A stretch of 64,000 nucleotides of DNA from the NCBI RefSeq assembly GCF_000689395.1, contig NZ_HG966617.1, positions 2,292,221-2,356,220 of the forward strand. Direction: 5' to 3'. Shown here piece after piece: positions 1 to 64,000 of the stretch. Both the position numbers and the translations under genes were made by a program. This DNA is from Candidatus Phaeomarinobacter ectocarpi (GTDB lineage: Bacteria > Pseudomonadota > Alphaproteobacteria > CGMCC-115125). The notes beneath the pieces are model-generated. The model had not been told where the DNA came from, did not search any database, and saw only the letters and a program-made list of their open reading frames with translations. Numbering within the stretch: position 1 is the first letter of the stretch; each line of letters begins with the position of its first letter.

Positions 1-168
1 GGTCTGTTACGCATCCATGACCCGGATCGCATCACCAGCATTTGTATCGCCAGCATCAATGGCACGGCCCTGAACCTGATCACCATTCCCGAGTACGATT
101 GGGGCGAAACACAAGCCGTCATTGATGACATCACGAACACAATCATCGATGGTCTTAAATCGGTCTGA
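1..168 (+). CDS. C-terminal fragment, probably TetR-family regulator
   Basis: The first frame is open from base 1 to a TGA at 166-168 and encodes the last 55 residues of a protein whose start lies outside the window. The fragment is helical in character and ends IDGLKSV. Its pattern, a short amphipathic helix, a hydrophobic stretch around NGTALNLI and a terminal helix, resembles the ligand-binding C-terminus of TetR/AcrR regulators. No DNA-binding domain is visible because of the truncation, so the family call is an inference from the tail only. Confidence 0.4.
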   Translation, partial: GLLRIHDPDRITSICIASINGTALNLITIPEYDWGETQAVIDDITNTIIDGLKSV

Positions 169-266
169 AACACCCGACCCATCGACATTGCAGGTGGTTT
201 TCGCCATACTCCGCCCGCATTCAAACCCGGATTCTGACCCGGAATTTCAAGAAGGCTTTTGACCAG

Positions 267-494
267 ATGTCCGACGAAAACCTGCCCGACCGCATCACTG
301 TTCTGGCCAAGGAATTCACCCCTGCCGCGATGGAGTTTCACCGTCGCCACATGGCTGAAAAGGGATACCGTCTCGACGGCGGCATCACCCCGCGCCAGTT
401 TCAGGTGACAGACGGTCTCGGCGATCCGGACATCCTGTTCGACGGCGACATGTATTACGCCGCGACCTTCGTCAAAAGCACTGTGGACGACTAA
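267..494 (+). CDS. Small hypothetical protein (75 aa)
   Basis: A 75-residue soluble, acidic protein with no signal peptide or membrane segment. It contains a charged N-terminal half (EFHRRHMAEKGYRLDGG) and a C-terminal half rich in Asp/Phe/Tyr (DILFDGDMYYAATFV). I do not recognise the family. It is supported by typical codon use, an ATG start and a clear rho-independent terminator about 60 bases after the stop. The upstream gap of about 100 bases could hold its own promoter. Confidence 0.6.
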   Translation: MSDENLPDRITVLAKEFTPAAMEFHRRHMAEKGYRLDGGITPRQFQVTDGLGDPDILFDGDMYYAATFVKSTVDD

Positions 495-553
495 GCCGAC
501 GACTGGGTCCACACCCTCCCGGTCCCTGATTTGACCGGATCAGTCACCTATCC

Positions 554-590
554 AAAAAGGCAGCGACCGGAACCCGGCGCTGCCTTTTTT
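554..590 (+). terminator. Rho-independent terminator
   Basis: A stem GGCAGCG / CGCTGCC with a 12-base loop is preceded by AAAAA and followed by TTTTTT. It lies about 60 bases after the 75-aa hypothetical gene and upstream of the Fur-box-like site of bfd. Confidence 0.8.
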
Positions 591-671
591 CGTTCTGACA
601 GGCGAAAACCGCCGATTTCAGCCGGTCTGGATGATGCGGCAGATTAACCGTCATCGTCAGAAGCACTTGAA

Positions 672-690
672 AATGCGAATAGCTCTCATT
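672..690 (+). promoter_or_regulatory. Fur-box-like operator upstream of bfd
   Basis: The 19 bases AATGCGAATAGCTCTCATT form an imperfect inverted repeat (arms AATGCGAAT and GCTCTCATT, 6 of 9 positions symmetric). The reverse strand reads AATGAGAGCTATTCGCATT, close to the classical Fur box pattern AATGANAAT-N-ATTNTCATT. It ends 39 bases before the bfd start codon, a sensible place for iron-dependent repression. In many alphaproteobacteria Irr/RirA take over from Fur, so the regulator is not certain. Confidence 0.5.
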
Positions 691-729
691 ATTGTCTAAA
701 CATCAACCGAGACTCGAGGGTTTCCGACG

Positions 730-936
730 ATGTTTGTCTGCAGCTGCAATGCCTACCGCGATACCCAGATCGCCGACGCCGCCCGCAAGGGCGCCCGCAC
801 GGCGTGTGAAGCCTATGAAGCGTTGGGCAACGGTCCCAATTGCGGCGGCTGCCTCGACACGGCGACCAAGATTGTTGACCAGGTACACGCGGCACGTACC
901 GCGTCCCACGCCGCTTTCAGCAACGCGGCGGACTGA
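730..936 (+). CDS. bfd: Bacterioferritin-associated ferredoxin (Bfd-like)
   Basis: This 68-aa protein carries the Bfd-type [2Fe-2S] cysteine set: Cys4 and Cys6 (CSC) near the N-terminus and a later CGGC pair (NCGGCLD, Cys38 and Cys41). Bfd proteins donate electrons to bacterioferritin to release stored iron. The bacterioferritin gene lies immediately downstream, convergent, about 115 bases away. A Fur-box-like site precedes the gene, fitting induction under iron limitation. The C-terminal tail beyond residue 50 is Ala/His-rich and variable. Confidence 0.88.
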   Translation: MFVCSCNAYRDTQIADAARKGARTACEAYEALGNGPNCGGCLDTATKIVDQVHAARTASHAAFSNAAD

Positions 937-1050
937 CACCCATGTTTCTCTGGCGCGCCCAGCTTGAGCGAGACACCTGCGCAATAACGCGCCGCCGGGT
1001 TTCCGACGACGCGCTTAAGATCTCGCAAACCGATATGCCGGAAAAGAAGC

Positions 1051-1536
1051 CTACGCTTCTGGCCCTTTTGACTCGGTATGTAGCTGGACATAATTCTGCA
1101 GGCCCATCTTCTCGATAAGGCTCTGCTGGGTCTCGATCCAGTCCACATGTTCTTCTTCGCTCTCCAGAATGGATGCAAACAGGTCGCGGCTGACGTAGTC
1201 GCGCAGGTTTTCGCAATCCGCCAGCGCGTTTTTCAGGTCGCCAATGGCCTCCACTTCAAGCGCAAGATCGCTGGCAATCACCTCTTCCACATTTTCACCG
1301 ATGCGCAGCTGCCCGAGCGACTGAAGATTGGGCAGGCCTTCCAGAAACAGGATGCGCTTGATGAGTTCATCCGCGTGCTTCATCTCATCGATGGACGCGT
1401 CGTACTCATGTTCCCCAAGTTTCGACAGACCCCAGTCCTCCAGCATCCGCGAATGCAGGAAGTATTGGTTGATCGCGGTCAGCTCGTTTTTGAGAATCTT
1501 GTTGAGGTGGTCGATGACGACCTTTTCGCCCTTCAT
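1051..1536 (-). CDS. bfr: Bacterioferritin
   Basis: A full-length 161-aa bacterioferritin, an iron-storage 24-mer with haem at dimer interfaces. All ferroxidase ligands are in canonical positions: Glu18, Glu51, His54, Glu94, Glu127 and His130. Met52, the haem ligand, is present in the EMKH motif. The gene is convergent with bfd, so storage and mobilisation genes are adjacent but separately transcribed. The C-terminal ESKGPEA extension is ordinary. The start ATG follows a moderate purine-rich stretch. Confidence 0.96.
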
Positions 1537-1604
1537 TGCGGCTTATCCCTACGCATACTTTGGTGAATCGGGTTCCTAGCTTCGCGGCACCCTAGCACGC
1601 ACCA

Positions 1605-2522
1605 TCAGGCAAGTCCGGCGCGCTTTGCAAACACCTCGATCACCTCGTCGCCGGCTTCTTCCTGCACGAAGTGGCCCGCATTGGGGATCGTGTCGAAGGT
1701 CGCGCCGTCGATCATCGACGCCCACTGCTTGCCCCATTCCGGCGTGAACACACCATCCGCGTCGCCGAAGATCACATGCACCGGCTTGCCCGGTGTCTTG
1801 AGAGCTTCAAAGCAACGCTCCTGATCCTTGCCGTTGCCGGCCTCATATTCCCAGTTGGGAATGCACCACGGGAACCGTCGTGTCCCGGCCCGGCTCTCGC
1901 CACCGGCTGTAAAGGGCGCCTCATATGCCGCCCTGATTGCCGCATGATCAGTCTCCGGCCGGCGGGATGAGAGGGCCACAATGCCGCCGGATGGGAAGTA
2001 CCCTTCCATCGCCGCCAGCCATAACGGGTTGCAGGCTGAGTCCCGCCAGAACTTGATGCCGTCCGAATATTCATAGCCGTCATGGTGCAGCCACGTATTC
2101 ATGATCACGAGGCGCGAGAACCGTTCGGGCATATCCACCGCCTGCCGCAGCCCGGTCGGCCCGCCCCAGTCCTGCACAAAGACCGTGATGTCCGTGAGAT
2201 CCAGCGTCTCAATCAGATGGCGGATGCGCTCGCAGTGGCGCTCGATTACATACCAGGCGTCATCCACCGGCTTGTCCGAGCGCCCGAAGCCCGCAAGGTC
2301 ATAGGCAATCACCCGAAAGCCCAGATCCAGCAACGGCTGGATCATCTTGCGAGAGAGATACGCCCAGGTGGGCTCCCCATGGGTCAGCAGCGCCACCGGC
2401 GCATCCTTCGGGCCTTCATCGATGTGGTGAACCCGCAAGCCCTCCCACTCCAGATAATGCGGGGCATAAGGCCAGTCCGGCAGATTTTCAAAATGCACAT
2501 CAGGGGTGCGAACGAATTCCAT
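1605..2522 (-). CDS. Haloalkane dehalogenase (HLD-I type alpha/beta hydrolase)
   Basis: The 305-aa protein shows the alpha/beta-hydrolase signature of haloalkane dehalogenases, which hydrolyse carbon-halogen bonds of haloalkanes in the cytoplasm. The oxyanion motif HGEPTW is at 48-53, the nucleophile Asp118 sits in VQDWGG, the probable acid is in FGDAD (253-256), and the catalytic His284 is in NAGHFVQEE. Trp119 next to the nucleophile is a halide-stabilising residue. The HGEPTW motif and the acid after strand 7 point to subfamily I (DhlA/DhmA-like). The start has a GGAGG eight bases upstream. The gene is divergent from a thiolase gene. Confidence 0.85.
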   Translation of the reverse strand: MEFVRTPDVHFENLPDWPYAPHYLEWEGLRVHHIDEGPKDAPVALLTHGEPTWAYLSRKMIQPLLDLGFRVIAYDLAGFGRSDKPVDDAWYVIERHCERIRHLIETLDLTDITVFVQDWGGPTGLRQAVDMPERFSRLVIMNTWLHHDGYEYSDGIKFWRDSACNPLWLAAMEGYFPSGGIVALSSRRPETDHAAIRAAYEAPFTAGGESRAGTRRFPWCIPNWEYEAGNGKDQERCFEALKTPGKPVHVIFGDADGVFTPEWGKQWASMIDGATFDTIPNAGHFVQEEAGDEVIEVFAKRAGLA

Positions 2523-2637
2523 GGCAGACGCCTCCAGGCGTAGTTTGTAGTGGGCGTTACATTATCAAGACCTTGCACCAAAAACCTGCGCAGCTTAAGC
2601 CTTTGCCCACCAAAAAGTTTAGCCGGAGACAACAGCC

Positions 2638-3852
2638 ATGTCCGCAAAGCCCGTCATTTTCGATGGTGTCCGCACCCCCTTTGGCCGCCACGGGGGCGCC
2701 ATGTCCCGCCTGCGGACCGATGAGCTGGCTGCGGCCCCCATCCGTGAAGTGCTCACGCGCTCCGGGCTCGACAGCGCGGCTGTGGAAGACGTGATCCTCG
2801 GCGACACCAACCAGGCCGGTGAAGACAGTCGCAACATTGCCCGCAATGCCTCCCTCATTGCAGGCCTGCCGGAAAAAACCGGTGGCCTTACCGTCAACCG
2901 TCTGTGCGGCTCAGGCCTTGCCGCCGTCATGGATGCGGGCCGCGCCATCAAGTGCGATGAAGGCGACATGTTCATTGCCGGCGGCATTGAAAGCATGAGC
3001 CGCGCACCACTTGTGATGTCAAAAGCCACCAGCCCGTTTGACCGTGGTCAGCAGCTGGAAGATTCCACCATCGGCTGGCGCTTCCCCAACCGCGATCTGC
3101 TGCAGCGCATCGGCAACGACACCATGCCGCAAACAGCAGAGAACATTGCAGAGCGCCTGGGCATCACCCGCGCCGACTCCGATACGTTCGCCGCTGCCTC
3201 CCACCAGAAATATGAAGCCGCCCTCGCCCGGGGCTTTTTTGCCGACGAGATCATGGATCTCGAAGTGCCCGCCGCCAAGCGCAAGGCCCCGCCGGAAATC
3301 TGCAACGCTGATGAAGGCCCCCGCCCGGGCACGACTGTTGAAGGTCTTGAGAAACTCCGCCCCATCCACGGCGAAGGTGGCGTTGTCACTGCCGCCAATG
3401 CGTCAGGCATCAATGATGGTGCCGCAGCGCTCATCATCGGTAACGAAGACAAAGGCACGAGCCTTGGCCTCAAGCCCCGCGCCCGCCTTGTCTCGGCCGC
3501 CATCGCTGGCGTCGAGCCGCGCGTCATGGGCCTTGGCCCGGTGGACGCCTCCAAGAAGGCCCTGGCCCGTGCCGGCCTGTCCCTCAAGGACATGGACGTG
3601 CTGGAACTCAACGAGGCCTTCGCCGCCCAGGTACTCGGCTGCCTCAAGCAGATGGACATCACCTTTGATGATCCACGCGTGAACCCCAATGGCGGCGCCA
3701 TCGCCATCGGTCATCCGCTCGGCGCATCCGGCGCCCGCCTGGCACTCACAGCCATTCGCGCCCTTGAGGAACAGGACAAGAAATACGCCCTCGTCTCCAT
3801 GTGCATCGGCATTGGCCAGGGCATTGCTGCCATCTTTGAACGTGCCGAATAA
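2638..3852 (+). CDS. Acetyl-CoA acetyltransferase / 3-oxoacyl-CoA thiolase
   Basis: A 404-aa thiolase with all catalytic elements: nucleophile Cys90 in NRLCGSGL, His359 in GHPLGASG and the second Cys389 in CIGIGQG. The N-terminal sequence (FDGVRTPFGRHGG) and length resemble PcaF-type 3-oxoadipyl-CoA/acetyl-CoA thiolases. The exact substrate cannot be set from sequence. A GGAGA lies just upstream of the ATG. The next gene, a flavodoxin-fold protein, starts 23 bases after the stop and is probably co-transcribed. Confidence 0.92.
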   Translation: MSAKPVIFDGVRTPFGRHGGAMSRLRTDELAAAPIREVLTRSGLDSAAVEDVILGDTNQAGEDSRNIARNASLIAGLPEKTGGLTVNRLCGSGLAAVMDAGRAIKCDEGDMFIAGGIESMSRAPLVMSKATSPFDRGQQLEDSTIGWRFPNRDLLQRIGNDTMPQTAENIAERLGITRADSDTFAAASHQKYEAALARGFFADEIMDLEVPAAKRKAPPEICNADEGPRPGTTVEGLEKLRPIHGEGGVVTAANASGINDGAAALIIGNEDKGTSLGLKPRARLVSAAIAGVEPRVMGLGPVDASKKALARAGLSLKDMDVLELNEAFAAQVLGCLKQMDITFDDPRVNPNGGAIAIGHPLGASGARLALTAIRALEEQDKKYALVSMCIGIGQGIAAIFERAE

Positions 3853-3875
3853 CCAACACTGAATAGTCTCGCCCC

Positions 3876-4340
3876 ATGACAAAGCGCCTGCTCATCGTCG
3901 CCCATGCGCCATCACCCAATACGGTGGCCATGCGCGACGCTGTGCTGGAGGGCGCGCAGCACCCTGACATTGCAAGCATCACGCCTGATGTCCGTTCACC
4001 GTTCGATACGGCTGCTGATGACGTGATGGCAGCCGACGGCATCATTTTGCTGACAACTGAAAATCTCGGCTACATGTCCGGCGCCATGAAGGACTTCTTC
4101 GACCGCACTTACTATCCGGTGCTGGAGGAGAAACAGGGTCTGCCCTGCGCCATTGTCATCCGCGCCGGCAATGACGGCACCGGCACAAAGCGCGGCCTTG
4201 ATACCATTCTCACCGGCCTGCGCTGGAAACAGGTCAGCGATCCGCTGATCTGCAAGGGAGAGTGGGACGACGCCTTTTTGCCCTCATGCAGCGAAATCGG
4301 CATGACGCTCGCCGCCGGGCTTGAAGCTGGCGTTTTCTAG
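3876..4340 (+). CDS. Flavodoxin-fold / NADPH-dependent FMN reductase-like protein
   Basis: A 154-aa protein with a Rossmann-like start (RLLIVAHAPSPNT, a phosphate-binding loop for FMN) and the TTENLGYMSGAMKDFFDRTYY segment (split by function: NLGYMSG loop and DFFDRTYY helix). This segment is typical of flavodoxin-like FMN reductases and NADPH:quinone reductases. It probably binds FMN and acts as a small cytoplasmic flavoprotein. It follows the thiolase in what looks like a two-gene unit. The partner and substrate are unknown. Confidence 0.72.
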   Translation: MTKRLLIVAHAPSPNTVAMRDAVLEGAQHPDIASITPDVRSPFDTAADDVMAADGIILLTTENLGYMSGAMKDFFDRTYYPVLEEKQGLPCAIVIRAGNDGTGTKRGLDTILTGLRWKQVSDPLICKGEWDDAFLPSCSEIGMTLAAGLEAGVF

Positions 4341-4524
4341 CTCTGGTTGTGCCGTCTCACCCGGGACCCGCAGGAAATGCGCCAATAATCCAGATTGGTA
4401 TCTAGAGACTTCATTAAACAACACCCGTTATATGTGTAGTTTCAAGCACATTTATCGCTGGGTAAGTCCCTCGTGACTGTGCGTCTGCAGCACCCTTCAG
4501 GGGCGTTTTTCCGGGGCATTGTCG

Positions 4525-5067
4525 ATGTCATCACTGGCAAGCGATATACCAGCGGCCCTTACGGCCAATGACGTCATCGAAGGCGGACACCAAATCCGCA
4601 CGCAGCTGACCATTTGCGATACCGCAACAAGCGAGGGTGGTCAGACCCTTCTGAGTTACTACAAATCTCATCAGGCCCGCGGCGTCTTTCCTCAGCGTAC
4701 GAACATGCCCTGCCGTGAATTGCTCGGCATCATGCCGGATCTCTTCATGCTGGAACCTGTAGATGCCGATGGGAACGACTGGCGCTTCCGCCTGGTCGGC
4801 CAGGGGCTTGTCGAGCACGTGGGTGTGGACGCCACCGGCCTGTGCATTTCGCAGGCCTATGAGGCAGCGGATGCCGAACGCAATGCCGGCGACTATCGTG
4901 ACGTCGCCATCAACGGCAACACCCGCATCACCCGCGGCACGTTTCTCGGGATTGATCGCGAATTTCTGCAGATGGAAATCGTGCATGTGCCCATGATCGG
5001 CGCCGACGGCGAAACACCGTGGGTACTTGGCGGGCTCTTCATCCAGCCTGTACCCTGTTCGAGCTGA
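4525..5067 (+). CDS. PAS-like sensory domain protein
   Basis: A protein of about 180 aa of the alphaproteobacterial single-PAS type (PAS_5-like). It has a helical N-terminal lead, then CRELLGIMPDLFMLE, DWRFRLVGQGLVEHVG, a central helix, and terminal strands ending VPMIGADGETPWVLGGLF. These resemble the beta-strand/helix order of such stand-alone PAS proteins. There is no output domain. A TTG two codons upstream (4519) is an alternative start. It is convergent with the NTF2-like gene, whose stop is six bases away. Confidence 0.6.
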   Translation: MSSLASDIPAALTANDVIEGGHQIRTQLTICDTATSEGGQTLLSYYKSHQARGVFPQRTNMPCRELLGIMPDLFMLEPVDADGNDWRFRLVGQGLVEHVGVDATGLCISQAYEAADAERNAGDYRDVAINGNTRITRGTFLGIDREFLQMEIVHVPMIGADGETPWVLGGLFIQPVPCSS

Positions 5068-5073
5068 CCGGTT

Positions 5074-5448
5074 CTACTTGGACGCCTCGAGTTCAGGAAT
5101 GTCGCCGAAAAATCCATCGACGCGCACAACCTTGCCGGCGTCATCAAGTTCCGTGACATCCATGCCCGGCATCACCGGCGTGCCGCCTGAAGAAACCATC
5201 CACGTATAGCGGTAGCGGTTGTGGTGAACATTGAACCCGCTCGTCCGTTCCGCTTTCGCATCGGCAATGTCCTCACGGAATTTGTGGACCATCGTCTCGA
5301 ACGCATCGATACCGACCACATAATTGTCCGGATCAACAAAAAGCACGTTTGGCGACAGCGCAGCCTCAAGATGCCCCCGAACCTTCGCGGGATCTTTTTC
5401 ATTCCAGGCTGCCATCATGGCCTCAAGGCTGGGAGGAATTGCGGACAT
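5074..5448 (-). CDS. NTF2-like / SnoaL-like domain protein
   Basis: A 124-aa protein with the NTF2 fold pattern: N-terminal helix (AMMAAWNEKDPAKVRGHLEA in two turns), FVDPDNYVVG strand, FETMVHKFRED helix, and a terminal strand pair with RVDGFFGD. Such proteins are small cytoplasmic enzymes or binding proteins (SnoaL/polyketide-cyclase-like or limonene-epoxide-hydrolase-like). The open frame extends upstream, but the ATG at 5448 has GGAGA at the right distance and fits the domain start. It is divergent from a TetR gene with a palindromic operator between them, so it is the probable regulated gene. Confidence 0.7.
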   Translation of the reverse strand: MSAIPPSLEAMMAAWNEKDPAKVRGHLEAALSPNVLFVDPDNYVVGIDAFETMVHKFREDIADAKAERTSGFNVHHNRYRYTWMVSSGGTPVMPGMDVTELDDAGKVVRVDGFFGDIPELEASK

Positions 5449-5466
5449 GAGATATCTCCATAAATA

Positions 5467-5483
5467 AAACCGACCAGCGGTTT
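5467..5483. promoter_or_regulatory. Inverted repeat AAACCG-N5-CGGTTT, likely TetR operator
   Basis: A perfect 6+6 inverted repeat (AAACCG ACCAG CGGTTT) lies in the 100-base spacer between the NTF2-like gene and the divergent TetR gene. ACCG/CGGT arms with a short spacer are a common TetR-family operator form. The following TATATAGAAT could be a -10 element for either direction. Confidence 0.55.
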
Positions 5484-5548
5484 GTATATAGAATGGATCA
5501 TCGCACGTAAAGGCTTTTGACCGGAGCAACTTTTGCGTAAAAGACCTC

Positions 5549-6133
5549 ATGGCGCTTCAGGTACACCGTCGGGAGAAGACACGCGCTGCTTTGCTGAAAC
5601 ACGCAAAGCGGCTGATGCTGCGCCATGGATATGAGGCAACAACCACCCAGATGATTCTGGATGCAACCGGCCTCAGCAAAGGCGCCCTCTACCATCACTT
5701 CGCCAGCAAGGCCGATATTGCCGAGGCGATCTATGCGCAAACCTCCCGCGAAGCCATCACCGCTGCGGCCCGAAGCGCTGCCCGCACACGCTCACCGCTG
5801 GAGGCTCTCAGAAAGTCAGCCCTCGCATGGCTGGACCAGATCAAGCAGCCAACCACCGCCCGCGTGCTGTTCGACCTGGGCCCGCAGGCCCTTGGCTGGC
5901 GACGGGCCAAGGCCATTGAGGATGAAAACAGCCTCGCAGCCATGACGCGGTCCCTTGAGGCCGCCATGGCTGCCGGTGAAATCGACCTCCCCTCACCGGC
6001 CATCACAGCCCGGATGCTCAACGCCTTGATGGCGGAAGCGGCCTATCTGCACCTGGAATTCGGCGACAGCACCCGCAAGGAAGTGGAGCGTACGCTCACC
6101 TCCTTCCTCAATGCATTGCCGCGCCCCAAATGA
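5549..6133 (+). CDS. TetR/AcrR family transcriptional regulator
   Basis: A 194-aa repressor. The N-terminal helix-turn-helix spans about residues 12-58 (TQMILDATGLSKGALYHHFASKAD, with the recognition helix SKGALYHHF typical of TetR). The rest is a helical ligand-binding domain of the QacR/YfiR-like kind. It probably represses itself and the divergent NTF2-like gene through the adjacent palindrome. Its stop overlaps the start of the pseudouridine synthase gene (ATGA), so the two are translationally coupled. Confidence 0.92.
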   Translation: MALQVHRREKTRAALLKHAKRLMLRHGYEATTTQMILDATGLSKGALYHHFASKADIAEAIYAQTSREAITAAARSAARTRSPLEALRKSALAWLDQIKQPTTARVLFDLGPQALGWRRAKAIEDENSLAAMTRSLEAAMAAGEIDLPSPAITARMLNALMAEAAYLHLEFGDSTRKEVERTLTSFLNALPRPK

Positions 6134-6801
6134 CGCCAGCACCCCTCCGCCCGTTTGAGTACGCGCCTCCCATGGAGCCCTATCTGGATGTGCTGCATGT
6201 GGACGACGACATTCTGATCCTCAACAAGCAGCCGGGCATTCTCAGCGTGGCCGGCAACAGGCCCGGCCTTGAAGATTGTTTGGTGGCCCGCGCGGAAGAG
6301 CGTTATCCCGGCATCAAGCTCATTCACCGGCTGGACAAGGATACCTCCGGCGTTTTCATCATGGGCCGCCATCACCGGGCCCAGCGGCATCTCAGCCGCC
6401 AGTTTGAAAGCCGCCGCACCACAAAACACTATGTGGCGCGGGTCGAAGGACACGTGGAAGGCGACAGCGGCACCATAGATCTGCCCCTTGGCACAGACCC
6501 GGACCAGCGCCCCAAACAGATGGTCGATCATCAAGACGGCCGCCCCGCCATCACCCACTGGCAGGTCATGGACCGCGAAGCATATGTCACCCGCCTGCTG
6601 CTGCGCCCCGAAACAGGCCGCTCGCACCAGCTGCGTGTTCATATGTGCGAATTGGGCCATCCCATCCTGGGCGATAACTTCTATGCAGATGATCACGTGC
6701 TCGCGAAGGCCGATCGCCTGCAACTGCATGCCCTCGCCCTCACCTTCCGCCACCCGGATGGCGGCACGCCCATGACCTATTTCGCCCGCACACCGTTCTA
6801 G
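6130..6801 (+). CDS. RluA-family pseudouridine synthase
   Basis: A 223-aa enzyme isomerising uridine to pseudouridine in RNA. The catalytic motif HRLDKDTSG is at 66-74 with Asp69 as nucleophile. The RSHQLRVHM motif and GHPILGD follow, as in RluA/RluC/RluD. The absence of an S4 domain and the short length match RluA-type enzymes (tRNA U32 / 23S U746 in E. coli), but the target is inferred only. It overlaps the TetR stop by four bases, and its own 3' end overlaps the convergent amidotransferase gene. Confidence 0.88.
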   Translation: MTPAPLRPFEYAPPMEPYLDVLHVDDDILILNKQPGILSVAGNRPGLEDCLVARAEERYPGIKLIHRLDKDTSGVFIMGRHHRAQRHLSRQFESRRTTKHYVARVEGHVEGDSGTIDLPLGTDPDQRPKQMVDHQDGRPAITHWQVMDREAYVTRLLLRPETGRSHQLRVHMCELGHPILGDNFYADDHVLAKADRLQLHALALTFRHPDGGTPMTYFARTPF

Positions 6802-7505
6802 GCCGCGTCAAACAGACCCGTCTTGAAAAACGCAGCCATGCGATCCGCCACCGTTTGATTGGCAAGCGGCAAACTCAGCGACGCCTTTGCCGCCTCGACG
6901 GCATCCCCCGGCAGACCATCGCTGTACGCATCAATCAGGTCTACCTCATACCGCGCATCAAACTCTGGGTGGGGCTGCAGGCTCATGGCCCACGGGCGGC
7001 CATGGTCATCGTCATAGGCAAGGCCGGCAATCCTGCAGAAGGAACTGGACGCGATGACTCTCGCCCCGTCTGGCACCGTCATCACTTGGTCGCCATGAAA
7101 CGCCAGAAGCGTCAGAGTCCTACCAATGTCAGGCAGGTCATAATCGACAGCGCCCATGGAGCGCCCGCCGGAAAACTTTTCAACCCGCGCGCCCATCGCC
7201 TGGGCCAGCACCTGATGTCCAAAACAGATGCCAATCGTCCGTACGCTCTGCGCCCGGGCGTCGCGAATGAAATCCTCAAGTGGCGGTATCCAAGCGTGGT
7301 CCTCATACGCCCCGCACGCAGACCCGGTAATCAGCCAGCCGTCCGCCGCACCTACAGACGGTGGAAACATACCGCGCTCGACATCATAGACGTCAAAGTC
7401 GAGCCCCAGCCCCGCCAGCAGGTTCATAAACATGACGTCATAATCAGGATGACGGTCAGCCAGCCTGCGGGGGATATGCCCTGTCTTGAGGATGCCGATT
7501 TTCAT
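6798..7505 (-). CDS. Class I glutamine amidotransferase (GATase1) protein
   Basis: A 235-aa stand-alone class I amidotransferase domain. The nucleophile Cys94 is in GICFGHQ, and His179 and Glu181 are in QPHPEF, completing the triad. The oxyanion segment ITGSACGAYED is present. It resembles GMP-synthase-like or gamma-glutamyl hydrolase-like GATases of unknown acceptor. It has a GAGG ribosome-binding site. The stop codons of this gene and of the convergent pseudouridine synthase overlap. Confidence 0.85.
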   Translation of the reverse strand: MKIGILKTGHIPRRLADRHPDYDVMFMNLLAGLGLDFDVYDVERGMFPPSVGAADGWLITGSACGAYEDHAWIPPLEDFIRDARAQSVRTIGICFGHQVLAQAMGARVEKFSGGRSMGAVDYDLPDIGRTLTLLAFHGDQVMTVPDGARVIASSSFCRIAGLAYDDDHGRPWAMSLQPHPEFDARYEVDLIDAYSDGLPGDAVEAAKASLSLPLANQTVADRMAAFFKTGLFDAA

Positions 7506-7547
7506 GACACCTCAATACCACGGACCCCAAGGTTACAAACACCGTCG

Positions 7548-8453
7548 TCAGATCAGCCCGTCAGCCCGCGCTTTAGCCTGAACCGCCCGCGTGGTTTCCC
7601 CCTTGCCATCCGGCGACCATCCCGGCGGTTGAAACAGATAGCCAAAGGCAGCCCGCAGCGACGGCGCGGTGCGCATGTCCTGCCAGATCGCGACCCACTC
7701 ATGGAATGTCACCTTGATCGGATTGCGGGTTTCAAGCTGGTGGCGAATACCAAACACGCAGGGCTCATCATCGCGCTCCGCTTCAAACGTGCCGAACAGC
7801 CGGTCCCACACAATGAACGTGCCCGCATAGTTCTTGTCGCAGTAGCGAATGTTGGACGCGTGATGCACCCGGTGATGCGACGGCGTGTTCATGATCCACT
7901 CCATCGGGCCGAGCTTGCCGATGATCCGCGTGTGCAGCCAGTACTGATACAGATGGTTCAGCGAGATCAGCGCCACGACCATCAGCGGGTCCATGCCCAG
8001 CAGCACGGCAGGGATCAGGAAGATCGGCTCAAACCACGCTTCCACAAAAGACGAGCGCAGCGCTGTGCCGGCATTCATGAACTGGCTTGAGTGGTGGTTC
8101 ACATGCGCCGCCCAGCCAAGCCGCACTTCATGGATCGCCCGGTGATACCAGTAGAACAGGAAGTCGACGATGACATAGGCGCCAAGGATCGCAACCACAC
8201 TGCCCGTCCAGTTGATATCGGTGACCGCAAACTGATGGATCCAGTAATAGACAGCCAGCACCGTGCCTGCCGCCAGTGCAATGCTCAGCGCATAGGCCAG
8301 ACCCAGCGTCACCGAGCATAGCGTGTCCGTCGCCTCATAGTATTTCTTGCGCAGCAGCCAGACGAGACCGACTTCAATGCCGATAAAGCCGATCAGCAGC
8401 CAGATCTGGTCCACATCTCGGATCGCCAGCAGTCCATTGAGAAAATCCAGCAT
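7548..8453 (-). CDS. Sterol desaturase / fatty acid hydroxylase superfamily protein
   Basis: A 301-aa integral membrane di-iron hydroxylase. Several hydrophobic segments lie in the first half. The histidine clusters are HRAIHE, HVNHHSS and HRVHHASN, which supply the di-iron ligands. Substrates in the family are sterols, fatty acids, carotenoids or alkyl ether lipids, and the one here is unknown. The frame is open upstream to 8516, but the ATG at 8453 has GGAGGG at ideal spacing. It is divergent from a TetR gene with a near-perfect palindrome in the spacer, indicating ligand-dependent control. Confidence 0.85.
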   Translation of the reverse strand: MLDFLNGLLAIRDVDQIWLLIGFIGIEVGLVWLLRKKYYEATDTLCSVTLGLAYALSIALAAGTVLAVYYWIHQFAVTDINWTGSVVAILGAYVIVDFLFYWYHRAIHEVRLGWAAHVNHHSSQFMNAGTALRSSFVEAWFEPIFLIPAVLLGMDPLMVVALISLNHLYQYWLHTRIIGKLGPMEWIMNTPSHHRVHHASNIRYCDKNYAGTFIVWDRLFGTFEAERDDEPCVFGIRHQLETRNPIKVTFHEWVAIWQDMRTAPSLRAAFGYLFQPPGWSPDGKGETTRAVQAKARADGLI

Positions 8454-8494
8454 GTCGCCCTCCTGAAAGTCCTGTTTCTTAGGTCGGTGTTCTT

Positions 8495-8504
8495 TTACAA
8501 AACA
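8495..8504. promoter_or_regulatory. Second TTACAAAACA operator half-site
   Basis: TTACAAAACA repeats exactly one arm of the large palindrome that starts 28 bases further on. The other arm is degenerate here (CGTTACGCAA). It may be a second, weaker site for the same TetR protein, close to the start of the hydroxylase gene. Confidence 0.4.
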
Positions 8505-8522
8505 TACGTTACGCAATAATTA

Positions 8523-8544
8523 TTACAAAACAAGTGTTTTGTAA
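8523..8544. promoter_or_regulatory. 22-bp palindromic TetR operator
   Basis: Arms TTACAAAACA and TGTTTTGTAA are perfectly complementary around a two-base centre (AG). It lies in the spacer between the divergent hydroxylase (start 8453) and the TetR gene (start 8572), 27 bases before the regulator's ATG. Confidence 0.75.
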
Positions 8545-8571
8545 AGACCGCAATTCAGCTACACTCATGCC

Positions 8572-9156
8572 ATGCCGAAAATCGTTGATCATGACGCCCG
8601 ACGCGCCGAACTGGTGGAAGCAAGCTGGCAGGTCATCGCCGCAGAAGGCCTGGAAGGCCTGACCATGCGCAAGGTGGCTGAGGCTGCCCACTGCACCACC
8701 GGCCGCATCACCCACTATTTCGCGGATCGCGAGGCCCTCGTGCTCGCCGCCCTTCGTGCGGTCAATGGCGCAGCCGGCGATAGGACAGATGCCCTGCTCT
8801 CCCGCGACCTGCCAGCGCAGGACAAACTCATTCTATGTCTTGAAGAAGGATTGCCCCTCGACAAGACCCGTCAGCTGGAGTGGAAAGTGTGGATTGCCTT
8901 TTGGGCCGCCGCGGCATCCAACCCGGACCTGGCAAAGGAAAACGACGCCAGGCACACAGGTTGGATCAAGGCGCTGGCCCCCCTCATCAAGGCCGTCGCC
9001 CCCAAAACTGACGCAGAGCACGAAGCCCGCATTCTCATGGGCGTGCTGGATGGCCTGGGCCTCATCGCCGCCATCAACCCGACCGCCAGCAACAAGACCA
9101 ACGCAAAGCAGGCCGTCCACACCCATGTGGCCAACCTGATGACGTCAAACAGCTAA
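8572..9156 (+). CDS. TetR family transcriptional regulator (BetI-like)
   Basis: A 194-aa protein with an N-terminal TetR HTH (about residues 10-55: MRKVAEAAHCTTGRITHYFADREAL, recognition helix TGRITHYF) and a C-terminal domain with the BetI-like pattern (WKVWIAFWAAA, ILMGVLDGLGL). It probably binds the 22-bp palindrome upstream and controls the divergent hydroxylase and perhaps the second, convergent hydroxylase whose stop is six bases away. The ligand is unknown. Confidence 0.9.
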   Translation: MPKIVDHDARRAELVEASWQVIAAEGLEGLTMRKVAEAAHCTTGRITHYFADREALVLAALRAVNGAAGDRTDALLSRDLPAQDKLILCLEEGLPLDKTRQLEWKVWIAFWAAAASNPDLAKENDARHTGWIKALAPLIKAVAPKTDAEHEARILMGVLDGLGLIAAINPTASNKTNAKQAVHTHVANLMTSNS

Positions 9157-9161
9157 GAGTG

Positions 9162-10133
9162 TTATTCGCCGGGGATGACCGCAGCAGCGCGCGCCTTGCG
9201 CATGTTCTTGAGCGTGCGGAACGGATAAGCCAGCTGCCCGCCAAAGCCCGCAGGCATCTCCTCGCGAATGCCGATATCCGCCGGTGGCCGCCGGTTCGGC
9301 AACAGCCATGTGCCAAACAGCAGGTCATAGGCCATCAGCACTTCGCCATAGTTGGAGTTGCCCTCCGCCACCACCTTGGAGTGGTGCCAGCGATGCAGCT
9401 GCGGCGTATTGAAGACATAGTTCAACCACCCCGTCTTGAGGTCCGCATTGGTGTGGGTCAGCAAGCCGCTGAATGCGGTAATGCCCCCCACCCACATGAA
9501 CACCTCAACCGGTGCGCCCGCGAGATAAAGCAGCGGCTGGCTGAGCGCCACGCTCAGCGCCGTATCCACAAAGTGGAACCGCCCGGTGTTGATGACCCAA
9601 AGCCGTGTTACCGAATGATGCACCGCATGGAACGGCCACAGCCATGACACTTCATGGCCCAGCCGATGCGCCCAGTAAAAACCGAACTCCGCAATGAACA
9701 GCCCCAGAATGATCTGCGCCCATTGCGGCCATTCCGTCGGCCACAACATGCCCGGCTGCGGATCAACCGCTTCCACGACAACAATAAGCGTCGTCACGGC
9801 AGCAGCGGCCTGCACCATGCCCTTGTTCAAAAGCGTATGCGCGATGTTGGCAAAGGTCTGTCCGTCGCTTGCCAGCCAGGTGCGCTCATGGGTCATCCAC
9901 CGCTCAAGCAAGAGCAGCGTGATCCCCAACAGCACGTAAGCACCGTTGAAGCCCAGAATGGGCTGGTCATAGGCCATGCCAAGGGCGGTCAGAGTGATGC
10001 AGGAGATCATCAACGCCGGCCATGCCGTGTAGCTGACGAGCGCCCGCAGCCCCGAAAGAGGCGCAGCATCCACAGTCGCTTGAGGCTGATCACTGGGTGT
10101 CATGGCAGGTTTGTCCCGGGCGGCTGCCGTCAT
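9162..10133 (-). CDS. Sterol desaturase / fatty acid hydroxylase superfamily protein (second copy)
   Basis: A membrane di-iron hydroxylase of about 323 aa with histidine boxes HRLGHE, HAVHHSV and HRWHHSK and at least four hydrophobic segments before and between them. It is only distantly similar to the hydroxylase at 7548-8453 (its motifs and loop lengths differ), so this is not a recent duplication. Possible starts are GTG 10148, ATG 10133 and ATG 10103, and none has a strong ribosome-binding site. It is convergent with the TetR gene. Confidence 0.82.
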   Translation of the reverse strand: MTAAARDKPAMTPSDQPQATVDAAPLSGLRALVSYTAWPALMISCITLTALGMAYDQPILGFNGAYVLLGITLLLLERWMTHERTWLASDGQTFANIAHTLLNKGMVQAAAAVTTLIVVVEAVDPQPGMLWPTEWPQWAQIILGLFIAEFGFYWAHRLGHEVSWLWPFHAVHHSVTRLWVINTGRFHFVDTALSVALSQPLLYLAGAPVEVFMWVGGITAFSGLLTHTNADLKTGWLNYVFNTPQLHRWHHSKVVAEGNSNYGEVLMAYDLLFGTWLLPNRRPPADIGIREEMPAGFGGQLAYPFRTLKNMRKARAAAVIPGE

Positions 10134-10482
10134 GGCGCGCCAAATCACTTTGCGCAGACCCTATCACACCCGCGGCCACCCCTCGGCCCGCAAGCGCGTG
10201 CCGGGCAACTATGTCGCAACCGATGCAACAAGGCGACACTCCCCCACTACACGTCGGCGGATATGCCAGGCGCGCACGGAGAAAAAGCCGGGAAATCCGT
10301 CCCGGATTGCGGGTCTTCAGCATCGACCTGGCAATCACCCAGGACCCGATCAGGTTAACACTTCCACGCGATGCCGGGTTACACTCGACATAAATCGGAC
10401 ACCTTGGAAAAAGGGAACGGCCGAACAAAGAAGGGGATCAACACATGAAATCACCCATGCACATGTCAGCGGACAGCTGCCA
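10134..10482. other. Spacer of about 350 bases without a supported gene
   Basis: This lies between the divergent hydroxylase and LOG genes. The frame of the LOG gene is open through most of it, but the translation is Arg/Thr/His-rich and unlike any LOG protein, so I read it as 5' untranslated or promoter DNA. No clear operator or riboswitch is visible. Confidence 0.5.
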
Positions 10483-11325
10483 ATGACAACAGGACAGGAC
10501 GACGACACAACCAGCACCGAGCCGCACAAGAGTGATGCCTACCGGCTTGCGTCCCGCGACATTGATTTTCTCGCAACGGATGATTTGCGCCCGATCCGCC
10601 TTCAGCTCGAACTTCTAAAGCCAGAACTCTCTTTGCGCCGCGAAGGCATCCGCTCGACGATTCCGGTGTTCGGCAGTGCCCGCGTCCTGCCGCCCGATGT
10701 GGCAGCCGCACAGCTTGAAGCTCTGGAACACGCGACCGGCAGCAATACCGCATCGCCGTCACAGCTGGCCCGCGCCCGCAAACAGGTGGAGTACGCCAAA
10801 TACTATGCCGAAGCGCAGGCCTTTTCCGGCCTCGTGTCAAAGCGGCTGCAGAATGGTGACGGCCAGAACTATGTCATCGTCACGGGTGGCGGACCGGGCA
10901 TCATGGAAGCCGCCAATCGCGGCGCCAAGGAGGCCGGCAACCGCTCGATTGGTCTCAACATCACGCTCCCCCACGAACAGGCACCCAACCCCTATACAAG
11001 TCCGGAGCTGTGCTTTCAGTTCCGCTACTTCGCCATCCGCAAAATGCACTTCCTGTTGCGTGCAAAGGCGTTGGTCGCCTTTCCCGGTGGCTACGGCACT
11101 TTGGACGAGCTGTTTGAAGTCCTGACACTGATCCAGACCCAAAAGATCCTGCGCATCCCCGTTGTTCTCATCGGCAAGGCCTTCTGGCAGCGCGTGATTG
11201 ATTTCAACTTCCTGGTCGAGGAAGGCATGCTGGAGGAAGACAACATCAACCTGTTTGAAACAGTTGAAACCGCCAATGAGGCCGTGGACATCATCGACAA
11301 GTTCCATCAGGAGCAGCCTGCGTGA
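10483..11325 (+). CDS. LOG family / TIGR00730-like Rossmann-fold nucleotide-binding protein
   Basis: A 280-aa protein. The core has the LOG signatures GGGPGIMEAANRGA and PGGYGTLDELFEVLT (the PGGxGTxxE motif), which in characterised members binds a nucleoside monophosphate and cleaves the N-glycosidic bond (cytokinin-activating or nucleotide-degrading activity). An N-terminal extension of about 95 residues precedes the core, as in the larger PpnN-like group. The start is the first in-frame ATG. It overlaps the next gene (GTGA), so both are made together. Confidence 0.82.
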   Translation: MTTGQDDDTTSTEPHKSDAYRLASRDIDFLATDDLRPIRLQLELLKPELSLRREGIRSTIPVFGSARVLPPDVAAAQLEALEHATGSNTASPSQLARARKQVEYAKYYAEAQAFSGLVSKRLQNGDGQNYVIVTGGGPGIMEAANRGAKEAGNRSIGLNITLPHEQAPNPYTSPELCFQFRYFAIRKMHFLLRAKALVAFPGGYGTLDELFEVLTLIQTQKILRIPVVLIGKAFWQRVIDFNFLVEEGMLEEDNINLFETVETANEAVDIIDKFHQEQPA

Positions 11326-12737
11326 AAGTCACATTCAACGGCGCCGCCCAGGAAGTGACTGGCTCCTGCACCCTGGTTGAAACCGACAGCGTTCGCTTCC
11401 TGGTGGATTGCGGCATGTTTCAGGGTGGGCGCGACGCAGACAGCAAGAACCATGCGCCATTTTCCTTTGATCCCGGCACGATCGATTTCGTCCTGCTCAC
11501 CCATGCCCATATCGACCACAGCGGCCTGCTGCCAAAACTCCGGCGGCATGGTTTTACCGGACCGGTCTACACCTCCCACGCCACGGCCGACCTCCTGGAC
11601 ATCATGTTGCGCGACAGCGCTCACATTCAGCAGTCGGAAGCCGAACGCGCAAAGCGAAAGCGCCAAAACCACAAGAAGAAAAGCAACGGCCAGTTCAACG
11701 AACCCGCCTACACGATAGAAGACGTGGAAGCCGTACTCGAACAGGTACGCAGTCTGGACTACGACGAGCCAGCGTCAGCCCATGAAACTGTACGGTTTCA
11801 ACTGCGCGATGCCGGACACATTTTGGGGTCGGCCATTATCGAGATCTGGCTCCAGGAGTCGGATGCAGAACGCAAACTGGTATTCTCCGGTGATCTGGGA
11901 CAACCCGACCGACCAATCCTGTGCGACCCAACCATGATCGAAGAAGCAGACATCCTCTTCATTGAATCCACCTATGGCGACCGCCAGCACAAGAACCTTG
12001 ATGACACCATCGAAGAATTTGTTTCGGTCGTGACACACACGCTCAACGATTTGGGTGGGAACATCATCGTGCCGGCCTTCGCCGTTGGACGGACCCAGGA
12101 AATAATCTACTACGTCAATCACCTGACCCGAATAGGCCGACTGCAAAACATCAACCTGTTCGTCGACTCGCCCATGGCCACCGCCGTTACCCGCCTGACC
12201 ATGCAGCATCTTGAGCTGTTCGATGCTCAATCCAGGAATCTGGCGGCCTGGCAAGCCAATGGCGACGGCGTGCCCAATGTCACATTTACCGGCAGCGTCG
12301 ATGAATCGCGGGCCATCAATACCATTCAAAGTGGCGCAATGATCGTATCCGCCAGCGGCATGTGCACCGCAGGGCGGATCAAACATCATCTGCGCCATGG
12401 CCTGCCCCGCCCGCAAAACGCTGTGTTGATAACGGGCTTTCAGGCAGAGGGCACTTTGGGCCGTCGCCTTGTCGATGGTGCTCATCGTGTCCGGATCTTC
12501 GGAGAGGACGTGACGGTCCGTGCCAGTGTTCATACACTGGGCGGGTTCTCTGCCCACGCCGACCAGGCAGCGTTGTTGAACTGGCTAAGCGCCTTCAAAC
12601 ATCCTCCAAAACAGACCTTTGTCATGCACGGCGAACCCGGAGCTTCCTCAGCACTGGCAGATGAAATCAGCAATCGTCTTGGATGGCAGACCCAACTGCC
12701 GGAGCACGGCGAGTCCTTTGTCCTCTTGCCTGTCTAG
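11322..12737 (+). CDS. Metallo-beta-lactamase fold beta-CASP RNase-like protein
   Basis: A 471-aa protein. The N-terminal metallo-beta-lactamase domain carries HAHIDHSG (61-68) and later DAGHILGS and SGDLG. A central beta-CASP domain follows (DSPMA, SGMCTAGRIKHHL), and the C-terminal RMMBL motif is GFSAHADQ. This order is that of CPSF73-like ribonucleases such as TTHA0252 and the MBL-fold exonucleases. It probably cleaves RNA in the cytoplasm using two zinc ions. The start is GTG overlapping the LOG stop, with AGGAG upstream. Confidence 0.9.
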   Translation: MKVTFNGAAQEVTGSCTLVETDSVRFLVDCGMFQGGRDADSKNHAPFSFDPGTIDFVLLTHAHIDHSGLLPKLRRHGFTGPVYTSHATADLLDIMLRDSAHIQQSEAERAKRKRQNHKKKSNGQFNEPAYTIEDVEAVLEQVRSLDYDEPASAHETVRFQLRDAGHILGSAIIEIWLQESDAERKLVFSGDLGQPDRPILCDPTMIEEADILFIESTYGDRQHKNLDDTIEEFVSVVTHTLNDLGGNIIVPAFAVGRTQEIIYYVNHLTRIGRLQNINLFVDSPMATAVTRLTMQHLELFDAQSRNLAAWQANGDGVPNVTFTGSVDESRAINTIQSGAMIVSASGMCTAGRIKHHLRHGLPRPQNAVLITGFQAEGTLGRRLVDGAHRVRIFGEDVTVRASVHTLGGFSAHADQAALLNWLSAFKHPPKQTFVMHGEPGASSALADEISNRLGWQTQLPEHGESFVLLPV

Positions 12738-12983
12738 CTTCAGGCCACCGGCGACCGCCGGTCAGCAAACGTCGCAAAGGGGCAGCTCACCGCAGATTGG
12801 TACTTATCCTGTGATCCAGAATTCAGTTTGCCCGCACTGCTCGGCGCCAGCTCATGCTGCAAAACGGTCCACGGCGGTTCACAAGTCAAAGCATTCCCCG
12901 AAGGAAAATCGCATGCGCACCGTGGCGGGTCCGTGATAGCGTCCGCCCAACTTTGCAATTCAATCAACCTAATGAGGCCCATC

Positions 12984-14123
12984 ATGTCTTTGCCCGCAAC
13001 CTATCTTCAGATGCTGTCTACCCTCACCGAGGATGGCGAACTCCGCATGGAACTGGTCGAGCAGAAAATGCCAACGCCCAAGCCCGGTCAGGTCATCATC
13101 AAGGTGGAAGCCACCCCGGTGAACCCATCTGACCTTGGCGTCATGTTCGGCATGGCGGACGCAGCCGCGTCCACAACCGCCGGCTCCGGTGCCGCAACAA
13201 AACTGTCGGCACCCGTCTCATCCCAGGGCATGCGCGTCATGACGGCCCGCATCGGCCAGCCGCTTCCCGTTGGCAATGAAGGGGCCGGCACTGTTGTTGC
13301 CGCTGGCGACGACAAGGAAGCACAGGCGTTGATGGGCAAGACTGTTGCTGCCATGGGCGGCGGCATGTACGGCCAGTACCGCTGTGTTGATGCCATCATG
13401 TGCATGCCGCTTCTGGATGGCAACACGGCAAAGGACGGTGCCTCCAGCTTCGTCAACCCGCTCACCGCTCTGTGCATGGTTGAGAACATGCGTATGGATG
13501 GCCACACAGCGCTGGTCCACACAGCAGCTGCCTCAAACCTTGGCCAGATGCTCAACCGCATCTGCCAGGCAGACGGCGTTGAGCTTGTGAACATCGTGCG
13601 CAAGAAAGAACAGGCCGACATCCTCTCGGCCATGGGCGCGAAATACATCGTTGATAGCAGCAGCGACACCTTCCTCGCTGACCTGACAGATGCCGTCCAT
13701 GCAACCGGCGCAACATTGGCCTTTGACGCTACTGGTGGCGGCACGCTTGCCTCAACCATCCTCAGCGCAATGGAAGGCGCTGCGGCGCGCACACCAGGCG
13801 CCTACTCGATCTACGGCTCCGTCGCGCATAAGCAGGTCTTCCTCTATGGCGGCCTCGACACATCCCCCACCACCCTGACCCGCGGCTATGGCATGGCCTG
13901 GGGCGTTGGTGGCTGGCTGCTGCCGAACTTCCTTGCCAAGGCAGGCCTTGAAGTGGCGGGCCGTCTGCGCACCCGCGTTGCCAACGAACTCAAGACAACC
14001 TTCGCCAGTAACTACACCGACGAAATCTCCCTGACAGAAGCCCTGCAGGCAGATGTCGTTCGCAAGTATCAGGCGAAGACAACAGGCGAGAAGTTCCTCA
14101 TCTGCCCCCAGAAAGACATCTAG
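12984..14123 (+). CDS. MDR-family zinc-type/quinone-oxidoreductase-like dehydrogenase
   Basis: A 379-aa medium-chain dehydrogenase/reductase. The N-terminal GroES-like half (PKPGQVIIKVEATPVNPSDLG) is followed by PVGNEGAGTVV and a nucleotide-binding half with HTAAASNLGQMLNRIC. It lacks the structural-zinc cysteine cluster and catalytic Cys/His of zinc alcohol dehydrogenases, which fits NADPH:quinone reductase/enoyl-reductase-like members. The open frame extends 50 codons upstream, but the ATG at 12984 with GAGG about ten bases before it fits the domain start. A strong hairpin terminator follows. Confidence 0.85.
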   Translation: MSLPATYLQMLSTLTEDGELRMELVEQKMPTPKPGQVIIKVEATPVNPSDLGVMFGMADAAASTTAGSGAATKLSAPVSSQGMRVMTARIGQPLPVGNEGAGTVVAAGDDKEAQALMGKTVAAMGGGMYGQYRCVDAIMCMPLLDGNTAKDGASSFVNPLTALCMVENMRMDGHTALVHTAAASNLGQMLNRICQADGVELVNIVRKKEQADILSAMGAKYIVDSSSDTFLADLTDAVHATGATLAFDATGGGTLASTILSAMEGAAARTPGAYSIYGSVAHKQVFLYGGLDTSPTTLTRGYGMAWGVGGWLLPNFLAKAGLEVAGRLRTRVANELKTTFASNYTDEISLTEALQADVVRKYQAKTTGEKFLICPQKDI

Positions 14124-14150
14124 GAAGCAAAGCTTCCTCGACACAAAGAA

Positions 14151-14183
14151 GGCCCGCACCGCATTCCGGTGCGGGCCTTTTTC
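14151..14183. terminator. Bidirectional rho-independent terminator
   Basis: Stem GGCCCGCACCG / CGGTGCGGGCC with loop CATTC, followed by TTTTT on the plus strand and preceded by an A-rich stretch. It separates the convergent MDR dehydrogenase and sensor kinase genes. Confidence 0.88.
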
Positions 14184-14203
14184 ATTGAAAACCAAAAGAC
14201 GCG

Positions 14204-16057
14204 TCACCCCACAGGCACAAAAACCTCGACCACGCTGCCTTCACCAGATTTTGCCTCTATCGTCACACGCCCGGACACCAGGTCCGTCCGCTCACGGATC
14301 GATGTCAGTCCAAATCCATCTGACTGCATCGCCGCATCCTCATCAAAACCGGACCCATTGTCCTGAATACTGACCTTCAAGCCGCCCCCCTGCCGTGACA
14401 GGACAATCTCTATGCGGTCTGCGTTGCCATGGGACACCGCATTGCGCAGCGCCTCCTGAATGATGCGATAGACATGATCCTTGGCCTGCGGCCCCAGCTC
14501 CGGCGGCCCATCAGACACAACGTCAATCTGCGTACCCGTGATTTCACCAAGCCGCTGGGCATGGTCACGCAAAAGCACCTCAAGCGGCTCGTCTGCGGTC
14601 ATGGCAGGGGCAAGATCATGCGACATGTCACGCAGGTCCCGGCTAGCAACGCTGGCAAATGACAGCGCATCTTCCAGATCACCGGCATCCACCGTGTCAC
14701 CGCGCGCCTGCTTTGCCTGCAGGCTCTGCAGCTTCAGATTGATGGCCGCAAGGCTTTGCCCCGCATTGTCATGAATGTCGCGCGCGATCCGGCCGCGTTC
14801 TTCGGTCTGTGCGCTCAACACACTCTCGCGCGCCCGCGCCAGCCGTTTACTTTGATCCAGAAAGTGAATGCCCAGCGATACGCCAGCCCCGAGCAGAATG
14901 AGCTTGGCACCAACCTCCACCCCAATGCCGCCCCACTGAAGAACCGCATCGGTAGAGGCAAACAAAGCCACCGCCATCCATGCCACCACAAGAACAAGAC
15001 CGGACATTGCCAGCGGCCATGCATGCCGCACACCGCCACGCCACGCCACCACCGCACAGAAGAACGACCACAGCATCGTGCTGGTTGTTGTGGCCTGGAA
15101 CGCCAGATCAAGCGCAAAGGACAATGAGTGCGGCCAGTCAGCCCAGCGAACCACAAAAACGATCGGCGGGATCAGCGCACACAGGGTGGCAAGCACCGTC
15201 ATCGGGAAAAACCGCCCCCAGCCCAAGGCCCGCGTGTAAAAGTCGTAGAACAGGTACAGGCTCACCCCCAACAGGAGAATGCCGACCCAGCTCACCATCA
15301 AGGACTGCAGGCCAAGCTCATAGGTCAGCTGCGAGTTGGTGAAGATGAAAGCAAAATGCGTGGCCCACATGGCGCAGAACGACCAGAAAAGGGCACCACG
15401 CACGCCGCCAAAATAGGCGGCCCCAATGAAGATGAGCGCCGCAATGTCTATGCCGAACAAAACCCATTGCACGGCCGCTGCCTGGTTTCGGTTTTGCTCA
15501 GCACGCTCCAACGCCGGTTCCCGGTCGGTGATCTGCACCGGCCCGCCGACAAAGCCACCTTCATTGAAATGCCGCCCCACACGCACCGCGATGACATTCT
15601 CTTGCCCCGGCTTGAGAAGCCCTACGGGTATGGGGTAGGCACGGTAGATCGATGGTGCATAGCTACGCAGTTGCGGCGACGTCCTGGAGAAAAATCCCTC
15701 GCCGCCAATCAGTTCGCCGTTGAAATAGGTCTCATCGCCCCAGCTGATGAGGCCTAATTCAAGCGCCAGCTTGCCAGCGGGCAGGTCGTCCGGCGCAACA
15801 AACCGAATGCGGTACCACCCAACATAGGTTGAAACGGAAACCCCGCTTTCACTCCACTTGCCCGGCACCAAAAGCGTGGGCCAATCACCATCATCAAAGG
15901 CGACAGATGCAAACGCAGGGTCATCACCTGGATAAAACGCATGCACGCCCTCAAGAGGCAGATTGAAGAGAGGCTCGTCCGGGCTGGCAGCATGAGCGGA
16001 CACTGCAAGACACAGCGTAAGCACGATGCTCCCGACAACACGCCACGCCTCCCTCAT
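14204..16057 (-). CDS. Sensor histidine kinase, 7TMR-DISM type with HisKA_3
   Basis: A 617-aa kinase. Signal peptide at 1-25 (ending AHA), then a periplasmic jelly-roll-like ligand domain (about 30-180, WYRIRFVAPDD..., YFNGELIGG), then seven hydrophobic segments (about 190-405), a short coiled coil, HisKA_3 with phospho-acceptor His429 in RDIHDNAGQS, and HATPase_c (NAVSHGNA, DNGSGFDE, DGFGLTSIRER). This is the NarX/LiaS family output paired with LuxR-type regulators. The start ATG has GGGGGAG upstream. It lies 22 bases after its response regulator gene in the same operon. Confidence 0.88.
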   Translation of the reverse strand: MREAWRVVGSIVLTLCLAVSAHAASPDEPLFNLPLEGVHAFYPGDDPAFASVAFDDGDWPTLLVPGKWSESGVSVSTYVGWYRIRFVAPDDLPAGKLALELGLISWGDETYFNGELIGGEGFFSRTSPQLRSYAPSIYRAYPIPVGLLKPGQENVIAVRVGRHFNEGGFVGGPVQITDREPALERAEQNRNQAAAVQWVLFGIDIAALIFIGAAYFGGVRGALFWSFCAMWATHFAFIFTNSQLTYELGLQSLMVSWVGILLLGVSLYLFYDFYTRALGWGRFFPMTVLATLCALIPPIVFVVRWADWPHSLSFALDLAFQATTTSTMLWSFFCAVVAWRGGVRHAWPLAMSGLVLVVAWMAVALFASTDAVLQWGGIGVEVGAKLILLGAGVSLGIHFLDQSKRLARARESVLSAQTEERGRIARDIHDNAGQSLAAINLKLQSLQAKQARGDTVDAGDLEDALSFASVASRDLRDMSHDLAPAMTADEPLEVLLRDHAQRLGEITGTQIDVVSDGPPELGPQAKDHVYRIIQEALRNAVSHGNADRIEIVLSRQGGGLKVSIQDNGSGFDEDAAMQSDGFGLTSIRERTDLVSGRVTIEAKSGEGSVVEVFVPVG

Positions 16058-16079
16058 GCAACCACTCCCCCAAATGCGG

Positions 16080-16721
16080 TCAGGCGTCTGCAAGTCCAAG
16101 GCTGATCGCAAGCCTGGTCATATGCGCGGCATTGCGGGCGCCCGTCTTTGCAATGATGTTACGTCGATGAGCATCCACCGTGCGTGGACTAAGGCCAAGC
16201 GTACCACTCACCGCTTGTGTGGACTGCCCTTGCGCAATCAACGCCAGAACATCCCGTTCCCGCGCGGTCAGGCTGGCCACGCCGCCCTTGTCCGACAACA
16301 GACCGTCTTCAAGCAGTGCCGCACTGATGTAACGCTCCCCAACGGCAGTCTGCCGGACGGCAAAGACCAGGCTTTCAAGTGTATCCTGCTTGAGCGCAAT
16401 GCCGGTGGCACCAGCTTCCAGCGCGCGATGCGCAATGTGTCGATCGCGGTGCATCGTCAGCATGAGCACAGGCCGCATGTCTCCACTCGCCCTCAAACGT
16501 TCGACAAACGCAATGCCATCCATGCCGGACATGGCCACATCAACCAGCAGGAAATCCGGGTCCAGCGGCCCAATCAACTCCAACGCGTCCTCAGCGGACC
16601 CTGCCTGTCCCGCAACCTCAATGCCGGCGCCTTCCGCCAGCTCGCGCGCCAGCAGATCCCGCATCAAGGCGTGATCATCGACCAGCAACAGCCGTTTTTT
16701 CGGGTTTTCAGTCTCCACCAT
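16080..16721 (-). CDS. NarL/FixJ (LuxR-type) response regulator
   Basis: A 213-aa regulator. Receiver domain at about 9-125 with phospho-acceptor Asp61 (LLVDVAMSGMDG) and the acid pair DD at 15-16. The C-terminal LuxR HTH is at about 145-205 (LTARERDVLALIAQG, LSPRTVDAHRRNI). A GGAG nine bases before 16721 favours this ATG over the upstream ATG at 16757, which falls inside a palindrome. It is the cognate regulator of the downstream kinase and probably controls the divergent outer-membrane/metzincin pair. Confidence 0.9.
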   Translation of the reverse strand: MVETENPKKRLLLVDDHALMRDLLARELAEGAGIEVAGQAGSAEDALELIGPLDPDFLLVDVAMSGMDGIAFVERLRASGDMRPVLMLTMHRDRHIAHRALEAGATGIALKQDTLESLVFAVRQTAVGERYISAALLEDGLLSDKGGVASLTARERDVLALIAQGQSTQAVSGTLGLSPRTVDAHRRNIIAKTGARNAAHMTRLAISLGLADA

Positions 16722-16755
16722 AGCCCAAAACTCCGCTGCTTTAGCGCCCTTGTCC

Positions 16756-16773
16756 ATAGGTAGTTCTACCTAT
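16756..16773. promoter_or_regulatory. 18-bp palindrome ATAGGTAG-TT-CTACCTAT, likely response-regulator box
   Basis: Two perfect 8-base arms lie between the divergent regulator and outer-membrane genes. Further TAGGTA/TAGGTT copies follow at about 16779 (CTAGGTAC) and 16791 (GTAGGTTG). LuxR/NarL-type regulators bind short heptamer-like inverted or direct repeats, so this cluster is a good candidate for the binding array of the adjacent regulator. Confidence 0.6.
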
Positions 16774-16854
16774 GCTCTAGGTACAAGTCGTAGGTTGTCC
16801 GTACACGGCGCACCCCACACTCTCCGCGAACATCTCATCGGGGAGTTTCAGACC

Positions 16855-18774
16855 ATGTTTGCGCATTACAGCACACGTCTTCAACTTGCTTTGGCAGCCC
16901 TGTGCGCCATTGTTTACGTGGCGTTGCCAGGCACCGCCGCAGCCCAGACGGCTGTGTCCTGCCCCACAGGCATTGGTGCTGGTGCCGTGTGCACCTGCGC
17001 CGGCGGTACGCTTACCATCGTCGAGCCACCAAACCCGGTGTTCAACGAAGCCAATTCATCTGCGTGCGCAGCACCCACACCGACGCAAAGTCTGGGCATG
17101 ACGCCGATACCGCAGGGTGAACTGCAGCAGAGAATTGATCGTGACCTCGAAGAGATAAAGCAGGGACGCGTGCTCGACAGATTCATTCAGCGCCTGGGCC
17201 TGGATCGCGCCCTAGAACAATTGGGCCGCGTTGAGGAGGAAGCGAAGGAAGAACCGGAAGAAGAGAGTGACAATGCGGACCTGCTCAAATCATACCAAAA
17301 CCAGCTGCAGGACGCTTTGAACGACCTGGCTCGTCTGAACGGGAACATTGAGAATCTCAACCAACAAAAAGACGACATCAAAAGTGAAATAGAACGTGCA
17401 AGAGACGATCAGACCCGGCTCGCAGATGACAACAAAACGCTGGCGGATGATCGCGCCAACGAACAGGTCAACCAAGAAGCATTGAAAGAAAAGCTGGCTG
17501 ACTACGAGTCCGGCACCGAGCAATACGACAAAGCATTTTCAGCCTACCAAACAGCCTTGCAGAACCAGAGCTACTGGCAGTCGATCGTCTCCAACTACGG
17601 GAAGCTATCCATCCAGGATGCCCAAGACCTGCTCAACCGAGGCATCGGATTGAAAGCCGCAACAAACTACCTAAGCGCGGCAAACCTCCGTGTTCAAGTA
17701 GCCGCCAATGATCTGGCTGCGGCAAAAGCCGCCCATCCTGAAGCAGAGGCGGGACGGAAGCGCATTGAAACTGAAATCTCGCAGTCTCAGGACCGCATCA
17801 CGACGATCAACAACACAATCGCCAGCAATGAAAACAAGATAGAAGCCCTCAGCGGCGACATTGTTGACCTGGAGGCTGCAATCAATATGGCTGATGGCAC
17901 CATCAACTCCATCCGCCGGATCGAGATACCGCCGGTACAAGCCAGGATCGCAAAACTGAAGAGCCTCATTGCGGCCCTCAAATCGGACAACCAGTTTGCA
18001 GGTCCCGGTACAGGCCCCTTCGATGCGCTGCGCAGTCGTGGCATTGAGCTCTTTGTGGCAACCGGATATCGGGCCACAACCGACAAGCAGGTTGGACGTA
18101 ATGTGGAGGCAGACGACGTCAATGTGTCCGCAGGCATTCAGGCGCGCTTCACAGAGCGCCTGGTTGCTGGCTTGGGGATCAACGTCGCCGTTTCGGACAG
18201 TGACGATAAGACCGGTACGGGCACATCTACAGACAGCACCTCAGTGGCCATCGCGCCTTATGCCGTCTATCAGCTGGATGAAGGACTGGCTGCGACGGGC
18301 TCTCTTGTGTATGCGCGAACCAAAAACGATATCACCCGCGCGGGTATCGCGAACGCAGACTATCTGTCTCACACCTATGGCGGCGCAATTGGCTTGAGCG
18401 CGCAACGCCGCCTCAGCCAGTGGATTGCCATAACCGGCGGCATCAATCAGTCCTATTTTCACACCAGCAGTGACGGATACACAGACACCATAGGACTGAC
18501 GATTTCAGACTCCAGCACCAACACCGCAACGTCGTCCCTCGCCGGCCGCATGGATATCTTTCCGGCCGACGGCTGGCGTGTCTTTGGCGGGACGAGCGTG
18601 AACTACGCAACCATTGAACTGGCAAATGATCTTGATCGGTTGGACGCCTCCATATCAGGAGGCATCGAACGTAACTGGGGCAACGCCTCCGTGCTTGCTC
18701 AAGTCAACCACCTCGCCTTCCGCAATAATCTGGACACCACCGGCGTCTCACTGCAGCTGCGTGTGCCCTGGTAG
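16855..18774 (+). CDS. Outer-membrane protein with periplasmic/surface coiled coil and autotransporter-like beta-barrel
   Basis: A 639-aa protein. The signal peptide ends near GTAAAQ (about residue 31). A Cys-containing segment follows (33-80, CPTGIG, CTCAGG), then a long coiled coil (about 125-385) rich in Asp/Glu/Lys/Gln heptads. The C-terminal 250 residues form alternating strands ending LQLRVPW, an aromatic-terminated barrel of the autotransporter/OmpA-like kind. The start has GGGGAG upstream. The stop TAG abuts the ATG of a metzincin lipoprotein gene. I infer an adhesin or surface structural role. No recognised adhesin domain is seen. Confidence 0.72.
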   Translation: MFAHYSTRLQLALAALCAIVYVALPGTAAAQTAVSCPTGIGAGAVCTCAGGTLTIVEPPNPVFNEANSSACAAPTPTQSLGMTPIPQGELQQRIDRDLEEIKQGRVLDRFIQRLGLDRALEQLGRVEEEAKEEPEEESDNADLLKSYQNQLQDALNDLARLNGNIENLNQQKDDIKSEIERARDDQTRLADDNKTLADDRANEQVNQEALKEKLADYESGTEQYDKAFSAYQTALQNQSYWQSIVSNYGKLSIQDAQDLLNRGIGLKAATNYLSAANLRVQVAANDLAAAKAAHPEAEAGRKRIETEISQSQDRITTINNTIASNENKIEALSGDIVDLEAAINMADGTINSIRRIEIPPVQARIAKLKSLIAALKSDNQFAGPGTGPFDALRSRGIELFVATGYRATTDKQVGRNVEADDVNVSAGIQARFTERLVAGLGINVAVSDSDDKTGTGTSTDSTSVAIAPYAVYQLDEGLAATGSLVYARTKNDITRAGIANADYLSHTYGGAIGLSAQRRLSQWIAITGGINQSYFHTSSDGYTDTIGLTISDSSTNTATSSLAGRMDIFPADGWRVFGGTSVNYATIELANDLDRLDASISGGIERNWGNASVLAQVNHLAFRNNLDTTGVSLQLRVPW

Positions 18775-19290
18775 ATGCGCCACTGGCCGAAATATGTGGC
18801 TCTGGGCATCCTCCTGCTCACAACAGGATGTGCGGGACAGGCATCGCTTTCCGACACCGCACCCAAGGTGCACGTGTCAATCGAGGCGGCTGCAGCTTGG
18901 CCCGCCGGTGCGGTGCAGTCTCAACTCAAATCCGCAACACGCCGATATGCTCAGTGCGGCATAAGGCTCGAAACACATCTGCTAAAAGCAACGAAGCCAG
19001 ATCTTCCAAAAGTTCGTTTCGTCGCGTCACTGCCTCCCGTCGCCGGCAAAGCCGTTGAAGGCCGCGCCTTTGATCTCGATGGCCAGTCCATTGTCGAGAT
19101 TGCGTGGATGGATGCCTCGGGCACTGCCCTCGACCACAGGCAGACACTCGCCCACGAGCTTGGCCATGTGCTGGGCCTGCGCCACACGCCGCTCCACAGC
19201 ATCAACCTGATGTCACCCCATGGCTGCGAGCTGTGCAGTTTTACCCCAAGCCAGTGCGATACGCTCCGGCGAAACATGCAGCGCCTCTAG
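18775..19290 (+). CDS. Metzincin-type metalloprotease lipoprotein
   Basis: A 171-aa protein. The lipobox LTTGC (Cys19) marks a lipoprotein. The residue after Cys is Ala, so there is no Asp retention signal and outer-membrane sorting is expected. The zinc motif HELGHVLGLRH at 127-137 has the three metzincin histidines (127, 131, 137) and catalytic Glu128. Met146 in INLMSP fits the Met-turn. Cys61, 151, 154 and 161 could form disulfides. It is very short for a metzincin. The start codon follows the upstream stop directly, indicating translational coupling to the coiled-coil barrel protein, a possible substrate. Confidence 0.82.
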   Translation: MRHWPKYVALGILLLTTGCAGQASLSDTAPKVHVSIEAAAAWPAGAVQSQLKSATRRYAQCGIRLETHLLKATKPDLPKVRFVASLPPVAGKAVEGRAFDLDGQSIVEIAWMDASGTALDHRQTLAHELGHVLGLRHTPLHSINLMSPHGCELCSFTPSQCDTLRRNMQRL

Positions 19291-19488
19291 TCAGGACGAT
19301 TGCAAAAGGGCCCTGCGCGGCGTGTTTTACACAACCAAAGCAGCAATCGCTCGGGCGCGGCCATGCGCAAGCAAAGCATGCCGCTACGTAAATTGTCCCC
19401 TCACCTTATCCGCTGGCATAGGCACACACCCCGACCTATATTTTTGGTCAGTTCACTATCCAAAAAACCAGGGCGGACCAGACACATC

Positions 19489-20856
19489 ATGCGACTTGTC
19501 AGCGACGACATCCTCACCGACAGCAACCGTCAACGCCCTACTTTTGATGCGGTCTATCCCGAGCTCAAGGAATTCGAGCTGTGGAACCCGGCTTCCTGGA
19601 CCCAGGGCCACCCCCACGAATTTTACAAGACCATGCGCGAGAGCGCCCCGGTCATGTGGTCGGACATTCGCAAGGGCGGCGACGGCTTCTGGTCTGTCAG
19701 CCGCTATGACGACCTCAAGGCCGTCGAACTTGCGCCCACTGTGTTTTCATCAGAGCGCGGCAGCATCAATCTTGGCGTTGCGCCCAAGGACAAATGGAAA
19801 CCGGAAAAGCTGGTGTCAGCTGCCCTGAACGCGCTGATCAATCTTGATGCGCCCCGGCACATGGAAATGCGCATCCAGCAGATGGATTTTTTCGCCCCCG
19901 CCTATGTGGCCACCCTGCGCGACAAGGTATCCGCCAAGATCGATTCCCTGCTGGACGATATGGAAAGCAAGGGCCCGGTCGTGGACATGGTGCCGGTGTT
20001 TTCCGAGCAGCTGCCCCTCTTCACCCTGTGTGAAATGCTCGGCGTGGATGAAGAAGACCGCCCGAAGATCGCCCACTGGATGCACTATCTCGAACTCGCC
20101 AGCCAGTACCTCACCAACCCCTGGCAGGTCATCATCAAGGAACCGCTGTTCCCCTTCCGCTTCTTCAAGGCGGTTAAAGACATGTTTGCCTATGGCGAAG
20201 CCATCATGGCGGACCGCCGCGCCAACCCGCGCGAAGATCTGCTGACCGCCATCGCCAAGACAAAACTGTCCGACGAAGAGCTGCCGCAGGAGTTTCTCGA
20301 CGGCTCCTGGCTGCTGATCATCTTTGCCGGCAACGATACCAGCCGGAACTCCCTGTCCGGCACCATCCGCCTGATGACCGAGTTCCCTGACCAGCGTCAG
20401 ATGGTGCTCGATGACCCGTCGCTCATCCCGCGCATGTCGCAGGAAGCCCTGCGCATGATTTCGCCCGTGCGCCACATGCGCCGCACCGCCGTTGAAGACA
20501 CTGAGATAAACGGACAGCGCATCGCCAAGGATGAAAAGGTGGTTCTGTGGTACGGCGCCGCCAACCGCGACCCCAGCATGTTCCCGGACCCGGACCGCTT
20601 CGACATGATGCGCGACAGTGTGGACAAGCATCTGGCATTCGGACACGGCGTCCACAAATGCCTCGGCAGCCGCATCGCCCAGATGCAGCTACGTCTGTCT
20701 TATGAGCGCATTTTTGACCGCTACCCCAACATCACCTGGACCGGCCACCAGAAGGTCGCCCCCAACGCGCTGGTGCACGCCATCTCAAGCCTGAAAGTCA
20801 ATCTCTACGGCACCGATGGCACGCGTCCAACGCAGGTGCAGGTCAAGGCTGCCTAA
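19489..20856 (+). CDS. Cytochrome P450
   Basis: A 455-aa soluble P450 monooxygenase. The oxygen-activation I-helix motif AGNDTS is at 280-285, ExxR at 319-322 (EALR), and the haem loop FGHGVHKCLG has Cys391 as thiolate ligand. The LDAPRHMEMR segment near 119-128 resembles the bacterial CYP125/142/124 and CYP153-like groups that act on steroids, terpenoids or alkanes. The substrate is not predictable. The start chosen is the ATG that begins the conserved region. The frame is open further upstream without homology-like sequence. It is convergent with an acyl-CoA dehydrogenase. No ferredoxin gene is nearby. Confidence 0.92.
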   Translation: MRLVSDDILTDSNRQRPTFDAVYPELKEFELWNPASWTQGHPHEFYKTMRESAPVMWSDIRKGGDGFWSVSRYDDLKAVELAPTVFSSERGSINLGVAPKDKWKPEKLVSAALNALINLDAPRHMEMRIQQMDFFAPAYVATLRDKVSAKIDSLLDDMESKGPVVDMVPVFSEQLPLFTLCEMLGVDEEDRPKIAHWMHYLELASQYLTNPWQVIIKEPLFPFRFFKAVKDMFAYGEAIMADRRANPREDLLTAIAKTKLSDEELPQEFLDGSWLLIIFAGNDTSRNSLSGTIRLMTEFPDQRQMVLDDPSLIPRMSQEALRMISPVRHMRRTAVEDTEINGQRIAKDEKVVLWYGAANRDPSMFPDPDRFDMMRDSVDKHLAFGHGVHKCLGSRIAQMQLRLSYERIFDRYPNITWTGHQKVAPNALVHAISSLKVNLYGTDGTRPTQVQVKAA

Positions 20857-20879
20857 GCCCGACCTGACCGGCTTACGCA

Positions 20880-22100
20880 TCAGCTGCCGAAGCGTTCAAT
20901 CACCATCTTGCCCAGAGTCATCAGATGCACCTGGTCGGGCCCGTCTGCCTGGCGGCACCAGCGGGCATAATTGTAGTGCTCGGCCATGGGGTAATCCTCC
21001 GTCAGGCCGCCCGCGCCATGCATCTGCATGCAGCGATCAATCACCGTCTGCATCATGATCGGCACCTGCGTCTTGGTCGCCGCAATCAGGTCACGGCTTT
21101 CCTGCGCACCTTTTTCGTCCATGGACTGCGCCGTGCGATGCACCAGCAGCCGTGCCATCTCGATTTCCGAAAATGACTTGGCAATCTCTTCGCGCACGGA
21201 TTGATGCTTGGCCAGCGGACGCCCAAACGTCTCGCGGTTGAGCACCCGATGGCACGCCAGTTCCAGCGACCGCTGCCCGGCGCCGATCAAGCGCATGCAG
21301 TGGTGCATACGTCCTGGCCCAAGCCGCCCCTGAGCAATCTCGAAGCCGCGGCCTTCGCCCAGCAACACATTGTCCGCAGGTACCCGCACATTCTCGAACA
21401 CGATTTCCGCATGGCCGATGGGCGCGTCGTCATAGCCAAGCGTTGAAAGCGGGCGCACAAGCGTGATGCCCGGTGTGTCCTTGGGCACCAACACCTGCGT
21501 CTGCTGCTTGTGACGGTTTTCATTGTCCGGGTCAGACTTGCCCATGACGATGAAGATCTGCGTGCGCTCATACATGGCATTGGTGATGAACCACTTGCGC
21601 CCGTTGAGCACCCACTCATCGCCCTCGCGCAGAATGGAAAACTGAATGTTGGTGGCGTCACTCGACGCCACATCCGGTTCCGTCATCGCATAGGACGAGC
21701 GGATATCGCCTGCCAGCAACGGCTTCAGCCACTGCTCCTGCTGCGCCGGCGTCGCATATTTCATGAACACTTCCATGTTGCCGGTATCAGGCGCATTGCA
21801 GTTGAACACTTCAGGGGCCCAGATGACCCGGCCCATGATTTCGGCCAGCGGCGCATACTCAAAATTGCTGATGCCCCCATGCTCCGAATACTGAGCAAAT
21901 TCCGGCGGTACGAACAGGTTCCATAACCCTTCTGCCCGCGCCTTGGCCTTCAGCTCATCCATCAACGGCAACGGCGCAAACCGGTTGGGCGCCGCGGCCA
22001 GAGCTTCCGCATAGGCTTTTTCATTGGGATAGATATGCGCATCCATGAAGGCGCGCAGCTTGTCCTGAAGAACAAGAGAGGTGTCGCTGTAGTTGTACAT
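20880..22100 (-). CDS. Acyl-CoA dehydrogenase family protein
   Basis: A 406-aa flavoprotein that introduces a double bond at C2-C3 of acyl-CoA. It has the signatures SYAMTEPDVASSDATN and WFITNA, the flavin-binding GRMHHCMRLIG, and the C-terminal QMHGAGGLTEDYPMAEHYNYARW. Length and motifs fit the ACAD10/11-like group. The ATG at 22100 begins the conserved N-terminal helix (NYSDTSLVLQDKL), and the upstream open frame is not conserved in character. It is convergent with the P450 gene, with 23 bases between stops. Confidence 0.92.
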   Translation of the reverse strand: MYNYSDTSLVLQDKLRAFMDAHIYPNEKAYAEALAAAPNRFAPLPLMDELKAKARAEGLWNLFVPPEFAQYSEHGGISNFEYAPLAEIMGRVIWAPEVFNCNAPDTGNMEVFMKYATPAQQEQWLKPLLAGDIRSSYAMTEPDVASSDATNIQFSILREGDEWVLNGRKWFITNAMYERTQIFIVMGKSDPDNENRHKQQTQVLVPKDTPGITLVRPLSTLGYDDAPIGHAEIVFENVRVPADNVLLGEGRGFEIAQGRLGPGRMHHCMRLIGAGQRSLELACHRVLNRETFGRPLAKHQSVREEIAKSFSEIEMARLLVHRTAQSMDEKGAQESRDLIAATKTQVPIMMQTVIDRCMQMHGAGGLTEDYPMAEHYNYARWCRQADGPDQVHLMTLGKMVIERFGS

Positions 22101-22231
22101 AAGGCCTCGAGGATCATGCTGAATTGCGGATGCCCGCATTTGCCCCGACCCACGCGAGCGCGTCAATGCGCACGACGACAGGCACAAGCCCCCGTTTGGA
22201 GACTCAGTCAATTTTTGGAAAAGAGGGTGTT

Positions 22232-22308
22232 TGGTAGCGGGAGAGGGACTTGAACCCCCGACACGCGGATTATGATTCCGCTGCTCTAACCAGCTGAGCT
22301 ACCCCGCC
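22232..22308 (-). tRNA. tRNA-Met (CAT)
   Basis: A 77-nt cloverleaf on the minus strand. Acceptor GGCGGGG pairs with TCCCGCT (G-U at both ends). The D arm GCTC...GAGC, anticodon stem GCGGA/TCCGC with loop ATCATAA (anticodon CAT), T arm with TTCAAGT and an encoded 3' CCA are all present. The overall sequence resembles an elongator tRNA-Met. A CAT anticodon could also be a lysidine-modified tRNA-Ile, which I consider less likely. Confidence 0.93.
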
Positions 22309-22656
22309 ACACATTTCTCGCGGGCACCTGTCAAAAACTGCCGGAAAACCGGTAATTTCAATGGCACAAAGCGCGGGAAAGACGGGCATATAGACGCCGC
22401 ATCTTGCCGGTGTCAAGCGCACATCCAACCCGCAGCAGATTAAGGCCATATCCCCAGCCAAATTACGGATTGAGGCCTCTGGGACACATGCCATGCCCCA
22501 AAATTAGGCATATGCAACCGAATATGTGGAAATAATAACCTTTGGTCGTGTACAAAGTGTGCAGGGTGACGGTTTCATGACCGAATCACCAAATGGGGAC
22601 GGCCCATCCACTGAGGCCGGGATAACCAAAACAAACGACTTGAGGGGACGAAGCAT
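22309..22656. other. Spacer of about 350 bases between tRNA-Met and the barrel gene
   Basis: It is slightly AT-richer than its surroundings towards the right (AATATGTGGAAATAATAACC), which is probably the promoter region of the outer-membrane barrel gene. No open frame with coding character was found. Confidence 0.5.
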
Positions 22657-23256
22657 ATGACGAAATCACTTCTTGCAGGCGCTGCCTTCGCAACCGCTGC
22701 CCTTCTGGGCACCACAGCAGCACAGGCAGACGATGCCGGCTGGTACGCAAGCCTTGGTGGCGGCGTGAACTGGGTTGATGAAGTCTCAGGCAACGGCGTG
22801 TCCATGGACTTTGAAGCCGGCTACACCATCGTTGGTGCCGTAGGCTATGCATACGCAGACGGCGAAATGGGCCGCTTCCGTGCTGAAGGCGAAATCAGCT
22901 GGACATCAAACGAACTCGACAGCGCCACAGCGCTGGGCACCACTGTCAGCCTTGGTGGCGAGCTTGATCAGTTCGGCTTCATGGTTCAGGGCCTTTACGA
23001 CTTCCTGCCAGACAGCGGCATCCGCCCTTATCTTGGTGTTGGTGTCGGTGTTGTTGACGGCGAAGTCACCGCAACAGTTGCTGGCGTCACGCTCAAGTCT
23101 GAAGGCACAAACTTCGCCTATCGCGGCTTGGCCGGTGTCGGCGTTGCCCTTGGTGACAACGCAACGCTTGATGTTGGGTACCGCTTCACCGGCGTGACCT
23201 CTGATGAAAACATCAACAACAACGCGGCCGTTGCGCAGGTGCGCTTCAACTTCTAG
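22657..23256 (+). CDS. Small outer-membrane beta-barrel protein (OmpA/Omp25-like)
   Basis: A 199-aa protein. The signal peptide MTKSLLAGAAFATAALLG...AQA is cleaved near residue 24. The mature part has about eight amphipathic strands (WYASLGGGVNW, FEAGYTIVGAVGYAY, RFRAEGEISW, GFMVQGLYDF, IRPYLGVGVGV, FAYRGLAGVGVAL, ATLDVGYRF, AAVAQVRFNF) ending in Phe, the beta-signal for BAM assembly. It resembles alphaproteobacterial 8-stranded surface antigens. Its specific role is unknown. It is a single gene with its own terminator. Confidence 0.85.
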   Translation: MTKSLLAGAAFATAALLGTTAAQADDAGWYASLGGGVNWVDEVSGNGVSMDFEAGYTIVGAVGYAYADGEMGRFRAEGEISWTSNELDSATALGTTVSLGGELDQFGFMVQGLYDFLPDSGIRPYLGVGVGVVDGEVTATVAGVTLKSEGTNFAYRGLAGVGVALGDNATLDVGYRFTGVTSDENINNNAAVAQVRFNF

Positions 23257-23280
23257 ATATTCTTCACTGAAGCTTCTTCG

Positions 23281-23312
23281 AAAAGGGCGTCCTGCACAGG
23301 ACGCCCTTTTTT
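23281..23312. terminator. Bidirectional rho-independent terminator
   Basis: AAAA, then stem GGGCGTCCTG / CAGGACGCCC with a two-base centre, then TTTTTT. It serves the barrel gene on the plus strand and the convergent methyltransferase gene on the minus strand. Confidence 0.9.
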
Positions 23313-23317
23313 GTTGC

Positions 23318-24016
23318 CTAGCTGGTGGCGTCGGTCGTCCGGCGGCGAAACCGCATCAGCGTAAAGATGCGCAACAGCCCCAGCGGCTTTTCCATCACCA
23401 GTTCCAGGTCAGGATGATTGAGCACCCGCTCGCGGCCAAATGCCGGATGCCAGCCGATAAGGGCGGCGACGCGTTCAAGCTTGCGCTCAAACCACAACAC
23501 CCACCCATCCGCCTTGGCAAAGTGATTGACGATCACGACTTCGCCGCCCGGCCTGGTGATCCGCGCCAGTTCGTCCAGCACGGCTTCGGGATTGGGCGCG
23601 ACCGACATCACATACATGGCGACGGCACAGTCAAAGCGGCCCGTGTCAAAGGTCAGCGCGCCCGCATCCATTTCTTCCAACGCAGCCACATGCCCCAGGG
23701 CCCGCTCGCTGACCCGGCATCGCGCCAGGTCAAGCATGTCCGTTGAAAGATCAATGCCGGTGATCCGCGTGGTGCGGGCATAGCCGGGAAGCGAAAGCCC
23801 CGACCCCACACCCACTTCCAGTACGCTCATCGGCTCGTCGCCGCCATGCGTGTCGACATGCTTGCGCGCCAGGGCATTGACCGCTGCCACCGCCGCAGCC
23901 CGGCCCACATCCGTAACGGGACCAACAACTGCATCATAAAACCGGGCCCAGCGCGCATAGGCGCGCCGAACCGCATTCTCGTCCAGAGCCTGAGAGTTAC
24001 CTGTCATCTCTTTCAC
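23318..24016 (-). CDS. SAM-dependent methyltransferase, PmtA-like phospholipid N-methyltransferase
   Basis: A 232-aa class I methyltransferase. Motif I is VLEVGVGSGLSLPGY (65-79), with an acidic residue in GIDLSTDML. This motif I form and the ARWARFYDAVVGP lead are characteristic of the Rhodobacter-type phosphatidylethanolamine N-methyltransferase, which makes phosphatidylcholine at the inner membrane. The C-terminus is basic (RFRRR). The start is GTG 24016 or ATG 24007. The enzyme class is secure. The phospholipid substrate is inferred from motif similarity. Confidence 0.75.
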   Translation of the reverse strand: MKEMTGNSQALDENAVRRAYARWARFYDAVVGPVTDVGRAAAVAAVNALARKHVDTHGGDEPMSVLEVGVGSGLSLPGYARTTRITGIDLSTDMLDLARCRVSERALGHVAALEEMDAGALTFDTGRFDCAVAMYVMSVAPNPEAVLDELARITRPGGEVVIVNHFAKADGWVLWFERKLERVAALIGWHPAFGRERVLNHPDLELVMEKPLGLLRIFTLMRFRRRTTDATS

Positions 24017-24093
24017 GTAACCGCAGAGCGTGACGATTTAAAGGGCATGAACGACGAATTGCGTCAGGTCAAAACGGCCAAAGATGCCCGCAG

Positions 24094-25299
24094 CTAGACC
24101 GTGCGCCGTATCCAGCCACCGCCCAGCACGCGGCTGCCATCAGCAGGGTCATAAAATACGCAGGCCTGTCCCGGGGACACACCTTCTTCCGGCGACGACA
24201 AAGTCACCAGCGCTCCGTCATCCGTCGCCACAATGCGCGCCGCCAGCAAACGCCCGGTAGAACGCACCTTGACGTTCACCTCCATGGGGGTGTCGCTCAA
24301 GGCCTGGTCACCAATCCAGTTGACGTCCGCAAGCGTGATGTCGCTGACACCCAGCGCGGACCGTGGTCCGACAATCACCTGCCGCTGTTCCGGATTAAGG
24401 CGCACCACAAACAACGGCTCGGCATTTTCGCCGCCCATTTCGGTGTCGCTGATACCAAGACCGCGACGCTGCCCGATCGTGTACCGAATGATGCCATCAT
24501 GGGTGCCAAGCACCCGGCCATCCATGTGCACGATGTCACCGGGCTCAGCGGCTTCCGGCCGCAACCGTTCAACCACCTGCGCGTATTTGCCGTCGGGCAC
24601 AAAGCAGATGTCCTGGCTGTCCGGCTTGGCAGCGACCTCTAGGCCCAGCTTCTGGGCAAGGGCGCGGGTTTCATCCTTCGGCAATCCGCCAAGCGGGAAG
24701 CGAAGAAACGCCAGCTGTTCGGGCTTGGTCGTAAACATGAAGTAGCTCTGGTCGCGGCTGTCATCGACGGCGCGATGCAGCTGTGCACCCGCGTCACCCT
24801 CAAACCGCTGCACATAATGACCCGTCGCAAGCGCATCTGCGCCAAGGTCGCGGGCGGTTTCCATCAGATCGCGAAATTTCACGCGCTCGTTGCACCGGAC
24901 ACAGGGGATCGGCGTTTCACCGCGCGCATAGGCGTCGGCAAAGTCCGTCATGACGGAATCCTTGAAGCGGCTTTCGTAGTCCAGAACGTAATGCGGGATA
25001 TCCAGACGCTCCGCCACCCGGCGCGCATCATGAATGTCCTGCCCAGCACAGCACGCGCCTTTCTTCTGGACGGCAGCCCCGTGGTCATAAAGCTGCAACG
25101 TGATACCGACCACGTCATAGCCTGCCTGCGCATAAAGGGCAGCCGCAACAGAGCTGTCCACGCCCCCGGACATGGCAACTACCACCCGCGTATCCGCAGG
25201 CGCCTTGCCGGCAATCACAGGCGGCAGGTCCACCAACGGCATGGCCGCACCCGTGGTGACCGTATCCTCAGGCGCAGTATGGGCATCAATATGTGTCAT
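24094..25299 (-). CDS. mnmA: tRNA-specific 2-thiouridylase MnmA
   Basis: A 401-aa enzyme adding sulfur at U34 of tRNA Lys/Glu/Gln. The PP-loop SGGVDSS is at 44-50, the catalytic Cys136 is in [10 protein letters not shown] and the second catalytic Cys232 is in [10 protein letters not shown]. The conserved ATGHYV and RDQSYFMF segments are present. The N-terminus is about 30 residues longer than in E. coli. An internal start nearer the PP-loop is possible because no strong ribosome-binding site precedes the ATG at 25299. Confidence 0.95.
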
Positions 25300-25474
25300 G
25301 GCGCGGGACTATAGCGCCCGCCTCCCCCGCAGCAAGTCTCAAGCCGTCACGACCCGGCAAGTCAGACCCCCGCCCGGCAGCTTTTGCCGGTCCAGCCCCC
25401 GTTTCTGCCGGGCAAACCGCAGAGGCACTTCGCGGAAAACCCTAAAATTCTGCGGTTTTTCGCCAGCGTCCCGG

Positions 25475-25491
25475 TTGGCCCCGCCCTTGCT
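25475..25491 (+). promoter_or_regulatory. Sigma-54 (-24/-12) promoter of fliK-flgD
   Basis: TTGGCCCCGCCCTTGCT has TGGC and TTGC separated by exactly seven bases (GG-N10-GC), matching the sigma-54 consensus. It lies about 90 bases before the fliK start. Late flagellar promoters in related bacteria use sigma-54 with FlbD, which is encoded in this cluster. Confidence 0.65.
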
Positions 25492-25579
25492 CATACCTGT
25501 CCGAGAAATTGCGTTCATGCCAGCCAACCGGCTTTCGGCATGGGCATCGGGGCACGACAAACGACACGGGATAAACCGG

Positions 25580-27184
25580 ATGACATCGACTGAGACATTC
25601 AACGCAGGCCAGGCCCGCAAGGCAGAGGCAGCAGCACAGGTGAAAAACGCCGAGCCGCGCCGCGCCGAGGACGACAGCCGCTTTACAGAAGAGCTGCGTG
25701 CGAGCCGGGCAGAAGAAAAGCGCCAGGCTGAAGAACGCGTCCGCGAACGCAAGTCGGACGAAGCCCGTCTGGAAGAAACCCGCAAGGCTGCGGCCCGTGA
25801 GGCAGCTGCACGCACCGAAGAAGCCCGCGCGGAAGATGCAAGGGCTGAAAAGGCGCAGGAAGAAAAGTCACGCGAGGAACGCGCATCAGAACAGTCTGAT
25901 GACGCGGACACAGCCTCTTCTGACGACCAAGGCGCAGCTGACAACGTTGAAGTCACGGCACAGCAGGCTGCAGTGGTGGAAACCATTACGGGCGCTGGAG
26001 CGGTTGAAACAACACCCATCGCAGAAGAGACCGCCCCCTCTGAAACCGACGAGGGTCTGGCTGCCGTCCCTGCAGAAGATATCACCGCGGCTGAAAAGGC
26101 TGCCGTCGCGCAACGCACAGCAACTGAAAGCCCTGTCACCAACAAGACTGAAGCGACAAACCAAGCTGACAAGCAGAATGCCCCTGCGGTCGTCGTCGCA
26201 GCAGCGAAAGCCAACGATGGCAAGAACGCTCAGCCGACGCAGGAAAACCAGAACGCACCAACCGCCGGCAAGCCAGCATCCGGAACCACACCAGCCGCAT
26301 CCACCACGGACGCTGCTGCAACAAAAGCCCAGGCTGCCCTGCGTGACGCAGCGGCGGCACCTGTGGAAACGGACGTGGCTGCAGCCAGCACATCCGCACA
26401 GGCCGCAGGCAAGCGCGGCCTTGGTCATGCAACGGCTGAAAGCATGCAGGACGCGAAAGCTGACGCAAAGCCAACGGCAAAAACCACCTCCGCGACACAG
26501 GCACCGGAACCGGCAGCCTCAACCGACAAGCCCACCACCATGGCTCAGGCGGCTCAGCGCACATCCGCATCCGAGATTGCGCTTCAGGCCATTCTGGCCA
26601 AACCGGCCGGCACGCCTCAGGACATTCGCGTGGCAGGGCTTGATGGGGCTACAAGCACACCGCTTCAGGCCACCGACAGTGCCGCACCGGCGCCCAGCGT
26701 CACCGTGCGCGCCATCGTGGCTGCCTCCGCCCAGCCCGGCACACCGGTTCAGCCACAGACACCGGCCCGTGAGATCGCCATCAACATGGCGAAGAATCTG
26801 GGCAATGGGACAAACCGCTTTGAAATCCGCCTCGACCCTGCCGAACTCGGCCGCATTGATGTGCGCATGGAACTTGGCACCGATGGACGCGTTCAGGCGC
26901 ATCTGACCGTCGACAAGCCCGAGACGCTGGACATGCTCCAGCGCGACGCCCGCTCACTTGAAAAAGCCCTGAGCGACGCCGGTCTTGATATGGAAAACGG
27001 CACCCTCAGCTATTCCATGCGTGACGATGGCGACGGCTCAGACTTTGCTGCCAACCGCGACACCGCGGAGGGCGCGTCAGACAAGACACCGACCGAGGAC
27101 GAACTGGCAGCAGATCTTGCTGCCGTCCAGCACATCTATGCGCTCAAGGCCGGGTCCGGCTCTGGCGTAGACATCCGCATCTAG
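25580..27184 (+). CDS. fliK: Flagellar hook-length control protein FliK
   Basis: A 534-aa protein with a low-complexity, Ala/Glu/Thr-rich N-terminal three quarters (charged EAR repeats at about 30-100, then Ala/Thr/Pro linker) and a C-terminal Flg_hook domain (about 395-490: NRFEIRLDPAELGRIDVRME, LTVDKPETLDMLQRD). FliK is the secreted molecular ruler that switches export from hook to filament. Here it directly precedes flgD. The start ATG is the first after the sigma-54 promoter. The assignment rests on the C-terminal domain and context. Confidence 0.85.
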   Translation: MTSTETFNAGQARKAEAAAQVKNAEPRRAEDDSRFTEELRASRAEEKRQAEERVRERKSDEARLEETRKAAAREAAARTEEARAEDARAEKAQEEKSREERASEQSDDADTASSDDQGAADNVEVTAQQAAVVETITGAGAVETTPIAEETAPSETDEGLAAVPAEDITAAEKAAVAQRTATESPVTNKTEATNQADKQNAPAVVVAAAKANDGKNAQPTQENQNAPTAGKPASGTTPAASTTDAAATKAQAALRDAAAAPVETDVAAASTSAQAAGKRGLGHATAESMQDAKADAKPTAKTTSATQAPEPAASTDKPTTMAQAAQRTSASEIALQAILAKPAGTPQDIRVAGLDGATSTPLQATDSAAPAPSVTVRAIVAASAQPGTPVQPQTPAREIAINMAKNLGNGTNRFEIRLDPAELGRIDVRMELGTDGRVQAHLTVDKPETLDMLQRDARSLEKALSDAGLDMENGTLSYSMRDDGDGSDFAANRDTAEGASDKTPTEDELAADLAAVQHIYALKAGSGSGVDIRI

Positions 27185-27193
27185 GGACAGACC

Positions 27194-27865
27194 ATGTCAA
27201 TTGAAGCCATTGCAGCCGCACAGTCCTCCCAAGGGGCCGCCGCCAGCGCATCATCGAAGCTCAATACAGACTTCGATACGTTTTTGACGCTGCTCACCAC
27301 ACAGCTGAAGAACCAGGACCCGCTGGAGCCGCTGGACAGCAGCGAGTTCACCAATCAGCTGGTGCAGTTCTCAAGCGTTGAACAGAACATCGCCACCAAC
27401 CAGAACCTGGAGCAGTTGCTGAACCTCACCTTCGCCAACTTCGCGACGGATGCTGTGGGCTATATCGGCAAGGAAGTCGTGGCTGAAAGCCCGACCGCCA
27501 TCCTCACCGACGGCACGGCAAATTGGGACTACGAGCTGGCCGCCCCTGCTGACAAGGCGCAGCTGTTTGTAACCGACGCCGCCGGTCGCCTCGTGCATAC
27601 GTCCGAATTGCAGAACGTTTCCGGCAACCAGACATTTGCCTGGGACGGCAAGGACGCGAATGGCCGCCAGCTGTCTGACGGTGCCTACACCCTGCGCGTC
27701 GTGGCCCAGGATGCGGCCGAAAATGAGATCAACGTCACCATGAAGCAGGCAGGCGTCGTATCGGCAGTCGAGTTTGACAACAACACGCCGGTTCTGACCG
27801 TCAATGGCTCCGGCATCCAGCTGTCAGACGTCATCACGGTGCGCGACGTCGCGACGGGTTCCTAG
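27194..27865 (+). CDS. flgD: Flagellar hook assembly (cap) protein FlgD
   Basis: A 223-aa protein. The N-terminal signature TDFDTFLTLLTTQLKNQDPLEPLDS and QFSSVEQ is the FlgD export/cap region. The C-terminal Tudor/FnIII-like part includes FAWDGKDANGRQLSDGAYTLRV. FlgD caps the growing hook. It starts nine bases after fliK and shares its promoter. Unusually, flgE does not follow: the next gene is sciP. Confidence 0.95.
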   Translation: MSIEAIAAAQSSQGAAASASSKLNTDFDTFLTLLTTQLKNQDPLEPLDSSEFTNQLVQFSSVEQNIATNQNLEQLLNLTFANFATDAVGYIGKEVVAESPTAILTDGTANWDYELAAPADKAQLFVTDAAGRLVHTSELQNVSGNQTFAWDGKDANGRQLSDGAYTLRVVAQDAAENEINVTMKQAGVVSAVEFDNNTPVLTVNGSGIQLSDVITVRDVATGS

Positions 27866-28012
27866 ACCTATGACCCATTGCGACACACACCATGGCATCA
27901 AAGTTAATCACGTATTCACCATGGCATTTAGCCCTTCCTTAAATGCCCACCACGTACTCTTCAGCTCACACACACAGAACGTGTGACGGATTGAAGTCAG
28001 GATCTGCTTGAA

Positions 28013-28291
28013 ATGGGCATGCAATATCAATCGCGAGTGAGCTATGTGATCGGGCCGGACGGAAGCCCCCTCACTATCGCTGACCTGCCACCACCGGAAA
28101 CGAAGCGTTGGGTCATCCGCCGCAAGGCTGAAGTCGTGGCCGCTGTACGCGGAGGTCTTCTGTCTTTGGAAGAGGCCTGCCAGCGCTACACGCTGACTGT
28201 CGAAGAATTCTTGAGTTGGCAGCGTTCCATCGAACGTCACGGCCTGCCGGGCCTGCGCGCCACCCGCGTGCAGCAGTACCGCGAGCACTAA
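28013..28291 (+). CDS. sciP: SciP-type CtrA inhibitor (DUF1153)
   Basis: A 92-aa helix-turn-helix protein with the conserved DUF1153 core: VIGPDGSPLTIADLPPP, RRWVIRRKAEVVAAVRGGLL (two motifs, RRKAEVV and RGGLL), EEACQRYTLTVEEFLSW and RHGLPGLRATR. In Caulobacter SciP binds DNA and CtrA and blocks CtrA-activated transcription after S phase. Placement between flgD and fliF fits its link to flagellar genes. ATG 28019 is an alternative start. Upstream at 27904 TTAA-N7-TTCA could be a degenerate CtrA site. A strong terminator follows. Confidence 0.88.
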   Translation: MGMQYQSRVSYVIGPDGSPLTIADLPPPETKRWVIRRKAEVVAAVRGGLLSLEEACQRYTLTVEEFLSWQRSIERHGLPGLRATRVQQYREH

Positions 28292-28364
28292 ACACTACAT
28301 ACGGGTCCTTATTGAGTATCGGCCCCCAAGATAGCCGCAAGGCTTGCGTACTTGTGCGTCGTAG

Positions 28365-28404
28365 CGCCGGAGAGTGGAAACACTCCCCGGCGTTTTCTTT
28401 TTGT
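28365..28404 (+). terminator. Rho-independent terminator after sciP
   Basis: A GC-rich stem (CGCCGG...GAGTG / CACTC...CCGGCG) with GAAA tetraloop, followed by TTTTCTTTTT. It isolates sciP from the fliF operon. Confidence 0.85.
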
Positions 28405-28460
28405 TAAGCCTTCAAATTGTTTCGACCAATCGGCAAATTTTGCCGAGTTATCTGCCGACG

Positions 28461-28475
28461 TTAAGACGTTGTTTA
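28461..28475 (+). promoter_or_regulatory. CtrA-box-like site upstream of fliF
   Basis: TTAA GACGTTG TTTA differs by one base from the CtrA consensus TTAA-N7-TTAA. It lies about 170 bases before fliF, whose Caulobacter counterpart is a class II gene activated by CtrA. Confidence 0.4.
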
Positions 28476-28643
28476 GTGGTGCCGGGTAAATCTTGCCTAG
28501 CTGGATTACACCGGACACGGACAAAACCACCAAGGACATAGGTGGGCGATCGTGGACCGGCCCTTTTATCCGGCGCGATGATCCACCAGGCCCAGGATGA
28601 GCCGGAGTATCGCGCAATCCCGACCACACTGCGGGGGTGCGCC

Positions 28644-30383
28644 GTGAACGGCACATTTGACTTCCTAAAGGGGCTTGGCCCCTCTCGGCTTATCGCACTG
28701 GGCGCTGTCACCATCGCCCTCGTTGCCTTTTTTGCCGTCATCATGATGCGCGTATCGCAACCCACCATGGCGCTGCTCTATAGCGGCCTGCCGGTGAGCG
28801 ACAGTGCTGAAATCGTTGCCAAGCTCGAGGCCATGAGTGTGCCGTATGAGCTTAAAGGCGACGGCACCACCATCATGGTTCCCAAGACAGAAGCCCTGCG
28901 CCTGCGCATGAGCATGGCCGAAGCGGGCCTGCCTTCAGGCGGCTCTGTTGGCTATGAAATCTTTGACGACACATCTGCGTTGGGCACTACGAGCTTCGTG
29001 CAGAACATGAACCACCTGCGCGCTCTGGAAGGCGAACTCGCCCGCACCATTCGCGCACTGGACACGGTTCAGGCCGCCCGCGTGCATCTTGTCATGCCTG
29101 AGCGCGAACTCTTCAGCCGCGAACGTCAGGAACCAACAGCCTCCATCGTCATCAAAGCCCGCGGTGGCCTGGGCCGCAGTCAGGCCAAGGGCGTTCAGTT
29201 CCTTGTCGCCTCTGCGGTCGAAGGTCTCAATGCCGCCAACGTCTCCATCATTGATGAAACCGGCAACATGATTGCCGGTGGCGCGGACGGCACGTCGCTG
29301 GGGTCCTCGTCAATGGACGAGCGCCAGCGTGAATATGAAACACGCCTGCGCCGTCAGGTGGCTGACATTGTCACAAGCGTTGTTGGCACCAACCGCGCAC
29401 GCATTCAGGTCGCCGCCGAACTCGACTTCAACCGCATCACCCGCAACTCAGAGACATTTGATCCTGAAGGCCAGGTCGTGCGCTCAACCCAGACTGTTGA
29501 AGAATCGTCTTCTGCAACAGAACGCGACGCACAGGCTGGCGTGACAGTGGGCAATGACCTGCCGGACGCCATCGGCCAGGGCGCCGGTGCGGACGATGCA
29601 ACATCCAACGAAAGCAACGCCCGGGTTGAAGAAACCGTCAACTATGAAATCTCCCGCACCACCACGACGGAAGTCATCGAGGCCGGCAGCGTCAAGCGCC
29701 TGTCCGTTGCTGTACTGGTAGATGGTGCCTATGAGACGGCCGAAGACGGCACACAGACATATACCGCCCGCTCCCCTGAAGAGCTGGAAATGATTGGACG
29801 TCTTGTCCGCTCCTCAATCGGCTTTGACGCCGCGCGCGGGGACAGTGTCGAGGTCGTCAATCTTCCGATCAACGACACCGCAACAGAATTCCTGGCAGAT
29901 GACGCCGCAGAACTCGGCTTCATGGACAGCATCATGGGCAGCCTGGACGTCATGCGTCTGGCCGAACTTGGCGCGCTTCTGGTCGTCACACTGCTCGGCG
30001 TCTTTCTGGTGGCCCGCCCCCTCATCAACAAGCTGACCACCCCTGGCGTTCAGCAGGGCGGCCAGGCAGCTCTGACGGGCGGCGCCCCAAGCAACGCCCC
30101 GCAGCTTCCAAGCCCGGACATGCAGCAAATACTTGCGAAGGCCCAGGCTGACGGTCAGGAAGTCATCACCAGCCCCGACGGCACACCCATTGCGCTGGCC
30201 GCGCCCACGCCGGAGCAGCAGGCCGCAATGATGCTGGAAGACAACACAGGTTCGATGATCGACATCGCCCAGATTGAAGGACAGGTCCGCGAAAGCTCCG
30301 TCCGCAAGGTCGGCGAGATCGTTCAGAACCATCCCGAAGAGTCGCTGACAATCCTGCGCGGCTGGCTCCACGAAACCGCATAA
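28644..30383 (+). CDS. fliF: Flagellar MS-ring protein FliF
   Basis: A 579-aa MS-ring protein. A first membrane segment (about 17-37) and a second near 440-460 bracket the ring-building domain (YSGLPVSDSAEIVAKLEAM start, RVHLVMPERELFSRE). The cytoplasmic C-terminus (VRESSVRKVGEIVQNHPEESLTILRGWLHE, in two parts) binds FliG. The start is GTG 28644, eight bases after GGGGG and at the family's usual N-terminus. The frame is open upstream but not FliF-like. It is the first gene of a nine-gene operon. Confidence 0.95.
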   Translation: MNGTFDFLKGLGPSRLIALGAVTIALVAFFAVIMMRVSQPTMALLYSGLPVSDSAEIVAKLEAMSVPYELKGDGTTIMVPKTEALRLRMSMAEAGLPSGGSVGYEIFDDTSALGTTSFVQNMNHLRALEGELARTIRALDTVQAARVHLVMPERELFSRERQEPTASIVIKARGGLGRSQAKGVQFLVASAVEGLNAANVSIIDETGNMIAGGADGTSLGSSSMDERQREYETRLRRQVADIVTSVVGTNRARIQVAAELDFNRITRNSETFDPEGQVVRSTQTVEESSSATERDAQAGVTVGNDLPDAIGQGAGADDATSNESNARVEETVNYEISRTTTTEVIEAGSVKRLSVAVLVDGAYETAEDGTQTYTARSPEELEMIGRLVRSSIGFDAARGDSVEVVNLPINDTATEFLADDAAELGFMDSIMGSLDVMRLAELGALLVVTLLGVFLVARPLINKLTTPGVQQGGQAALTGGAPSNAPQLPSPDMQQILAKAQADGQEVITSPDGTPIALAAPTPEQQAAMMLEDNTGSMIDIAQIEGQVRESSVRKVGEIVQNHPEESLTILRGWLHETA

Positions 30384-30416
30384 CTCACGCGCCAACAAGG
30401 TCTGAAAGTCGACATC

Positions 30417-31445
30417 ATGGTCGCTCAAGCAAAACCAAAGATGGATATCAACAAGCTGACCGGTGGCGAGAAAGCCGCCATCATGCTGCTGGCCCTCGGG
30501 GAAGAGCATGGCGCTCAGCTGTGGGAAATGTTCGACGACGACGAAATCCGCGAACTCTCCATGGCCATGTCCAATCTGGGCACGGTGGACGCAGAGCTCG
30601 TTGAGAAGCTCCTGCTCGAGTTTGTGTCCGGCATGTCATCCACCGGCGCTCTTGTGGGTACCTTTGATTCAACAGAACGCCTGCTCTCCCGCTTCCTGCC
30701 AGACGAACGCGTCAGCCTTGTCATGGACGAGATCCGTGGCCCGGCCGGTCGTACCATGTGGGACAAGCTGGGCAATGTGAACGAGGTCGTCCTCGCCAAC
30801 TATCTCAAGAATGAATACCCGCAGACCGTTGCCGTGGTGCTCTCCAAAATTCGCGCAGATCACGCCGCCAATGTGCTGGGTGCCCTGCCCGAAGACTTCT
30901 CCATGGAAGTCGTCAACCGCATGTTGCGCATGGAAAGCGTGCAGAAGGACATTCTGGACAAGGTCGAACAGACCCTGCGTCAGGAATTCATGTCCAACCT
31001 CGCGCGCACCAACCGCCGCGACAGCCACGAAACCATGGCCGAAATCTTCAACAACTTCGACCGTCAGACCGAGAACCGCTTCATGACATCCCTTGAGGAG
31101 CGCAACCGCGACGCGGCCGAGCGCATCAAGGCTCTCATGTTCACCTTCGAAGACCTGGCCAAGCTCGACCCCGGCTCCGTGCAGACGCTTCTGCGCGCTG
31201 TGGAGAAAGACAAGCTGGCTCTGGGTCTCAAGGGTTCTTCCGACACCCTGCGCGATCTCTTCCTGTCCAACATGACCGAACGCGCGGCCAAGATGCTGCG
31301 CGAAGACATGGACATGATGGGCCCCGTCCGCCTCAAGGACGTGGACGAAGCGCAGATGATGATGGTCAACATCGCCAAGGACCTCGCCAACAAGGGCGAG
31401 ATCATGATGGCGGACGGCAACTCGGAGGACGAGCTTATCTATTAG
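30417..31445 (+). CDS. fliG: Flagellar motor switch protein FliG
   Basis: A 342-aa switch protein with the three FliG domains: N-terminal FliF-binding (about 10-110), middle with the EHPQT-like patch as [13 protein letters not shown] (about 135-150), and C-terminal torque domain (about 225-325) with the charged residues [11 protein letters not shown] and [21 protein letters not shown] (contacting MotA). The C-terminal tail [10 protein letters not shown] is variable. It starts 33 bases after fliF. Confidence 0.97.
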
Positions 31446-31481
31446 TCCGGTTTCGCACGGACATAGAGAGCACCAAATCTC

Positions 31482-32177
31482 ATGAGCAACCCAGCTATCA
31501 TCACATTGCAGGAATCGTCCCGGTTCGAGTTCGATCGCGAACTGTCCAAGGGTGCGGTCATTCAGCCGCGCGCCGAACGCAAGAAAACCAAATGGACCGA
31601 AGACGAAGTCAACGCCATCCGCGCAGAAGCCTTCGCCGCCGGTGAAGAGGCTGCGCGCACCAGTGATGAAGCTGAATTGTCACACCGGATCGCAGAAGGC
31701 TCCCAGCAGGTAGCCGAACGTCTCAACGTGCTGCTTGAGAACCTGCACACCGAACGCGCGAAGCTGCGTGAAGAAGCTGCGGAAATCGCCCTCACCATCG
31801 CCCGCAAGCTGATGCCGGCCCTGATGGAAACAGCACCCACATCCGAGATTGAGGCTGTGGTCGAGCAATCCTTTGCCCTCCTGCGCAACGAAGCCCGCGT
31901 GGTCATCCATGTCGCCGAAGACCAGCAGGGCCTGCTCGAGCAGCGCATCACCGACATGACGCGCGAACACGGGTTTGAAGGTCAGCTCGTCCTGCGCAGC
32001 AGTGACGACGTCGACCCCGGCGACGTCCGCATTGAATGGGCCAGTGGCGCGATCACCCGCGACACGCCTGCCCTTGACGCCAGCATTGAGCAGATCGTCC
32101 GCACCTACCTGTCAGCGCCCGGCGCCGACCAGTCCGGACAGACAGATTTTTTCGCCCTTCTGGGCAAACAGCAATAG
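31482..32177 (+). CDS. fliH: Flagellar assembly protein FliH (FlbE-like)
   Basis: A 231-aa protein in the fliG-fliN interval where FliH/FlbE is encoded in alphaproteobacteria. It has a disordered N-terminus, a long charged helix (about 45-110, EVNAIRAEAFAAGEEAA, HTERAKLREEAAEIALTIARKLM in two parts) and a C-terminal globular part with DVDPGDVRIEWASGAI, which matches the FliH/YscL C-terminal signature. FliH holds the FliI ATPase at the export gate and C-ring. fliI itself is 8 kb away on the other strand. Confidence 0.85.
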   Translation: MSNPAIITLQESSRFEFDRELSKGAVIQPRAERKKTKWTEDEVNAIRAEAFAAGEEAARTSDEAELSHRIAEGSQQVAERLNVLLENLHTERAKLREEAAEIALTIARKLMPALMETAPTSEIEAVVEQSFALLRNEARVVIHVAEDQQGLLEQRITDMTREHGFEGQLVLRSSDDVDPGDVRIEWASGAITRDTPALDASIEQIVRTYLSAPGADQSGQTDFFALLGKQQ

Positions 32178-32234
32178 CCCCTGCTCCGCATGGGCACTGG
32201 AAAGCCCAAAGCGGACAGAGTTGAGGAGAAGACT

Positions 32235-32639
32235 ATGAGTGACGAAACCGACGTTCAGCTCGACGAGCTATCAAACGCAGGCGCGGACGCAGGTCCAAAC
32301 GCTGAGTTTGCAACCCCAGACGCAGACCTTCCCGTTCCCGCTGAAGGTGGGGAAGAAGGCGCTGCACCAGCCGACGGCGAAGAACGCTTTGCCGCTGACC
32401 TGGAAGCTGTGTTTGACGTGCCGGTGCATGTCTCTGCCGTGCTGGGCAAAACCCACATGGAAGTCAGCCAGCTTCTCAAGCTGGGCCGCGGTGCTGTCGT
32501 GGAGCTCGACCGCAAGGTCGGTGAGGCCATCGACATCTACGTCAACAACCGTCTCGTTGCCCGTGGCGAAGTGGTGGTCGTGGACGAGCGTCTCGGCGTG
32601 ACAATGACCGAAATCATCAAGGGCGGAAACGCTGCGTAA
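32235..32639 (+). CDS. fliN: Flagellar motor switch protein FliN
   Basis: A 134-aa protein. An acidic, Ala/Pro-rich N-terminal 55 residues precede the SpoA/surface-presentation domain: VFDVPVHVSAVLGKTHMEVSQ, LGRGAVVELDRKVGEAIDIYVN (in parts) and VARGEVVVVDERLGVTMTEI. FliN forms the bottom of the C-ring. The ATG at 32235 follows GAGGAGA. The frame is open 15 codons upstream, but the ribosome-binding site selects this start. No fliM is present in the window. Confidence 0.93.
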   Translation: MSDETDVQLDELSNAGADAGPNAEFATPDADLPVPAEGGEEGAAPADGEERFAADLEAVFDVPVHVSAVLGKTHMEVSQLLKLGRGAVVELDRKVGEAIDIYVNNRLVARGEVVVVDERLGVTMTEIIKGGNAA

Positions 32640-32666
32640 GACGACGCGGCAACGGAAAACACCATC

Positions 32667-33440
32667 ATGCGCTCATCACTCACAGCCATTGTCGCCCTGA
32701 TCGCAAGCTTTGCCTTGCTGGCGGCTGCCCTGACCCTTGAAGGCAACGGGTCAGCCTTCCTTGATGTGCGTGCAGCTCTCATCGTCTTCGGCGGCACACT
32801 GGCCGTCACCATGATCTCGTTTTCTCCTCTCGAGGTCATCATGGCGATCCGTGAGACCTGGTCTGCCATCGCCACACCGCGGTTCAACCGCAAGGGCGCT
32901 GCTGACCGAATGCTGAAAATTGCAGAGCGCACCCGCAAGGATGGTCTCCTTGGTGTTGAGCGCCTGCTGCCCAAGCTGCGCAATGATCCATTCCTGTCTC
33001 GCGCCCTTGCCATGCTGGTTGACGGCATCGAGGTCGCAGACGTCGAGCGCATGCTTGAAGACGAACGTCTCTCCACAGCTCAACGCCGCACAGAGAGCGC
33101 TGAAGTCCTGCGCCGCGCCGCAGACATTGCACCCGCCATGGGCCTCATCGGCACTCTCGTTGGACTTGTGCAGATGCTCGGTCAGTTGAACGATCCCGCT
33201 GCCATCGGCCCGGCCATGGCCGTTGCCCTGCTCACCACATTCTACGGCGCGGTCCTGGGCACCATGGTGCTCTCCCCGCTCGCCGCCAAACTTGATCGCA
33301 TCTCAGGCGATGAACGCGACATGCTCGCGATCTACGCCGCAGGTGCAGCCGCCATCGGCCGCAAGGACCATCCTCGCCAGGTCGAACACACACTCAACGC
33401 CCTGCTTCCCGAAGCAGACCGCGTCCAGTATTCGCGTTAA
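32667..33440 (+). CDS. MotA-like (MotA/TolQ/ExbB) proton channel protein
   Basis: A 257-aa membrane protein. Four hydrophobic segments (about 5-22, 33-52, 150-170, 183-205) surround a charged cytoplasmic loop, as in MotA/PomA. The conserved PAMGLIGTLVGLVQML and YGAVLGTMVLSPLAAKL segments are typical of MotA/PomA. It is encoded between fliN and flbD without a motB partner, so it could be the stator subunit with motB elsewhere or a variant proton-channel component. It overlaps no neighbour and starts 27 bases after fliN. Confidence 0.85.
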   Translation: MRSSLTAIVALIASFALLAAALTLEGNGSAFLDVRAALIVFGGTLAVTMISFSPLEVIMAIRETWSAIATPRFNRKGAADRMLKIAERTRKDGLLGVERLLPKLRNDPFLSRALAMLVDGIEVADVERMLEDERLSTAQRRTESAEVLRRAADIAPAMGLIGTLVGLVQMLGQLNDPAAIGPAMAVALLTTFYGAVLGTMVLSPLAAKLDRISGDERDMLAIYAAGAAAIGRKDHPRQVEHTLNALLPEADRVQYSR

Positions 33441-33452
33441 GGAGCCAACCCC

Positions 33453-34826
33453 ATGCGTTTGCTTATTGTAGGTAGCCTCAACGGCCAGCTCACCACCGCC
33501 ACAAAGATGGCCATGGAGACAGGTGCCAAAGTTGCCCAGGTCGACACCGGCGAACTCGCCATGGACGCCCTGCGTGCCGGTCAGGGTGCTGACCTGTTGA
33601 TGGTGGAAGTCTCCAACGACATCGGCTGGCTCGCAGCCCAGCTGCAGGCCGAGCGCATTGCCCTGCCGATCGTGGCATGTGGCCTGGGCTCAGACGCCCG
33701 CGCCGCCGTCAACGCCATCCGCGCCGGTGCCAGGGAATATGTACCCCTGCCGCCGGACGCCAAGCTCATTGCCGCCGTGCTGGAAGCTGTTGCCGATGAC
33801 ACCCACGCCTTGATCTACAAGGACGACATCATGGCGGATGTCATCCGCCTCGCAGACCAGATTGCGCCATCTGACGCCTCCGTCCTCATCACCGGCGAAA
33901 GCGGTGTGGGTAAGGAAATCATGGCGCGCTATGTCCACCGCCATTCTGTGCGCAAGGACAAGCCGTTCATCTCCGTCAACTGCGCCGCCATTCCTGAAAA
34001 CCTGCTTGAGTCAGAACTCTTCGGCCATGAGAAGGGCGCCTTTACAGGCGCTGTCTCCCGCCGCATCGGCAAGTTTGAAGAAGCTGACGGCGGCACGCTG
34101 CTGCTCGACGAAATTTCCGAAATGGATGTGCGCCTGCAGGCCAAGCTTCTGCGCGCCATTCAGGAACGTGAGATTGATCGTGTCGGCGGCAACAAGCCCG
34201 TCAAGGTCAACATCCGCATTCTTGCAACGTCCAACCGCGACCTTGCGACAGAAGTGCGCAACGGCACCTTCCGCGAAGACCTTCTCTACCGCCTCAACGT
34301 CGTAACCCTGATGATCCCTGCCCTGCGCGAACGCCCGGCAGACATAATGGAACTGTCAGAGCACTTCGTGAAGCGCTACGCCGATGCCAATGGCGTGCCC
34401 GCACGCCCGCTGTCAGACAGCGCCAAGTCACATCTTGTGCGTCAGCACTGGGCCGGTAACGTCCGTGAGCTGGAAAACACACTCCACCGCGCCGTGCTTT
34501 TGGCCAATGGCGATGAAATCGACGTGGACGCCATCCGCCTGCCGGACGGCTCACGCATTGACCAGACGGTCTCTATCTCGTCCAGCGATCCGGCATCACG
34601 TGCTGCTCAGGTGGCCGAGACTGTCAGCCGCAACCTTGTGGGCATGACGGTTGCCGACATGGAACGCGACCTGATCCTCAACACGCTGGATCATTGCCTC
34701 GGCAACCGCACCCATGCGGCCAACATTCTGGGCATCTCCATTCGCACCCTGCGCAACAAGCTCAACCTCTACACCCAGCAGGGTGTGTCGGTTGCAGCCC
34801 CGGGTGAAGCCCGGATCGCCGGCTAG
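33453..34826 (+). CDS. flbD: Sigma-54-dependent flagellar regulator FlbD
   Basis: A 457-aa activator. The N-terminal receiver-like domain (1-115) is degenerate: the acidic pair and phospho-acceptor Asp are absent and Glu52 occupies the acceptor region (LLMVEVSND). The AAA+ domain has Walker A GESGVGKE (148-155), the sigma-54-contacting GAFTGA loop (195-200) and GGTLLLDE. The C-terminal Fis-type HTH is near 410-445 (THAANILGISIRTLRNKL). In Caulobacter FlbD activates late flagellar promoters and represses fliF. Two sigma-54 promoters in this window are its probable targets. Confidence 0.93.
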   Translation: MRLLIVGSLNGQLTTATKMAMETGAKVAQVDTGELAMDALRAGQGADLLMVEVSNDIGWLAAQLQAERIALPIVACGLGSDARAAVNAIRAGAREYVPLPPDAKLIAAVLEAVADDTHALIYKDDIMADVIRLADQIAPSDASVLITGESGVGKEIMARYVHRHSVRKDKPFISVNCAAIPENLLESELFGHEKGAFTGAVSRRIGKFEEADGGTLLLDEISEMDVRLQAKLLRAIQEREIDRVGGNKPVKVNIRILATSNRDLATEVRNGTFREDLLYRLNVVTLMIPALRERPADIMELSEHFVKRYADANGVPARPLSDSAKSHLVRQHWAGNVRELENTLHRAVLLANGDEIDVDAIRLPDGSRIDQTVSISSSDPASRAAQVAETVSRNLVGMTVADMERDLILNTLDHCLGNRTHAANILGISIRTLRNKLNLYTQQGVSVAAPGEARIAG

Positions 34827-34869
34827 TCCTTTCACGTAACGCCTAAAGTATCCGGAACGCATACGCGCA

Positions 34870-37005
34870 ATGTCAGACGCAGCACCAACAACACCACCGG
34901 CGGGCGGAGGCCTCTTTGGAGGCCTGACCCTGGGCGGCATTGGCAATGCCATTGGCGCGCGCTCCGAACTGGCACTGGCTGCCGGCGTGTTGACCATCAT
35001 TGTGGTCCTCATCCTGCCGATGCCGAGCTGGATGCTCGACTTTGCCCTCGCTATCTCAATCACCTTCTCGGTGCTGGTGATGATGACGGCCCTTTTCATC
35101 AAGAAGCCGCTTGAATTTTCGTCCTTCCCGACCGTGCTGCTGATTGCCACCATGCTGCGCCTCGCGCTCAACCTGGCATCCACACGGCTGATCCTCTCTC
35201 AGGGCCACGAAGGCACCGATGCCGCAGGCGCCGTGATCGAGGCTTTCGGCAACTTCGTGATGCAGGGCAATTTTGTCATCGGCATCATCGTCTTTGCCAT
35301 CCTTGTCATCGTGAACTTCGTGGTGATCACCAAGGGCTCCGGCCGTATCGCTGAAGTCGCCGCCCGTTTCTCTTTGGACGCCATGCCCGGCAAGCAGATG
35401 GCGATTGATGCTGATCTGTCCGCCGGTCTCATCGACGAAGACACCGCCCGCACCCGCCGCTCGGAGCTTGAAGCCGAAAGTGCCTTCTACGGCTCCATGG
35501 ATGGTGCATCGAAATTCGTGCGCGGTGATGCCATCGCCGGTCTGCTGATTACCTTCATCAACGTCATTGCCGGTGTCATTGTTGGTGTGGCGCAGATGGA
35601 CATGTCTTTCGCGGACGCCTCCGCCACCTACACCCTGCTCACCGTTGGCGATGGTCTGGTCAGCCAGATACCCGCCCTCATCGTGTCCATGGCCGCCGGT
35701 CTGCTGGTCTCCAAGGCCGGTGTGGACGGTGCCGCGGACGAAGCACTCTTCGGTCAGCTCTCCGGCTACCCACAGGCGCTTGGCATGTCGTCCGGCGTCA
35801 TGGTCGTTATGTCCGTACTGCCCGGCATTCCAATGGTACCGTTCCTGATCCTGGCAGGGCTCACCGGCGGGGCCGCGTGGTTCCTGACCAAGGGAGCCGA
35901 AAAGAAAGTCGCCGATGAAGAGGCGGCTGTTGCCGAAGCCGCCGCACAGGAGCAGGCAGCACCCGTTGAAGAACCAATCTCGACGGCCCTTGCAATGGAT
36001 GAACTGCGCCTTGAACTCGGCTTTGGCCTGCTGCCCATGCTGGAAGGCGACGGCGAAGGACACTCCCTGACCGAACAGGTCAAAGCCTTGCGCCGTCAGG
36101 TGGCTCAGGACATGGGCTTTGTCATGCCGTCCCTGCGCATCCTCGACAACATGCAGCTGGATTCGACGTCCTACGTCATGCGCGTCAAGGAAGTGGAAGC
36201 CGGTGCCGGCATTCTTTACCCGGACCGCTTGATGGTGATGGATCCACAGGGCGGCCCCGTGGACCTCCCCGGCGAGCACACGACCGAACCGACCTTCGGC
36301 CTGCCGGCCACATGGATCGACCACACCCAGCGCGAAGAAGCCTCCTTCCGCGGCCTCACGGTCGTGGACCCGGCAACCGTGCTCACAACGCACATCACTG
36401 AAATCATCAAGGCCAACATGGCCGAGCTTCTGTCCTACGGCGAAGTGCAAAAGCTGCTGGACGACATCGGCGGCGACAATCAGAAGCTGGTGGAAGATCT
36501 CGTGCCGGATCGTGTGTCCGTCACCACGATCCAGCGCGTGTTGCAGCAGCTCCTGACAGAGCGCGTGTCGATCCGTGACCTGCCGACCATTCTGGAATCC
36601 ATCGGCGAAGCGTCCAGCCACACCCAAAGCGTGACCCAGATCGTCGAGCATGTGCGCACCCGCCTTGCCCGCCAGATATGCCACACCAATCAAAGCTATG
36701 CCGGCTACCTGCCGCTCATCGCCCTGTCGCCAGAGTGGGAAGATGCCTTTGCGAATTCTCTCATCGGCAATGGCGAGGACAAGCAGCTGGCCATGCCGCC
36801 GAGCGATCTTCAGAACTTCATCCAGTCCCTGCGCATGGCCTTCGATCAGGCTGCCGCATCTGGTGACGTGCCTGTGCTGCTCGTCAGCCCCGGCAACCGC
36901 CCCTATGTAAGGTCCGTCGTGGAGCGCGTGCGGCCACAAACAGTGGTCATGAGCCAGGCCGAAGTTCACCCTCAGGCGCGTCTCAAGACGCTGGCCCAGA
37001 TTTAA
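34870..37005 (+). CDS. flhA: Flagellar biosynthesis protein FlhA
   Basis: A 711-aa export-gate protein. Seven to eight membrane segments lie in the first 340 residues, with the FHIPEP-type signature region (MLRLALNLASTRLIL, VVITKGSGRIAEVAARFSLDAMPGKQMAIDADL in parts, RRSELEAESAFYGSMDGASKFVRGDA in parts). A cytoplasmic domain (about 370-700) includes PTFGLPATWID and forms the nonameric ring that receives export substrates. A short acidic linker (VADEEAAVAEAAAQE) separates the two halves. It follows flbD by 43 bases. Confidence 0.98.
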   Translation: MSDAAPTTPPAGGGLFGGLTLGGIGNAIGARSELALAAGVLTIIVVLILPMPSWMLDFALAISITFSVLVMMTALFIKKPLEFSSFPTVLLIATMLRLALNLASTRLILSQGHEGTDAAGAVIEAFGNFVMQGNFVIGIIVFAILVIVNFVVITKGSGRIAEVAARFSLDAMPGKQMAIDADLSAGLIDEDTARTRRSELEAESAFYGSMDGASKFVRGDAIAGLLITFINVIAGVIVGVAQMDMSFADASATYTLLTVGDGLVSQIPALIVSMAAGLLVSKAGVDGAADEALFGQLSGYPQALGMSSGVMVVMSVLPGIPMVPFLILAGLTGGAAWFLTKGAEKKVADEEAAVAEAAAQEQAAPVEEPISTALAMDELRLELGFGLLPMLEGDGEGHSLTEQVKALRRQVAQDMGFVMPSLRILDNMQLDSTSYVMRVKEVEAGAGILYPDRLMVMDPQGGPVDLPGEHTTEPTFGLPATWIDHTQREEASFRGLTVVDPATVLTTHITEIIKANMAELLSYGEVQKLLDDIGGDNQKLVEDLVPDRVSVTTIQRVLQQLLTERVSIRDLPTILESIGEASSHTQSVTQIVEHVRTRLARQICHTNQSYAGYLPLIALSPEWEDAFANSLIGNGEDKQLAMPPSDLQNFIQSLRMAFDQAAASGDVPVLLVSPGNRPYVRSVVERVRPQTVVMSQAEVHPQARLKTLAQI

Positions 37006-37022
37006 GGCGGGCCGGGTAGAGT

Positions 37023-38189
37023 ATGCGTCTTCGTCGATTCAAAGCCCCCAGCATGCGCGAGGCCATGGCCCGCGTCCGTGATGAGCTGGGCGAGACGGCC
37101 ATCATCGTGTCCAGTGAAGATCTGGAAACCGGTGGCGTGGAAGTCACAGCCGTCAATGAACGGCGCGGCGAAGTCCGCGATACCGAACCCGAACCCTTCA
37201 GCCCCGTACGCAATCAGCTTGAAATGCGTCTCAAGGCCCGCCTGCGCGGTGAAGCAAAGGCATCACAGGCCGCAGCCTCAAACGCAGATGCCCCAGCGGC
37301 CCTGGGTCTGACGTCCACTGACCTCTCCACCGTTCTGAATGACCATCGCGTGCCGGACGCCCTGGCGGACCGCCTGCTTCAGGCGGCGTCCGCCCACGAC
37401 AATGACGACGCCCAGGCAGCCCTTGCCCATAGCTTGGGTATCGCGCTGGATTTCCAGCCCATCGGCGAACAGCTGCCCGGTTCCATCATGCTGATCGGCG
37501 CACCTGGTGCCGGTAAAACCGTAACAGCTGCCAAGCTGGCAGCCCGTGCGGTTCTTGCCGGTCAACAGGTGGACATCATCACGGCAGATGCCGTGCGCTC
37601 GGGCGCCCTTGCCCAGTCAAAAGCCTATGCCGATGTGCTCAATCAGGATGTTGCTGAAGTGCGCGGCGCGGACGAACTGGCCTTGATGCTCGACACCCGC
37701 GCAGAACTGGGCCGCAACCGCCCCTGCATTATCGACACGCCTGCCACCAATCTGCATGACCGCGCAGAGCTGGACCACACAGCCCGTCTCGTTCAGGCCT
37801 GCCGCGGTGCTGATGCGACCAGCACAGTGGAACCCATCGGCGTCATTGCCGCCGGGGGCGACATCGAAGACATGGCAGAAGCCGCACAGTTCTTTGCGCA
37901 ACTCGGCTGTCGCCGCGTCATCATCAGCCGCACGGATGCCACCAAGCGCCTTGGCGGCGTGATGGCGGCCCTTGCAACCGCCCGCCTTGCGGTCGCCGAG
38001 TTCGGCATCAAGCCCTATCTGGCCGGCGGCCTTGTGGCTGCCACGCCGTCCCGTCTGGCTGACATGACCCTGACAAAATCCACCACCAGTGCACCGCAGC
38101 CGTCAGTGCTGCCGCGCCGCGCCGCCGCTTCAGTCACCCCCCTCGCTGGTGCATCACCCACCGGCAGCACGGAGCCCACATCCGCATGA
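37023..38189 (+). CDS. flhF: Flagellar GTPase FlhF
   Basis: A 388-aa SRP-type GTPase. The N-terminal B domain (1-100) starts MRLRRFKAPSMREAM. The NG domain has Walker A GAPGAGKT (159-166), TADAVRSGA in the G2 region, IIDTPA in G3 and SRTDATKRLGG in the G4 region, all diverged from SRP54 but in order. FlhF sets the site and number of polar flagella together with FlhG. A Pro/Ala/Thr-rich tail of about 40 residues is unusual. Its stop overlaps the start of flhG by four bases. Confidence 0.85.
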   Translation: MRLRRFKAPSMREAMARVRDELGETAIIVSSEDLETGGVEVTAVNERRGEVRDTEPEPFSPVRNQLEMRLKARLRGEAKASQAAASNADAPAALGLTSTDLSTVLNDHRVPDALADRLLQAASAHDNDDAQAALAHSLGIALDFQPIGEQLPGSIMLIGAPGAGKTVTAAKLAARAVLAGQQVDIITADAVRSGALAQSKAYADVLNQDVAEVRGADELALMLDTRAELGRNRPCIIDTPATNLHDRAELDHTARLVQACRGADATSTVEPIGVIAAGGDIEDMAEAAQFFAQLGCRRVIISRTDATKRLGGVMAALATARLAVAEFGIKPYLAGGLVAATPSRLADMTLTKSTTSAPQPSVLPRRAAASVTPLAGASPTGSTEPTSA

Positions 38190-39016
38190 GTACGCAGCCA
38201 TCCACCACAGCGGCGCCGGAAAAAGCCCGCCGCAGTCAGACCATCATCACAGTCGCGTCCGGCAAGGGCGGCGTCGGCAAGACCATGGTCTCCACCACAC
38301 TAGCCCATAGCCTCGCCTTTGCTGGTGAACGCACTTTGCTGGTGGACTGTGACCTCGGCCTCGCCAATGTAGACGTTCAGCTGGGCATCATGCCGGAACA
38401 TGATCTTGCAAGCGTCGTCGCCGGCACAACAGCCTTTGAAGACGCCACCATCCGTGTCAGCAGCACTGACAGCGCGTCGGCACGTGGCGCATTCGATGTC
38501 ATTGCCGGCAGTTCCGGGTCCGGCAATCTGGGCGCACTTGCGCGCACCGAACTTGCCCGCCTGCGTCAGGGTCTCACCCTGATTGCCGCTCACTATGACC
38601 GTATGATTGTTGATCTGGCCGCGGGCGTTGATCCCGCCGTCACGATGTTTGCGTCCATCGAGGGGCCAACCCTTGTGGTGGTCACCGATGAGCCAACCTC
38701 GATCACAGACGCCTATGCCTTCATCAAGGTCGCCTCAATGACACCGCGCGACGACGGCACTGCCGCCGATATCCGCATTGTCGTCAACATGGCGGAGACC
38801 ATTGAAGCAGGCCGCAAGACCTATGAAGCCCTGTCGCGGGCCTGCGGCAACTTCCTCGGGATCACGCCGCCCCTGGCTGGGATCGTGCCGCGCGATACGG
38901 CCGTCCGCGATGCAGTTCGACATCAAACTCCCCTGCTGACCCGCAGCCCAAATGCCAAGGCCGGTGCAGCCATCAGCAAAATGGCTGACGGCATCCGCAC
39001 CGGCTCTGCCAAATAG
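38186..39016 (+). CDS. flhG: MinD/ParA-type ATPase, FlhG/FleN-like
   Basis: A 276-aa ATPase. The deviant Walker A GKGGVGKT is at 26-33 with the signature Lys, the switch I region is LLVDCDLGLANVDVQLG, and DRMIVDLAAGVDPAV corresponds to switch II. It lies in the FlhF-FlhG order and is translationally coupled to flhF (ATGA), which supports FlhG (flagellar number control) over MinD. The C-terminal amphipathic membrane-targeting helix is not obvious. It is the last gene of the fliF operon. Confidence 0.85.
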   Translation: MSTQPSTTAAPEKARRSQTIITVASGKGGVGKTMVSTTLAHSLAFAGERTLLVDCDLGLANVDVQLGIMPEHDLASVVAGTTAFEDATIRVSSTDSASARGAFDVIAGSSGSGNLGALARTELARLRQGLTLIAAHYDRMIVDLAAGVDPAVTMFASIEGPTLVVVTDEPTSITDAYAFIKVASMTPRDDGTAADIRIVVNMAETIEAGRKTYEALSRACGNFLGITPPLAGIVPRDTAVRDAVRHQTPLLTRSPNAKAGAAISKMADGIRTGSAK

Positions 39017-39218
39017 CACCCTCAGAAACGCCTGTTTTCTGTCGGTTTTCGTCAGCGGTAACTGCTTTTGTGGCACACCGGCCACACCGTCTGTGCAAAC
39101 CCTCCCGATACGCGTAGTCTTTCGACATCATTCGTGAGCCCGGTCACACGCTTGATAAAGAACCGGGCCATGGTGATGGGAACGTCGGAGGACATGAACC
39201 TAAAGGGGGGGTTCTTTA

Positions 39219-39545
39219 ATGGAAGACGCTTTGCAGTTGGTCCAGCCCGTGCTGGACTTCTTCGCAGCTGGCTTCAACCAGGTGAATGCGATTCAGGGGA
39301 TTATCATCGGTGTGCTCGCAGCCTTCGTGCTGCGCCAGTACTCTCGCATTCTGGTTATCAGCTTTGTAGCTACGCTTGTTCATCTAATTGTTGATACCGC
39401 TCTGCCGGTCATTCGGGGAGCGGAACTCAAACTGCCGCCCCTCGCGGATCTGGAATGGTGGAAGTATGTGCTGCTGCTCTATGTCGGCTATCTGGTCGTC
39501 ATCACGGTGATCTACATCCTCAAGAGGATTTTGATCCGCGGATAG
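39219..39545 (+). CDS. Small membrane protein of unknown function
   Basis: A 108-aa protein with three hydrophobic segments (about 25-42, 45-62 and 83-103) and a basic C-terminal end (LKRILIRG). It has a strong ribosome-binding site (GGGGGG nine bases before the ATG). It lies alone between flhG and the convergent fliJ gene. I do not recognise the family. Location suggests, but does not show, a link to motility. It ends at a bidirectional terminator. Confidence 0.75.
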   Translation: MEDALQLVQPVLDFFAAGFNQVNAIQGIIIGVLAAFVLRQYSRILVISFVATLVHLIVDTALPVIRGAELKLPPLADLEWWKYVLLLYVGYLVVITVIYILKRILIRG

Positions 39546-39565
39546 GATCAGCACCCAGAACAAAC

Positions 39566-39599
39566 AAAAAGGCCGCTGCACTAATGCAGCGGCCTTTTT
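39566..39599. terminator. Bidirectional rho-independent terminator
   Basis: AAAAA, then stem GGCCGCTGCA / TGCAGCGGCC with loop CTAA, then TTTTT. It ends the small membrane protein gene on the plus strand and fliIJ on the minus strand. Confidence 0.92.
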
Positions 39600-39621
39600 C
39601 ATTTGCAAGACGCAATGAGCC

Positions 39622-40047
39622 CTAGCCGATTTCAGCAGCGCCGCGCCCATGCATGTTGATGGCTATCTCGTCGAGGTCGGCCTGCTCCCGGCGACGGGTC
39701 TCAGCCTTGGCCCGGCTGCGCGCGCTCTCATCCACAAGCTCGACCTTCTTGAGGTCTTCAAACGCTTCCGCCAGCTTTTCGCGTTCCGCATCAACCTGAC
39801 GCGACAGCTCACTGATGGACTGCGCCAGGTTATCCCGGCGCATCGAGGCGTATTTGGCGTAGGTCGGATAGGCATAATGCGCCTCGTCCGTAATGCCGGC
39901 CTTCTTCTGCTCGTAGCGCACACGCTTTTCCAGCTCTTCCTCCTCTCGGCGGAAGTCATCAAGCATCTGCTCCAGATCGGCCACGCGCCGCTGGATTTCC
40001 TCGACCTGAAACCGCTGTACGCGGATCAATGATGTACGGGACTTCAT
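39622..40047 (-). CDS. fliJ: Flagellar export protein FliJ
   Basis: A 141-aa protein that is almost entirely antiparallel coiled coil (LIRVQRFQVEEIQRRVADLEQ, RREEEELEKRVRYEQ, SISELSRQVDAEREKLAEAFEDL in parts), the FliJ pattern. FliJ couples the FliI ring to the export gate and escorts chaperones. It starts 18 bases after fliI on the minus strand, forming a two-gene unit. The identification rests on coiled-coil form, size and position next to fliI. Confidence 0.88.
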   Translation of the reverse strand: MKSRTSLIRVQRFQVEEIQRRVADLEQMLDDFRREEEELEKRVRYEQKKAGITDEAHYAYPTYAKYASMRRDNLAQSISELSRQVDAEREKLAEAFEDLKKVELVDESARSRAKAETRRREQADLDEIAINMHGRGAAEIG

Positions 40048-40065
40048 GTCACTTCCCCCAAGTGC

Positions 40066-41433
40066 TTACTGCCCTGCATGACCGTCTTCCATCTCAACGT
40101 CAGCTGCCTCTGGCGGCTGAGCGGTGTTCAAAATCCCATCGAGCATGCCAAAGCCATCCGCCAGTGGCGTGGCTTCGCCCTTGCTCTGAGACAGGAACGC
40201 ATCAAAGTCCGGCATCAACCGAATAGCCTCATCCACCAGCGGGTCAGCCCCACGGCGATAGGCACCGATGCGAATAAGCTCTTCCATATCCGTATGCGCG
40301 GACATCAGTTCACGCGCCCGGCGCACAAGCGCAAATTCCTCATCAGACTGGCAATGCGGCATGGTCCGCGAAACGGACTTGAGAACATTGATGGCCGGGT
40401 AACGCCCGCGCTCGGCAATCGCGCGTTCCATAACAATGTGGCCATCCAGAATGGACCGGACGGCATCTGCCACCGGTTCATTGTGATCATCACCTTCAAC
40501 CAGGACTGTAAACAGCCCCGTAATGGATCCAGAACCAACACGGCCAGGACCGGCCCGTTCAAGCAGACGCGGCAATTCTGAAAACACGGTTGGTGTATAG
40601 CCACGCGTCGTGGGGGGCTCCCCGCCAGACAGGCCGATTTCGCGTTGCGCCGTCGCAAATCGCGTCAGGCTGTCCATCAGGCACAGGGCATCAAGCCCAT
40701 GATCCCGGAAATACTCTGAAAGTGTCATGGTGAGATACGCCGCCTGACGGCGCATCAAGGCGCTTTCATCTGACGTCGCCACCACGACCACACTGCGGGC
40801 GAGACCTTCCTCACCCAGATCATCTTCGATGAATTCCTGAACTTCGCGGCCACGTTCACCGATAAGTCCGATCACGGACACATCAGCCGACGAATAGCGC
40901 GCCAGCATCGACAGCAGCACGGACTTGCCAACGCCTGAGCCTGCAAAGATGCCCATACGCTGACCACGGCACGTTGTTGCAAATGCATTGAGGGCGCGAA
41001 CGCCCAGATCAATCCGCTCCCCCACCCGCGCACGATCATGGGCCGGCAGAGGTGTGCCTTTGAGCGCATAGGGCATACCGCCCTGCGCAATCGGGCCCTT
41101 GCCATCAATAGGCTCGCCCATGGCATTCACCACCCGGCCAAGCCAGGCAGGCGACGGATGCATAATCGGTTCAGCTGAGTCAAACTTGGCGGGCGCGCCC
41201 ATCCGCAGGCCTTCAATGGCGGCAAACGGCATCGCCAGCGCACGATTTTCGCGGAAGCCCACAACCTCGCAGGGCACAGGCACATCACGGGCGCCGGGCA
41301 CAACCACCCGGCTGCCCAGGCTGAGCGATGTCAGCGGGCCTTCAAGCTCCACCATCAACCCGCGTACGGCAGCTACAGTGCCATACTGTTCAACAGGCGA
41401 CAGACGCTCGATTTCAGCAAGAAGCGGCTTCAT
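40066..41433 (-). CDS. fliI: Flagellum-specific ATPase FliI
   Basis: A 455-aa F1-beta-like ATPase of type III export. Walker A AGSGVGKS is at 164-171. [15 protein letters not shown], the Walker B region [15 protein letters not shown], and [18 protein letters not shown] follow. A C-terminal extension of about 20 residues ([16 protein letters not shown]) is acidic. It drives unfolding of export substrates in the cytoplasm with FliH and FliJ. The gene has its own sigma-54-type promoter 58-72 bases upstream. Confidence 0.97.
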
Positions 41434-41490
41434 TGGGTCTCACAAACTCTTGGACCGGTGTCTCTCAATGAAAGAGCCATCCGGTGATGA

Positions 41491-41505
41491 GCAAGTGTGC
41501 CGCCA
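41491..41505 (-). promoter_or_regulatory. Sigma-54 (-24/-12) promoter of fliI-fliJ
   Basis: On the minus strand TGGCGGCACACTTGC has TGGC and TTGC with exactly seven bases between (GG-N10-GC). It is flanked by CT before and T after, as in the consensus. Expected transcription start is about 47 bases before the fliI ATG. Confidence 0.7.
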
Positions 41506-41655
41506 AGCCGATTAAGGGCTGGTAAACCCTATCAAGCAGTTACGTGAAATTTCCAAATTCGCGCCATAAATGGCCGGATGAGAAAAAGTGTTGCGCCAAG
41601 ATGACCCAAAACACACGGATTTCCGGGCATCCGTGAAAGGCTTTGGCAATGGGCA

Positions 41656-41738
41656 TTAAAAAAAGCTGACGCTGTTAAGCTTTGTTAACCATTTGATCTT
41701 AACGTCCATACAGGGATTAACTGGGGTATCGGCGAATC
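41656..41738 (+). promoter_or_regulatory. CtrA half-site cluster and GANTC site of the ctrA promoter
   Basis: TTAA occurs at 41656, 41675 and 41685, within TTAACCAT (41685-41692), at 41699 (TTAACG) and at 41716 (TTAACT). The pair 41675/41685 is spaced by six rather than the consensus seven bases. TTAACCAT is a known CtrA-associated octamer. GAATC at 41734 is a CcrM (GANTC) site. This fits autoregulation and methylation timing as known for ctrA in Caulobacter. Confidence 0.5.
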
Positions 41739-41815
41739 ACCTGATTTTCCGATCCGATATGGCACAGCAGGCCCAACGACATAGGGCCGACGCCGCTTGA
41801 AGGGGGAGCAAGGAC

Positions 41816-42523
41816 ATGCGGGTTCTTCTCATCGAAGACGACAGCGCAACGGCCCAGAGCATCGAACTGATGCTCAAGTCGGAAGGCTTTAACATCTACA
41901 CCACTGATCTGGGCGAAGAGGGCATCGACCTCGGCAAGCTCTATGATTACGACATCATTCTGCTGGACCTGAACCTGCCGGACATGTCGGGCTATGAAGT
42001 GCTCAAGACGCTTCGCCTGGGCAAGATCGGCACACCGATCCTCATTCTCTCCGGCATGGCCGGCATCGAGAACAAGGTTCGTGGCCTGGGCTTCGGCGCA
42101 GACGATTACATGACCAAGCCTTTCCACAAGGATGAGCTGGTTGCCCGTATCCACGCAGTGGTGCGTCGCTCCAAGGGTCACAGCCAGTCAGTCATTCGCA
42201 CTGGCCGCCTGACGGTCAACCTCGACACCAAGACTGTTGAAGTTGAAAACCAGCGCGTGCACCTCACCGGCAAGGAATACCAGATGCTGGAGCTGCTCTC
42301 GCTGCGCAAGGGGACAACCCTCACCAAGGAAATGTTCCTCAACCACCTGTATGGCGGTATGGACGAACCGGAGCTCAAGATCATCGACGTGTTCATCTGC
42401 AAGCTGCGCAAGAAACTCGCAGCTGCCACAGGTGGCGAGCACTACATCGAAACAGTCTGGGGCCGCGGCTATGTTCTGCGCGATCCAGTCGAGGAAGAAG
42501 TCGCGGAAGCCGCAACCGCGTAA
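41816..42523 (+). CDS. ctrA: Cell-cycle response regulator CtrA
   Basis: A 235-aa OmpR-type regulator. Receiver domain at 1-118 with acid residues Glu7-Asp8-Asp9, phospho-acceptor Asp51 ([14 protein letters not shown]) and Lys in TKPFHKDE. The winged-helix domain (about 130-228) has [25 protein letters not shown] (in parts) and [13 protein letters not shown]. The sequence is nearly that of Caulobacter CtrA. The C-terminus ends in alanines (EAATA), consistent with ClpXP turnover as known for CtrA. A terminator follows 27 bases after the stop. Confidence 0.97.
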
Positions 42524-42549
42524 CGCCTCCTCACTTCGGGACACATACC

Positions 42550-42584
42550 AAAAGGGCGTCTGCTTCAAGCAGGCGCCCTTTTTC
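42550..42584 (+). terminator. Rho-independent terminator after ctrA
   Basis: AAAA, then stem GGGCG-T-CTGCTT / AGCAG-GCGCCC around CA, then TTTTTC. It lies between ctrA and the DUF1801 gene. Confidence 0.85.
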
Positions 42585-42614
42585 TTTGCGCATTTCTTCC
42601 CTAGCCTGTTCGCC

Positions 42615-43037
42615 ATGGCCGAGCTGAAAACCAAGCCCACAAAGCAAAGCGTCACGGAATTCCTCAAAACCGTCGCGTCAGAGCGCCGGCGCGCCGAAGC
42701 AAAAGTGCTGATGCAGATCATGCGCCGCGTGACCGGCAAGCGCCCGGTCATGTGGGGCCCGTCCATCATCGGCTATGGCAAATACCACTATGTCTATGAG
42801 TCAGGCCGCGAAGGCGACTGGATGGTGACGGGCTTCAGCCCGCGCAAAAGCGCCATGACGGTCTATCTGATGGCCGGATTTTCCGACAAGCAGAAGCTAC
42901 TCGCCAAGCTCGGCAAGCACCGCACATCCGTGAGCTGTCTGTACATCAACAGGCTTGACGACATTGATCTGGGCATCCTGGAGGAATTGATCGCCCAGGA
43001 CGTCGCTCTCATGCGCAAGAAGTACAAGACCGCCTAA
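42615..43037 (+). CDS. DUF1801 (YdhG-like) domain protein
   Basis: A 140-aa soluble protein with the DUF1801 pattern: KTVASERRRAEAKVLMQIM helix, PVMWGPSIIGYGKYHYVYESG, WMVTGFSPRKSAMTVYLM and LLAKLGKHRTSVSCLYINRL. Family members are small cytoplasmic proteins of unknown role related in fold to YdhG/FBR-like proteins. Its stop overlaps that of the convergent cheR gene by four bases. It probably depends on its own promoter downstream of the ctrA terminator. Confidence 0.85.
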   Translation: MAELKTKPTKQSVTEFLKTVASERRRAEAKVLMQIMRRVTGKRPVMWGPSIIGYGKYHYVYESGREGDWMVTGFSPRKSAMTVYLMAGFSDKQKLLAKLGKHRTSVSCLYINRLDDIDLGILEELIAQDVALMRKKYKTA

Positions 43038-43942
43038 GCGGTTTTGCTCAGCCCCGCGGAAAGCGGCTGACGTGCCGGTGCTGCGGGCCGGGCAGATGCA
43101 GCAGATGCCGGAGATCCAGCATTGGCGGCATAGACCTCAGGATTGCGAGCATAGAGCCCACGCGCCCCTGGCACCGGTTTGAAGGCATCGGTAATGCCCA
43201 CAACGGTTTCAGCAGCACCCAGCAGAACGCAGCCATCTTCCGGCAGCATGTCGGCCATCCGCTCCAGCACCATCTTCTTGGTGGGCTGGTCAAAATAGAT
43301 GAGCACATTGCGGCAGAAAATGATGTCGAACTTGCCAAGCGCGGTCAGCGGCTCGAGCAGGTTGTTTTCCTTGAACGTCGCCATGCCCCGAATCTTGGCA
43401 TCAATCTGCCAGCTCTCACCCACCTGCTTGAAGTATTTCATCAGCAGCTGGATCGGCAGACCGCGCTGAACTTCAAACTGCGTGTACATGCCCTGGCGTG
43501 CACGTTCCAGCACCTCGCGAGACAGATCCGTCCCCAGAAGGTCGAACGCCCAGCCTTTGGCCGCCGCGCAATCATCAATCAGCATGGCCAGCGAATAGAT
43601 TTCCTGCCCCGTTGAGGCAGCAGCACTCCAAAGGCGCACCTTGCGCTGCGGCCGGTTGGCCAGCATGTGTGGCAGAACCGTATTGGAAAACAGGTCAAAC
43701 GGTGTCTTGTCACGAAAGAAGAAGGACTCATTCGTCGTCATTGCTTCCGTCACGTCCGACGCAAGACTGCCGTTCACATCGGCGCGCAACGCCGTCACGA
43801 GTTCCGGGATTCCCCCCAACTCAGCCTTGCGGGCAATCGGCGTCAGGCGGCTTTCAAGCAGATAGGTCTTGTCGCTGGACAGCACCAAACCCGACCGCTT
43901 GCGCACCAGATCAGATAGAAACTCGAACTCTTCTGGTGTCAT
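43034..43942 (-). CDS. cheR: Chemotaxis methyltransferase CheR
   Basis: A 302-aa SAM-dependent methyltransferase that methylates glutamates of chemoreceptors. The N-terminal helical domain (MTPEEFEFLSDLVRKRSGL) is followed by NESFFFRD, motif I LWSAAASTGQEIYSLAM and FDIIFCRNVLIYFD. An Ala/Pro-rich tail of about 30 residues (SPASAASARPAAPARQP) lacks the NWETF-binding partner features and may be a flexible tether. Its ATG overlaps the cheB stop (TGATG). It is the last gene of the chemotaxis operon. Confidence 0.95.
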   Translation of the reverse strand: MTPEEFEFLSDLVRKRSGLVLSSDKTYLLESRLTPIARKAELGGIPELVTALRADVNGSLASDVTEAMTTNESFFFRDKTPFDLFSNTVLPHMLANRPQRKVRLWSAAASTGQEIYSLAMLIDDCAAAKGWAFDLLGTDLSREVLERARQGMYTQFEVQRGLPIQLLMKYFKQVGESWQIDAKIRGMATFKENNLLEPLTALGKFDIIFCRNVLIYFDQPTKKMVLERMADMLPEDGCVLLGAAETVVGITDAFKPVPGARGLYARNPEVYAANAGSPASAASARPAAPARQPLSAGLSKTA

Positions 43943-45156
43943 TATCGCCTCCCGGCAAACTGGCGAGTGATCGCCGAACTAATCTGGTCCAATGGATAAA
44001 CGGCAGCGCAGATACCTGCTTGGGCGCAGGCGCCCGGCATACCCCAGACAACACTTGTTGCTTCATCTTGTGCGTAGATCGTGCCGCCGGCGTCCGCGAT
44101 AACGCGGCCTCCCTCGCGGCCGTCATGGCCCATGCCCGTCAGCACCACACCCAACGTGGCCGGGCCAAACAGCTTGGAAACACTTTCAAACATCGGATCC
44201 ACTGCCGGGCGGCAGAAATGCACCGGGGGTTCCTGATCCAGCGCGATTGCCACGCCCGGCCCGTCCTTGCGCAGTCGCATGTGATAATCGCCAGGCGCCA
44301 CATAGATGTGGCCCGCCTGCAGGCGTTCTCCGTCTTCGCCTTCCTTGGCGGGAAGGCCAGACAGTCTGCCCAGTTTCTCCGCAAGAATTTTCGTGAAGGC
44401 GGGAGGCATATGCTGGGTGATGACAACGGGGACAGCCCCGATGGCCGGACCGATTTTCTCAAACACATCAAACAGCGCCTGCGGACCACCCGTGGACGAG
44501 CCGATAGCAAGAATGCGGGGCGGCACACTGGACGCCTTGCGCACTTCAATCTTGTCTGGAGCCGGGCCCAAAGGAATGGCAGAACGGGCTGGCGCAGAAG
44601 CAGCCGTGGACCGGCCAGTCCCCTCGCCCGCGGCGCCTGTCGCTCCCGAGGCACCCATCGCTCTTTGGGCCGTCCTGCCAAGCGCTTGTGCTTTGACAAG
44701 AATCTCCCGGCGGAATTCTTCTGACCCGGCAATGCCCCGCGCACTGTCCGGCTTGGGAACATAATCAGTTGCGCCCAATGACAGTGCCTTGAGCGAAATG
44801 TCCGCATTCCGGAGCGTCAGGGTAGACGCCATGATGACCTTGGTGCCCGGCGACCCGGCAAGGATGCCTGGCAGGGCTTCAAGCCCGTCCATTTGCGGCA
44901 TCTCGATATCAAGGATCACCACATGGGGCTTTAGCTTGCCCACCTGGTCCACGGCCTGCTTGCCATTGGAACAGGAGCCGGCCACTTCAAGGCCGTCTGT
45001 TTCTTGTATCCAGCGCTTCACAAGCCCGCGAATAACGGCGCTGTCGTCAACGACCATCACCCGAACCGCATTCGCTGCAGAGGCAGCCGCGCCTGCGTCT
45101 GCCCCGGCCGCGACCGGTGCAGTCCGTGATTTGGAAATGGTGGTCGCGTGATCCAT
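43942..45156 (-). CDS. cheB: Chemotaxis methylesterase CheB
   Basis: A 404-aa protein-glutamate methylesterase/deamidase. An unusual Ala-rich N-terminal lead of about 30 residues precedes the receiver (phospho-acceptor Asp83 in ILDIEMPQMDG). A Gly/Ala/Ser linker (about 165-200) leads to the esterase domain with the triad Ser221 (GSSTGG), His249 (TQHMPP) and Asp345 (GMGHDGREGG). The ATG at 45156 lies just after the cheY stop. The frame is open 18 codons upstream inside cheY. Confidence 0.95.
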   Translation of the reverse strand: MDHATTISKSRTAPVAAGADAGAAASAANAVRVMVVDDSAVIRGLVKRWIQETDGLEVAGSCSNGKQAVDQVGKLKPHVVILDIEMPQMDGLEALPGILAGSPGTKVIMASTLTLRNADISLKALSLGATDYVPKPDSARGIAGSEEFRREILVKAQALGRTAQRAMGASGATGAAGEGTGRSTAASAPARSAIPLGPAPDKIEVRKASSVPPRILAIGSSTGGPQALFDVFEKIGPAIGAVPVVITQHMPPAFTKILAEKLGRLSGLPAKEGEDGERLQAGHIYVAPGDYHMRLRKDGPGVAIALDQEPPVHFCRPAVDPMFESVSKLFGPATLGVVLTGMGHDGREGGRVIADAGGTIYAQDEATSVVWGMPGACAQAGICAAVYPLDQISSAITRQFAGRR

Positions 45157-45160
45157 GAAG

Positions 45161-45526
45161 CTAGACCAGACCTGCTTCGGCGAATTTCGCCTGAACGATA
45201 TCGCGGTCAAACGGCTTCATGATGTATTCGTTGGCACCTGCATTGATGGCTTCACTGATGTGCTGCATGTCGTTTTCCGTCGAGCAGAAAACAACGACAG
45301 GCGCATCGCCGCCATCGCGCTTGCGAAGGGCCAGCAGAAAGTCCAGACCGTTCATGACTGGCATGTTCCAGTCGAGCAGAATGGCGTCCGGCATCTTGCC
45401 ATCGCACACGTCAAGGGCGGCCGCACCATCAGCTGCTTCTTCAATGTTGAAGTTCATTTCTTCAAGGATACGGCGCGCGACCTTTCGGATCACGCGACTG
45501 TCATCCACAACGAGACATGTCTTCAT
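45161..45526 (-). CDS. cheY: Chemotaxis response regulator CheY
   Basis: A 121-aa single-domain receiver. Acid pair Asp8-Asp9, phospho-acceptor Asp52 (ILLDWNMPVMNG), Ser81-equivalent in FCSTEND and Lys in MKPFDRD are present. It lies within the che operon between cheW and cheB. It probably carries the signal from CheA to FliM or acts in related motility control. A 77-base gap separates it from cheW. Confidence 0.93.
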   Translation of the reverse strand: MKTCLVVDDSRVIRKVARRILEEMNFNIEEAADGAAALDVCDGKMPDAILLDWNMPVMNGLDFLLALRKRDGGDAPVVVFCSTENDMQHISEAINAGANEYIMKPFDRDIVQAKFAEAGLV

Positions 45527-45603
45527 GGAATTTCAGGCCTTCTGCTTGGTCACCGCAGCAACTACGCCGCGGATGATGTGTAAAACTTGTCCGATCCGCC
45601 CGC

Positions 45604-46107
45604 TTAGGCCGCGACGGAAGCACCTTGAAGCTCCAACGCCTTCGACACGTCCAGAACGACCATCAGATCGTTTTCAAGACGGTGTACACCGCTGGAAACC
45701 TGCTGCCAGCGCGGGTCAAGATTCGCCGGGCTGCGTTCCACATCCTGCGCCTGAAGGCTTAATACTTCGCCTACGCTGTCAACCATCAGTCCAAAGGCCT
45801 CTCCGCCTTCTTCAATGCCGACAGCCATCCGCGAAGCACCTTCTTCATTGGTTGGCAGGCCAAGCCGAATGCGCATGTCGATGGCCGTAACAATGCGGCC
45901 ACGCAGATTGAGCACTCCACGCACTTCCGGCACCGAAAGCGGTACACGGGTCAGCGACTGCACTTCAAAAACGTCCTGAACCACTGTCACAGGAATTCCG
46001 AAGAGCTGTTCACCCACATAAACGGTGATGTATTCGACGAGATTTCCATCAAGATTGATGAGGCTCTCATTGGGGTCGATCAGACCATTGGTGTCTTGCG
46101 AGCTCAT
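45604..46107 (-). CDS. cheW: Chemotaxis adaptor CheW
   Basis: A 167-aa adaptor with a single CheW SH3-like domain (about 22-155): VEYITVYVGEQLFGIPVTVVQDV (in parts), RVPLSVPEVRGVLNLRGRIVTAIDMR (in parts) and GLMVDSVGEVLSL. It links CheA to chemoreceptors at the membrane. The N-terminus has about 20 extra polar residues. The ATG overlaps the cheA stop by four bases, indicating coupled translation. Confidence 0.96.
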   Translation of the reverse strand: MSSQDTNGLIDPNESLINLDGNLVEYITVYVGEQLFGIPVTVVQDVFEVQSLTRVPLSVPEVRGVLNLRGRIVTAIDMRIRLGLPTNEEGASRMAVGIEEGGEAFGLMVDSVGEVLSLQAQDVERSPANLDPRWQQVSSGVHRLENDLMVVLDVSKALELQGASVAA

Positions 46108-48878
46108 GCCACGGCTCCTTCGTTCTGAAGTGTTTCACGCAGGACATCAATCAGCCCGTCGCGGTCAGTCTTCGCTACATAGTCAGAGAAACCCACCGCA
46201 TGTCCGCGCTGAATGTCTTCCCGCGACGTACGTGACGACATGGCAACAATGGGTGTGGTGCCCCACGCCGCATCGTTCTTCACGGCTTCGGCAAAGTCGA
46301 AACCATCCATGCCAGGCATCTCGATGTCGCTGACAATGATGTCGAAGCGGGCACCCGCATCACGAAGCTGGAAGGCATCATGGGGATCAGCAGCTGTGGT
46401 CACCCGATACCCGGCAGCATTCAGCAGCGGTGCCAGCATGTTGCGGAAGAACGGGCTGTCATCGACGAGCAGCACCCGCTTGGATGTTGCTTCGTCTGTC
46501 CGTTGGCCGTCTGCACGGGCAAACCAGTCTTCGAATGCCAATGTCAGGAAATGTCCGACATCAATAATCTCGGTCGCCTTGTCGCGCACAATTGCGCTGC
46601 CAAGCATGCCCGGTGTTTCGGACGTGATGTCCATGTCGAGCGGCGCTTCGATAACATCGACGATCTCGTCAACCACAAGACCCATCGAACGGCCGTCATC
46701 CGTGAACACAAGGATCGGCTGACGACCCTCCGCCACCATTTCCTGATCCGCGGAGACCTTCTGCAGCGGCATAAGCTTGCCACGATACTGAACCACCGGC
46801 TTGTGATCGGACATCTCGATTTCGTCCACCACGACTTCTTCAAGGCGCGTCACAAGAGACAGCGGCACAGCCTTGGGCTCACCACCCCCTGCACGGAAGA
46901 TGAGGAGCGAGGTGTTTTCGTTGTCCAACAGATGAGCATCCAGTTCTGGACCATCCTCAAGCTGAGCAGCCACCTCACGGCTGACGCACTGGGCGATGCC
47001 GTTTGGATCAATGATCATGATGACACTGCCGTCACCCAGAATAGTGTTGCCGGAGAACATGTTGATGTCCCGCAGCATGGAGGCTGACGGCTTCACAACA
47101 ATTTCCTCGGTGTCGAAAACCGTATCCACGACAATACCGAACTGCGCCGGGCCTACCTGAGCCACGATGACGAAGCTTTCGCTGCGTTCAGCGGTCGGCA
47201 GTGGCATGTTGCCATCTTCGTCCGGCTTGCGATGCTTGTTGAGGAGCAGGAGCTCATCAAGATAGACCAGCGGCAGCAACTTGCTGCGCAGACGTAGAAC
47301 CGGCGTGTCGTTGATTTTCTCAATGCGCGCCTCAGATTCTGCCTTGGCACGCACAAGCTCAACAACGGCAAGCTGAGGAATGGCAAAGCGCTGCGCACCT
47401 GATTCAACAATCAGGGACGACACAATCGCCAGCGTCAGCGGGATCTTGATCGTGAATGTCGTGCCCTTGCCGGACACAGACACCAGATCAACATTGCCGC
47501 CGATCAACTCGATGTTTGTACGCACCACGTCCATGCCCACACCACGGCCGGACACGTTTGTAACCGCTGCAGCTGTAGAGAACCCGGCTGCAAAGATGTA
47601 TTTGTGGATCTGCGCCTCGGTCTTTTCTTCAAGCTCAGCTGCTGTCGCAATACCGTTCTCAATGACCTTTTCGCGAATGCGATCCGTGTTGAGGCCATGA
47701 CCATCATCTTCGATCTGAATAATGATGTGTCCGCCTTCATGAAAGGCGCGTAGGGTGACCTTGCCGGTTTCTGATTTGCCGGCCGCAACGCGGGCATCCG
47801 GCATTTCAAGACCATGGTCAGCAGAGTTGCGGACCATGTGCGTCAGCGGATCCTTGATCAGGTCAAGAACCTGGCGGTCCAATTCGGTTTCCGCGCCTTC
47901 CATCACAAGGTCAATCTTCTTGCCAAGCTCGTTGGACAGGTCACGAATGATGCGTGGCAGCTTCTGCCAGGCGTTGCCAATCGGCTGCATCCGCGTTTTC
48001 ATCACGGCTTCTTGCAATTCGGCTGTCACATTGGACAGGCGCTGCAGAGGCACCTTGAATTCTGAATCATCAAGACGGCGAACCATCTCAAGAAGCTGGT
48101 TCCGCGACAGCACAAGCTCAGACACCATGGTCATGAGGTTTTCCAGCGTATCCACGTTCACGCGAATTGACTGATTGGCGACAGAGGATTCGCGTGCCGT
48201 TGCTTCTTCAGCCTTCGGTGCTGCTTTCGCAGCAACTGGCTTGGCAGCTGGTTTGGCCGCAGGCTTGGGAGCAGGCGCTGCTGCCTCAACAGGCTCAGCT
48301 TCAACAGCTTCCGCGACAACCTCTTCGGTCTCGGCAGCTGGAGCCGCAGCCTCCATATCGTCCGGACCCTCAGCTTCCTGGAACGCCCGTTCGAGATCAT
48401 CAAGAGAAACCTCACCGGGCTTCAGCTCGCGCTCAAGTTCCTTGACCTCGATCGGCGCTTCTTCTTCCGCAGCCGCTTCTGCTGGTGGCTCTCCACCAGC
48501 TTCCGCCGCAATCGAGAAGGCTTCGAGCTGGGAGATCAGGTCTGTGTCATCACCGGCTGGTTCTGTCTCATTCGCTTCAAGCTCGCCGAGGATCTCTTTA
48601 ATCCGATCAAGCGTATGAAGAATGATGGTCACGCCGTCGCCGGTTACTTCAGCGCCGTCACGATACTTGCCCATCAAGGTTTCAGCGGCATGCGCCAAAG
48701 CTTCCAGGCGTGGCAGACCAAGAAAGCCGCAAGTGCCTTTGATCGTATGCACCAGACGGAAGATGTTCGACAGAATGGCTTCGTTGTTGGGATCCTGTTC
48801 GAACTTCACAAGTTCGACGTCCACAACATCAAGGCTCTCAAAAGTCTCTGTCAGAAACTCGCGTAGAAGGTCGTCCAT
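46104..48878 (-). CDS. cheA: Hybrid chemotaxis kinase CheA with two CheW-like domains and a C-terminal receiver
   Basis: A 924-aa kinase. HPt domain 1-100 with His44 (RLVHTIKGTCG), an Ala/Glu/Pro linker (about 125-235), dimerisation helices (237-300), HATPase (N box HMVRNSADHG at 347-356, DDGHG at 391-395, GRGVGMD at 444-450), a CheW-like domain (about 485-625), a second diverged CheW-like domain (about 655-785) and a receiver (801-920) with Asp851 (SDIEMPGMDGFD). There is no recognisable CheY/CheB-binding P2 domain. Phosphotransfer may partly end on its own receiver. Confidence 0.95.
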   Translation of the reverse strand: MDDLLREFLTETFESLDVVDVELVKFEQDPNNEAILSNIFRLVHTIKGTCGFLGLPRLEALAHAAETLMGKYRDGAEVTGDGVTIILHTLDRIKEILGELEANETEPAGDDTDLISQLEAFSIAAEAGGEPPAEAAAEEEAPIEVKELERELKPGEVSLDDLERAFQEAEGPDDMEAAAPAAETEEVVAEAVEAEPVEAAAPAPKPAAKPAAKPVAAKAAPKAEEATARESSVANQSIRVNVDTLENLMTMVSELVLSRNQLLEMVRRLDDSEFKVPLQRLSNVTAELQEAVMKTRMQPIGNAWQKLPRIIRDLSNELGKKIDLVMEGAETELDRQVLDLIKDPLTHMVRNSADHGLEMPDARVAAGKSETGKVTLRAFHEGGHIIIQIEDDGHGLNTDRIREKVIENGIATAAELEEKTEAQIHKYIFAAGFSTAAAVTNVSGRGVGMDVVRTNIELIGGNVDLVSVSGKGTTFTIKIPLTLAIVSSLIVESGAQRFAIPQLAVVELVRAKAESEARIEKINDTPVLRLRSKLLPLVYLDELLLLNKHRKPDEDGNMPLPTAERSESFVIVAQVGPAQFGIVVDTVFDTEEIVVKPSASMLRDINMFSGNTILGDGSVIMIIDPNGIAQCVSREVAAQLEDGPELDAHLLDNENTSLLIFRAGGGEPKAVPLSLVTRLEEVVVDEIEMSDHKPVVQYRGKLMPLQKVSADQEMVAEGRQPILVFTDDGRSMGLVVDEIVDVIEAPLDMDITSETPGMLGSAIVRDKATEIIDVGHFLTLAFEDWFARADGQRTDEATSKRVLLVDDSPFFRNMLAPLLNAAGYRVTTAADPHDAFQLRDAGARFDIIVSDIEMPGMDGFDFAEAVKNDAAWGTTPIVAMSSRTSREDIQRGHAVGFSDYVAKTDRDGLIDVLRETLQNEGAVA

Positions 48879-49015
48879 GGTTCCCCACCCCGGAAAAACT
48901 GGGCGCGCCCCTCGAAAGGGATAGCGCCTGATAGTTTCAGAGTGTTAGCGGGAAACATTAAAAACAGGTGAAATAGCGTGCGTTGTCGGTAACCACACAA
49001 CCAGTGGGTGTGTAA

Positions 49016-49759
49016 CTACCCGATCATGCCATCATCAACGGCAGCATTCCGGCCATAACTGATGGCGAAGGTCACAGGCCCTTCCTCCATCTCCTGGTTG
49101 ACCTTGAGCGACGCATCCAGCTGCTTTCCAAGCAGACCGATCAGGTAGGGCTGGATGGCCCGGCTATCGGGCAACCCATCGAACTTGTCGCCTTCAGCCA
49201 GATTTGAGTGCTCCGGAACACGTGCCCGCGGCCCCGTCGCCACGATCACCATGCCCTCATTGCCATTTTCAACAATGATATTGAGCTCGCCACCGCGCGG
49301 AACCGCCCCCGTCGCAAACTGGATCAGGTTCATCAGCAGTTTCAGCCGTGTCTTGTGCAGAGCTGACGGTTTGGTGTCCCAGGCCAGCGTCACCCGGCCA
49401 CCTTCCATCAGGCCTTCGGCTGCCCGCCGGGCATCAGCAATTTCGATATGCGCACCTGCAGACCCGGACGCCCCGAAAGCAAGCCGGGCAAACTGTAGCT
49501 TCGCAGACGCCTGCAACGCACTCTTGGCAATCAGGATCAGCGCGTGTTCACGCATTTCCTGGTCTTCTTCTTCCTCAAGCACCTCAAGGCCATTGACGAT
49601 GGCCCCAACGGGGCTGATCACGTCATGGCAGACGCGGGAACAAAGAAGAGCGGCAAATTCCAGCTGATCCGGCGCATCAGGTTCGCCCGCTCCGGGTCCT
49701 GAGCCAGATCCAGAGCCAGCACCAGCTGTATTGTCGTTCGTCGCAATTTCGCCCGTCAT
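49016..49759 (-). CDS. chpT: Histidine phosphotransferase ChpT
   Basis: A 247-aa protein. The Gly/Ser-rich N-terminal lead (1-30) is followed by LEFAALLCSRVCHDVISPVGAI with phospho-His45, the ChpT dimerisation-helix motif, and a degenerate HATPase-like domain (about 110-240). In Caulobacter ChpT passes phosphate from CckA to CtrA and CpdR. The start at 49759 has GGGAG upstream. The frame is open further but not ChpT-like. It lies 137 bases upstream of cheA in the same direction. Confidence 0.88.
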   Translation of the reverse strand: MTGEIATNDNTAGAGSGSGSGPGAGEPDAPDQLEFAALLCSRVCHDVISPVGAIVNGLEVLEEEEDQEMREHALILIAKSALQASAKLQFARLAFGASGSAGAHIEIADARRAAEGLMEGGRVTLAWDTKPSALHKTRLKLLMNLIQFATGAVPRGGELNIIVENGNEGMVIVATGPRARVPEHSNLAEGDKFDGLPDSRAIQPYLIGLLGKQLDASLKVNQEMEEGPVTFAISYGRNAAVDDGMIG

Positions 49760-49908
49760 TACGCTGTTTCTCCCGCACGGTCCCGGCATTGGAACCGAAT
49801 CACCAAGTCCAATTTTTGATACACTTCGCAGACCGATCGTGCAAAGAAGAGTGCCCTTCCCACCCGTGACGCACGTCATGCCCGGCGGACCCATCCCGCC
49901 CCGTCAAC

Positions 49909-50736
49909 GTGCAAATTGCAGACAGATCGAGCCCACCTGTGCCTGACACTTCATTGCTGACCGAACTCACAGATATCTCCATCGACGCCGGCGCGCGCAT
50001 CATGACCCTGTATGAGCGCCCTATCAAAGTGACCGAGAAGGACGACAAATCTCCGGTGACCGAAGCAGATCAGGCCGCCGAGGACATCATCCTTGCCCGG
50101 CTCGCCAAGGCGTTTCCGGATATCCCTGTCGTGTCTGAAGAAGCAGCCGCTGCCGGTCACGTGCCTGACTTCGGCGACAGGTTCTTTCTGGTGGACCCCC
50201 TGGACGGCACCCGTGAATACATCAAGCGCAATGGCGAGTTCACGGTGAACATCGCCCTGGTGGAAAAGGGCGTGGCGACCGCAGGCGTTGTCTATGCGCC
50301 TGCCAAGTCACTCCTGTATGCCGGCGCCAACGACCTGGGAGCACACGAAATAAAGGTCGATGCACACAAGCCCGCAGACGCTGCTGCACCGCGCACCATC
50401 ACAACCCGGCCCATGCCGGACGATGGTCTGGTGGCAATTGCCAGCCGCAGCCATCGTGATCAGAAGACGGAAGAATTTCTCAACCACTACAATGTGCGTG
50501 ACATTGTGACGGCAGGGTCGTCGTTGAAGTTCTGTGTGGTTGCCCGTGGCGACGCGGACATCTATCCCCGCCATGGTCGCACCATGGAGTGGGACACAGC
50601 AGCAGGCCACGCCGTGCTCACCGCAGCCGGGGGCACGATCACCCGGTTGGATGGAACACCGTTCCTCTACGGAAAAAGTGCAGATGGGCTAGCCAACCCG
50701 TTCTTCATCGCCAAGGGCGATCCGACGGCGTACTAG
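49909..50736 (+). CDS. cysQ: 3'(2'),5'-bisphosphate nucleotidase CysQ
   Basis: A 275-aa member of the inositol monophosphatase superfamily. Metal-binding motifs are EEAAAAG (Glu of the first site), VDPLDGTREY (Asp-Pro-Leu-Asp-Gly-Thr) and WDTAAGHA. The TREYIK extension after DPLDGT is the CysQ hallmark. It hydrolyses PAP(S) to AMP (APS) in sulfur assimilation. The start is GTG 49909 or GTG 49939, and neither has a clear ribosome-binding site. It is convergent with the FnrL gene, 12 bases between stops. Confidence 0.93.
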   Translation: MQIADRSSPPVPDTSLLTELTDISIDAGARIMTLYERPIKVTEKDDKSPVTEADQAAEDIILARLAKAFPDIPVVSEEAAAAGHVPDFGDRFFLVDPLDGTREYIKRNGEFTVNIALVEKGVATAGVVYAPAKSLLYAGANDLGAHEIKVDAHKPADAAAPRTITTRPMPDDGLVAIASRSHRDQKTEEFLNHYNVRDIVTAGSSLKFCVVARGDADIYPRHGRTMEWDTAAGHAVLTAAGGTITRLDGTPFLYGKSADGLANPFFIAKGDPTAY

Positions 50737-50748
50737 CGGGCAGGCCAG

Positions 50749-51522
50749 CTAGGCCCCGTCACCGCCGGCAATGGCTTCCATCATGTCCAGGTCACTGATC
50801 TCGACCCGGTTGCCTTCTTTGAGGGTGATGACGCCGCTGGTCTTGAGCTTGGTAATCGACCGGCTCACGGTTTCAACCGTCAGACCCAGATAGTCCCCCA
50901 TGTCACTTCGGCTCATGGGGACGCGCACCGGGTTGGCTTCTTCACCGCGGTCCTCAGACCTGCGGGACAACCACAGCAGAAAAGACGCAATGCGTTCCTG
51001 TGCCGTCTTGCGGCCCAGCAGCAGCATCTGCTCCTGCGCCACGGCCAGCTCCATGGACGCCAGGTTCAACAGCCGGTTGGAGAGCTTGGGATAGGTATCA
51101 ATCAGCTCCTGCATCTTGTCAGATGGCAGCGAGCACGCGCGCACCGGTTCAAGCACCTCTGCCGTATAGCCATATTCGGCCGCCGGATTCATGCCCAGAA
51201 AATCGCCCTTGAACAAAAACCCGGTAATCTGCCGGCGTCCATCCGGCAGCAGCTTGTAGAGCTTGAGGGCGCCTGCCTGAACGATGAAACAGGCCCCGAC
51301 GGCATCACCTTCGAAAAACAGCGTTTCGCCCGCTTCATACGTATTGGTCTGCGTCAGTTGAGCCAGTCCACCCAACTCATCGTCCGTCAGCACCGCACAT
51401 ACCGCCTGGGTGCGCACATCGCAGCTCACACACGGGCTGGAGACGTCGCGCGGCAACGCCGGGGCGTAGCCACCGCTATCCGCAATATCTCTTAGTCCGG
51501 CATCGCCTGAAAATTCCGGCAT
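50749..51522 (-). CDS. fnrL: Crp/Fnr regulator, oxygen-sensing FnrL type
   Basis: A 257-aa regulator. The N-terminal cysteines Cys31, Cys34 and Cys42 (CVSC-x7-C), with Cys130 (VRACSL) in the sensor domain, are the likely [4Fe-4S] ligands, as in alphaproteobacterial FnrL. The cNMP-binding-like beta roll is at about 50-140, a dimerisation helix at 150-180, and the Crp HTH at about 200-240 (SRSDMGDYLGLTVETVSRSITKL in parts, with E-xx-SR recognition). It probably switches microaerobic metabolism. A diverged FNR box lies 30 bases before its start. Confidence 0.9.
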   Translation of the reverse strand: MPEFSGDAGLRDIADSGGYAPALPRDVSSPCVSCDVRTQAVCAVLTDDELGGLAQLTQTNTYEAGETLFFEGDAVGACFIVQAGALKLYKLLPDGRRQITGFLFKGDFLGMNPAAEYGYTAEVLEPVRACSLPSDKMQELIDTYPKLSNRLLNLASMELAVAQEQMLLLGRKTAQERIASFLLWLSRRSEDRGEEANPVRVPMSRSDMGDYLGLTVETVSRSITKLKTSGVITLKEGNRVEISDLDMMEAIAGGDGA

Positions 51523-51551
51523 CGGCCCACCATAAAAATTGGTTTGTACAA

Positions 51552-51565
51552 ATGATTTACGTCAA
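51552..51565 (-). promoter_or_regulatory. FNR-box-like site upstream of fnrL
   Basis: The minus strand reads TTGAC-GTAA-ATCAT, two mismatches from TTGAT-N4-ATCAA. It lies 30 bases before the start codon, so binding would most likely repress, giving negative autoregulation. Confidence 0.45.
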
Positions 51566-51799
51566 ACCTACAGCGGGCACCGCCCAATGGGCAAGCAAAG
51601 CCAATTGCCACACCTCTGGGTAGAGGCCGCAGCTTTTTTTTCGCCAAATTGTGTGAAAAGTGGCCGGCGGCGGCCTCCCAAATAGCCCCCCGACAGTTTG
51701 GGGGCCGCGCCGGCCTGGCCCTCGCGCCGTCTGCCAAGGCCGGCTCACAAGGGACAGAACTGCATTTTCGGGTGGCATCCTGACCGCCAGAGGAGCGGC

Positions 51800-51928
51800 A
51801 TGAAGCGAAACCCGACATGCGTGCTGGGCACCCCATGTGTCCCGAAGCGCCAGCATCCGGATATGTGCAACGCCCATGCCGCTGGAAAAACGGGCCAGGG
51901 ACCGCACCAAAAGACACAGAAAAACTAG
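51800..51928 (+). CDS. Possible small Cys-containing protein (42 aa)
   Basis: ATG is preceded by AGAGGAG at five bases, the best ribosome-binding site in this spacer. The product is basic (MKRNPTCVLGTPCVPKRQ start) with Cys7, Cys13 and Cys23 plus several His, a pattern seen in small metal-binding proteins. I know of no family. It could be chance in a GC-rich spacer. Confidence 0.3.
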   Translation: MKRNPTCVLGTPCVPKRQHPDMCNAHAAGKTGQGPHQKTQKN

Positions 51929-52103
51929 GAAAAACGAACGAACCGCCGCCCGGACCGGTCATCTGTGACGGGACCTATTGACGGCATGTCAGCCAACATG
52001 GGGCAAACGGATCGTTTCAATGCGGGACAAACACCAGGCATAATCCGCCACAGGGGTCGGTCCGCAAAAAACCGGTGAGAGATCGACAGACGGCAAGCTG
52101 CAG

Positions 52104-52508
52104 TTATTTGCGCCGCCAGCCCGAGCCATCATTCACGTACTGTCCGGCGGGCGCCTGGCCAATGAGTTTGCTGCCGGCCAGCTGTTCAACAACTGACAGC
52201 GACGTGCCCTGCGAGGCTGCGATCTGGCTGTACTGGGCCTTGCGTCCAAGGTTGACCCCATCGCCAAGCTGCTTGACCGCAGCCGATGGCGCCGACGGAT
52301 AGCCCACATATCCGGTGGACATTTCTCCGACCACACCCTGCGCCTTGGCTTCGTCCAGCGTCAGGGCATAGGCAGGTGACATGGCCGCAAATGCGAGCGC
52401 GAGCAGCACAACAAAGCCGCTCAGCAGCGCCAGACGCGGCAGCGACGGTGCCAAGTGAGCGCGCGAACAGGTGATGGAAAGTGCAGTCATGTTTTTCATC
52501 TCTCGCAT
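52104..52508 (-). CDS. ydbL: YdbL family (DUF1318) periplasmic protein
   Basis: A 134-aa protein. A long signal peptide (hydrophobic core about 26-43, cleaved near SPAYA-L) precedes the YdbL motif LDEAKAQGVVGEMSTGYVG, with later LGRKAQYSQIAASQG and GSGWRRK at the end. In E. coli YdbL acts with YdbH and YnbE in envelope lipid transport, apparently helping to control their complex. The ATG at 52508 follows AGGGGA. It is the third gene of the ydbH-ynbE-ydbL operon, in the same order as in enterobacteria. Confidence 0.88.
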   Translation of the reverse strand: MREMKNMTALSITCSRAHLAPSLPRLALLSGFVVLLALAFAAMSPAYALTLDEAKAQGVVGEMSTGYVGYPSAPSAAVKQLGDGVNLGRKAQYSQIAASQGTSLSVVEQLAGSKLIGQAPAGQYVNDGSGWRRK

Positions 52509-52517
52509 AACGGTCCC

Positions 52518-52754
52518 CTAGAAGAGGTCTGGATTGTTGGCAAACAGATCATCAAGCTCACGGTCAACCTTGATGCGGATTTCCTGCTCAATCTTCACGT
52601 TGAGATTGATCTCAATCGGCTTGTCGGGTGCCTGCACCTGAATGGTGGGCGTGCAGGCTGCAACCCCGAGCGCCAGCAAGCCGGCAATCACCGGCAGTCT
52701 TCGACTGGCGCCGTGGCGAAAAATCACGTCTGCGTTGCTCTGCGCATTGCTCAT
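52518..52754 (-). CDS. ynbE: YnbE-like outer-membrane lipoprotein
   Basis: A 78-aa lipoprotein. After a basic N-terminus the hydrophobic stretch ends in lipobox LGVAAC. The mature part begins CTPTIQVQAPDKPIEI and continues LNVKIEQEIRIKVDREL, the YnbE signature. YnbE sits in the outer membrane and extends YdbH to bridge the envelope. The frame is open upstream to 52838, and ATG 52769 is another possible start. It lies between ydbH and ydbL with short gaps. Confidence 0.88.
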   Translation of the reverse strand: MSNAQSNADVIFRHGASRRLPVIAGLLALGVAACTPTIQVQAPDKPIEINLNVKIEQEIRIKVDRELDDLFANNPDLF

Positions 52755-52850
52755 GGAACCAACCTGCATTCTGTCATTTGAGTCATTAAAGGTCCGCGTC
52801 GCTGAACCCTGTATGAACGGCATATCCGCCATAGGCAACTTAGCATCAGC

Positions 52851-55301
52851 TTAGGGCTCCGGCCCCACACGCTCAACATCCAGCCCATCCAGGTTTTCCT
52901 TGCCCGTCACCACATCAAGGGCCCGGAACCCCACCGTGCCGCGCCGCAGGAGATCGAGGAAAGCCCCCTGGGTGCTGATATTAAGATGCACCGGATAGCC
53001 CTCAAGCAGGTCCGGATTGGCACCCTGCAGCGTGATCTTGAGCGTCAGATCGCCATCAACAGGCCCGTCAATCTCAAGGCTCAGGACCTGAAAATGGAAG
53101 TTCTCCAGCGCCTGAAACGCGATGTTTGCGCCTTCAGCAGTTTGTCCCGCAGCGTCCGTGCTTGCATTTTGATACCGGACAATACCGCCGGGTTCAGCTG
53201 CAAGCTTCGCCTGCATCACATAGACGGACCCGTCCCTGATCTCGATCGGGACCGCTCCACCCAAAACCCCTTCGCCTGAGAGCCCCTCCATCTCCACCAG
53301 ATTGAGAAGGTCGGTCAGATTGACACTCAAGGCTGCAAGTTCCGCCCGCTGAACATCCGCACGCGTATTGAGCGCACCTGACGTCAGCACAAGCTGTCCG
53401 CCGGCAAACGGCCATTGCGCATTCTCAATGATGACATCGCCGCCGCCTTCAACCCGCACCAGTGCAATACCACCTTCAAGGGGCAGCCCCGCATCCACCA
53501 CGCCAATGGAAATGGCCTGCGTGCCTCGCGTGCGAACCGGAACAAGACTGGAAAACTCTATGTCTCCAGAAACCTGTGCAAACCGCGCAGCCGATGCCTG
53601 CAGCCCGACATTCACAAGTTCCGCCCGCGCAGACGAACGCCGCACACCCCTGTTGTTCCAGGCAATGGTCCCGGTGGCTGACACCTGTCCGGATACGGCA
53701 GCCACGACCCCCAGCAGCACCGGCGCAAGCTCCTGGGGTTGCAGTCCGTCCTCGGCGAAGGTCAAAGGCCCTGCCTTGAAATCAAGCAGACCGTCGCCAG
53801 TGGCAAGCTGGTGCGTGACGGTCGCTTTTGTCAGAACAATGCCGGCAGGGGTCTTGACGGTGACGGGGCCCGTAAGGCGGCTGGCAAGCAAACTGTCCTC
53901 GCCAAGCCCATCGAGCGACAAGGACGCTGACGCCACAACGGCGGCAAACCGCTTGGCCGCTTGCGTGTCGGTCACCCGCACACGGTCAATATCAAGCCGC
54001 CCAAGTTGTCCGGCGCTGCCCGGTGCAAGTGTGACATCTGCAGATATATTCTCCAGACGCAGGCCCTGTTGCGGCAGCGCAATGTCGCCGCCCTTGATCT
54101 TCAAAGCCGCAACAACCTGGCCATCCGCACCCTGACGAATGGTGGTATCCATCCGCGGCAACACACCATTGAGCGTATCTGCAAGCATTATGCGGGCCGG
54201 CATCAAGCTGAAGTCTGACCGCAGCGACGACGAAGCAACATCAATGCTGAGCACAGGGTCAGCGTCCGCCGGGCAAAACTGCAATTCGTCCAGCTTCCAG
54301 ACCGCATCAGCCGCCGCCGACAAGGCCACCAGCATGCACCCGCGCATGGAGAAGGAACCAGACCCCTCCTCAAGATCAAACCGCGCAGTCAGGTCAATCG
54401 GGGCGGAAGCATTGGTCACCGGCAGCGGCTGACCGGGACGCTCGGCGAACGCCAGATCGCCTGCGATGGACGCCTCTACAATCCCTGCGTCACCCAGGCG
54501 CATTTCAGCACCCACATCTGACAGAGAGATTTTGCCGGGAAGCCGCTCATGATCGCTTTCAAGATTGAAAGACGTAAGACGCAGCACCTGACCATCCACG
54601 TCACTCGTGGCATCTATCCGCCCACCACCGCCTGCCAGATCACCGCTCAGGCGAACATCAAAGCCCGCAGCCAATGCAGATGTGTTGGCGGCCACCTCAA
54701 AAGACCCATCAAGGCCAACCTGCACATCTCCGTCCGGTGTCTCCAGAAAAAGCATTGCGTTGCTCAGATCCACCCGGTCCAGTGGCACGGATGTCTGTTC
54801 AGTCGCCGCGGATGGATCGCCAGGCGCCGTCAGTCGATCAATCAGTGGATTGAGCGCACCAAAATCCGGGGCGCCATCAACGAGCCGTCCGCGGAGAACC
54901 AGATCGTGCAACGACACAGTGCCGATGCGCCCTGCCCACAGCTCCAGGGGCGTGTAGGTCAGATCAACCCGGCCGACGGACAGCGTGTCGTCAGCCTCAT
55001 CGCTACCTCCCACCGTCACATTGGACAGCGTCGCCTGGCGCCAGCCAATGTCATCGAACTGCAGATCAAGGCCCACAAGCCCAAGGTCAGAAGCCGCTGA
55101 CTGCACAACTGGGCGCGCCAGCGACGGCAGATAATGAACGAGGCCCGCGATCCCGAGCCCCAGGACCACGAATAGACCCAGCACCCACCAGCGAATGCGC
55201 TTCAGGACACCCCGGCGCGGCTGGTCGGCTTCTGGTGCAGGGACGCTGTCCTCCGCAGAAGACAGTCCGCTGGACGTTGTCTGGTCGCCTTGCGAGGTCA
55301 T
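52851..55301 (-). CDS. ydbH: YdbH-type AsmA-like intermembrane lipid transport protein
   Basis: An 816-aa protein anchored by one N-terminal membrane segment (about 35-60, WWVLGLFVVLGLGIAGLVHYL in parts). The rest is a long repetitive beta-strand region with the pattern of AsmA-like proteins (YhdP/TamB/YdbH), which form a hydrophobic groove for phospholipids across the periplasm. The C-terminus has FHFQVLSLEIDGPVDGDL and DLLEGYPVHLNISTQGAF typical of YdbH. The start is ATG 55301 or GTG 55316. It heads the ydbH-ynbE-ydbL operon. Confidence 0.88.
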   Translation of the reverse strand: MTSQGDQTTSSGLSSAEDSVPAPEADQPRRGVLKRIRWWVLGLFVVLGLGIAGLVHYLPSLARPVVQSAASDLGLVGLDLQFDDIGWRQATLSNVTVGGSDEADDTLSVGRVDLTYTPLELWAGRIGTVSLHDLVLRGRLVDGAPDFGALNPLIDRLTAPGDPSAATEQTSVPLDRVDLSNAMLFLETPDGDVQVGLDGSFEVAANTSALAAGFDVRLSGDLAGGGGRIDATSDVDGQVLRLTSFNLESDHERLPGKISLSDVGAEMRLGDAGIVEASIAGDLAFAERPGQPLPVTNASAPIDLTARFDLEEGSGSFSMRGCMLVALSAAADAVWKLDELQFCPADADPVLSIDVASSSLRSDFSLMPARIMLADTLNGVLPRMDTTIRQGADGQVVAALKIKGGDIALPQQGLRLENISADVTLAPGSAGQLGRLDIDRVRVTDTQAAKRFAAVVASASLSLDGLGEDSLLASRLTGPVTVKTPAGIVLTKATVTHQLATGDGLLDFKAGPLTFAEDGLQPQELAPVLLGVVAAVSGQVSATGTIAWNNRGVRRSSARAELVNVGLQASAARFAQVSGDIEFSSLVPVRTRGTQAISIGVVDAGLPLEGGIALVRVEGGGDVIIENAQWPFAGGQLVLTSGALNTRADVQRAELAALSVNLTDLLNLVEMEGLSGEGVLGGAVPIEIRDGSVYVMQAKLAAEPGGIVRYQNASTDAAGQTAEGANIAFQALENFHFQVLSLEIDGPVDGDLTLKITLQGANPDLLEGYPVHLNISTQGAFLDLLRRGTVGFRALDVVTGKENLDGLDVERVGPEP

Positions 55302-55516
55302 AACCGGGTTAACCACTTGCCTTATTGATGCCAGAGACAGCCATTAGGCACTGAACATCACATTTACCTCATGCACAAATACGGCATGTACAAGAAGCTG
55401 CCCGCACGATATCGAGAACACAGAAGAAAAGCCGCTCCCATACAAGGTGGCATTCCGCAGCAGCCTGATCAGAACCAACTGACCGCCTGCGGCCAGATTT
55501 GAGGAACTCAACGACC

Positions 55517-56050
55517 ATGAAGATTTTGTCTCACCTGCGCTCATCAGCCGGACCTGCATCTGCCTCCAAAGGGTCAAGTGCTCTGACATGCGCTGTTGCT
55601 GCAGCCCTGACAGTGTTCTTCTTCCTGCCACAACCCGCGAACGCCCAATGGGTTTCCACAAAAGAGCTGGTGGACAATTTTTGTGAAGACGAAGCTGCAG
55701 AAGAATCAGCTTTCTGCGCTGGCTATGTCGCAGGCGCGCTGCACGTGCTGATGGCCCCGCCGGAGCTGATGCCGACCGGCCAGTTCTGCATCGAGGTGGA
55801 CAAGCAGCCAAAGCTGAGTGCCATCGCCGACCGTCTCACGACATTGCGCAAGGAACAGCCCGAGCTTGAGGATACACCGGCCTTCACCGTCATTGCAGCC
55901 ATCATTGAACGCGGCTTCCCCTGCCCTGAGGACATCATTGATCCGAATGCGCCAACTATCCAGCAACCTGCTGCACAGGCTCCGGCGCCAGCAGCCCCGC
56001 AGGAACCAAGCACACCGTCTGATCTCTTTGGACTGCCATCATCTGAGTAA
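55517..56050 (+). CDS. Rap1a/Tai-like secreted protein
   Basis: A 177-aa protein with a signal peptide (basic lead, hydrophobic TCAVAAALTVFFFLP, cleavage near ANA-Q). The mature domain has the Rap1a/Tai arrangement: FC, FCAGYVAGAL, a third Cys (GQFCIEV), a helix with LPTLRKEQPEL-like content and a last Cys in RGFPCPED. Family members include type VI secretion immunity proteins, but many are not linked to effectors. A Pro/Ala/Gln-rich tail of about 35 residues follows. No effector gene is adjacent. Confidence 0.72.
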   Translation: MKILSHLRSSAGPASASKGSSALTCAVAAALTVFFFLPQPANAQWVSTKELVDNFCEDEAAEESAFCAGYVAGALHVLMAPPELMPTGQFCIEVDKQPKLSAIADRLTTLRKEQPELEDTPAFTVIAAIIERGFPCPEDIIDPNAPTIQQPAAQAPAPAAPQEPSTPSDLFGLPSSE

Positions 56051-56108
56051 TCGATCCGTAAAACAGGCCAGCGCAAACCCGGTTGCTGGCCGAATGGAGG
56101 ACACGATC

Positions 56109-56681
56109 ATGGACTTCCTGAAGACCGCACTCGCAATGCCGGCAATAGTTCTGGCGTCGTTCCTGTTGCTCACAGCACCTGCGGCTGCTGAGACCGACGG
56201 CACCTACTCTGAAGATGAGATTGTTCAGGCGGTACGAGGCTTCTTCGGCGACGTGTCCGAAGACATGGCCAAGGCCGTCAGCAAGGTCTTTGAAGATCAA
56301 GGCCGCCCCAACGCCTATATCGTTGGCGAGGAAGGCGCAGGCGCCATTGGCGTTGGCCTGCGATACGGCAGCGGCAGCATCCACATGAAGCCGGGACGGG
56401 TTCAAAAGGTCTACTGGCAGGGGCCGTCCATCGGCTGGGACATTGGCGGCAACGCCTCAAAGGTGTTCACCCTCGTCTACAACTTGCCAAATATTGACGG
56501 CATCTATCGCCGCTTCCCCGGTGTTGAAGGATCGCTCTACGTGATCGGCGGCGTTGGTGTGAACTATCAGCAGGCGGGTGACGTGATCCTTGCCCCTATG
56601 CGGGCAGGCGCTGGTCTGCGTGCCGGTGCCAATGTCGGGTATCTCAGCTACACCCGCGAACGGCGCATCCTGCCGTTCTAG
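56109..56681 (+). CDS. DUF1134 family secreted protein
   Basis: A 190-aa protein. Signal peptide MDFLKTALAMPAIVLASFLLLTAP...AAAE. The mature part shows the DUF1134 core: GFFGDVSEDMAKAVSKVFEDQG, GYGVGLRYG-like GAIGVGLRYGSG, VYWQGPSIGWDIGGNASKVFTLVY (in parts), YRRFPGVEGSLYVIGGVGVNY (in parts) and the end GYLSYTRERRILPF. This matches the SYLF/YSC84-like fold of alphaproteobacterial exported proteins of unknown function. GGAGG eight bases before the ATG sets the start. A strong hairpin follows. Confidence 0.85.
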   Translation: MDFLKTALAMPAIVLASFLLLTAPAAAETDGTYSEDEIVQAVRGFFGDVSEDMAKAVSKVFEDQGRPNAYIVGEEGAGAIGVGLRYGSGSIHMKPGRVQKVYWQGPSIGWDIGGNASKVFTLVYNLPNIDGIYRRFPGVEGSLYVIGGVGVNYQQAGDVILAPMRAGAGLRAGANVGYLSYTRERRILPF

Positions 56682-56704
56682 GTCTTGGACCACCCTTCAA
56701 ACTG

Positions 56705-56741
56705 AAAACGCCGACCTCTCGAAAAGAGCGTCGGCGTTTTC
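56705..56741. terminator. Bidirectional rho-independent terminator
   Basis: AAAA, stem CGCCGAC...CTCT / AGAG...GTCGGCG with a short A-rich loop, then TTTT. It ends DUF1134 (plus) and the small acidic protein gene (minus). Confidence 0.85.
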
Positions 56742-56767
56742 ATGTCTGCTGACATTTCCCGGTCCGC

Positions 56768-57025
56768 TTATTCGTCGTCGACTTCCTGCTCGTCAGAAGA
56801 GGATGTTTCGTCTTCTTCCTCCACAGTCTCGTCAAAGGTTTCCACGACGATGCCGGAATCGAACGCGCCTTCAATCATCACGTCTTCTTCGATGAACACA
56901 TCATTGGTGAAAAAGCTGCCATCCTGGGCCATGGCTGAACCGCCCACGGCGACCGCCGCCACACAGCCAAAAATCAGCCCACAGAACTTTGGTGAAGCTC
57001 GTCCAACGCCAAAAATCTGCTTCAT
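56768..57025 (-). CDS. Small secreted acidic protein
   Basis: An 85-aa protein. A signal peptide (KFCGLIFGCVAAVAVGGSAMA, cleaved before QDG) is followed by about 50 residues that are strongly acidic, with FIEEDVMIEGAFDSG and an end of Glu/Asp/Ser (EEEDETSSSDEQEVDDE). There are no cysteines in the mature part. I recognise no family. It follows another acidic secreted gene on the same strand after a terminator. The similar EED-hydrophobic alternation suggests the two may be related in function. Confidence 0.6.
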   Translation of the reverse strand: MKQIFGVGRASPKFCGLIFGCVAAVAVGGSAMAQDGSFFTNDVFIEEDVMIEGAFDSGIVVETFDETVEEEDETSSSDEQEVDDE

Positions 57026-57092
57026 ACCGGGAACCGCCCAAATCCATTTCGACCCAATGTGTGCGCCCGATTGTGCGCCAGAAGGTATGACC

Positions 57093-57132
57093 AAAAAAAG
57101 GGCGCTGATGCAATGCCCTCAGCGCCCTTTTC
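57093..57132 (-). terminator. Rho-independent terminator
   Basis: On the minus strand the stem GGGCGCTGA / TCAGCGCCC is followed by TTTTTTT. It lies about 40 bases after the stop of the repeat protein gene (57173-57424). Confidence 0.85.
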
Positions 57133-57172
57133 CAAATCAGCGTTGATCCTGATGCAGCGACCAGGAAACAGC

Positions 57173-57424
57173 CTACTCTTCGTAGGTTTCCTCGATGATG
57201 ATTTCTTCCTCGTAGGTCTCTTCGATGATCTCTTCTTCGTAAGTTTCCTCGACGATTTCTTCCTCGTAGGTCTCTTCGATGATCTCTTCTTCGTAGGTTT
57301 CCTCGATGATGACTTCTTCTTCGTAGTAGTCTTCTGCGAGAGCCGGGCTGCTCACAGAAGCTGTTCCGAAAGCAAGACCAATGGCAGCAGCAGCGGCGAT
57401 ACCGAATGATGATTTGAACGACAT
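57173..57424 (-). CDS. Secreted tandem-repeat acidic protein (EETYEEEI repeats)
   Basis: An 83-aa protein. Signal peptide MSFKSSFGIAAAAAIGLAFG...PALA, cleaved before EDYY. The entire mature part of about 53 residues is five copies of a 9-10 residue unit EETYEEEII (variants with V and an extra I). It contains only Glu, Ile, Val, Thr, Tyr, one Asp and no Lys/Arg. The charge and alternation suggest either a cation-binding extended strand or an amyloid-like beta repeat. No known family. A 54-base higher-order repeat is visible in the DNA. Confidence 0.7.
   Translation of the reverse strand: MSFKSSFGIAAAAAIGLAFGTASVSSPALAEDYYEEEVIIEETYEEEIIEETYEEEIVEETYEEEIIEETYEEEIIIEETYEE
57176..57330 (-). repeat. 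27/54-bp tandem repeat within a secreted protein gene
   Basis: A 27-base unit encodes nine residues. A stretch of 37 bases starting at 57205 is repeated exactly at 57259, a period of 54 (two units). The repetition suggests recent slippage or unequal exchange and potential length variation between strains. Confidence 0.8.
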
Positions 57425-57542
57425 GCAATTTTCCCCTGTGTCACAAAATGTTTGCACACCGAGTTGAACCCATGTTTTCGTCCAGCACAACAAATCCCTT
57501 ACCCTGAGGAGGGAGTTTTTCTGCGCGGCGTTCATACTGCAT

Positions 57543-57887
57543 TCAGGCTGGGTTTGTGCGGCGTTTAAGCTCTGCGAGGACAACGGCAACGCCGCGAACG
57601 GCAAAATACCCCACCGCACCGGCCACGAGAGCCACAAATGGCCAATCCGCAAAATACCCGGTCACCTGCATGGTCGCGTAGCTGAGCACAGCCACACCGG
57701 CCCAGGCTCCCAGTGCCGTTTTACGCCCGCCATCCTCATACCATTCCACGTCGCCGCCGCCCGCAAAGGGCCCATCGCCGGGCTCATCATCAATTGGCTC
57801 CACATCAGCCGACGGCGCTTCAACGGCAGCCACCATGTCGGGTGCCGGTGTCACAACTGCGCTGGTCTGGTCACGGGTATCGGTCAT
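57543..57887 (-). CDS. Small membrane protein with acidic N-terminus
   Basis: A 114-aa protein. The first 55 residues are acidic and Pro/Ala-rich (VEPIDDEPGDGPFAGGG), followed by two hydrophobic segments (about 60-75 and 82-103) and a basic end (ELKRRTNPA). It is a likely inner-membrane protein with cytoplasmic tails. No family recognised. It is divergent from the coiled-coil gene that starts 165 bases to the right. Confidence 0.65.
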   Translation of the reverse strand: MTDTRDQTSAVVTPAPDMVAAVEAPSADVEPIDDEPGDGPFAGGGDVEWYEDGGRKTALGAWAGVAVLSYATMQVTGYFADWPFVALVAGAVGYFAVRGVAVVLAELKRRTNPA

Positions 57888-58051
57888 GGGGGCAGTTTAA
57901 CGGTGTTTTGCCAACAAGGTGGCAACTTTCCTGCGTTTTTGGCAATCTGCGCCGTGGGGATGCGCTTGGGGAAGCCAACATCCCTGATTTGGGGCGTAGC
58001 GCACCGGCTGCAATGTATTTCTGCCGGTGCCGAGTTGGGGTTGAGTACACC

Positions 58052-58909
58052 ATGGCCGAAGCACTGATGCTTGTCCTTCTGGGCGTGTTGATAATGGCAC
58101 TTGCTGCCTTGGCCCTTGCACCACTGCTGTGGGCACGGGCTGCCAAAGTCACAACGGAACGTGTCCGGCAGGATGTCCATTCCGCCGCCTTTCACGAGGC
58201 AAGCGATCACGTCTCCAAAAAATACGAAGGCAAGATTGCAGCCCGCGAGGGCAGCCTGCTCACAGAAATCCAGCAACTCGAAGCATCACGCGACAAGATC
58301 TCTTCCGAGGCCTCAAGCCGCGTCAGTGCACTGGAAGAAACCCGGGCAAGCCTCGAACAGGAAATCGCCAATCGAGATGCCCTGCTCGTTGAAAGCGAAA
58401 ACCAGATGCAGGCCTTGGCGGAAAACGTGCGCAATCTCGGGGCCCGCGCAGATTCGCTGGGACGAGAAGCAGCCGATCTTGGCAGCCGTGCAGAAGCCTT
58501 GAGTTCTGAAATTGTGGGCCTGGGCGAATCTCATCACGAGATTGCACAGTCCCTACACCCTGAAGCAGCCCCGGCCTCACCTTCTGTTGCAGCCCCTGTC
58601 GCCTATGACGAGACAGTTGCCGCAGAAGCACCTGCAGACGCATCCGCACCTACACCTGAAACGCCTGCGCACGACACGGCCCAGCAATTTGTGAGTGAAG
58701 ACACCACATACGATCAGAGTTCCGATCAAAGTGCTGATCAGGTTACGGACGAGAGCGCGGACCAGCCCGAGCCGGACCTGCAGCCGGAACCACAGGTCGA
58801 GCAGCAGCCCGAGCAGCAGCCCGATCAGCAGGTGATAGCGGCCGCCGCGCCCAAGGAACCCACACTCTCAGATCGCATCCGCGCCCTGCGCGACGGCGTA
58901 TCTGCCTAA
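58052..58909 (+). CDS. Membrane-anchored coiled-coil protein with acidic Gln/Pro tail
   Basis: A 285-aa protein. One N-terminal membrane segment (LMLVLLGVLIMALAALALAP) is followed by a coiled coil (about 30-165, GSLLTEIQQLEASRDKISSEAS in parts, LEQEIANRDALLVESENQM, with GARADSLGREAADLGSRAEAL heptads), then an acidic linker rich in Asp/Gln/Pro (QSSDQSADQ, PEPQVEQQPEQQ). A short conserved-looking helix TLSDRIRALRDGVSA closes the protein. The topology resembles RmuC- or tethering-type proteins without their domains. The function is unknown. Confidence 0.65.
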   Translation: MAEALMLVLLGVLIMALAALALAPLLWARAAKVTTERVRQDVHSAAFHEASDHVSKKYEGKIAAREGSLLTEIQQLEASRDKISSEASSRVSALEETRASLEQEIANRDALLVESENQMQALAENVRNLGARADSLGREAADLGSRAEALSSEIVGLGESHHEIAQSLHPEAAPASPSVAAPVAYDETVAAEAPADASAPTPETPAHDTAQQFVSEDTTYDQSSDQSADQVTDESADQPEPDLQPEPQVEQQPEQQPDQQVIAAAAPKEPTLSDRIRALRDGVSA

Positions 58910-59037
58910 GACGGCTCTTCACCAGCCAGACACGCGCTACCGCACTTGACTGCCGCTGATCAATCGAACAGTAAGTGCTGCGTCTTGCCGCGACACCTGA
59001 TATGGTCCGCCGCAAAACTGCAGTCGGGGGACAAAGC

Positions 59038-60969
59038 ATGCACGTTCGGTCAACAAGAAAAATACTGGTCTCACTTGTGGCGGTAGCCGTTTCTGCCGGT
59101 ATGTCGCTGACATCTTCCCAGGCCCAGACAGCACAGCCGGCGCAGACGGCCCCGGCGGCACAGCCGGCGCAGACGGCCCCGGCGGCACAGCCGACCCAGC
59201 CGGAACAAGCGGCCCAACCGGCCGGGAAACCCAATTTTCTGGTCGTCATGGTCGATGACATGGGCTGGTCGGACCCCGGCTTCCTTGGCAGCAAAATCCG
59301 CACGCCACACATTGATGCCCTGGCCGAACGCGGCACGTTCATGTCCAACTTCTATGTGGCGCCCACCTGCTCACCGACCCGCTCCATGCTGATGACGGGC
59401 GTCAGCAATCACGCCGCCGGTGTTGGCACCATGCATACCCTGCAGGCGCCCAATCAGTTGGGCCTGACGGAATACGGTGCTCAGTTGCATGATGGCGTTG
59501 TCACCATCGCCGAAATGCTGAAGGCCAATGGGTACGCCACGATGATGAGTGGCAAATGGCACCTGGCAATCGATGAAGACCAGCGGCCACACAATCGTGG
59601 CTTTGATCGTGCCTTTGGCCTCTTGGAAGGCGCCTCCAGTCACTTCGCAGATCAACGCCAGATCGGTGTGCTCGAAACGGTCACCTACCTGGAAGACGGC
59701 AAACCGATCGAACTGCCCGAAGATTTCTATTCCAGCGTCGGCTACACCGACAAAATCATCGAGTACATGGATGGCGCGGCAGACACACCGTTCTTTGCCT
59801 ATCTTGCCTACACAGCACCCCATGACCCTTTGCAGGTCCCGGATGAATGGCTTGATCGCTACAAGGGTGTTTTTGATGACGGCCCGGCTGCCGAAAAAGA
59901 GCAACGGCGGCAGCGTCTGGTGGAACTGGGCCTGATCAGTCCGGACAGCCAACTGGATGCCCCGCTCAATTTCCCAAGCTGGCTGCCATCCTACAAAGCG
60001 CCATGGGCTGAACGATCACCAGAAGAACGTGCCATCGACATCCGCCGTATGGAAATCTACGCCGCCATGGTGGAACTGCTGGATCAGCAAATGGGCAGAG
60101 TGGTTGCACGACTGGAAGAGACCGGCCGCCTCGACAACACCTACATCATTTTCCTGTCTGACAATGGTGCGTCCGTCACCACGCCGATTGTCTATCGGGG
60201 CAACACGCGCGAGTGGCTGCATGCCAATTACGACCAGAGCCCGGAGCGCATGGGACAGGCCGGGTCCTTCACAACCATGGGCCGGGACTGGGCCAACAGC
60301 AGCAACACGCCTTTCCGGCTGTTCAAGGCAACTGTGGCCGAAGGGGGCGTCAGATCCCCGATGATCATTTCCGGCCCGGGCCTTGAGCGCGGGGTGATCC
60401 GCAACAGCACCGGGCATGTGACAGACCTGGCACCCACGCTCTACGAACTGGCGGGCATAACGTCCAAGGACCACCCGCTCTATGACGGCAAGCTCCAGCC
60501 GCGCGGCCAGTCCATTCTGCCCATTCTGGCGAATGACGACGGCGACGAAAGCCGGGCCATCGTCACAGAGCTGTTCGGCAACCGCATGGTCCGGCAAGGC
60601 AACTTAAAAGCCGTTTTTCTGGGCCCGCCGGTTGGAAGCAGCGAATGGGAAATATTCGACATTGCAGCCGATCCCAGCGCGACCGCCAACCTGGCCGACA
60701 AGTTTCCCGAGAAACTGGCTGAAATGGTGCAGGCCTACGAAGATTTTGCCGCCACCAACAATGTGGTGACGCCTGAGCCTCCGCTGACGCTGCGCCCTGG
60801 GGTTTTCTTTGAAGGCAAGTGCAACTGGTGGTGCGAGGCGAGATTCGCGATCGCGGAAACCTTGGTCAACCCGTCAAGCCGCAACACGCTTTTCGCCGTG
60901 ATCGGGGCTGCGCTGTTGCTTGGCGGGTTTATGCTTATCCGCAGCAGGCGCAAGAAGCGCGCAGCGTAA
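59038..60969 (+). CDS. Arylsulfatase (formylglycine-type sulfatase)
   Basis: A 643-aa exported sulfatase. Signal peptide (about 1-29, ending SSQAQ), then an Ala/Gln/Pro/Thr repeat linker (30-65). The sulfatase domain has the metal motif VVMVDDMGWSD, Cys111 in CSPTRSMLMTG (the C-x-P-x-R formylglycine site), GKWHL and FLSDNGAS. A C-terminal membrane segment (LFAVIGAALLLGGFMLI) with a basic tail RSRRKKRAA anchors it, active site towards the periplasm. It hydrolyses sulfate esters after conversion of Cys by a formylglycine-generating enzyme not seen here. GGGGGA precedes the ATG. Confidence 0.93.
   Translation: MHVRSTRKILVSLVAVAVSAGMSLTSSQAQTAQPAQTAPAAQPAQTAPAAQPTQPEQAAQPAGKPNFLVVMVDDMGWSDPGFLGSKIRTPHIDALAERGTFMSNFYVAPTCSPTRSMLMTGVSNHAAGVGTMHTLQAPNQLGLTEYGAQLHDGVVTIAEMLKANGYATMMSGKWHLAIDEDQRPHNRGFDRAFGLLEGASSHFADQRQIGVLETVTYLEDGKPIELPEDFYSSVGYTDKIIEYMDGAADTPFFAYLAYTAPHDPLQVPDEWLDRYKGVFDDGPAAEKEQRRQRLVELGLISPDSQLDAPLNFPSWLPSYKAPWAERSPEERAIDIRRMEIYAAMVELLDQQMGRVVARLEETGRLDNTYIIFLSDNGASVTTPIVYRGNTREWLHANYDQSPERMGQAGSFTTMGRDWANSSNTPFRLFKATVAEGGVRSPMIISGPGLERGVIRNSTGHVTDLAPTLYELAGITSKDHPLYDGKLQPRGQSILPILANDDGDESRAIVTELFGNRMVRQGNLKAVFLGPPVGSSEWEIFDIAADPSATANLADKFPEKLAEMVQAYEDFAATNNVVTPEPPLTLRPGVFFEGKCNWWCEARFAIAETLVNPSSRNTLFAVIGAALLLGGFMLIRSRRKKRAA
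59131..59193 (+). repeat. 27-bp direct repeat in the sulfatase linker
   Basis: Two perfect 27-base copies (59131-59157 and 59158-59184) plus a partial third encode AQPAQTAPA units between signal peptide and sulfatase domain. The copies are identical in synonymous positions, indicating recent duplication. Confidence 0.85.
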
Positions 60970-60993
60970 GGTCAACCCAACCCGCAGCGACCT

Positions 60994-61392
60994 CTATGGT
61001 ACCGCAGGCGTCAGCACCAAAGAGCGGACCACCTGGCCGGAGCGCGTGTTCACCACCATGATCCGCTCGGGCTGGCCTTCGCTCACAAGATGAATGACCA
61101 GCCGGCGCTCGTCACCTGTCACCGCTTGGATCTGATACCCGGCAGGAACAGGCACTTCAAAGTCGCCCGCCTGCGTGACGGCAACAACAGGCTCAGGCGC
61201 CAATTCGGCCTCATCGCCAGAAGATGATATGCGTGAGGCTATGGTTGCCACCACAATGGCAAAGCCGATAATCAGCAGGACACCCAGCACAATGACGGTG
61301 ATAAGCAACACACGCTGCGTCCGCGCTGTTGCTTCGTCTATTTCTTCCATTTCGCCCGCATCGCCTGCGGGTTTGCTATCCTGAGCGGCCAT
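60994..61392 (-). CDS. Small single-pass membrane protein (DUF6476-like)
   Basis: A 132-aa protein. A cytoplasmic acidic/Thr lead (MAAQDSKPAGDAGEMEEID in parts) is followed by a membrane segment (about 30-52, VLLITVIVLGVLLIIGFAIV in parts) and a periplasmic beta-rich domain of about 75 residues (FEVPVPAGYQIQAVTGDERRLVIHL in parts, GQVVRSLVL). It is similar in layout to short alphaproteobacterial DUF6476 proteins. The function is unknown. Its start codon overlaps that of the divergent rluD gene. Confidence 0.68.
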   Translation of the reverse strand: MAAQDSKPAGDAGEMEEIDEATARTQRVLLITVIVLGVLLIIGFAIVVATIASRISSSGDEAELAPEPVVAVTQAGDFEVPVPAGYQIQAVTGDERRLVIHLVSEGQPERIMVVNTRSGQVVRSLVLTPAVP

Positions 61393-62551
61393 GACCGATC
61401 CTGTTGCCTCACATAAAACTGCCGATACGCCGGCACACGAAGATGGCACCCCGCCCTATCGCGTGGAAGTCCTCGACGCTGGCGATATGCATGCCAGTGA
61501 GTTGCCCTTGGGCGCAAGCCTTATCCGCGTGCTGGTTGGCGAAGATGCTGGCGGCCTGCGCACCGACAAATTGCTGGCAGACGCCCTGCCCGACCTGTCC
61601 CGCGCCCGCGTCCAGGCCCTCATCGCAGAAGGGCAGGTGGAAGCCCGTGAGGCTCCGTGTACGGAAGAAGGCGAGCAGGTCGTTGATGAAACAAAGACGC
61701 GGCTGATCACCAACGCGTCGTCAAAGGCGCAGCCCTTCACCGCCTATGACGTCATGCACCCGGCTGCAAAGGCGGCAGAACCTGAGCCCCAGGACATTCC
61801 CCTCACGGTGCTCTTTGAGGACGACCATCTGATTGTCATCAACAAGCCTGCCGGCATGGTCGTGCATCCCGCCGCAGGCAACGAAGACGGCACATTGGTC
61901 AATGCCCTCTTGCACCATTGTGCGGGCACTCTGTCAGGCATTGGCGGCGTCGCCCGGCCCGGCATTGTCCACCGGCTCGACAAGGAAACATCCGGCGTCA
62001 TGGTTGCTGCAAAGACCGACCAGGCGCATAAGGCCCTTGCGGCGCAATTTGCCTCCCACGGCGCAGACGGTGCTCTGGAGCGTGCCTACTGGGCCCTTGT
62101 CTGGGGCCATCCACGCCGCCGCAAGTTCACCATCGATGCACCTTTGGGCCGCCACCCCAATGACCGCAAAAAGATGGCCGTGGTGTCTGAAGCGGTCGGG
62201 CGACGCGCGGTGACCCATCTGGAAGTCAAAAAGCGGTTTGAACCTGAAGGCAAACCCGTCGCCGCCCTGGTTCAATGCCGCCTTGAAACCGGCCGCACCC
62301 ATCAGATCCGCGTGCACCTGACCAAAGAGGGCATTCCCGTCATCGGCGACCCGGTCTATGGCCGCAGTCACATGACAATGGCCAATGGGCTGCCCGAACC
62401 GGCAAAATCAGTGGCCAAGGCATTTTCCCGCCAGGCCCTGCACGCCTATCTGCTGGGGTTCTCCCACCCAAAAACCGCAGAAAAGCTCATTTTTGAGGCT
62501 GATTTGCCGCCGGATATGGCCAAACTCCTCGCTTGTTTAGAAGCGTTGTAA
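61391..62551 (+). CDS. rluD: Ribosomal large-subunit pseudouridine synthase, RluD type
   Basis: A 386-aa enzyme. The S4 RNA-binding domain begins near residue 56 (RTDKLLADALPDLSRARVQALI in parts). The catalytic domain has NKPAGMVVHPAAGN, HRLDKETSG with Asp197 as nucleophile, and GRTHQIRVHL. S4 plus this catalytic core is the RluC/RluD arrangement (23S rRNA U1911/1915/1917 in E. coli). The N-terminus is about 50 residues longer than usual, so translation may really start later (for example ATG 61487). A poorly conserved insertion of about 20 residues lies after the S4 domain. Confidence 0.9.
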   Translation: MTDPVASHKTADTPAHEDGTPPYRVEVLDAGDMHASELPLGASLIRVLVGEDAGGLRTDKLLADALPDLSRARVQALIAEGQVEAREAPCTEEGEQVVDETKTRLITNASSKAQPFTAYDVMHPAAKAAEPEPQDIPLTVLFEDDHLIVINKPAGMVVHPAAGNEDGTLVNALLHHCAGTLSGIGGVARPGIVHRLDKETSGVMVAAKTDQAHKALAAQFASHGADGALERAYWALVWGHPRRRKFTIDAPLGRHPNDRKKMAVVSEAVGRRAVTHLEVKKRFEPEGKPVAALVQCRLETGRTHQIRVHLTKEGIPVIGDPVYGRSHMTMANGLPEPAKSVAKAFSRQALHAYLLGFSHPKTAEKLIFEADLPPDMAKLLACLEAL

Positions 62552-62569
62552 AATACCCGTGAACGCCCC

Positions 62570-62598
62570 CTTCAAAATTCAGCGCTAATCCCTAAATA
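62570..62598 (+). promoter_or_regulatory. Heat-shock-type (sigma-32-like) promoter candidate of rpoH
   Basis: CTTCAAA, 13 bases, then CCCTAAATA. This resembles the sigma-32 consensus CTTGAAA-N13-17-CCCCATNT with a few mismatches. It lies about 110 bases before the rpoH start, in the only intergenic DNA available, and may allow autoregulation. Confidence 0.4.
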
Positions 62599-62708
62599 TA
62601 GAGGGCTTCAGGCGGCCCCTGCGTCAGCGCGCCAAAACGCGCACCCGCAGGAAGAAACCTGACCGCAGGCCCAAATCAAACAAAATCGGGCCGGAGGGGA
62701 GACTAATC

Positions 62709-63623
62709 ATGGCGACCAAATCCATTCCTAGTCTGACGCCAGATGGCAGCCTGACGCGCTATCTGCAGGAGATCAGAAAATTCCCCATGCTCGAGCCCGA
62801 GCAGGAATACATGCTCGCGCGCCGCTATGCGGAACACGAAGACCCTGATGCGGCCCACAAACTCGTGACAAGCCATCTGCGCCTCGTCGCCAAGATCGCC
62901 ATGGGCTATCGCGGCTACGGCCTGCCGATCGCCGAGGTGATTTCCGAAGGCAATGTCGGTCTCATGCAGGCGGTCAAGCGCTTCGATCCTGAAAAAGGGT
63001 TCCGCCTCTCCACCTATGCCATGTGGTGGGTCCGAGCCGCCATTCAGGAATACGTCCTGCGCTCATGGTCCCTGGTGAAGATCGGCACGACGGCCGCGCA
63101 GAAGAAACTGTTCTTCAACCTGCGCAAGGCCAAGGGCAAGATCGACGCCCTGGAAGATGGCGACCTGCGTCCTGAACACGTGCAGTCCATCGCCACCAAG
63201 CTTGGCGTGCCCGAGCAGGACGTGATCAACATGAACCGTCGCATGTCCAATGGGGGCGATCAGTCCCTCAATGCGCCCATGCGCGCGGATGCTGACGGCG
63301 GTGAGTGGCAGGACTGGCTGGTAGACGAAAGCGAAAGCGCTGAAGAGACGATCTCTGAAAGCGAAGAGCTTCTGCGCCGCCGCGAGATGCTGGCGGCCTC
63401 CATGCAGACCCTCAATGAGCGCGAAATGCACATCCTTACCGAGCGGCGCCTCAAGGATGAGCCCTCAACGCTCGAAGAGCTGAGCCAAGAATACGGCATC
63501 AGCCGCGAACGCGTCCGCCAGATCGAAGTCCGGGCATTCGAAAAGCTGCAAAAAGCCATGAAGGCCGCCCACAAGGACGAAATCCGGGCGACCCGCGAAA
63601 AGGCTGAGGAATACGCAAGCTAA
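62709..63623 (+). CDS. rpoH: RNA polymerase heat-shock sigma factor RpoH
   Basis: A 304-aa sigma-70 family factor. Region 1.2/2 has LRLVAKIAMGYRGYGLP, EGNVGLMQAVKRFDPEKGFRLSTYAMWWVRAAIQEY (in parts). The RpoH box QKKLFFNLRKAKGKI is present and is diagnostic. Region 4 ends with TLEELSQEYGISRERVRQIEVRAFEKL (in parts). It directs transcription of chaperone and protease genes. The start follows GGAGGGGAG-like purines. The lone gene is preceded by a possible heat-shock promoter. Confidence 0.97.
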   Translation: MATKSIPSLTPDGSLTRYLQEIRKFPMLEPEQEYMLARRYAEHEDPDAAHKLVTSHLRLVAKIAMGYRGYGLPIAEVISEGNVGLMQAVKRFDPEKGFRLSTYAMWWVRAAIQEYVLRSWSLVKIGTTAAQKKLFFNLRKAKGKIDALEDGDLRPEHVQSIATKLGVPEQDVINMNRRMSNGGDQSLNAPMRADADGGEWQDWLVDESESAEETISESEELLRRREMLAASMQTLNEREMHILTERRLKDEPSTLEELSQEYGISRERVRQIEVRAFEKLQKAMKAAHKDEIRATREKAEEYAS

Positions 63624-63640
63624 TTTGCGGAGCAGGATCG

Positions 63641-64000
63641 ATGCAGGAGCCAAAATCAGGCCTCACGCGCGATAGTTGGTGGCTTTATCCAGCACATGAA
63701 CACCTGCGCCCCGGATATGGGCGACAGACCTTGGCCTTTCTGGCCATCACCTTTGCCATTACCTACGGCGTGGGTGTCCTCGCCTTCCTGTTTCCCAATG
63801 TCATGATCGGCGAAAACGGCCTGAGCGGACCTCGCGCTCAGGCCTTTTTCTTTTTGGCCGTCTACGGGCCAACCCTTGCCGGTCTGATCCTCATCGTGTC
63901 GCATCACGGATGGCGGCGCGGGCTTGCCGATGTATTTGCGGGGGTGGTCGCCCCACGCACGCCGCTCACCTGGGTCATCTGGGCCGTGATCGCGCTGGCC
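63641..64000 (+). CDS. CPBP-like intramembrane protease family protein, N-terminal part
   Basis: The first 120 residues of a membrane protein that runs off the window. Hydrophobic segments lie at about 32-53, 66-92 and 107-120. The WLYPAHEHLRPGYG lead and AVYGPTLAGLIL (the GPxLAG motif) resemble the beginning of CPBP (CAAX/Abi-type) intramembrane metalloproteases. The catalytic EExxxR and HxxxN/H motifs would lie outside the window, so activity is unverified. GGAGCAGG precedes the ATG. It starts 17 bases after rpoH. Confidence 0.6.
   Translation, partial: MQEPKSGLTRDSWWLYPAHEHLRPGYGRQTLAFLAITFAITYGVGVLAFLFPNVMIGENGLSGPRAQAFFFLAVYGPTLAGLILIVSHHGWRRGLADVFAGVVAPRTPLTWVIWAVIALA

Follow-up and report, generated by a model that had tools for sequence, protein, structure and literature searches.

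On one strand of the genome of “Candidatus Phaeomarinobacter ectocarpi” Ec32, a gene for a coiled-coil barrel protein is followed by a gene for a small lipoprotein with a zinc-protease motif, and a sensor kinase and a response regulator are read in the opposite direction. The question raised by this locus is whether the four genes form one system, and what the barrel protein and the lipoprotein may do together. Ec32 is an associate of the brown alga Ectocarpus, with a genome of 3,415,905 bp and 59% G+C (PMC4110880). The assembly analysed here is likewise a single contig of 3,415,905 bases, and the window, the 64-kb stretch of DNA in which the locus lies, has a G+C content of 59%. Autotransporters and proteases are not mentioned in the main text of the Ec32 genome paper (PMC4110880). 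A check of open reading frames and Pfam domains recovered all four genes at the positions given by the first-pass annotation of the window, and the features of the locus are as follows.

14149..14179, minus strand: likely intrinsic terminator with a 13-bp stem, 3' of the kinase, ending the regulator-kinase operon
14204..16057, minus strand: sensor histidine kinase, 617 aa from ATG 16057, frame open to 16111 (Pfam, hydropathy)
16080..16721, minus strand: NarL/FixJ-type response regulator, 213 aa from ATG 16721, frame open to 16757 (Response_reg and GerE)
16755..16774, no strand: perfect palindrome CATAGGTAG-TT-CTACCTATG, candidate regulator box for both divergent operons
16855..18774, plus strand: predicted autotransporter with alpha-helical passenger, 639 aa (PF03797), Shine-Dalgarno-like GGGGAG before the ATG
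16855..16947, plus strand: signal peptide, aa 1-31, LAALCAIVYVALPGTAAAQ, visible in the sequence
16948..17124, plus strand: Cys-containing N-terminal segment, Cys 46 and 71 common to all aligned members
17269..17991, plus strand: two long predicted helices, aa 139-246 and 266-379 (AlphaFold2 model, pLDDT mostly 72-95 here)
17989..18006, plus strand: NQFAGP linker at the coil-barrel junction (family consensus [NF]Q[LF][AS]G), candidate site of cleavage
18043..18768, plus strand: predicted 12-stranded translocator barrel, aa 397-638, aromatic C-terminus (AlphaFold2 strands, Foldseek)
18775..19290, plus strand: predicted metzincin lipoprotein of 171 aa, lipidation predicted at Cys19, too little space for a propeptide (zinc motif, Foldseek)
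19153..19185, plus strand: HELGHVLGLRH zinc site, aa 127-137

The frames of the barrel protein and the metzincin abut, with the TAG of the former ending at 18774 and the ATG of the latter starting at 18775. For the kinase, the start at ATG 16057 was preferred over 16111 because a signal peptide follows 16057; for the regulator, 16721 was preferred over 16757 because the longer start would put the palindrome over the start codon.

The barrel protein and the lipoprotein

The barrel protein carries the autotransporter beta-domain PF03797 at its C-terminus (E 3.5e-14; 53.6 bits against a cut-off of 26), a domain matched by all six aligned members of the barrel family. In Foldseek searches the top match of the barrel was the EspP beta-domain (E 2.5e-12), BrkA reached a TM score of 0.71 by target length, and the other best structural matches were Hbp, NalP and EstA, all classical autotransporter translocators. 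Comparison of the protein by sequence with the PDB returned coiled-coil noise only. The structure models of both the barrel protein and the metzincin are of modest confidence (mean pLDDT about 60, from alignments of three sequences). Judged by its barrel, the protein is classed as an autotransporter with a passenger predicted to be helical. Where type Va autotransporters have a helical linker through the pore, the model has a short helix (388-394) before strand 1, in a region of low confidence. The signal peptide, Cys-containing segment, coiled coil and C-terminal barrel of the first-pass annotation were all found, and the coiled coil resolves into two predicted helices that together span about 240 residues. 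These helices are nearly equal in length with a break between them, and profile comparison of the coil weakly picks up hairpin proteins (Vipp1 and SH3BP5, for example), which suggests that the two may possibly form an antiparallel hairpin. Since PF03797 is present and the barrel matches the translocators of EspP, BrkA, Hbp and NalP, the coiled coil is likely to be displayed at the cell surface, a judgement drawn from family knowledge only.

Type Va autotransporters with alpha-helical passengers have been described as the “Group 14” adhesins Aae, Sca1, Sca2 and ScaC (PMC9289746). The same PF03797 12-strand translocator, signal peptide and helical passenger are found in these adhesins and in the window protein. 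The latter, a putative adhesin, differs in its long two-helix coil, its Cys-bearing N-terminal segment, its metzincin partner and its origin in an alphaproteobacterial associate of algae.

The first-pass description of the second gene product as a lipoprotein with HELGHVLGLRH was borne out by a lipobox (LLTTGC) and by the full zinc motif HExxHxxGxxH at residues 127-137, followed by INLM with Met at 146. The zinc site and Met-turn are kept in the four intact copies, as are four Cys (61, 151, 154, 161), and the lipoboxes of the intact copies (TTGC-A, IGGC-G, LAGC-S, LSAC-A) all have the Cys and no Asp at +2. About a dozen residues separate the lipidated Cys from the first strand, and there is no propeptide, so the activity of the predicted metzincin is probably limited by expression alone. 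The top Foldseek matches of its model (mean pLDDT 60.5) are fragilysin and MMPs, with E down to 8e-5 and a TM score of about 0.5. Placement in a named peptidase family was rejected, the protein being under the cut-off for every named metzincin family; against matrixin M10 (PF00413) it scores 22.0 bits for a cut-off of 24, and its relatives score 18.7-20.5. The bacterial matrixin/fragilysin-type enzymes karilysin, fragilysin and myroilysin have the same HExxHxxGxxH, a Met after the zinc site and the metzincin fold, whereas the window metzincin lies under all family cut-offs, lacks a propeptide, is predicted to be lipid-anchored and has four conserved Cys.

Recurrence of the pair in other genomes

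Searches with the metzincin found it in five genomes, namely that of the window, G002 and G003 of the same genus, and the metagenome-assembled genomes (MAGs) FE80 and OFTM199 of another order. All four intact copies (two species of the genus, two MAGs) adjoin a barrel gene, FE80 and OFTM199 being close relatives of each other. The barrel and metzincin frames abut or overlap in three loci (window, FE80, OFTM199): in FE80 (L017) and OFTM199 (L016) the order is LuxR, barrel, metzincin, and a likely GTG start of the metzincin overlaps the barrel end. In G002, LuxR and barrel come first and the metzincin gene, on the other strand, is tail to tail with the barrel gene, which indicates that adjacency outlived the loss of the operon. 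In G003 a LuxR gene, a barrel gene, a metzincin remnant and another LuxR gene are followed by a second barrel gene cut by the contig end; the remnant has 71 codons, HELGH has become RQLGH and the lipobox is gone, and the adjoining barrel gene is intact. Both barrel and metzincin are absent from a further species of the genus (G001). Outside the genus, no metzincin match was found among 385 sampled Alphaproteobacteria genomes, and 2 of 40 genomes matched in the order of FE80.

The first-pass annotation had linked its reading to the two genes being neighbours beyond this strain. This held up: they are adjacent in FE80, OFTM199 and G002, and the pair thus recurs in two loci of another order and, inverted, in one sister species, with a remnant in a third species. 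The same annotation had treated four genes as one system, and this was rejected. No kinase homologue was found at E<=1e-30 in three sister species, and in the relatives with the barrel a LuxR-type regulator stands in its place. The conserved unit is two genes, autotransporter and lipoprotein metzincin, and not four; going by these searches, the two-component system is local to the species of the window and outside that unit. The metzincin of the window is 34-48% identical to those of the other loci. Pairwise identities of barrel and metzincin rank alike, and the window's copies of both are nearer to those of FE80 than to those of the congener G002, which weakly suggests, on four intact pairs, that the pair travels together.

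The barrel is also found without an intact protease. G392, from the order of FE80, has no metzincin. It encodes a relative of 680 residues (L055/L065) in which the same Cys-bearing N-terminal segment is followed by a helical central part and a barrel, and a regulator with a GerE domain is read divergently from this gene. Barrel-only relatives of about 360 aa also occur in this order (L054, L062, L064), and they adjoin a conserved His/Pro-rich secreted protein (NHHYRPPAPP...). The linker motif [NF]Q[LF][AS]G is present in all six aligned barrel members and missing from the metzincin-free G392 protein; it is also present in G003, where the sole metzincin found is the remnant. Because G003 keeps only a remnant beside an intact barrel gene and G392 has a barrel without metzincin, the protease appears to be accessory.

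This distribution bears on three other explanations of the pair. The lipoprotein may aid the autotransporter without processing it, in the way that the lipoprotein SadB helps the autotransporter SadA to be displayed on the surface (PMC3953254). A helper role of this kind is very improbable, as every intact metzincin copy has the full zinc-binding and catalytic motif, barrel genes stay open after loss of the lipoprotein, and the fold of SadB is MATH-like rather than that of a protease (PMC3953254). That the barrel persists without an intact protease in G003 and G392 agrees better with an accessory enzyme for processing than with a role in assembly.

The pair may instead resemble the Pseudomonas amyloid export proteins FapF and FapD. 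FapF has an N-terminal periplasmic coiled coil, a helical plug and a 12-stranded autotransporter-like barrel, and a dedicated protease is required (PMC5557850). The window protein likewise has a coil and, in a low-confidence region of the model, a short helix (388-394) before strand 1 of its 12-strand barrel, and it too has a protease partner. The coil would then be a periplasmic platform, the barrel would export other cargo, and a periplasm-facing metzincin would be needed for export, as FapD is in Pseudomonas; the default facing of lipoproteins towards the periplasm suits such an arrangement. Even so, an export channel is distinctly unlikely here. None of the loci has a recognisable gene for an amyloid or another exported partner, there was no FapF sequence match, and FapF is not among the 50 best structural matches, which are headed by classical, monomeric autotransporters. 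The FapF coil has about 40 residues compared with about 240 in the window protein, and G003 and G392 do without an intact protease.

Shared regulation only could also explain the conserved adjacency, with the barrel protein acting as an adhesin and the metzincin, an otherwise independent member of the same regulon, digesting outside or host proteins. The barrel does occur without the protease, barrel and metzincin in G002 lie on opposite strands and no longer form one message, and the organism lives on algae (PMC4110880). Independence of this kind is judged unlikely, given that immediate adjacency persists in two orders, that barrel and metzincin have similar divergence ranks, and that the lipid tether of the metzincin is too short for a far reach.

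Regulators in front of the pair

In the window, the regulator opposite the barrel gene, first annotated as LuxR-type, has Response_reg (E 8e-23) and GerE (E 3e-16) domains and is of the NarL/FixJ type. The kinase, annotated as 7TM-DISM/HisKA_3, kept the second half of that name: HisKA_3 (E 7e-12) and HATPase_c (E 6e-14) were matched, whereas 7TM-DISM had no Pfam match at E<=1 and is resembled in layout by hydropathy only. Hydropathy and Pfam together give a signal peptide, a periplasmic jelly-roll-like domain, about 6-7 TM helices, HisKA_3 and HATPase_c. The periplasmic part (window 15512-15994) is similar to a jelly-roll domain found in sialate O-acetylesterases (E 1e-9) and also resembles the sugar-binding jelly-roll domains of beta-galactosidases. 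From these resemblances a glycan is a reasonable guess for the ligand of the sensor domain, so that the kinase of this algal associate may be a sensor of glycans.

The perfect palindrome lies between the divergent operons and, as TAGGTAG-TT-CTACCTA, is the sole site in the 3.4-Mb genome with 0 or 1 mismatch. A 7-2-7 layout is typical of NarL-type regulator sites. Three perfect 9-2-9 palindromes occur in the 64-kb window (the others at 23286-23305 and 8524-8543), and the chance of one falling in the gap of ~130 bases is about 0.005. The palindrome is a candidate box through which the response regulator may serve both operons. A promoter scan of the intergenic region found no sigma-70-like site. 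A second palindrome site with 2 mismatches (G000:C1:2447327), in or next to a photolyase-like gene, was set aside as looking unrelated.

In the relatives, a LuxR-type regulator of the quorum-sensing kind (autoinducer-binding PF03472 and GerE) precedes the barrel in G002, G003 (twice), FE80 and OFTM199. A lux-box-like repeat, ACCTGyCCATwTGGmCAGyT, lies upstream of the barrel. Its core is invariant in the five aligned upstream regions, and a TAG is conserved some 32 bp downstream of the middle of the repeat, a spacing that in lux promoters fits a box at -42.5. Neither the PF03472 and GerE regulator nor the lux box is found in front of the barrel of the window, where the two-component system and the palindrome occupy the same position instead. 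The comparison points to a regulator exchange before the same pair. Two LuxI homologues per genome are found in the genus, and FE80 and OFTM199 gave no PF00765 match in MAG assemblies of which the completeness is not established, so the LuxR proteins of these two may be LuxR solos.

The LuxR-type proteins at L014:7081-8142 (G002) and L015:1587-2762 (G003) are unusual in layout, with an autoinducer-binding domain followed by two tandem GerE domains. A DNA-binding-domain-only ORF of about 66 codons lies between LuxR and barrel at L017 about 2792-3110 and L016 about 2750-3060, with a lux-box-like repeat on both sides; the C-terminus of LuxR and the box look as if they had been duplicated in tandem.

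A proposed mechanism and its relation to known systems

The preferred reading, which we hold to have about an even chance of being right, is a regulated, surface-displayed helical autotransporter passenger with its own lipoprotein metzincin, which would process it close to the membrane. The first gene would give a type Va-like autotransporter with a short Cys-bearing N-terminal segment carried on a long coiled coil, and the second, whose translation would follow directly, a small metzincin that is always active and is held at the outer membrane through its lipid and a short tether. The metzincin would cut the passenger and so trim or release it, and its short tether favours a cut near the membrane. 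The simplest cut site would be the conserved NQ[LF][AS]G linker above the barrel; cleavage and cut site, like surface exposure, ligand and a role in adhesion, are parts of the model that we infer. Directly after the cut, MMP-type enzymes prefer Leu or Phe, and it is speculation by analogy that the linker motif offers such a residue. Production of protease and substrate from one message would let transcription set the displayed amount. In Ca. P. ectocarpi, the divergent two-component system with its carbohydrate-binding-like periplasmic sensor would act through the palindrome of the shared promoter, and in the relatives a LuxR-type regulator on the lux-box-like site would do the same job. The default position of lipoproteins in the periplasmic leaflet counts against a surface protease. 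NalP and SphB1 reach the surface by being autotransporters themselves, which counts against a surface metzincin by the same route. The fullest version, in which the metzincin cuts the co-encoded autotransporter and display is set by LuxR (AHL) in relatives and by a glycan-responsive two-component sensor here, is possible but doubtful.

The idea of regulated display with a dedicated protease keeps its conserved pair and its likely surface display; the four-gene system and the analogy with LapA/LapG fall away. LapG, a cysteine protease of the periplasm, is under the control of LapD and c-di-GMP; LapA is a giant adhesin secreted by a type I system. Nothing at the locus corresponds to them, and the common idea is only that of protease-controlled release of a surface protein. 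Nearer in function are NalP of Neisseria and SphB1 of Bordetella, lipidated surface proteases that process autotransporters (PMC9289746). In both cases a lipid-anchored protease acts, or would act, on other surface proteins, and the likeness is functional only: NalP and SphB1 are subtilisin-type serine proteases and themselves autotransporters, whereas a 150-residue metzincin lipoprotein lies here beside its presumed substrate. The system is best read, by this analogy, as an autotransporter with a dedicated lipoprotein protease, functionally like NalP or SphB1 and not LapG.

A literature search found no paper that describes a metzincin and an autotransporter as a pair. If the neighbouring protein is indeed cut, the enzyme would be, to our knowledge, the first metzincin dedicated to an autotransporter, and the pair would offer a compact model of how an algal associate tunes its attachment. 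If the two-component and glycan reading is true, display would follow host glycans and not cell density. The same effector pair standing behind a LuxR/lux-box switch in the relatives and behind a two-component switch here is a clean natural case of regulatory rewiring.
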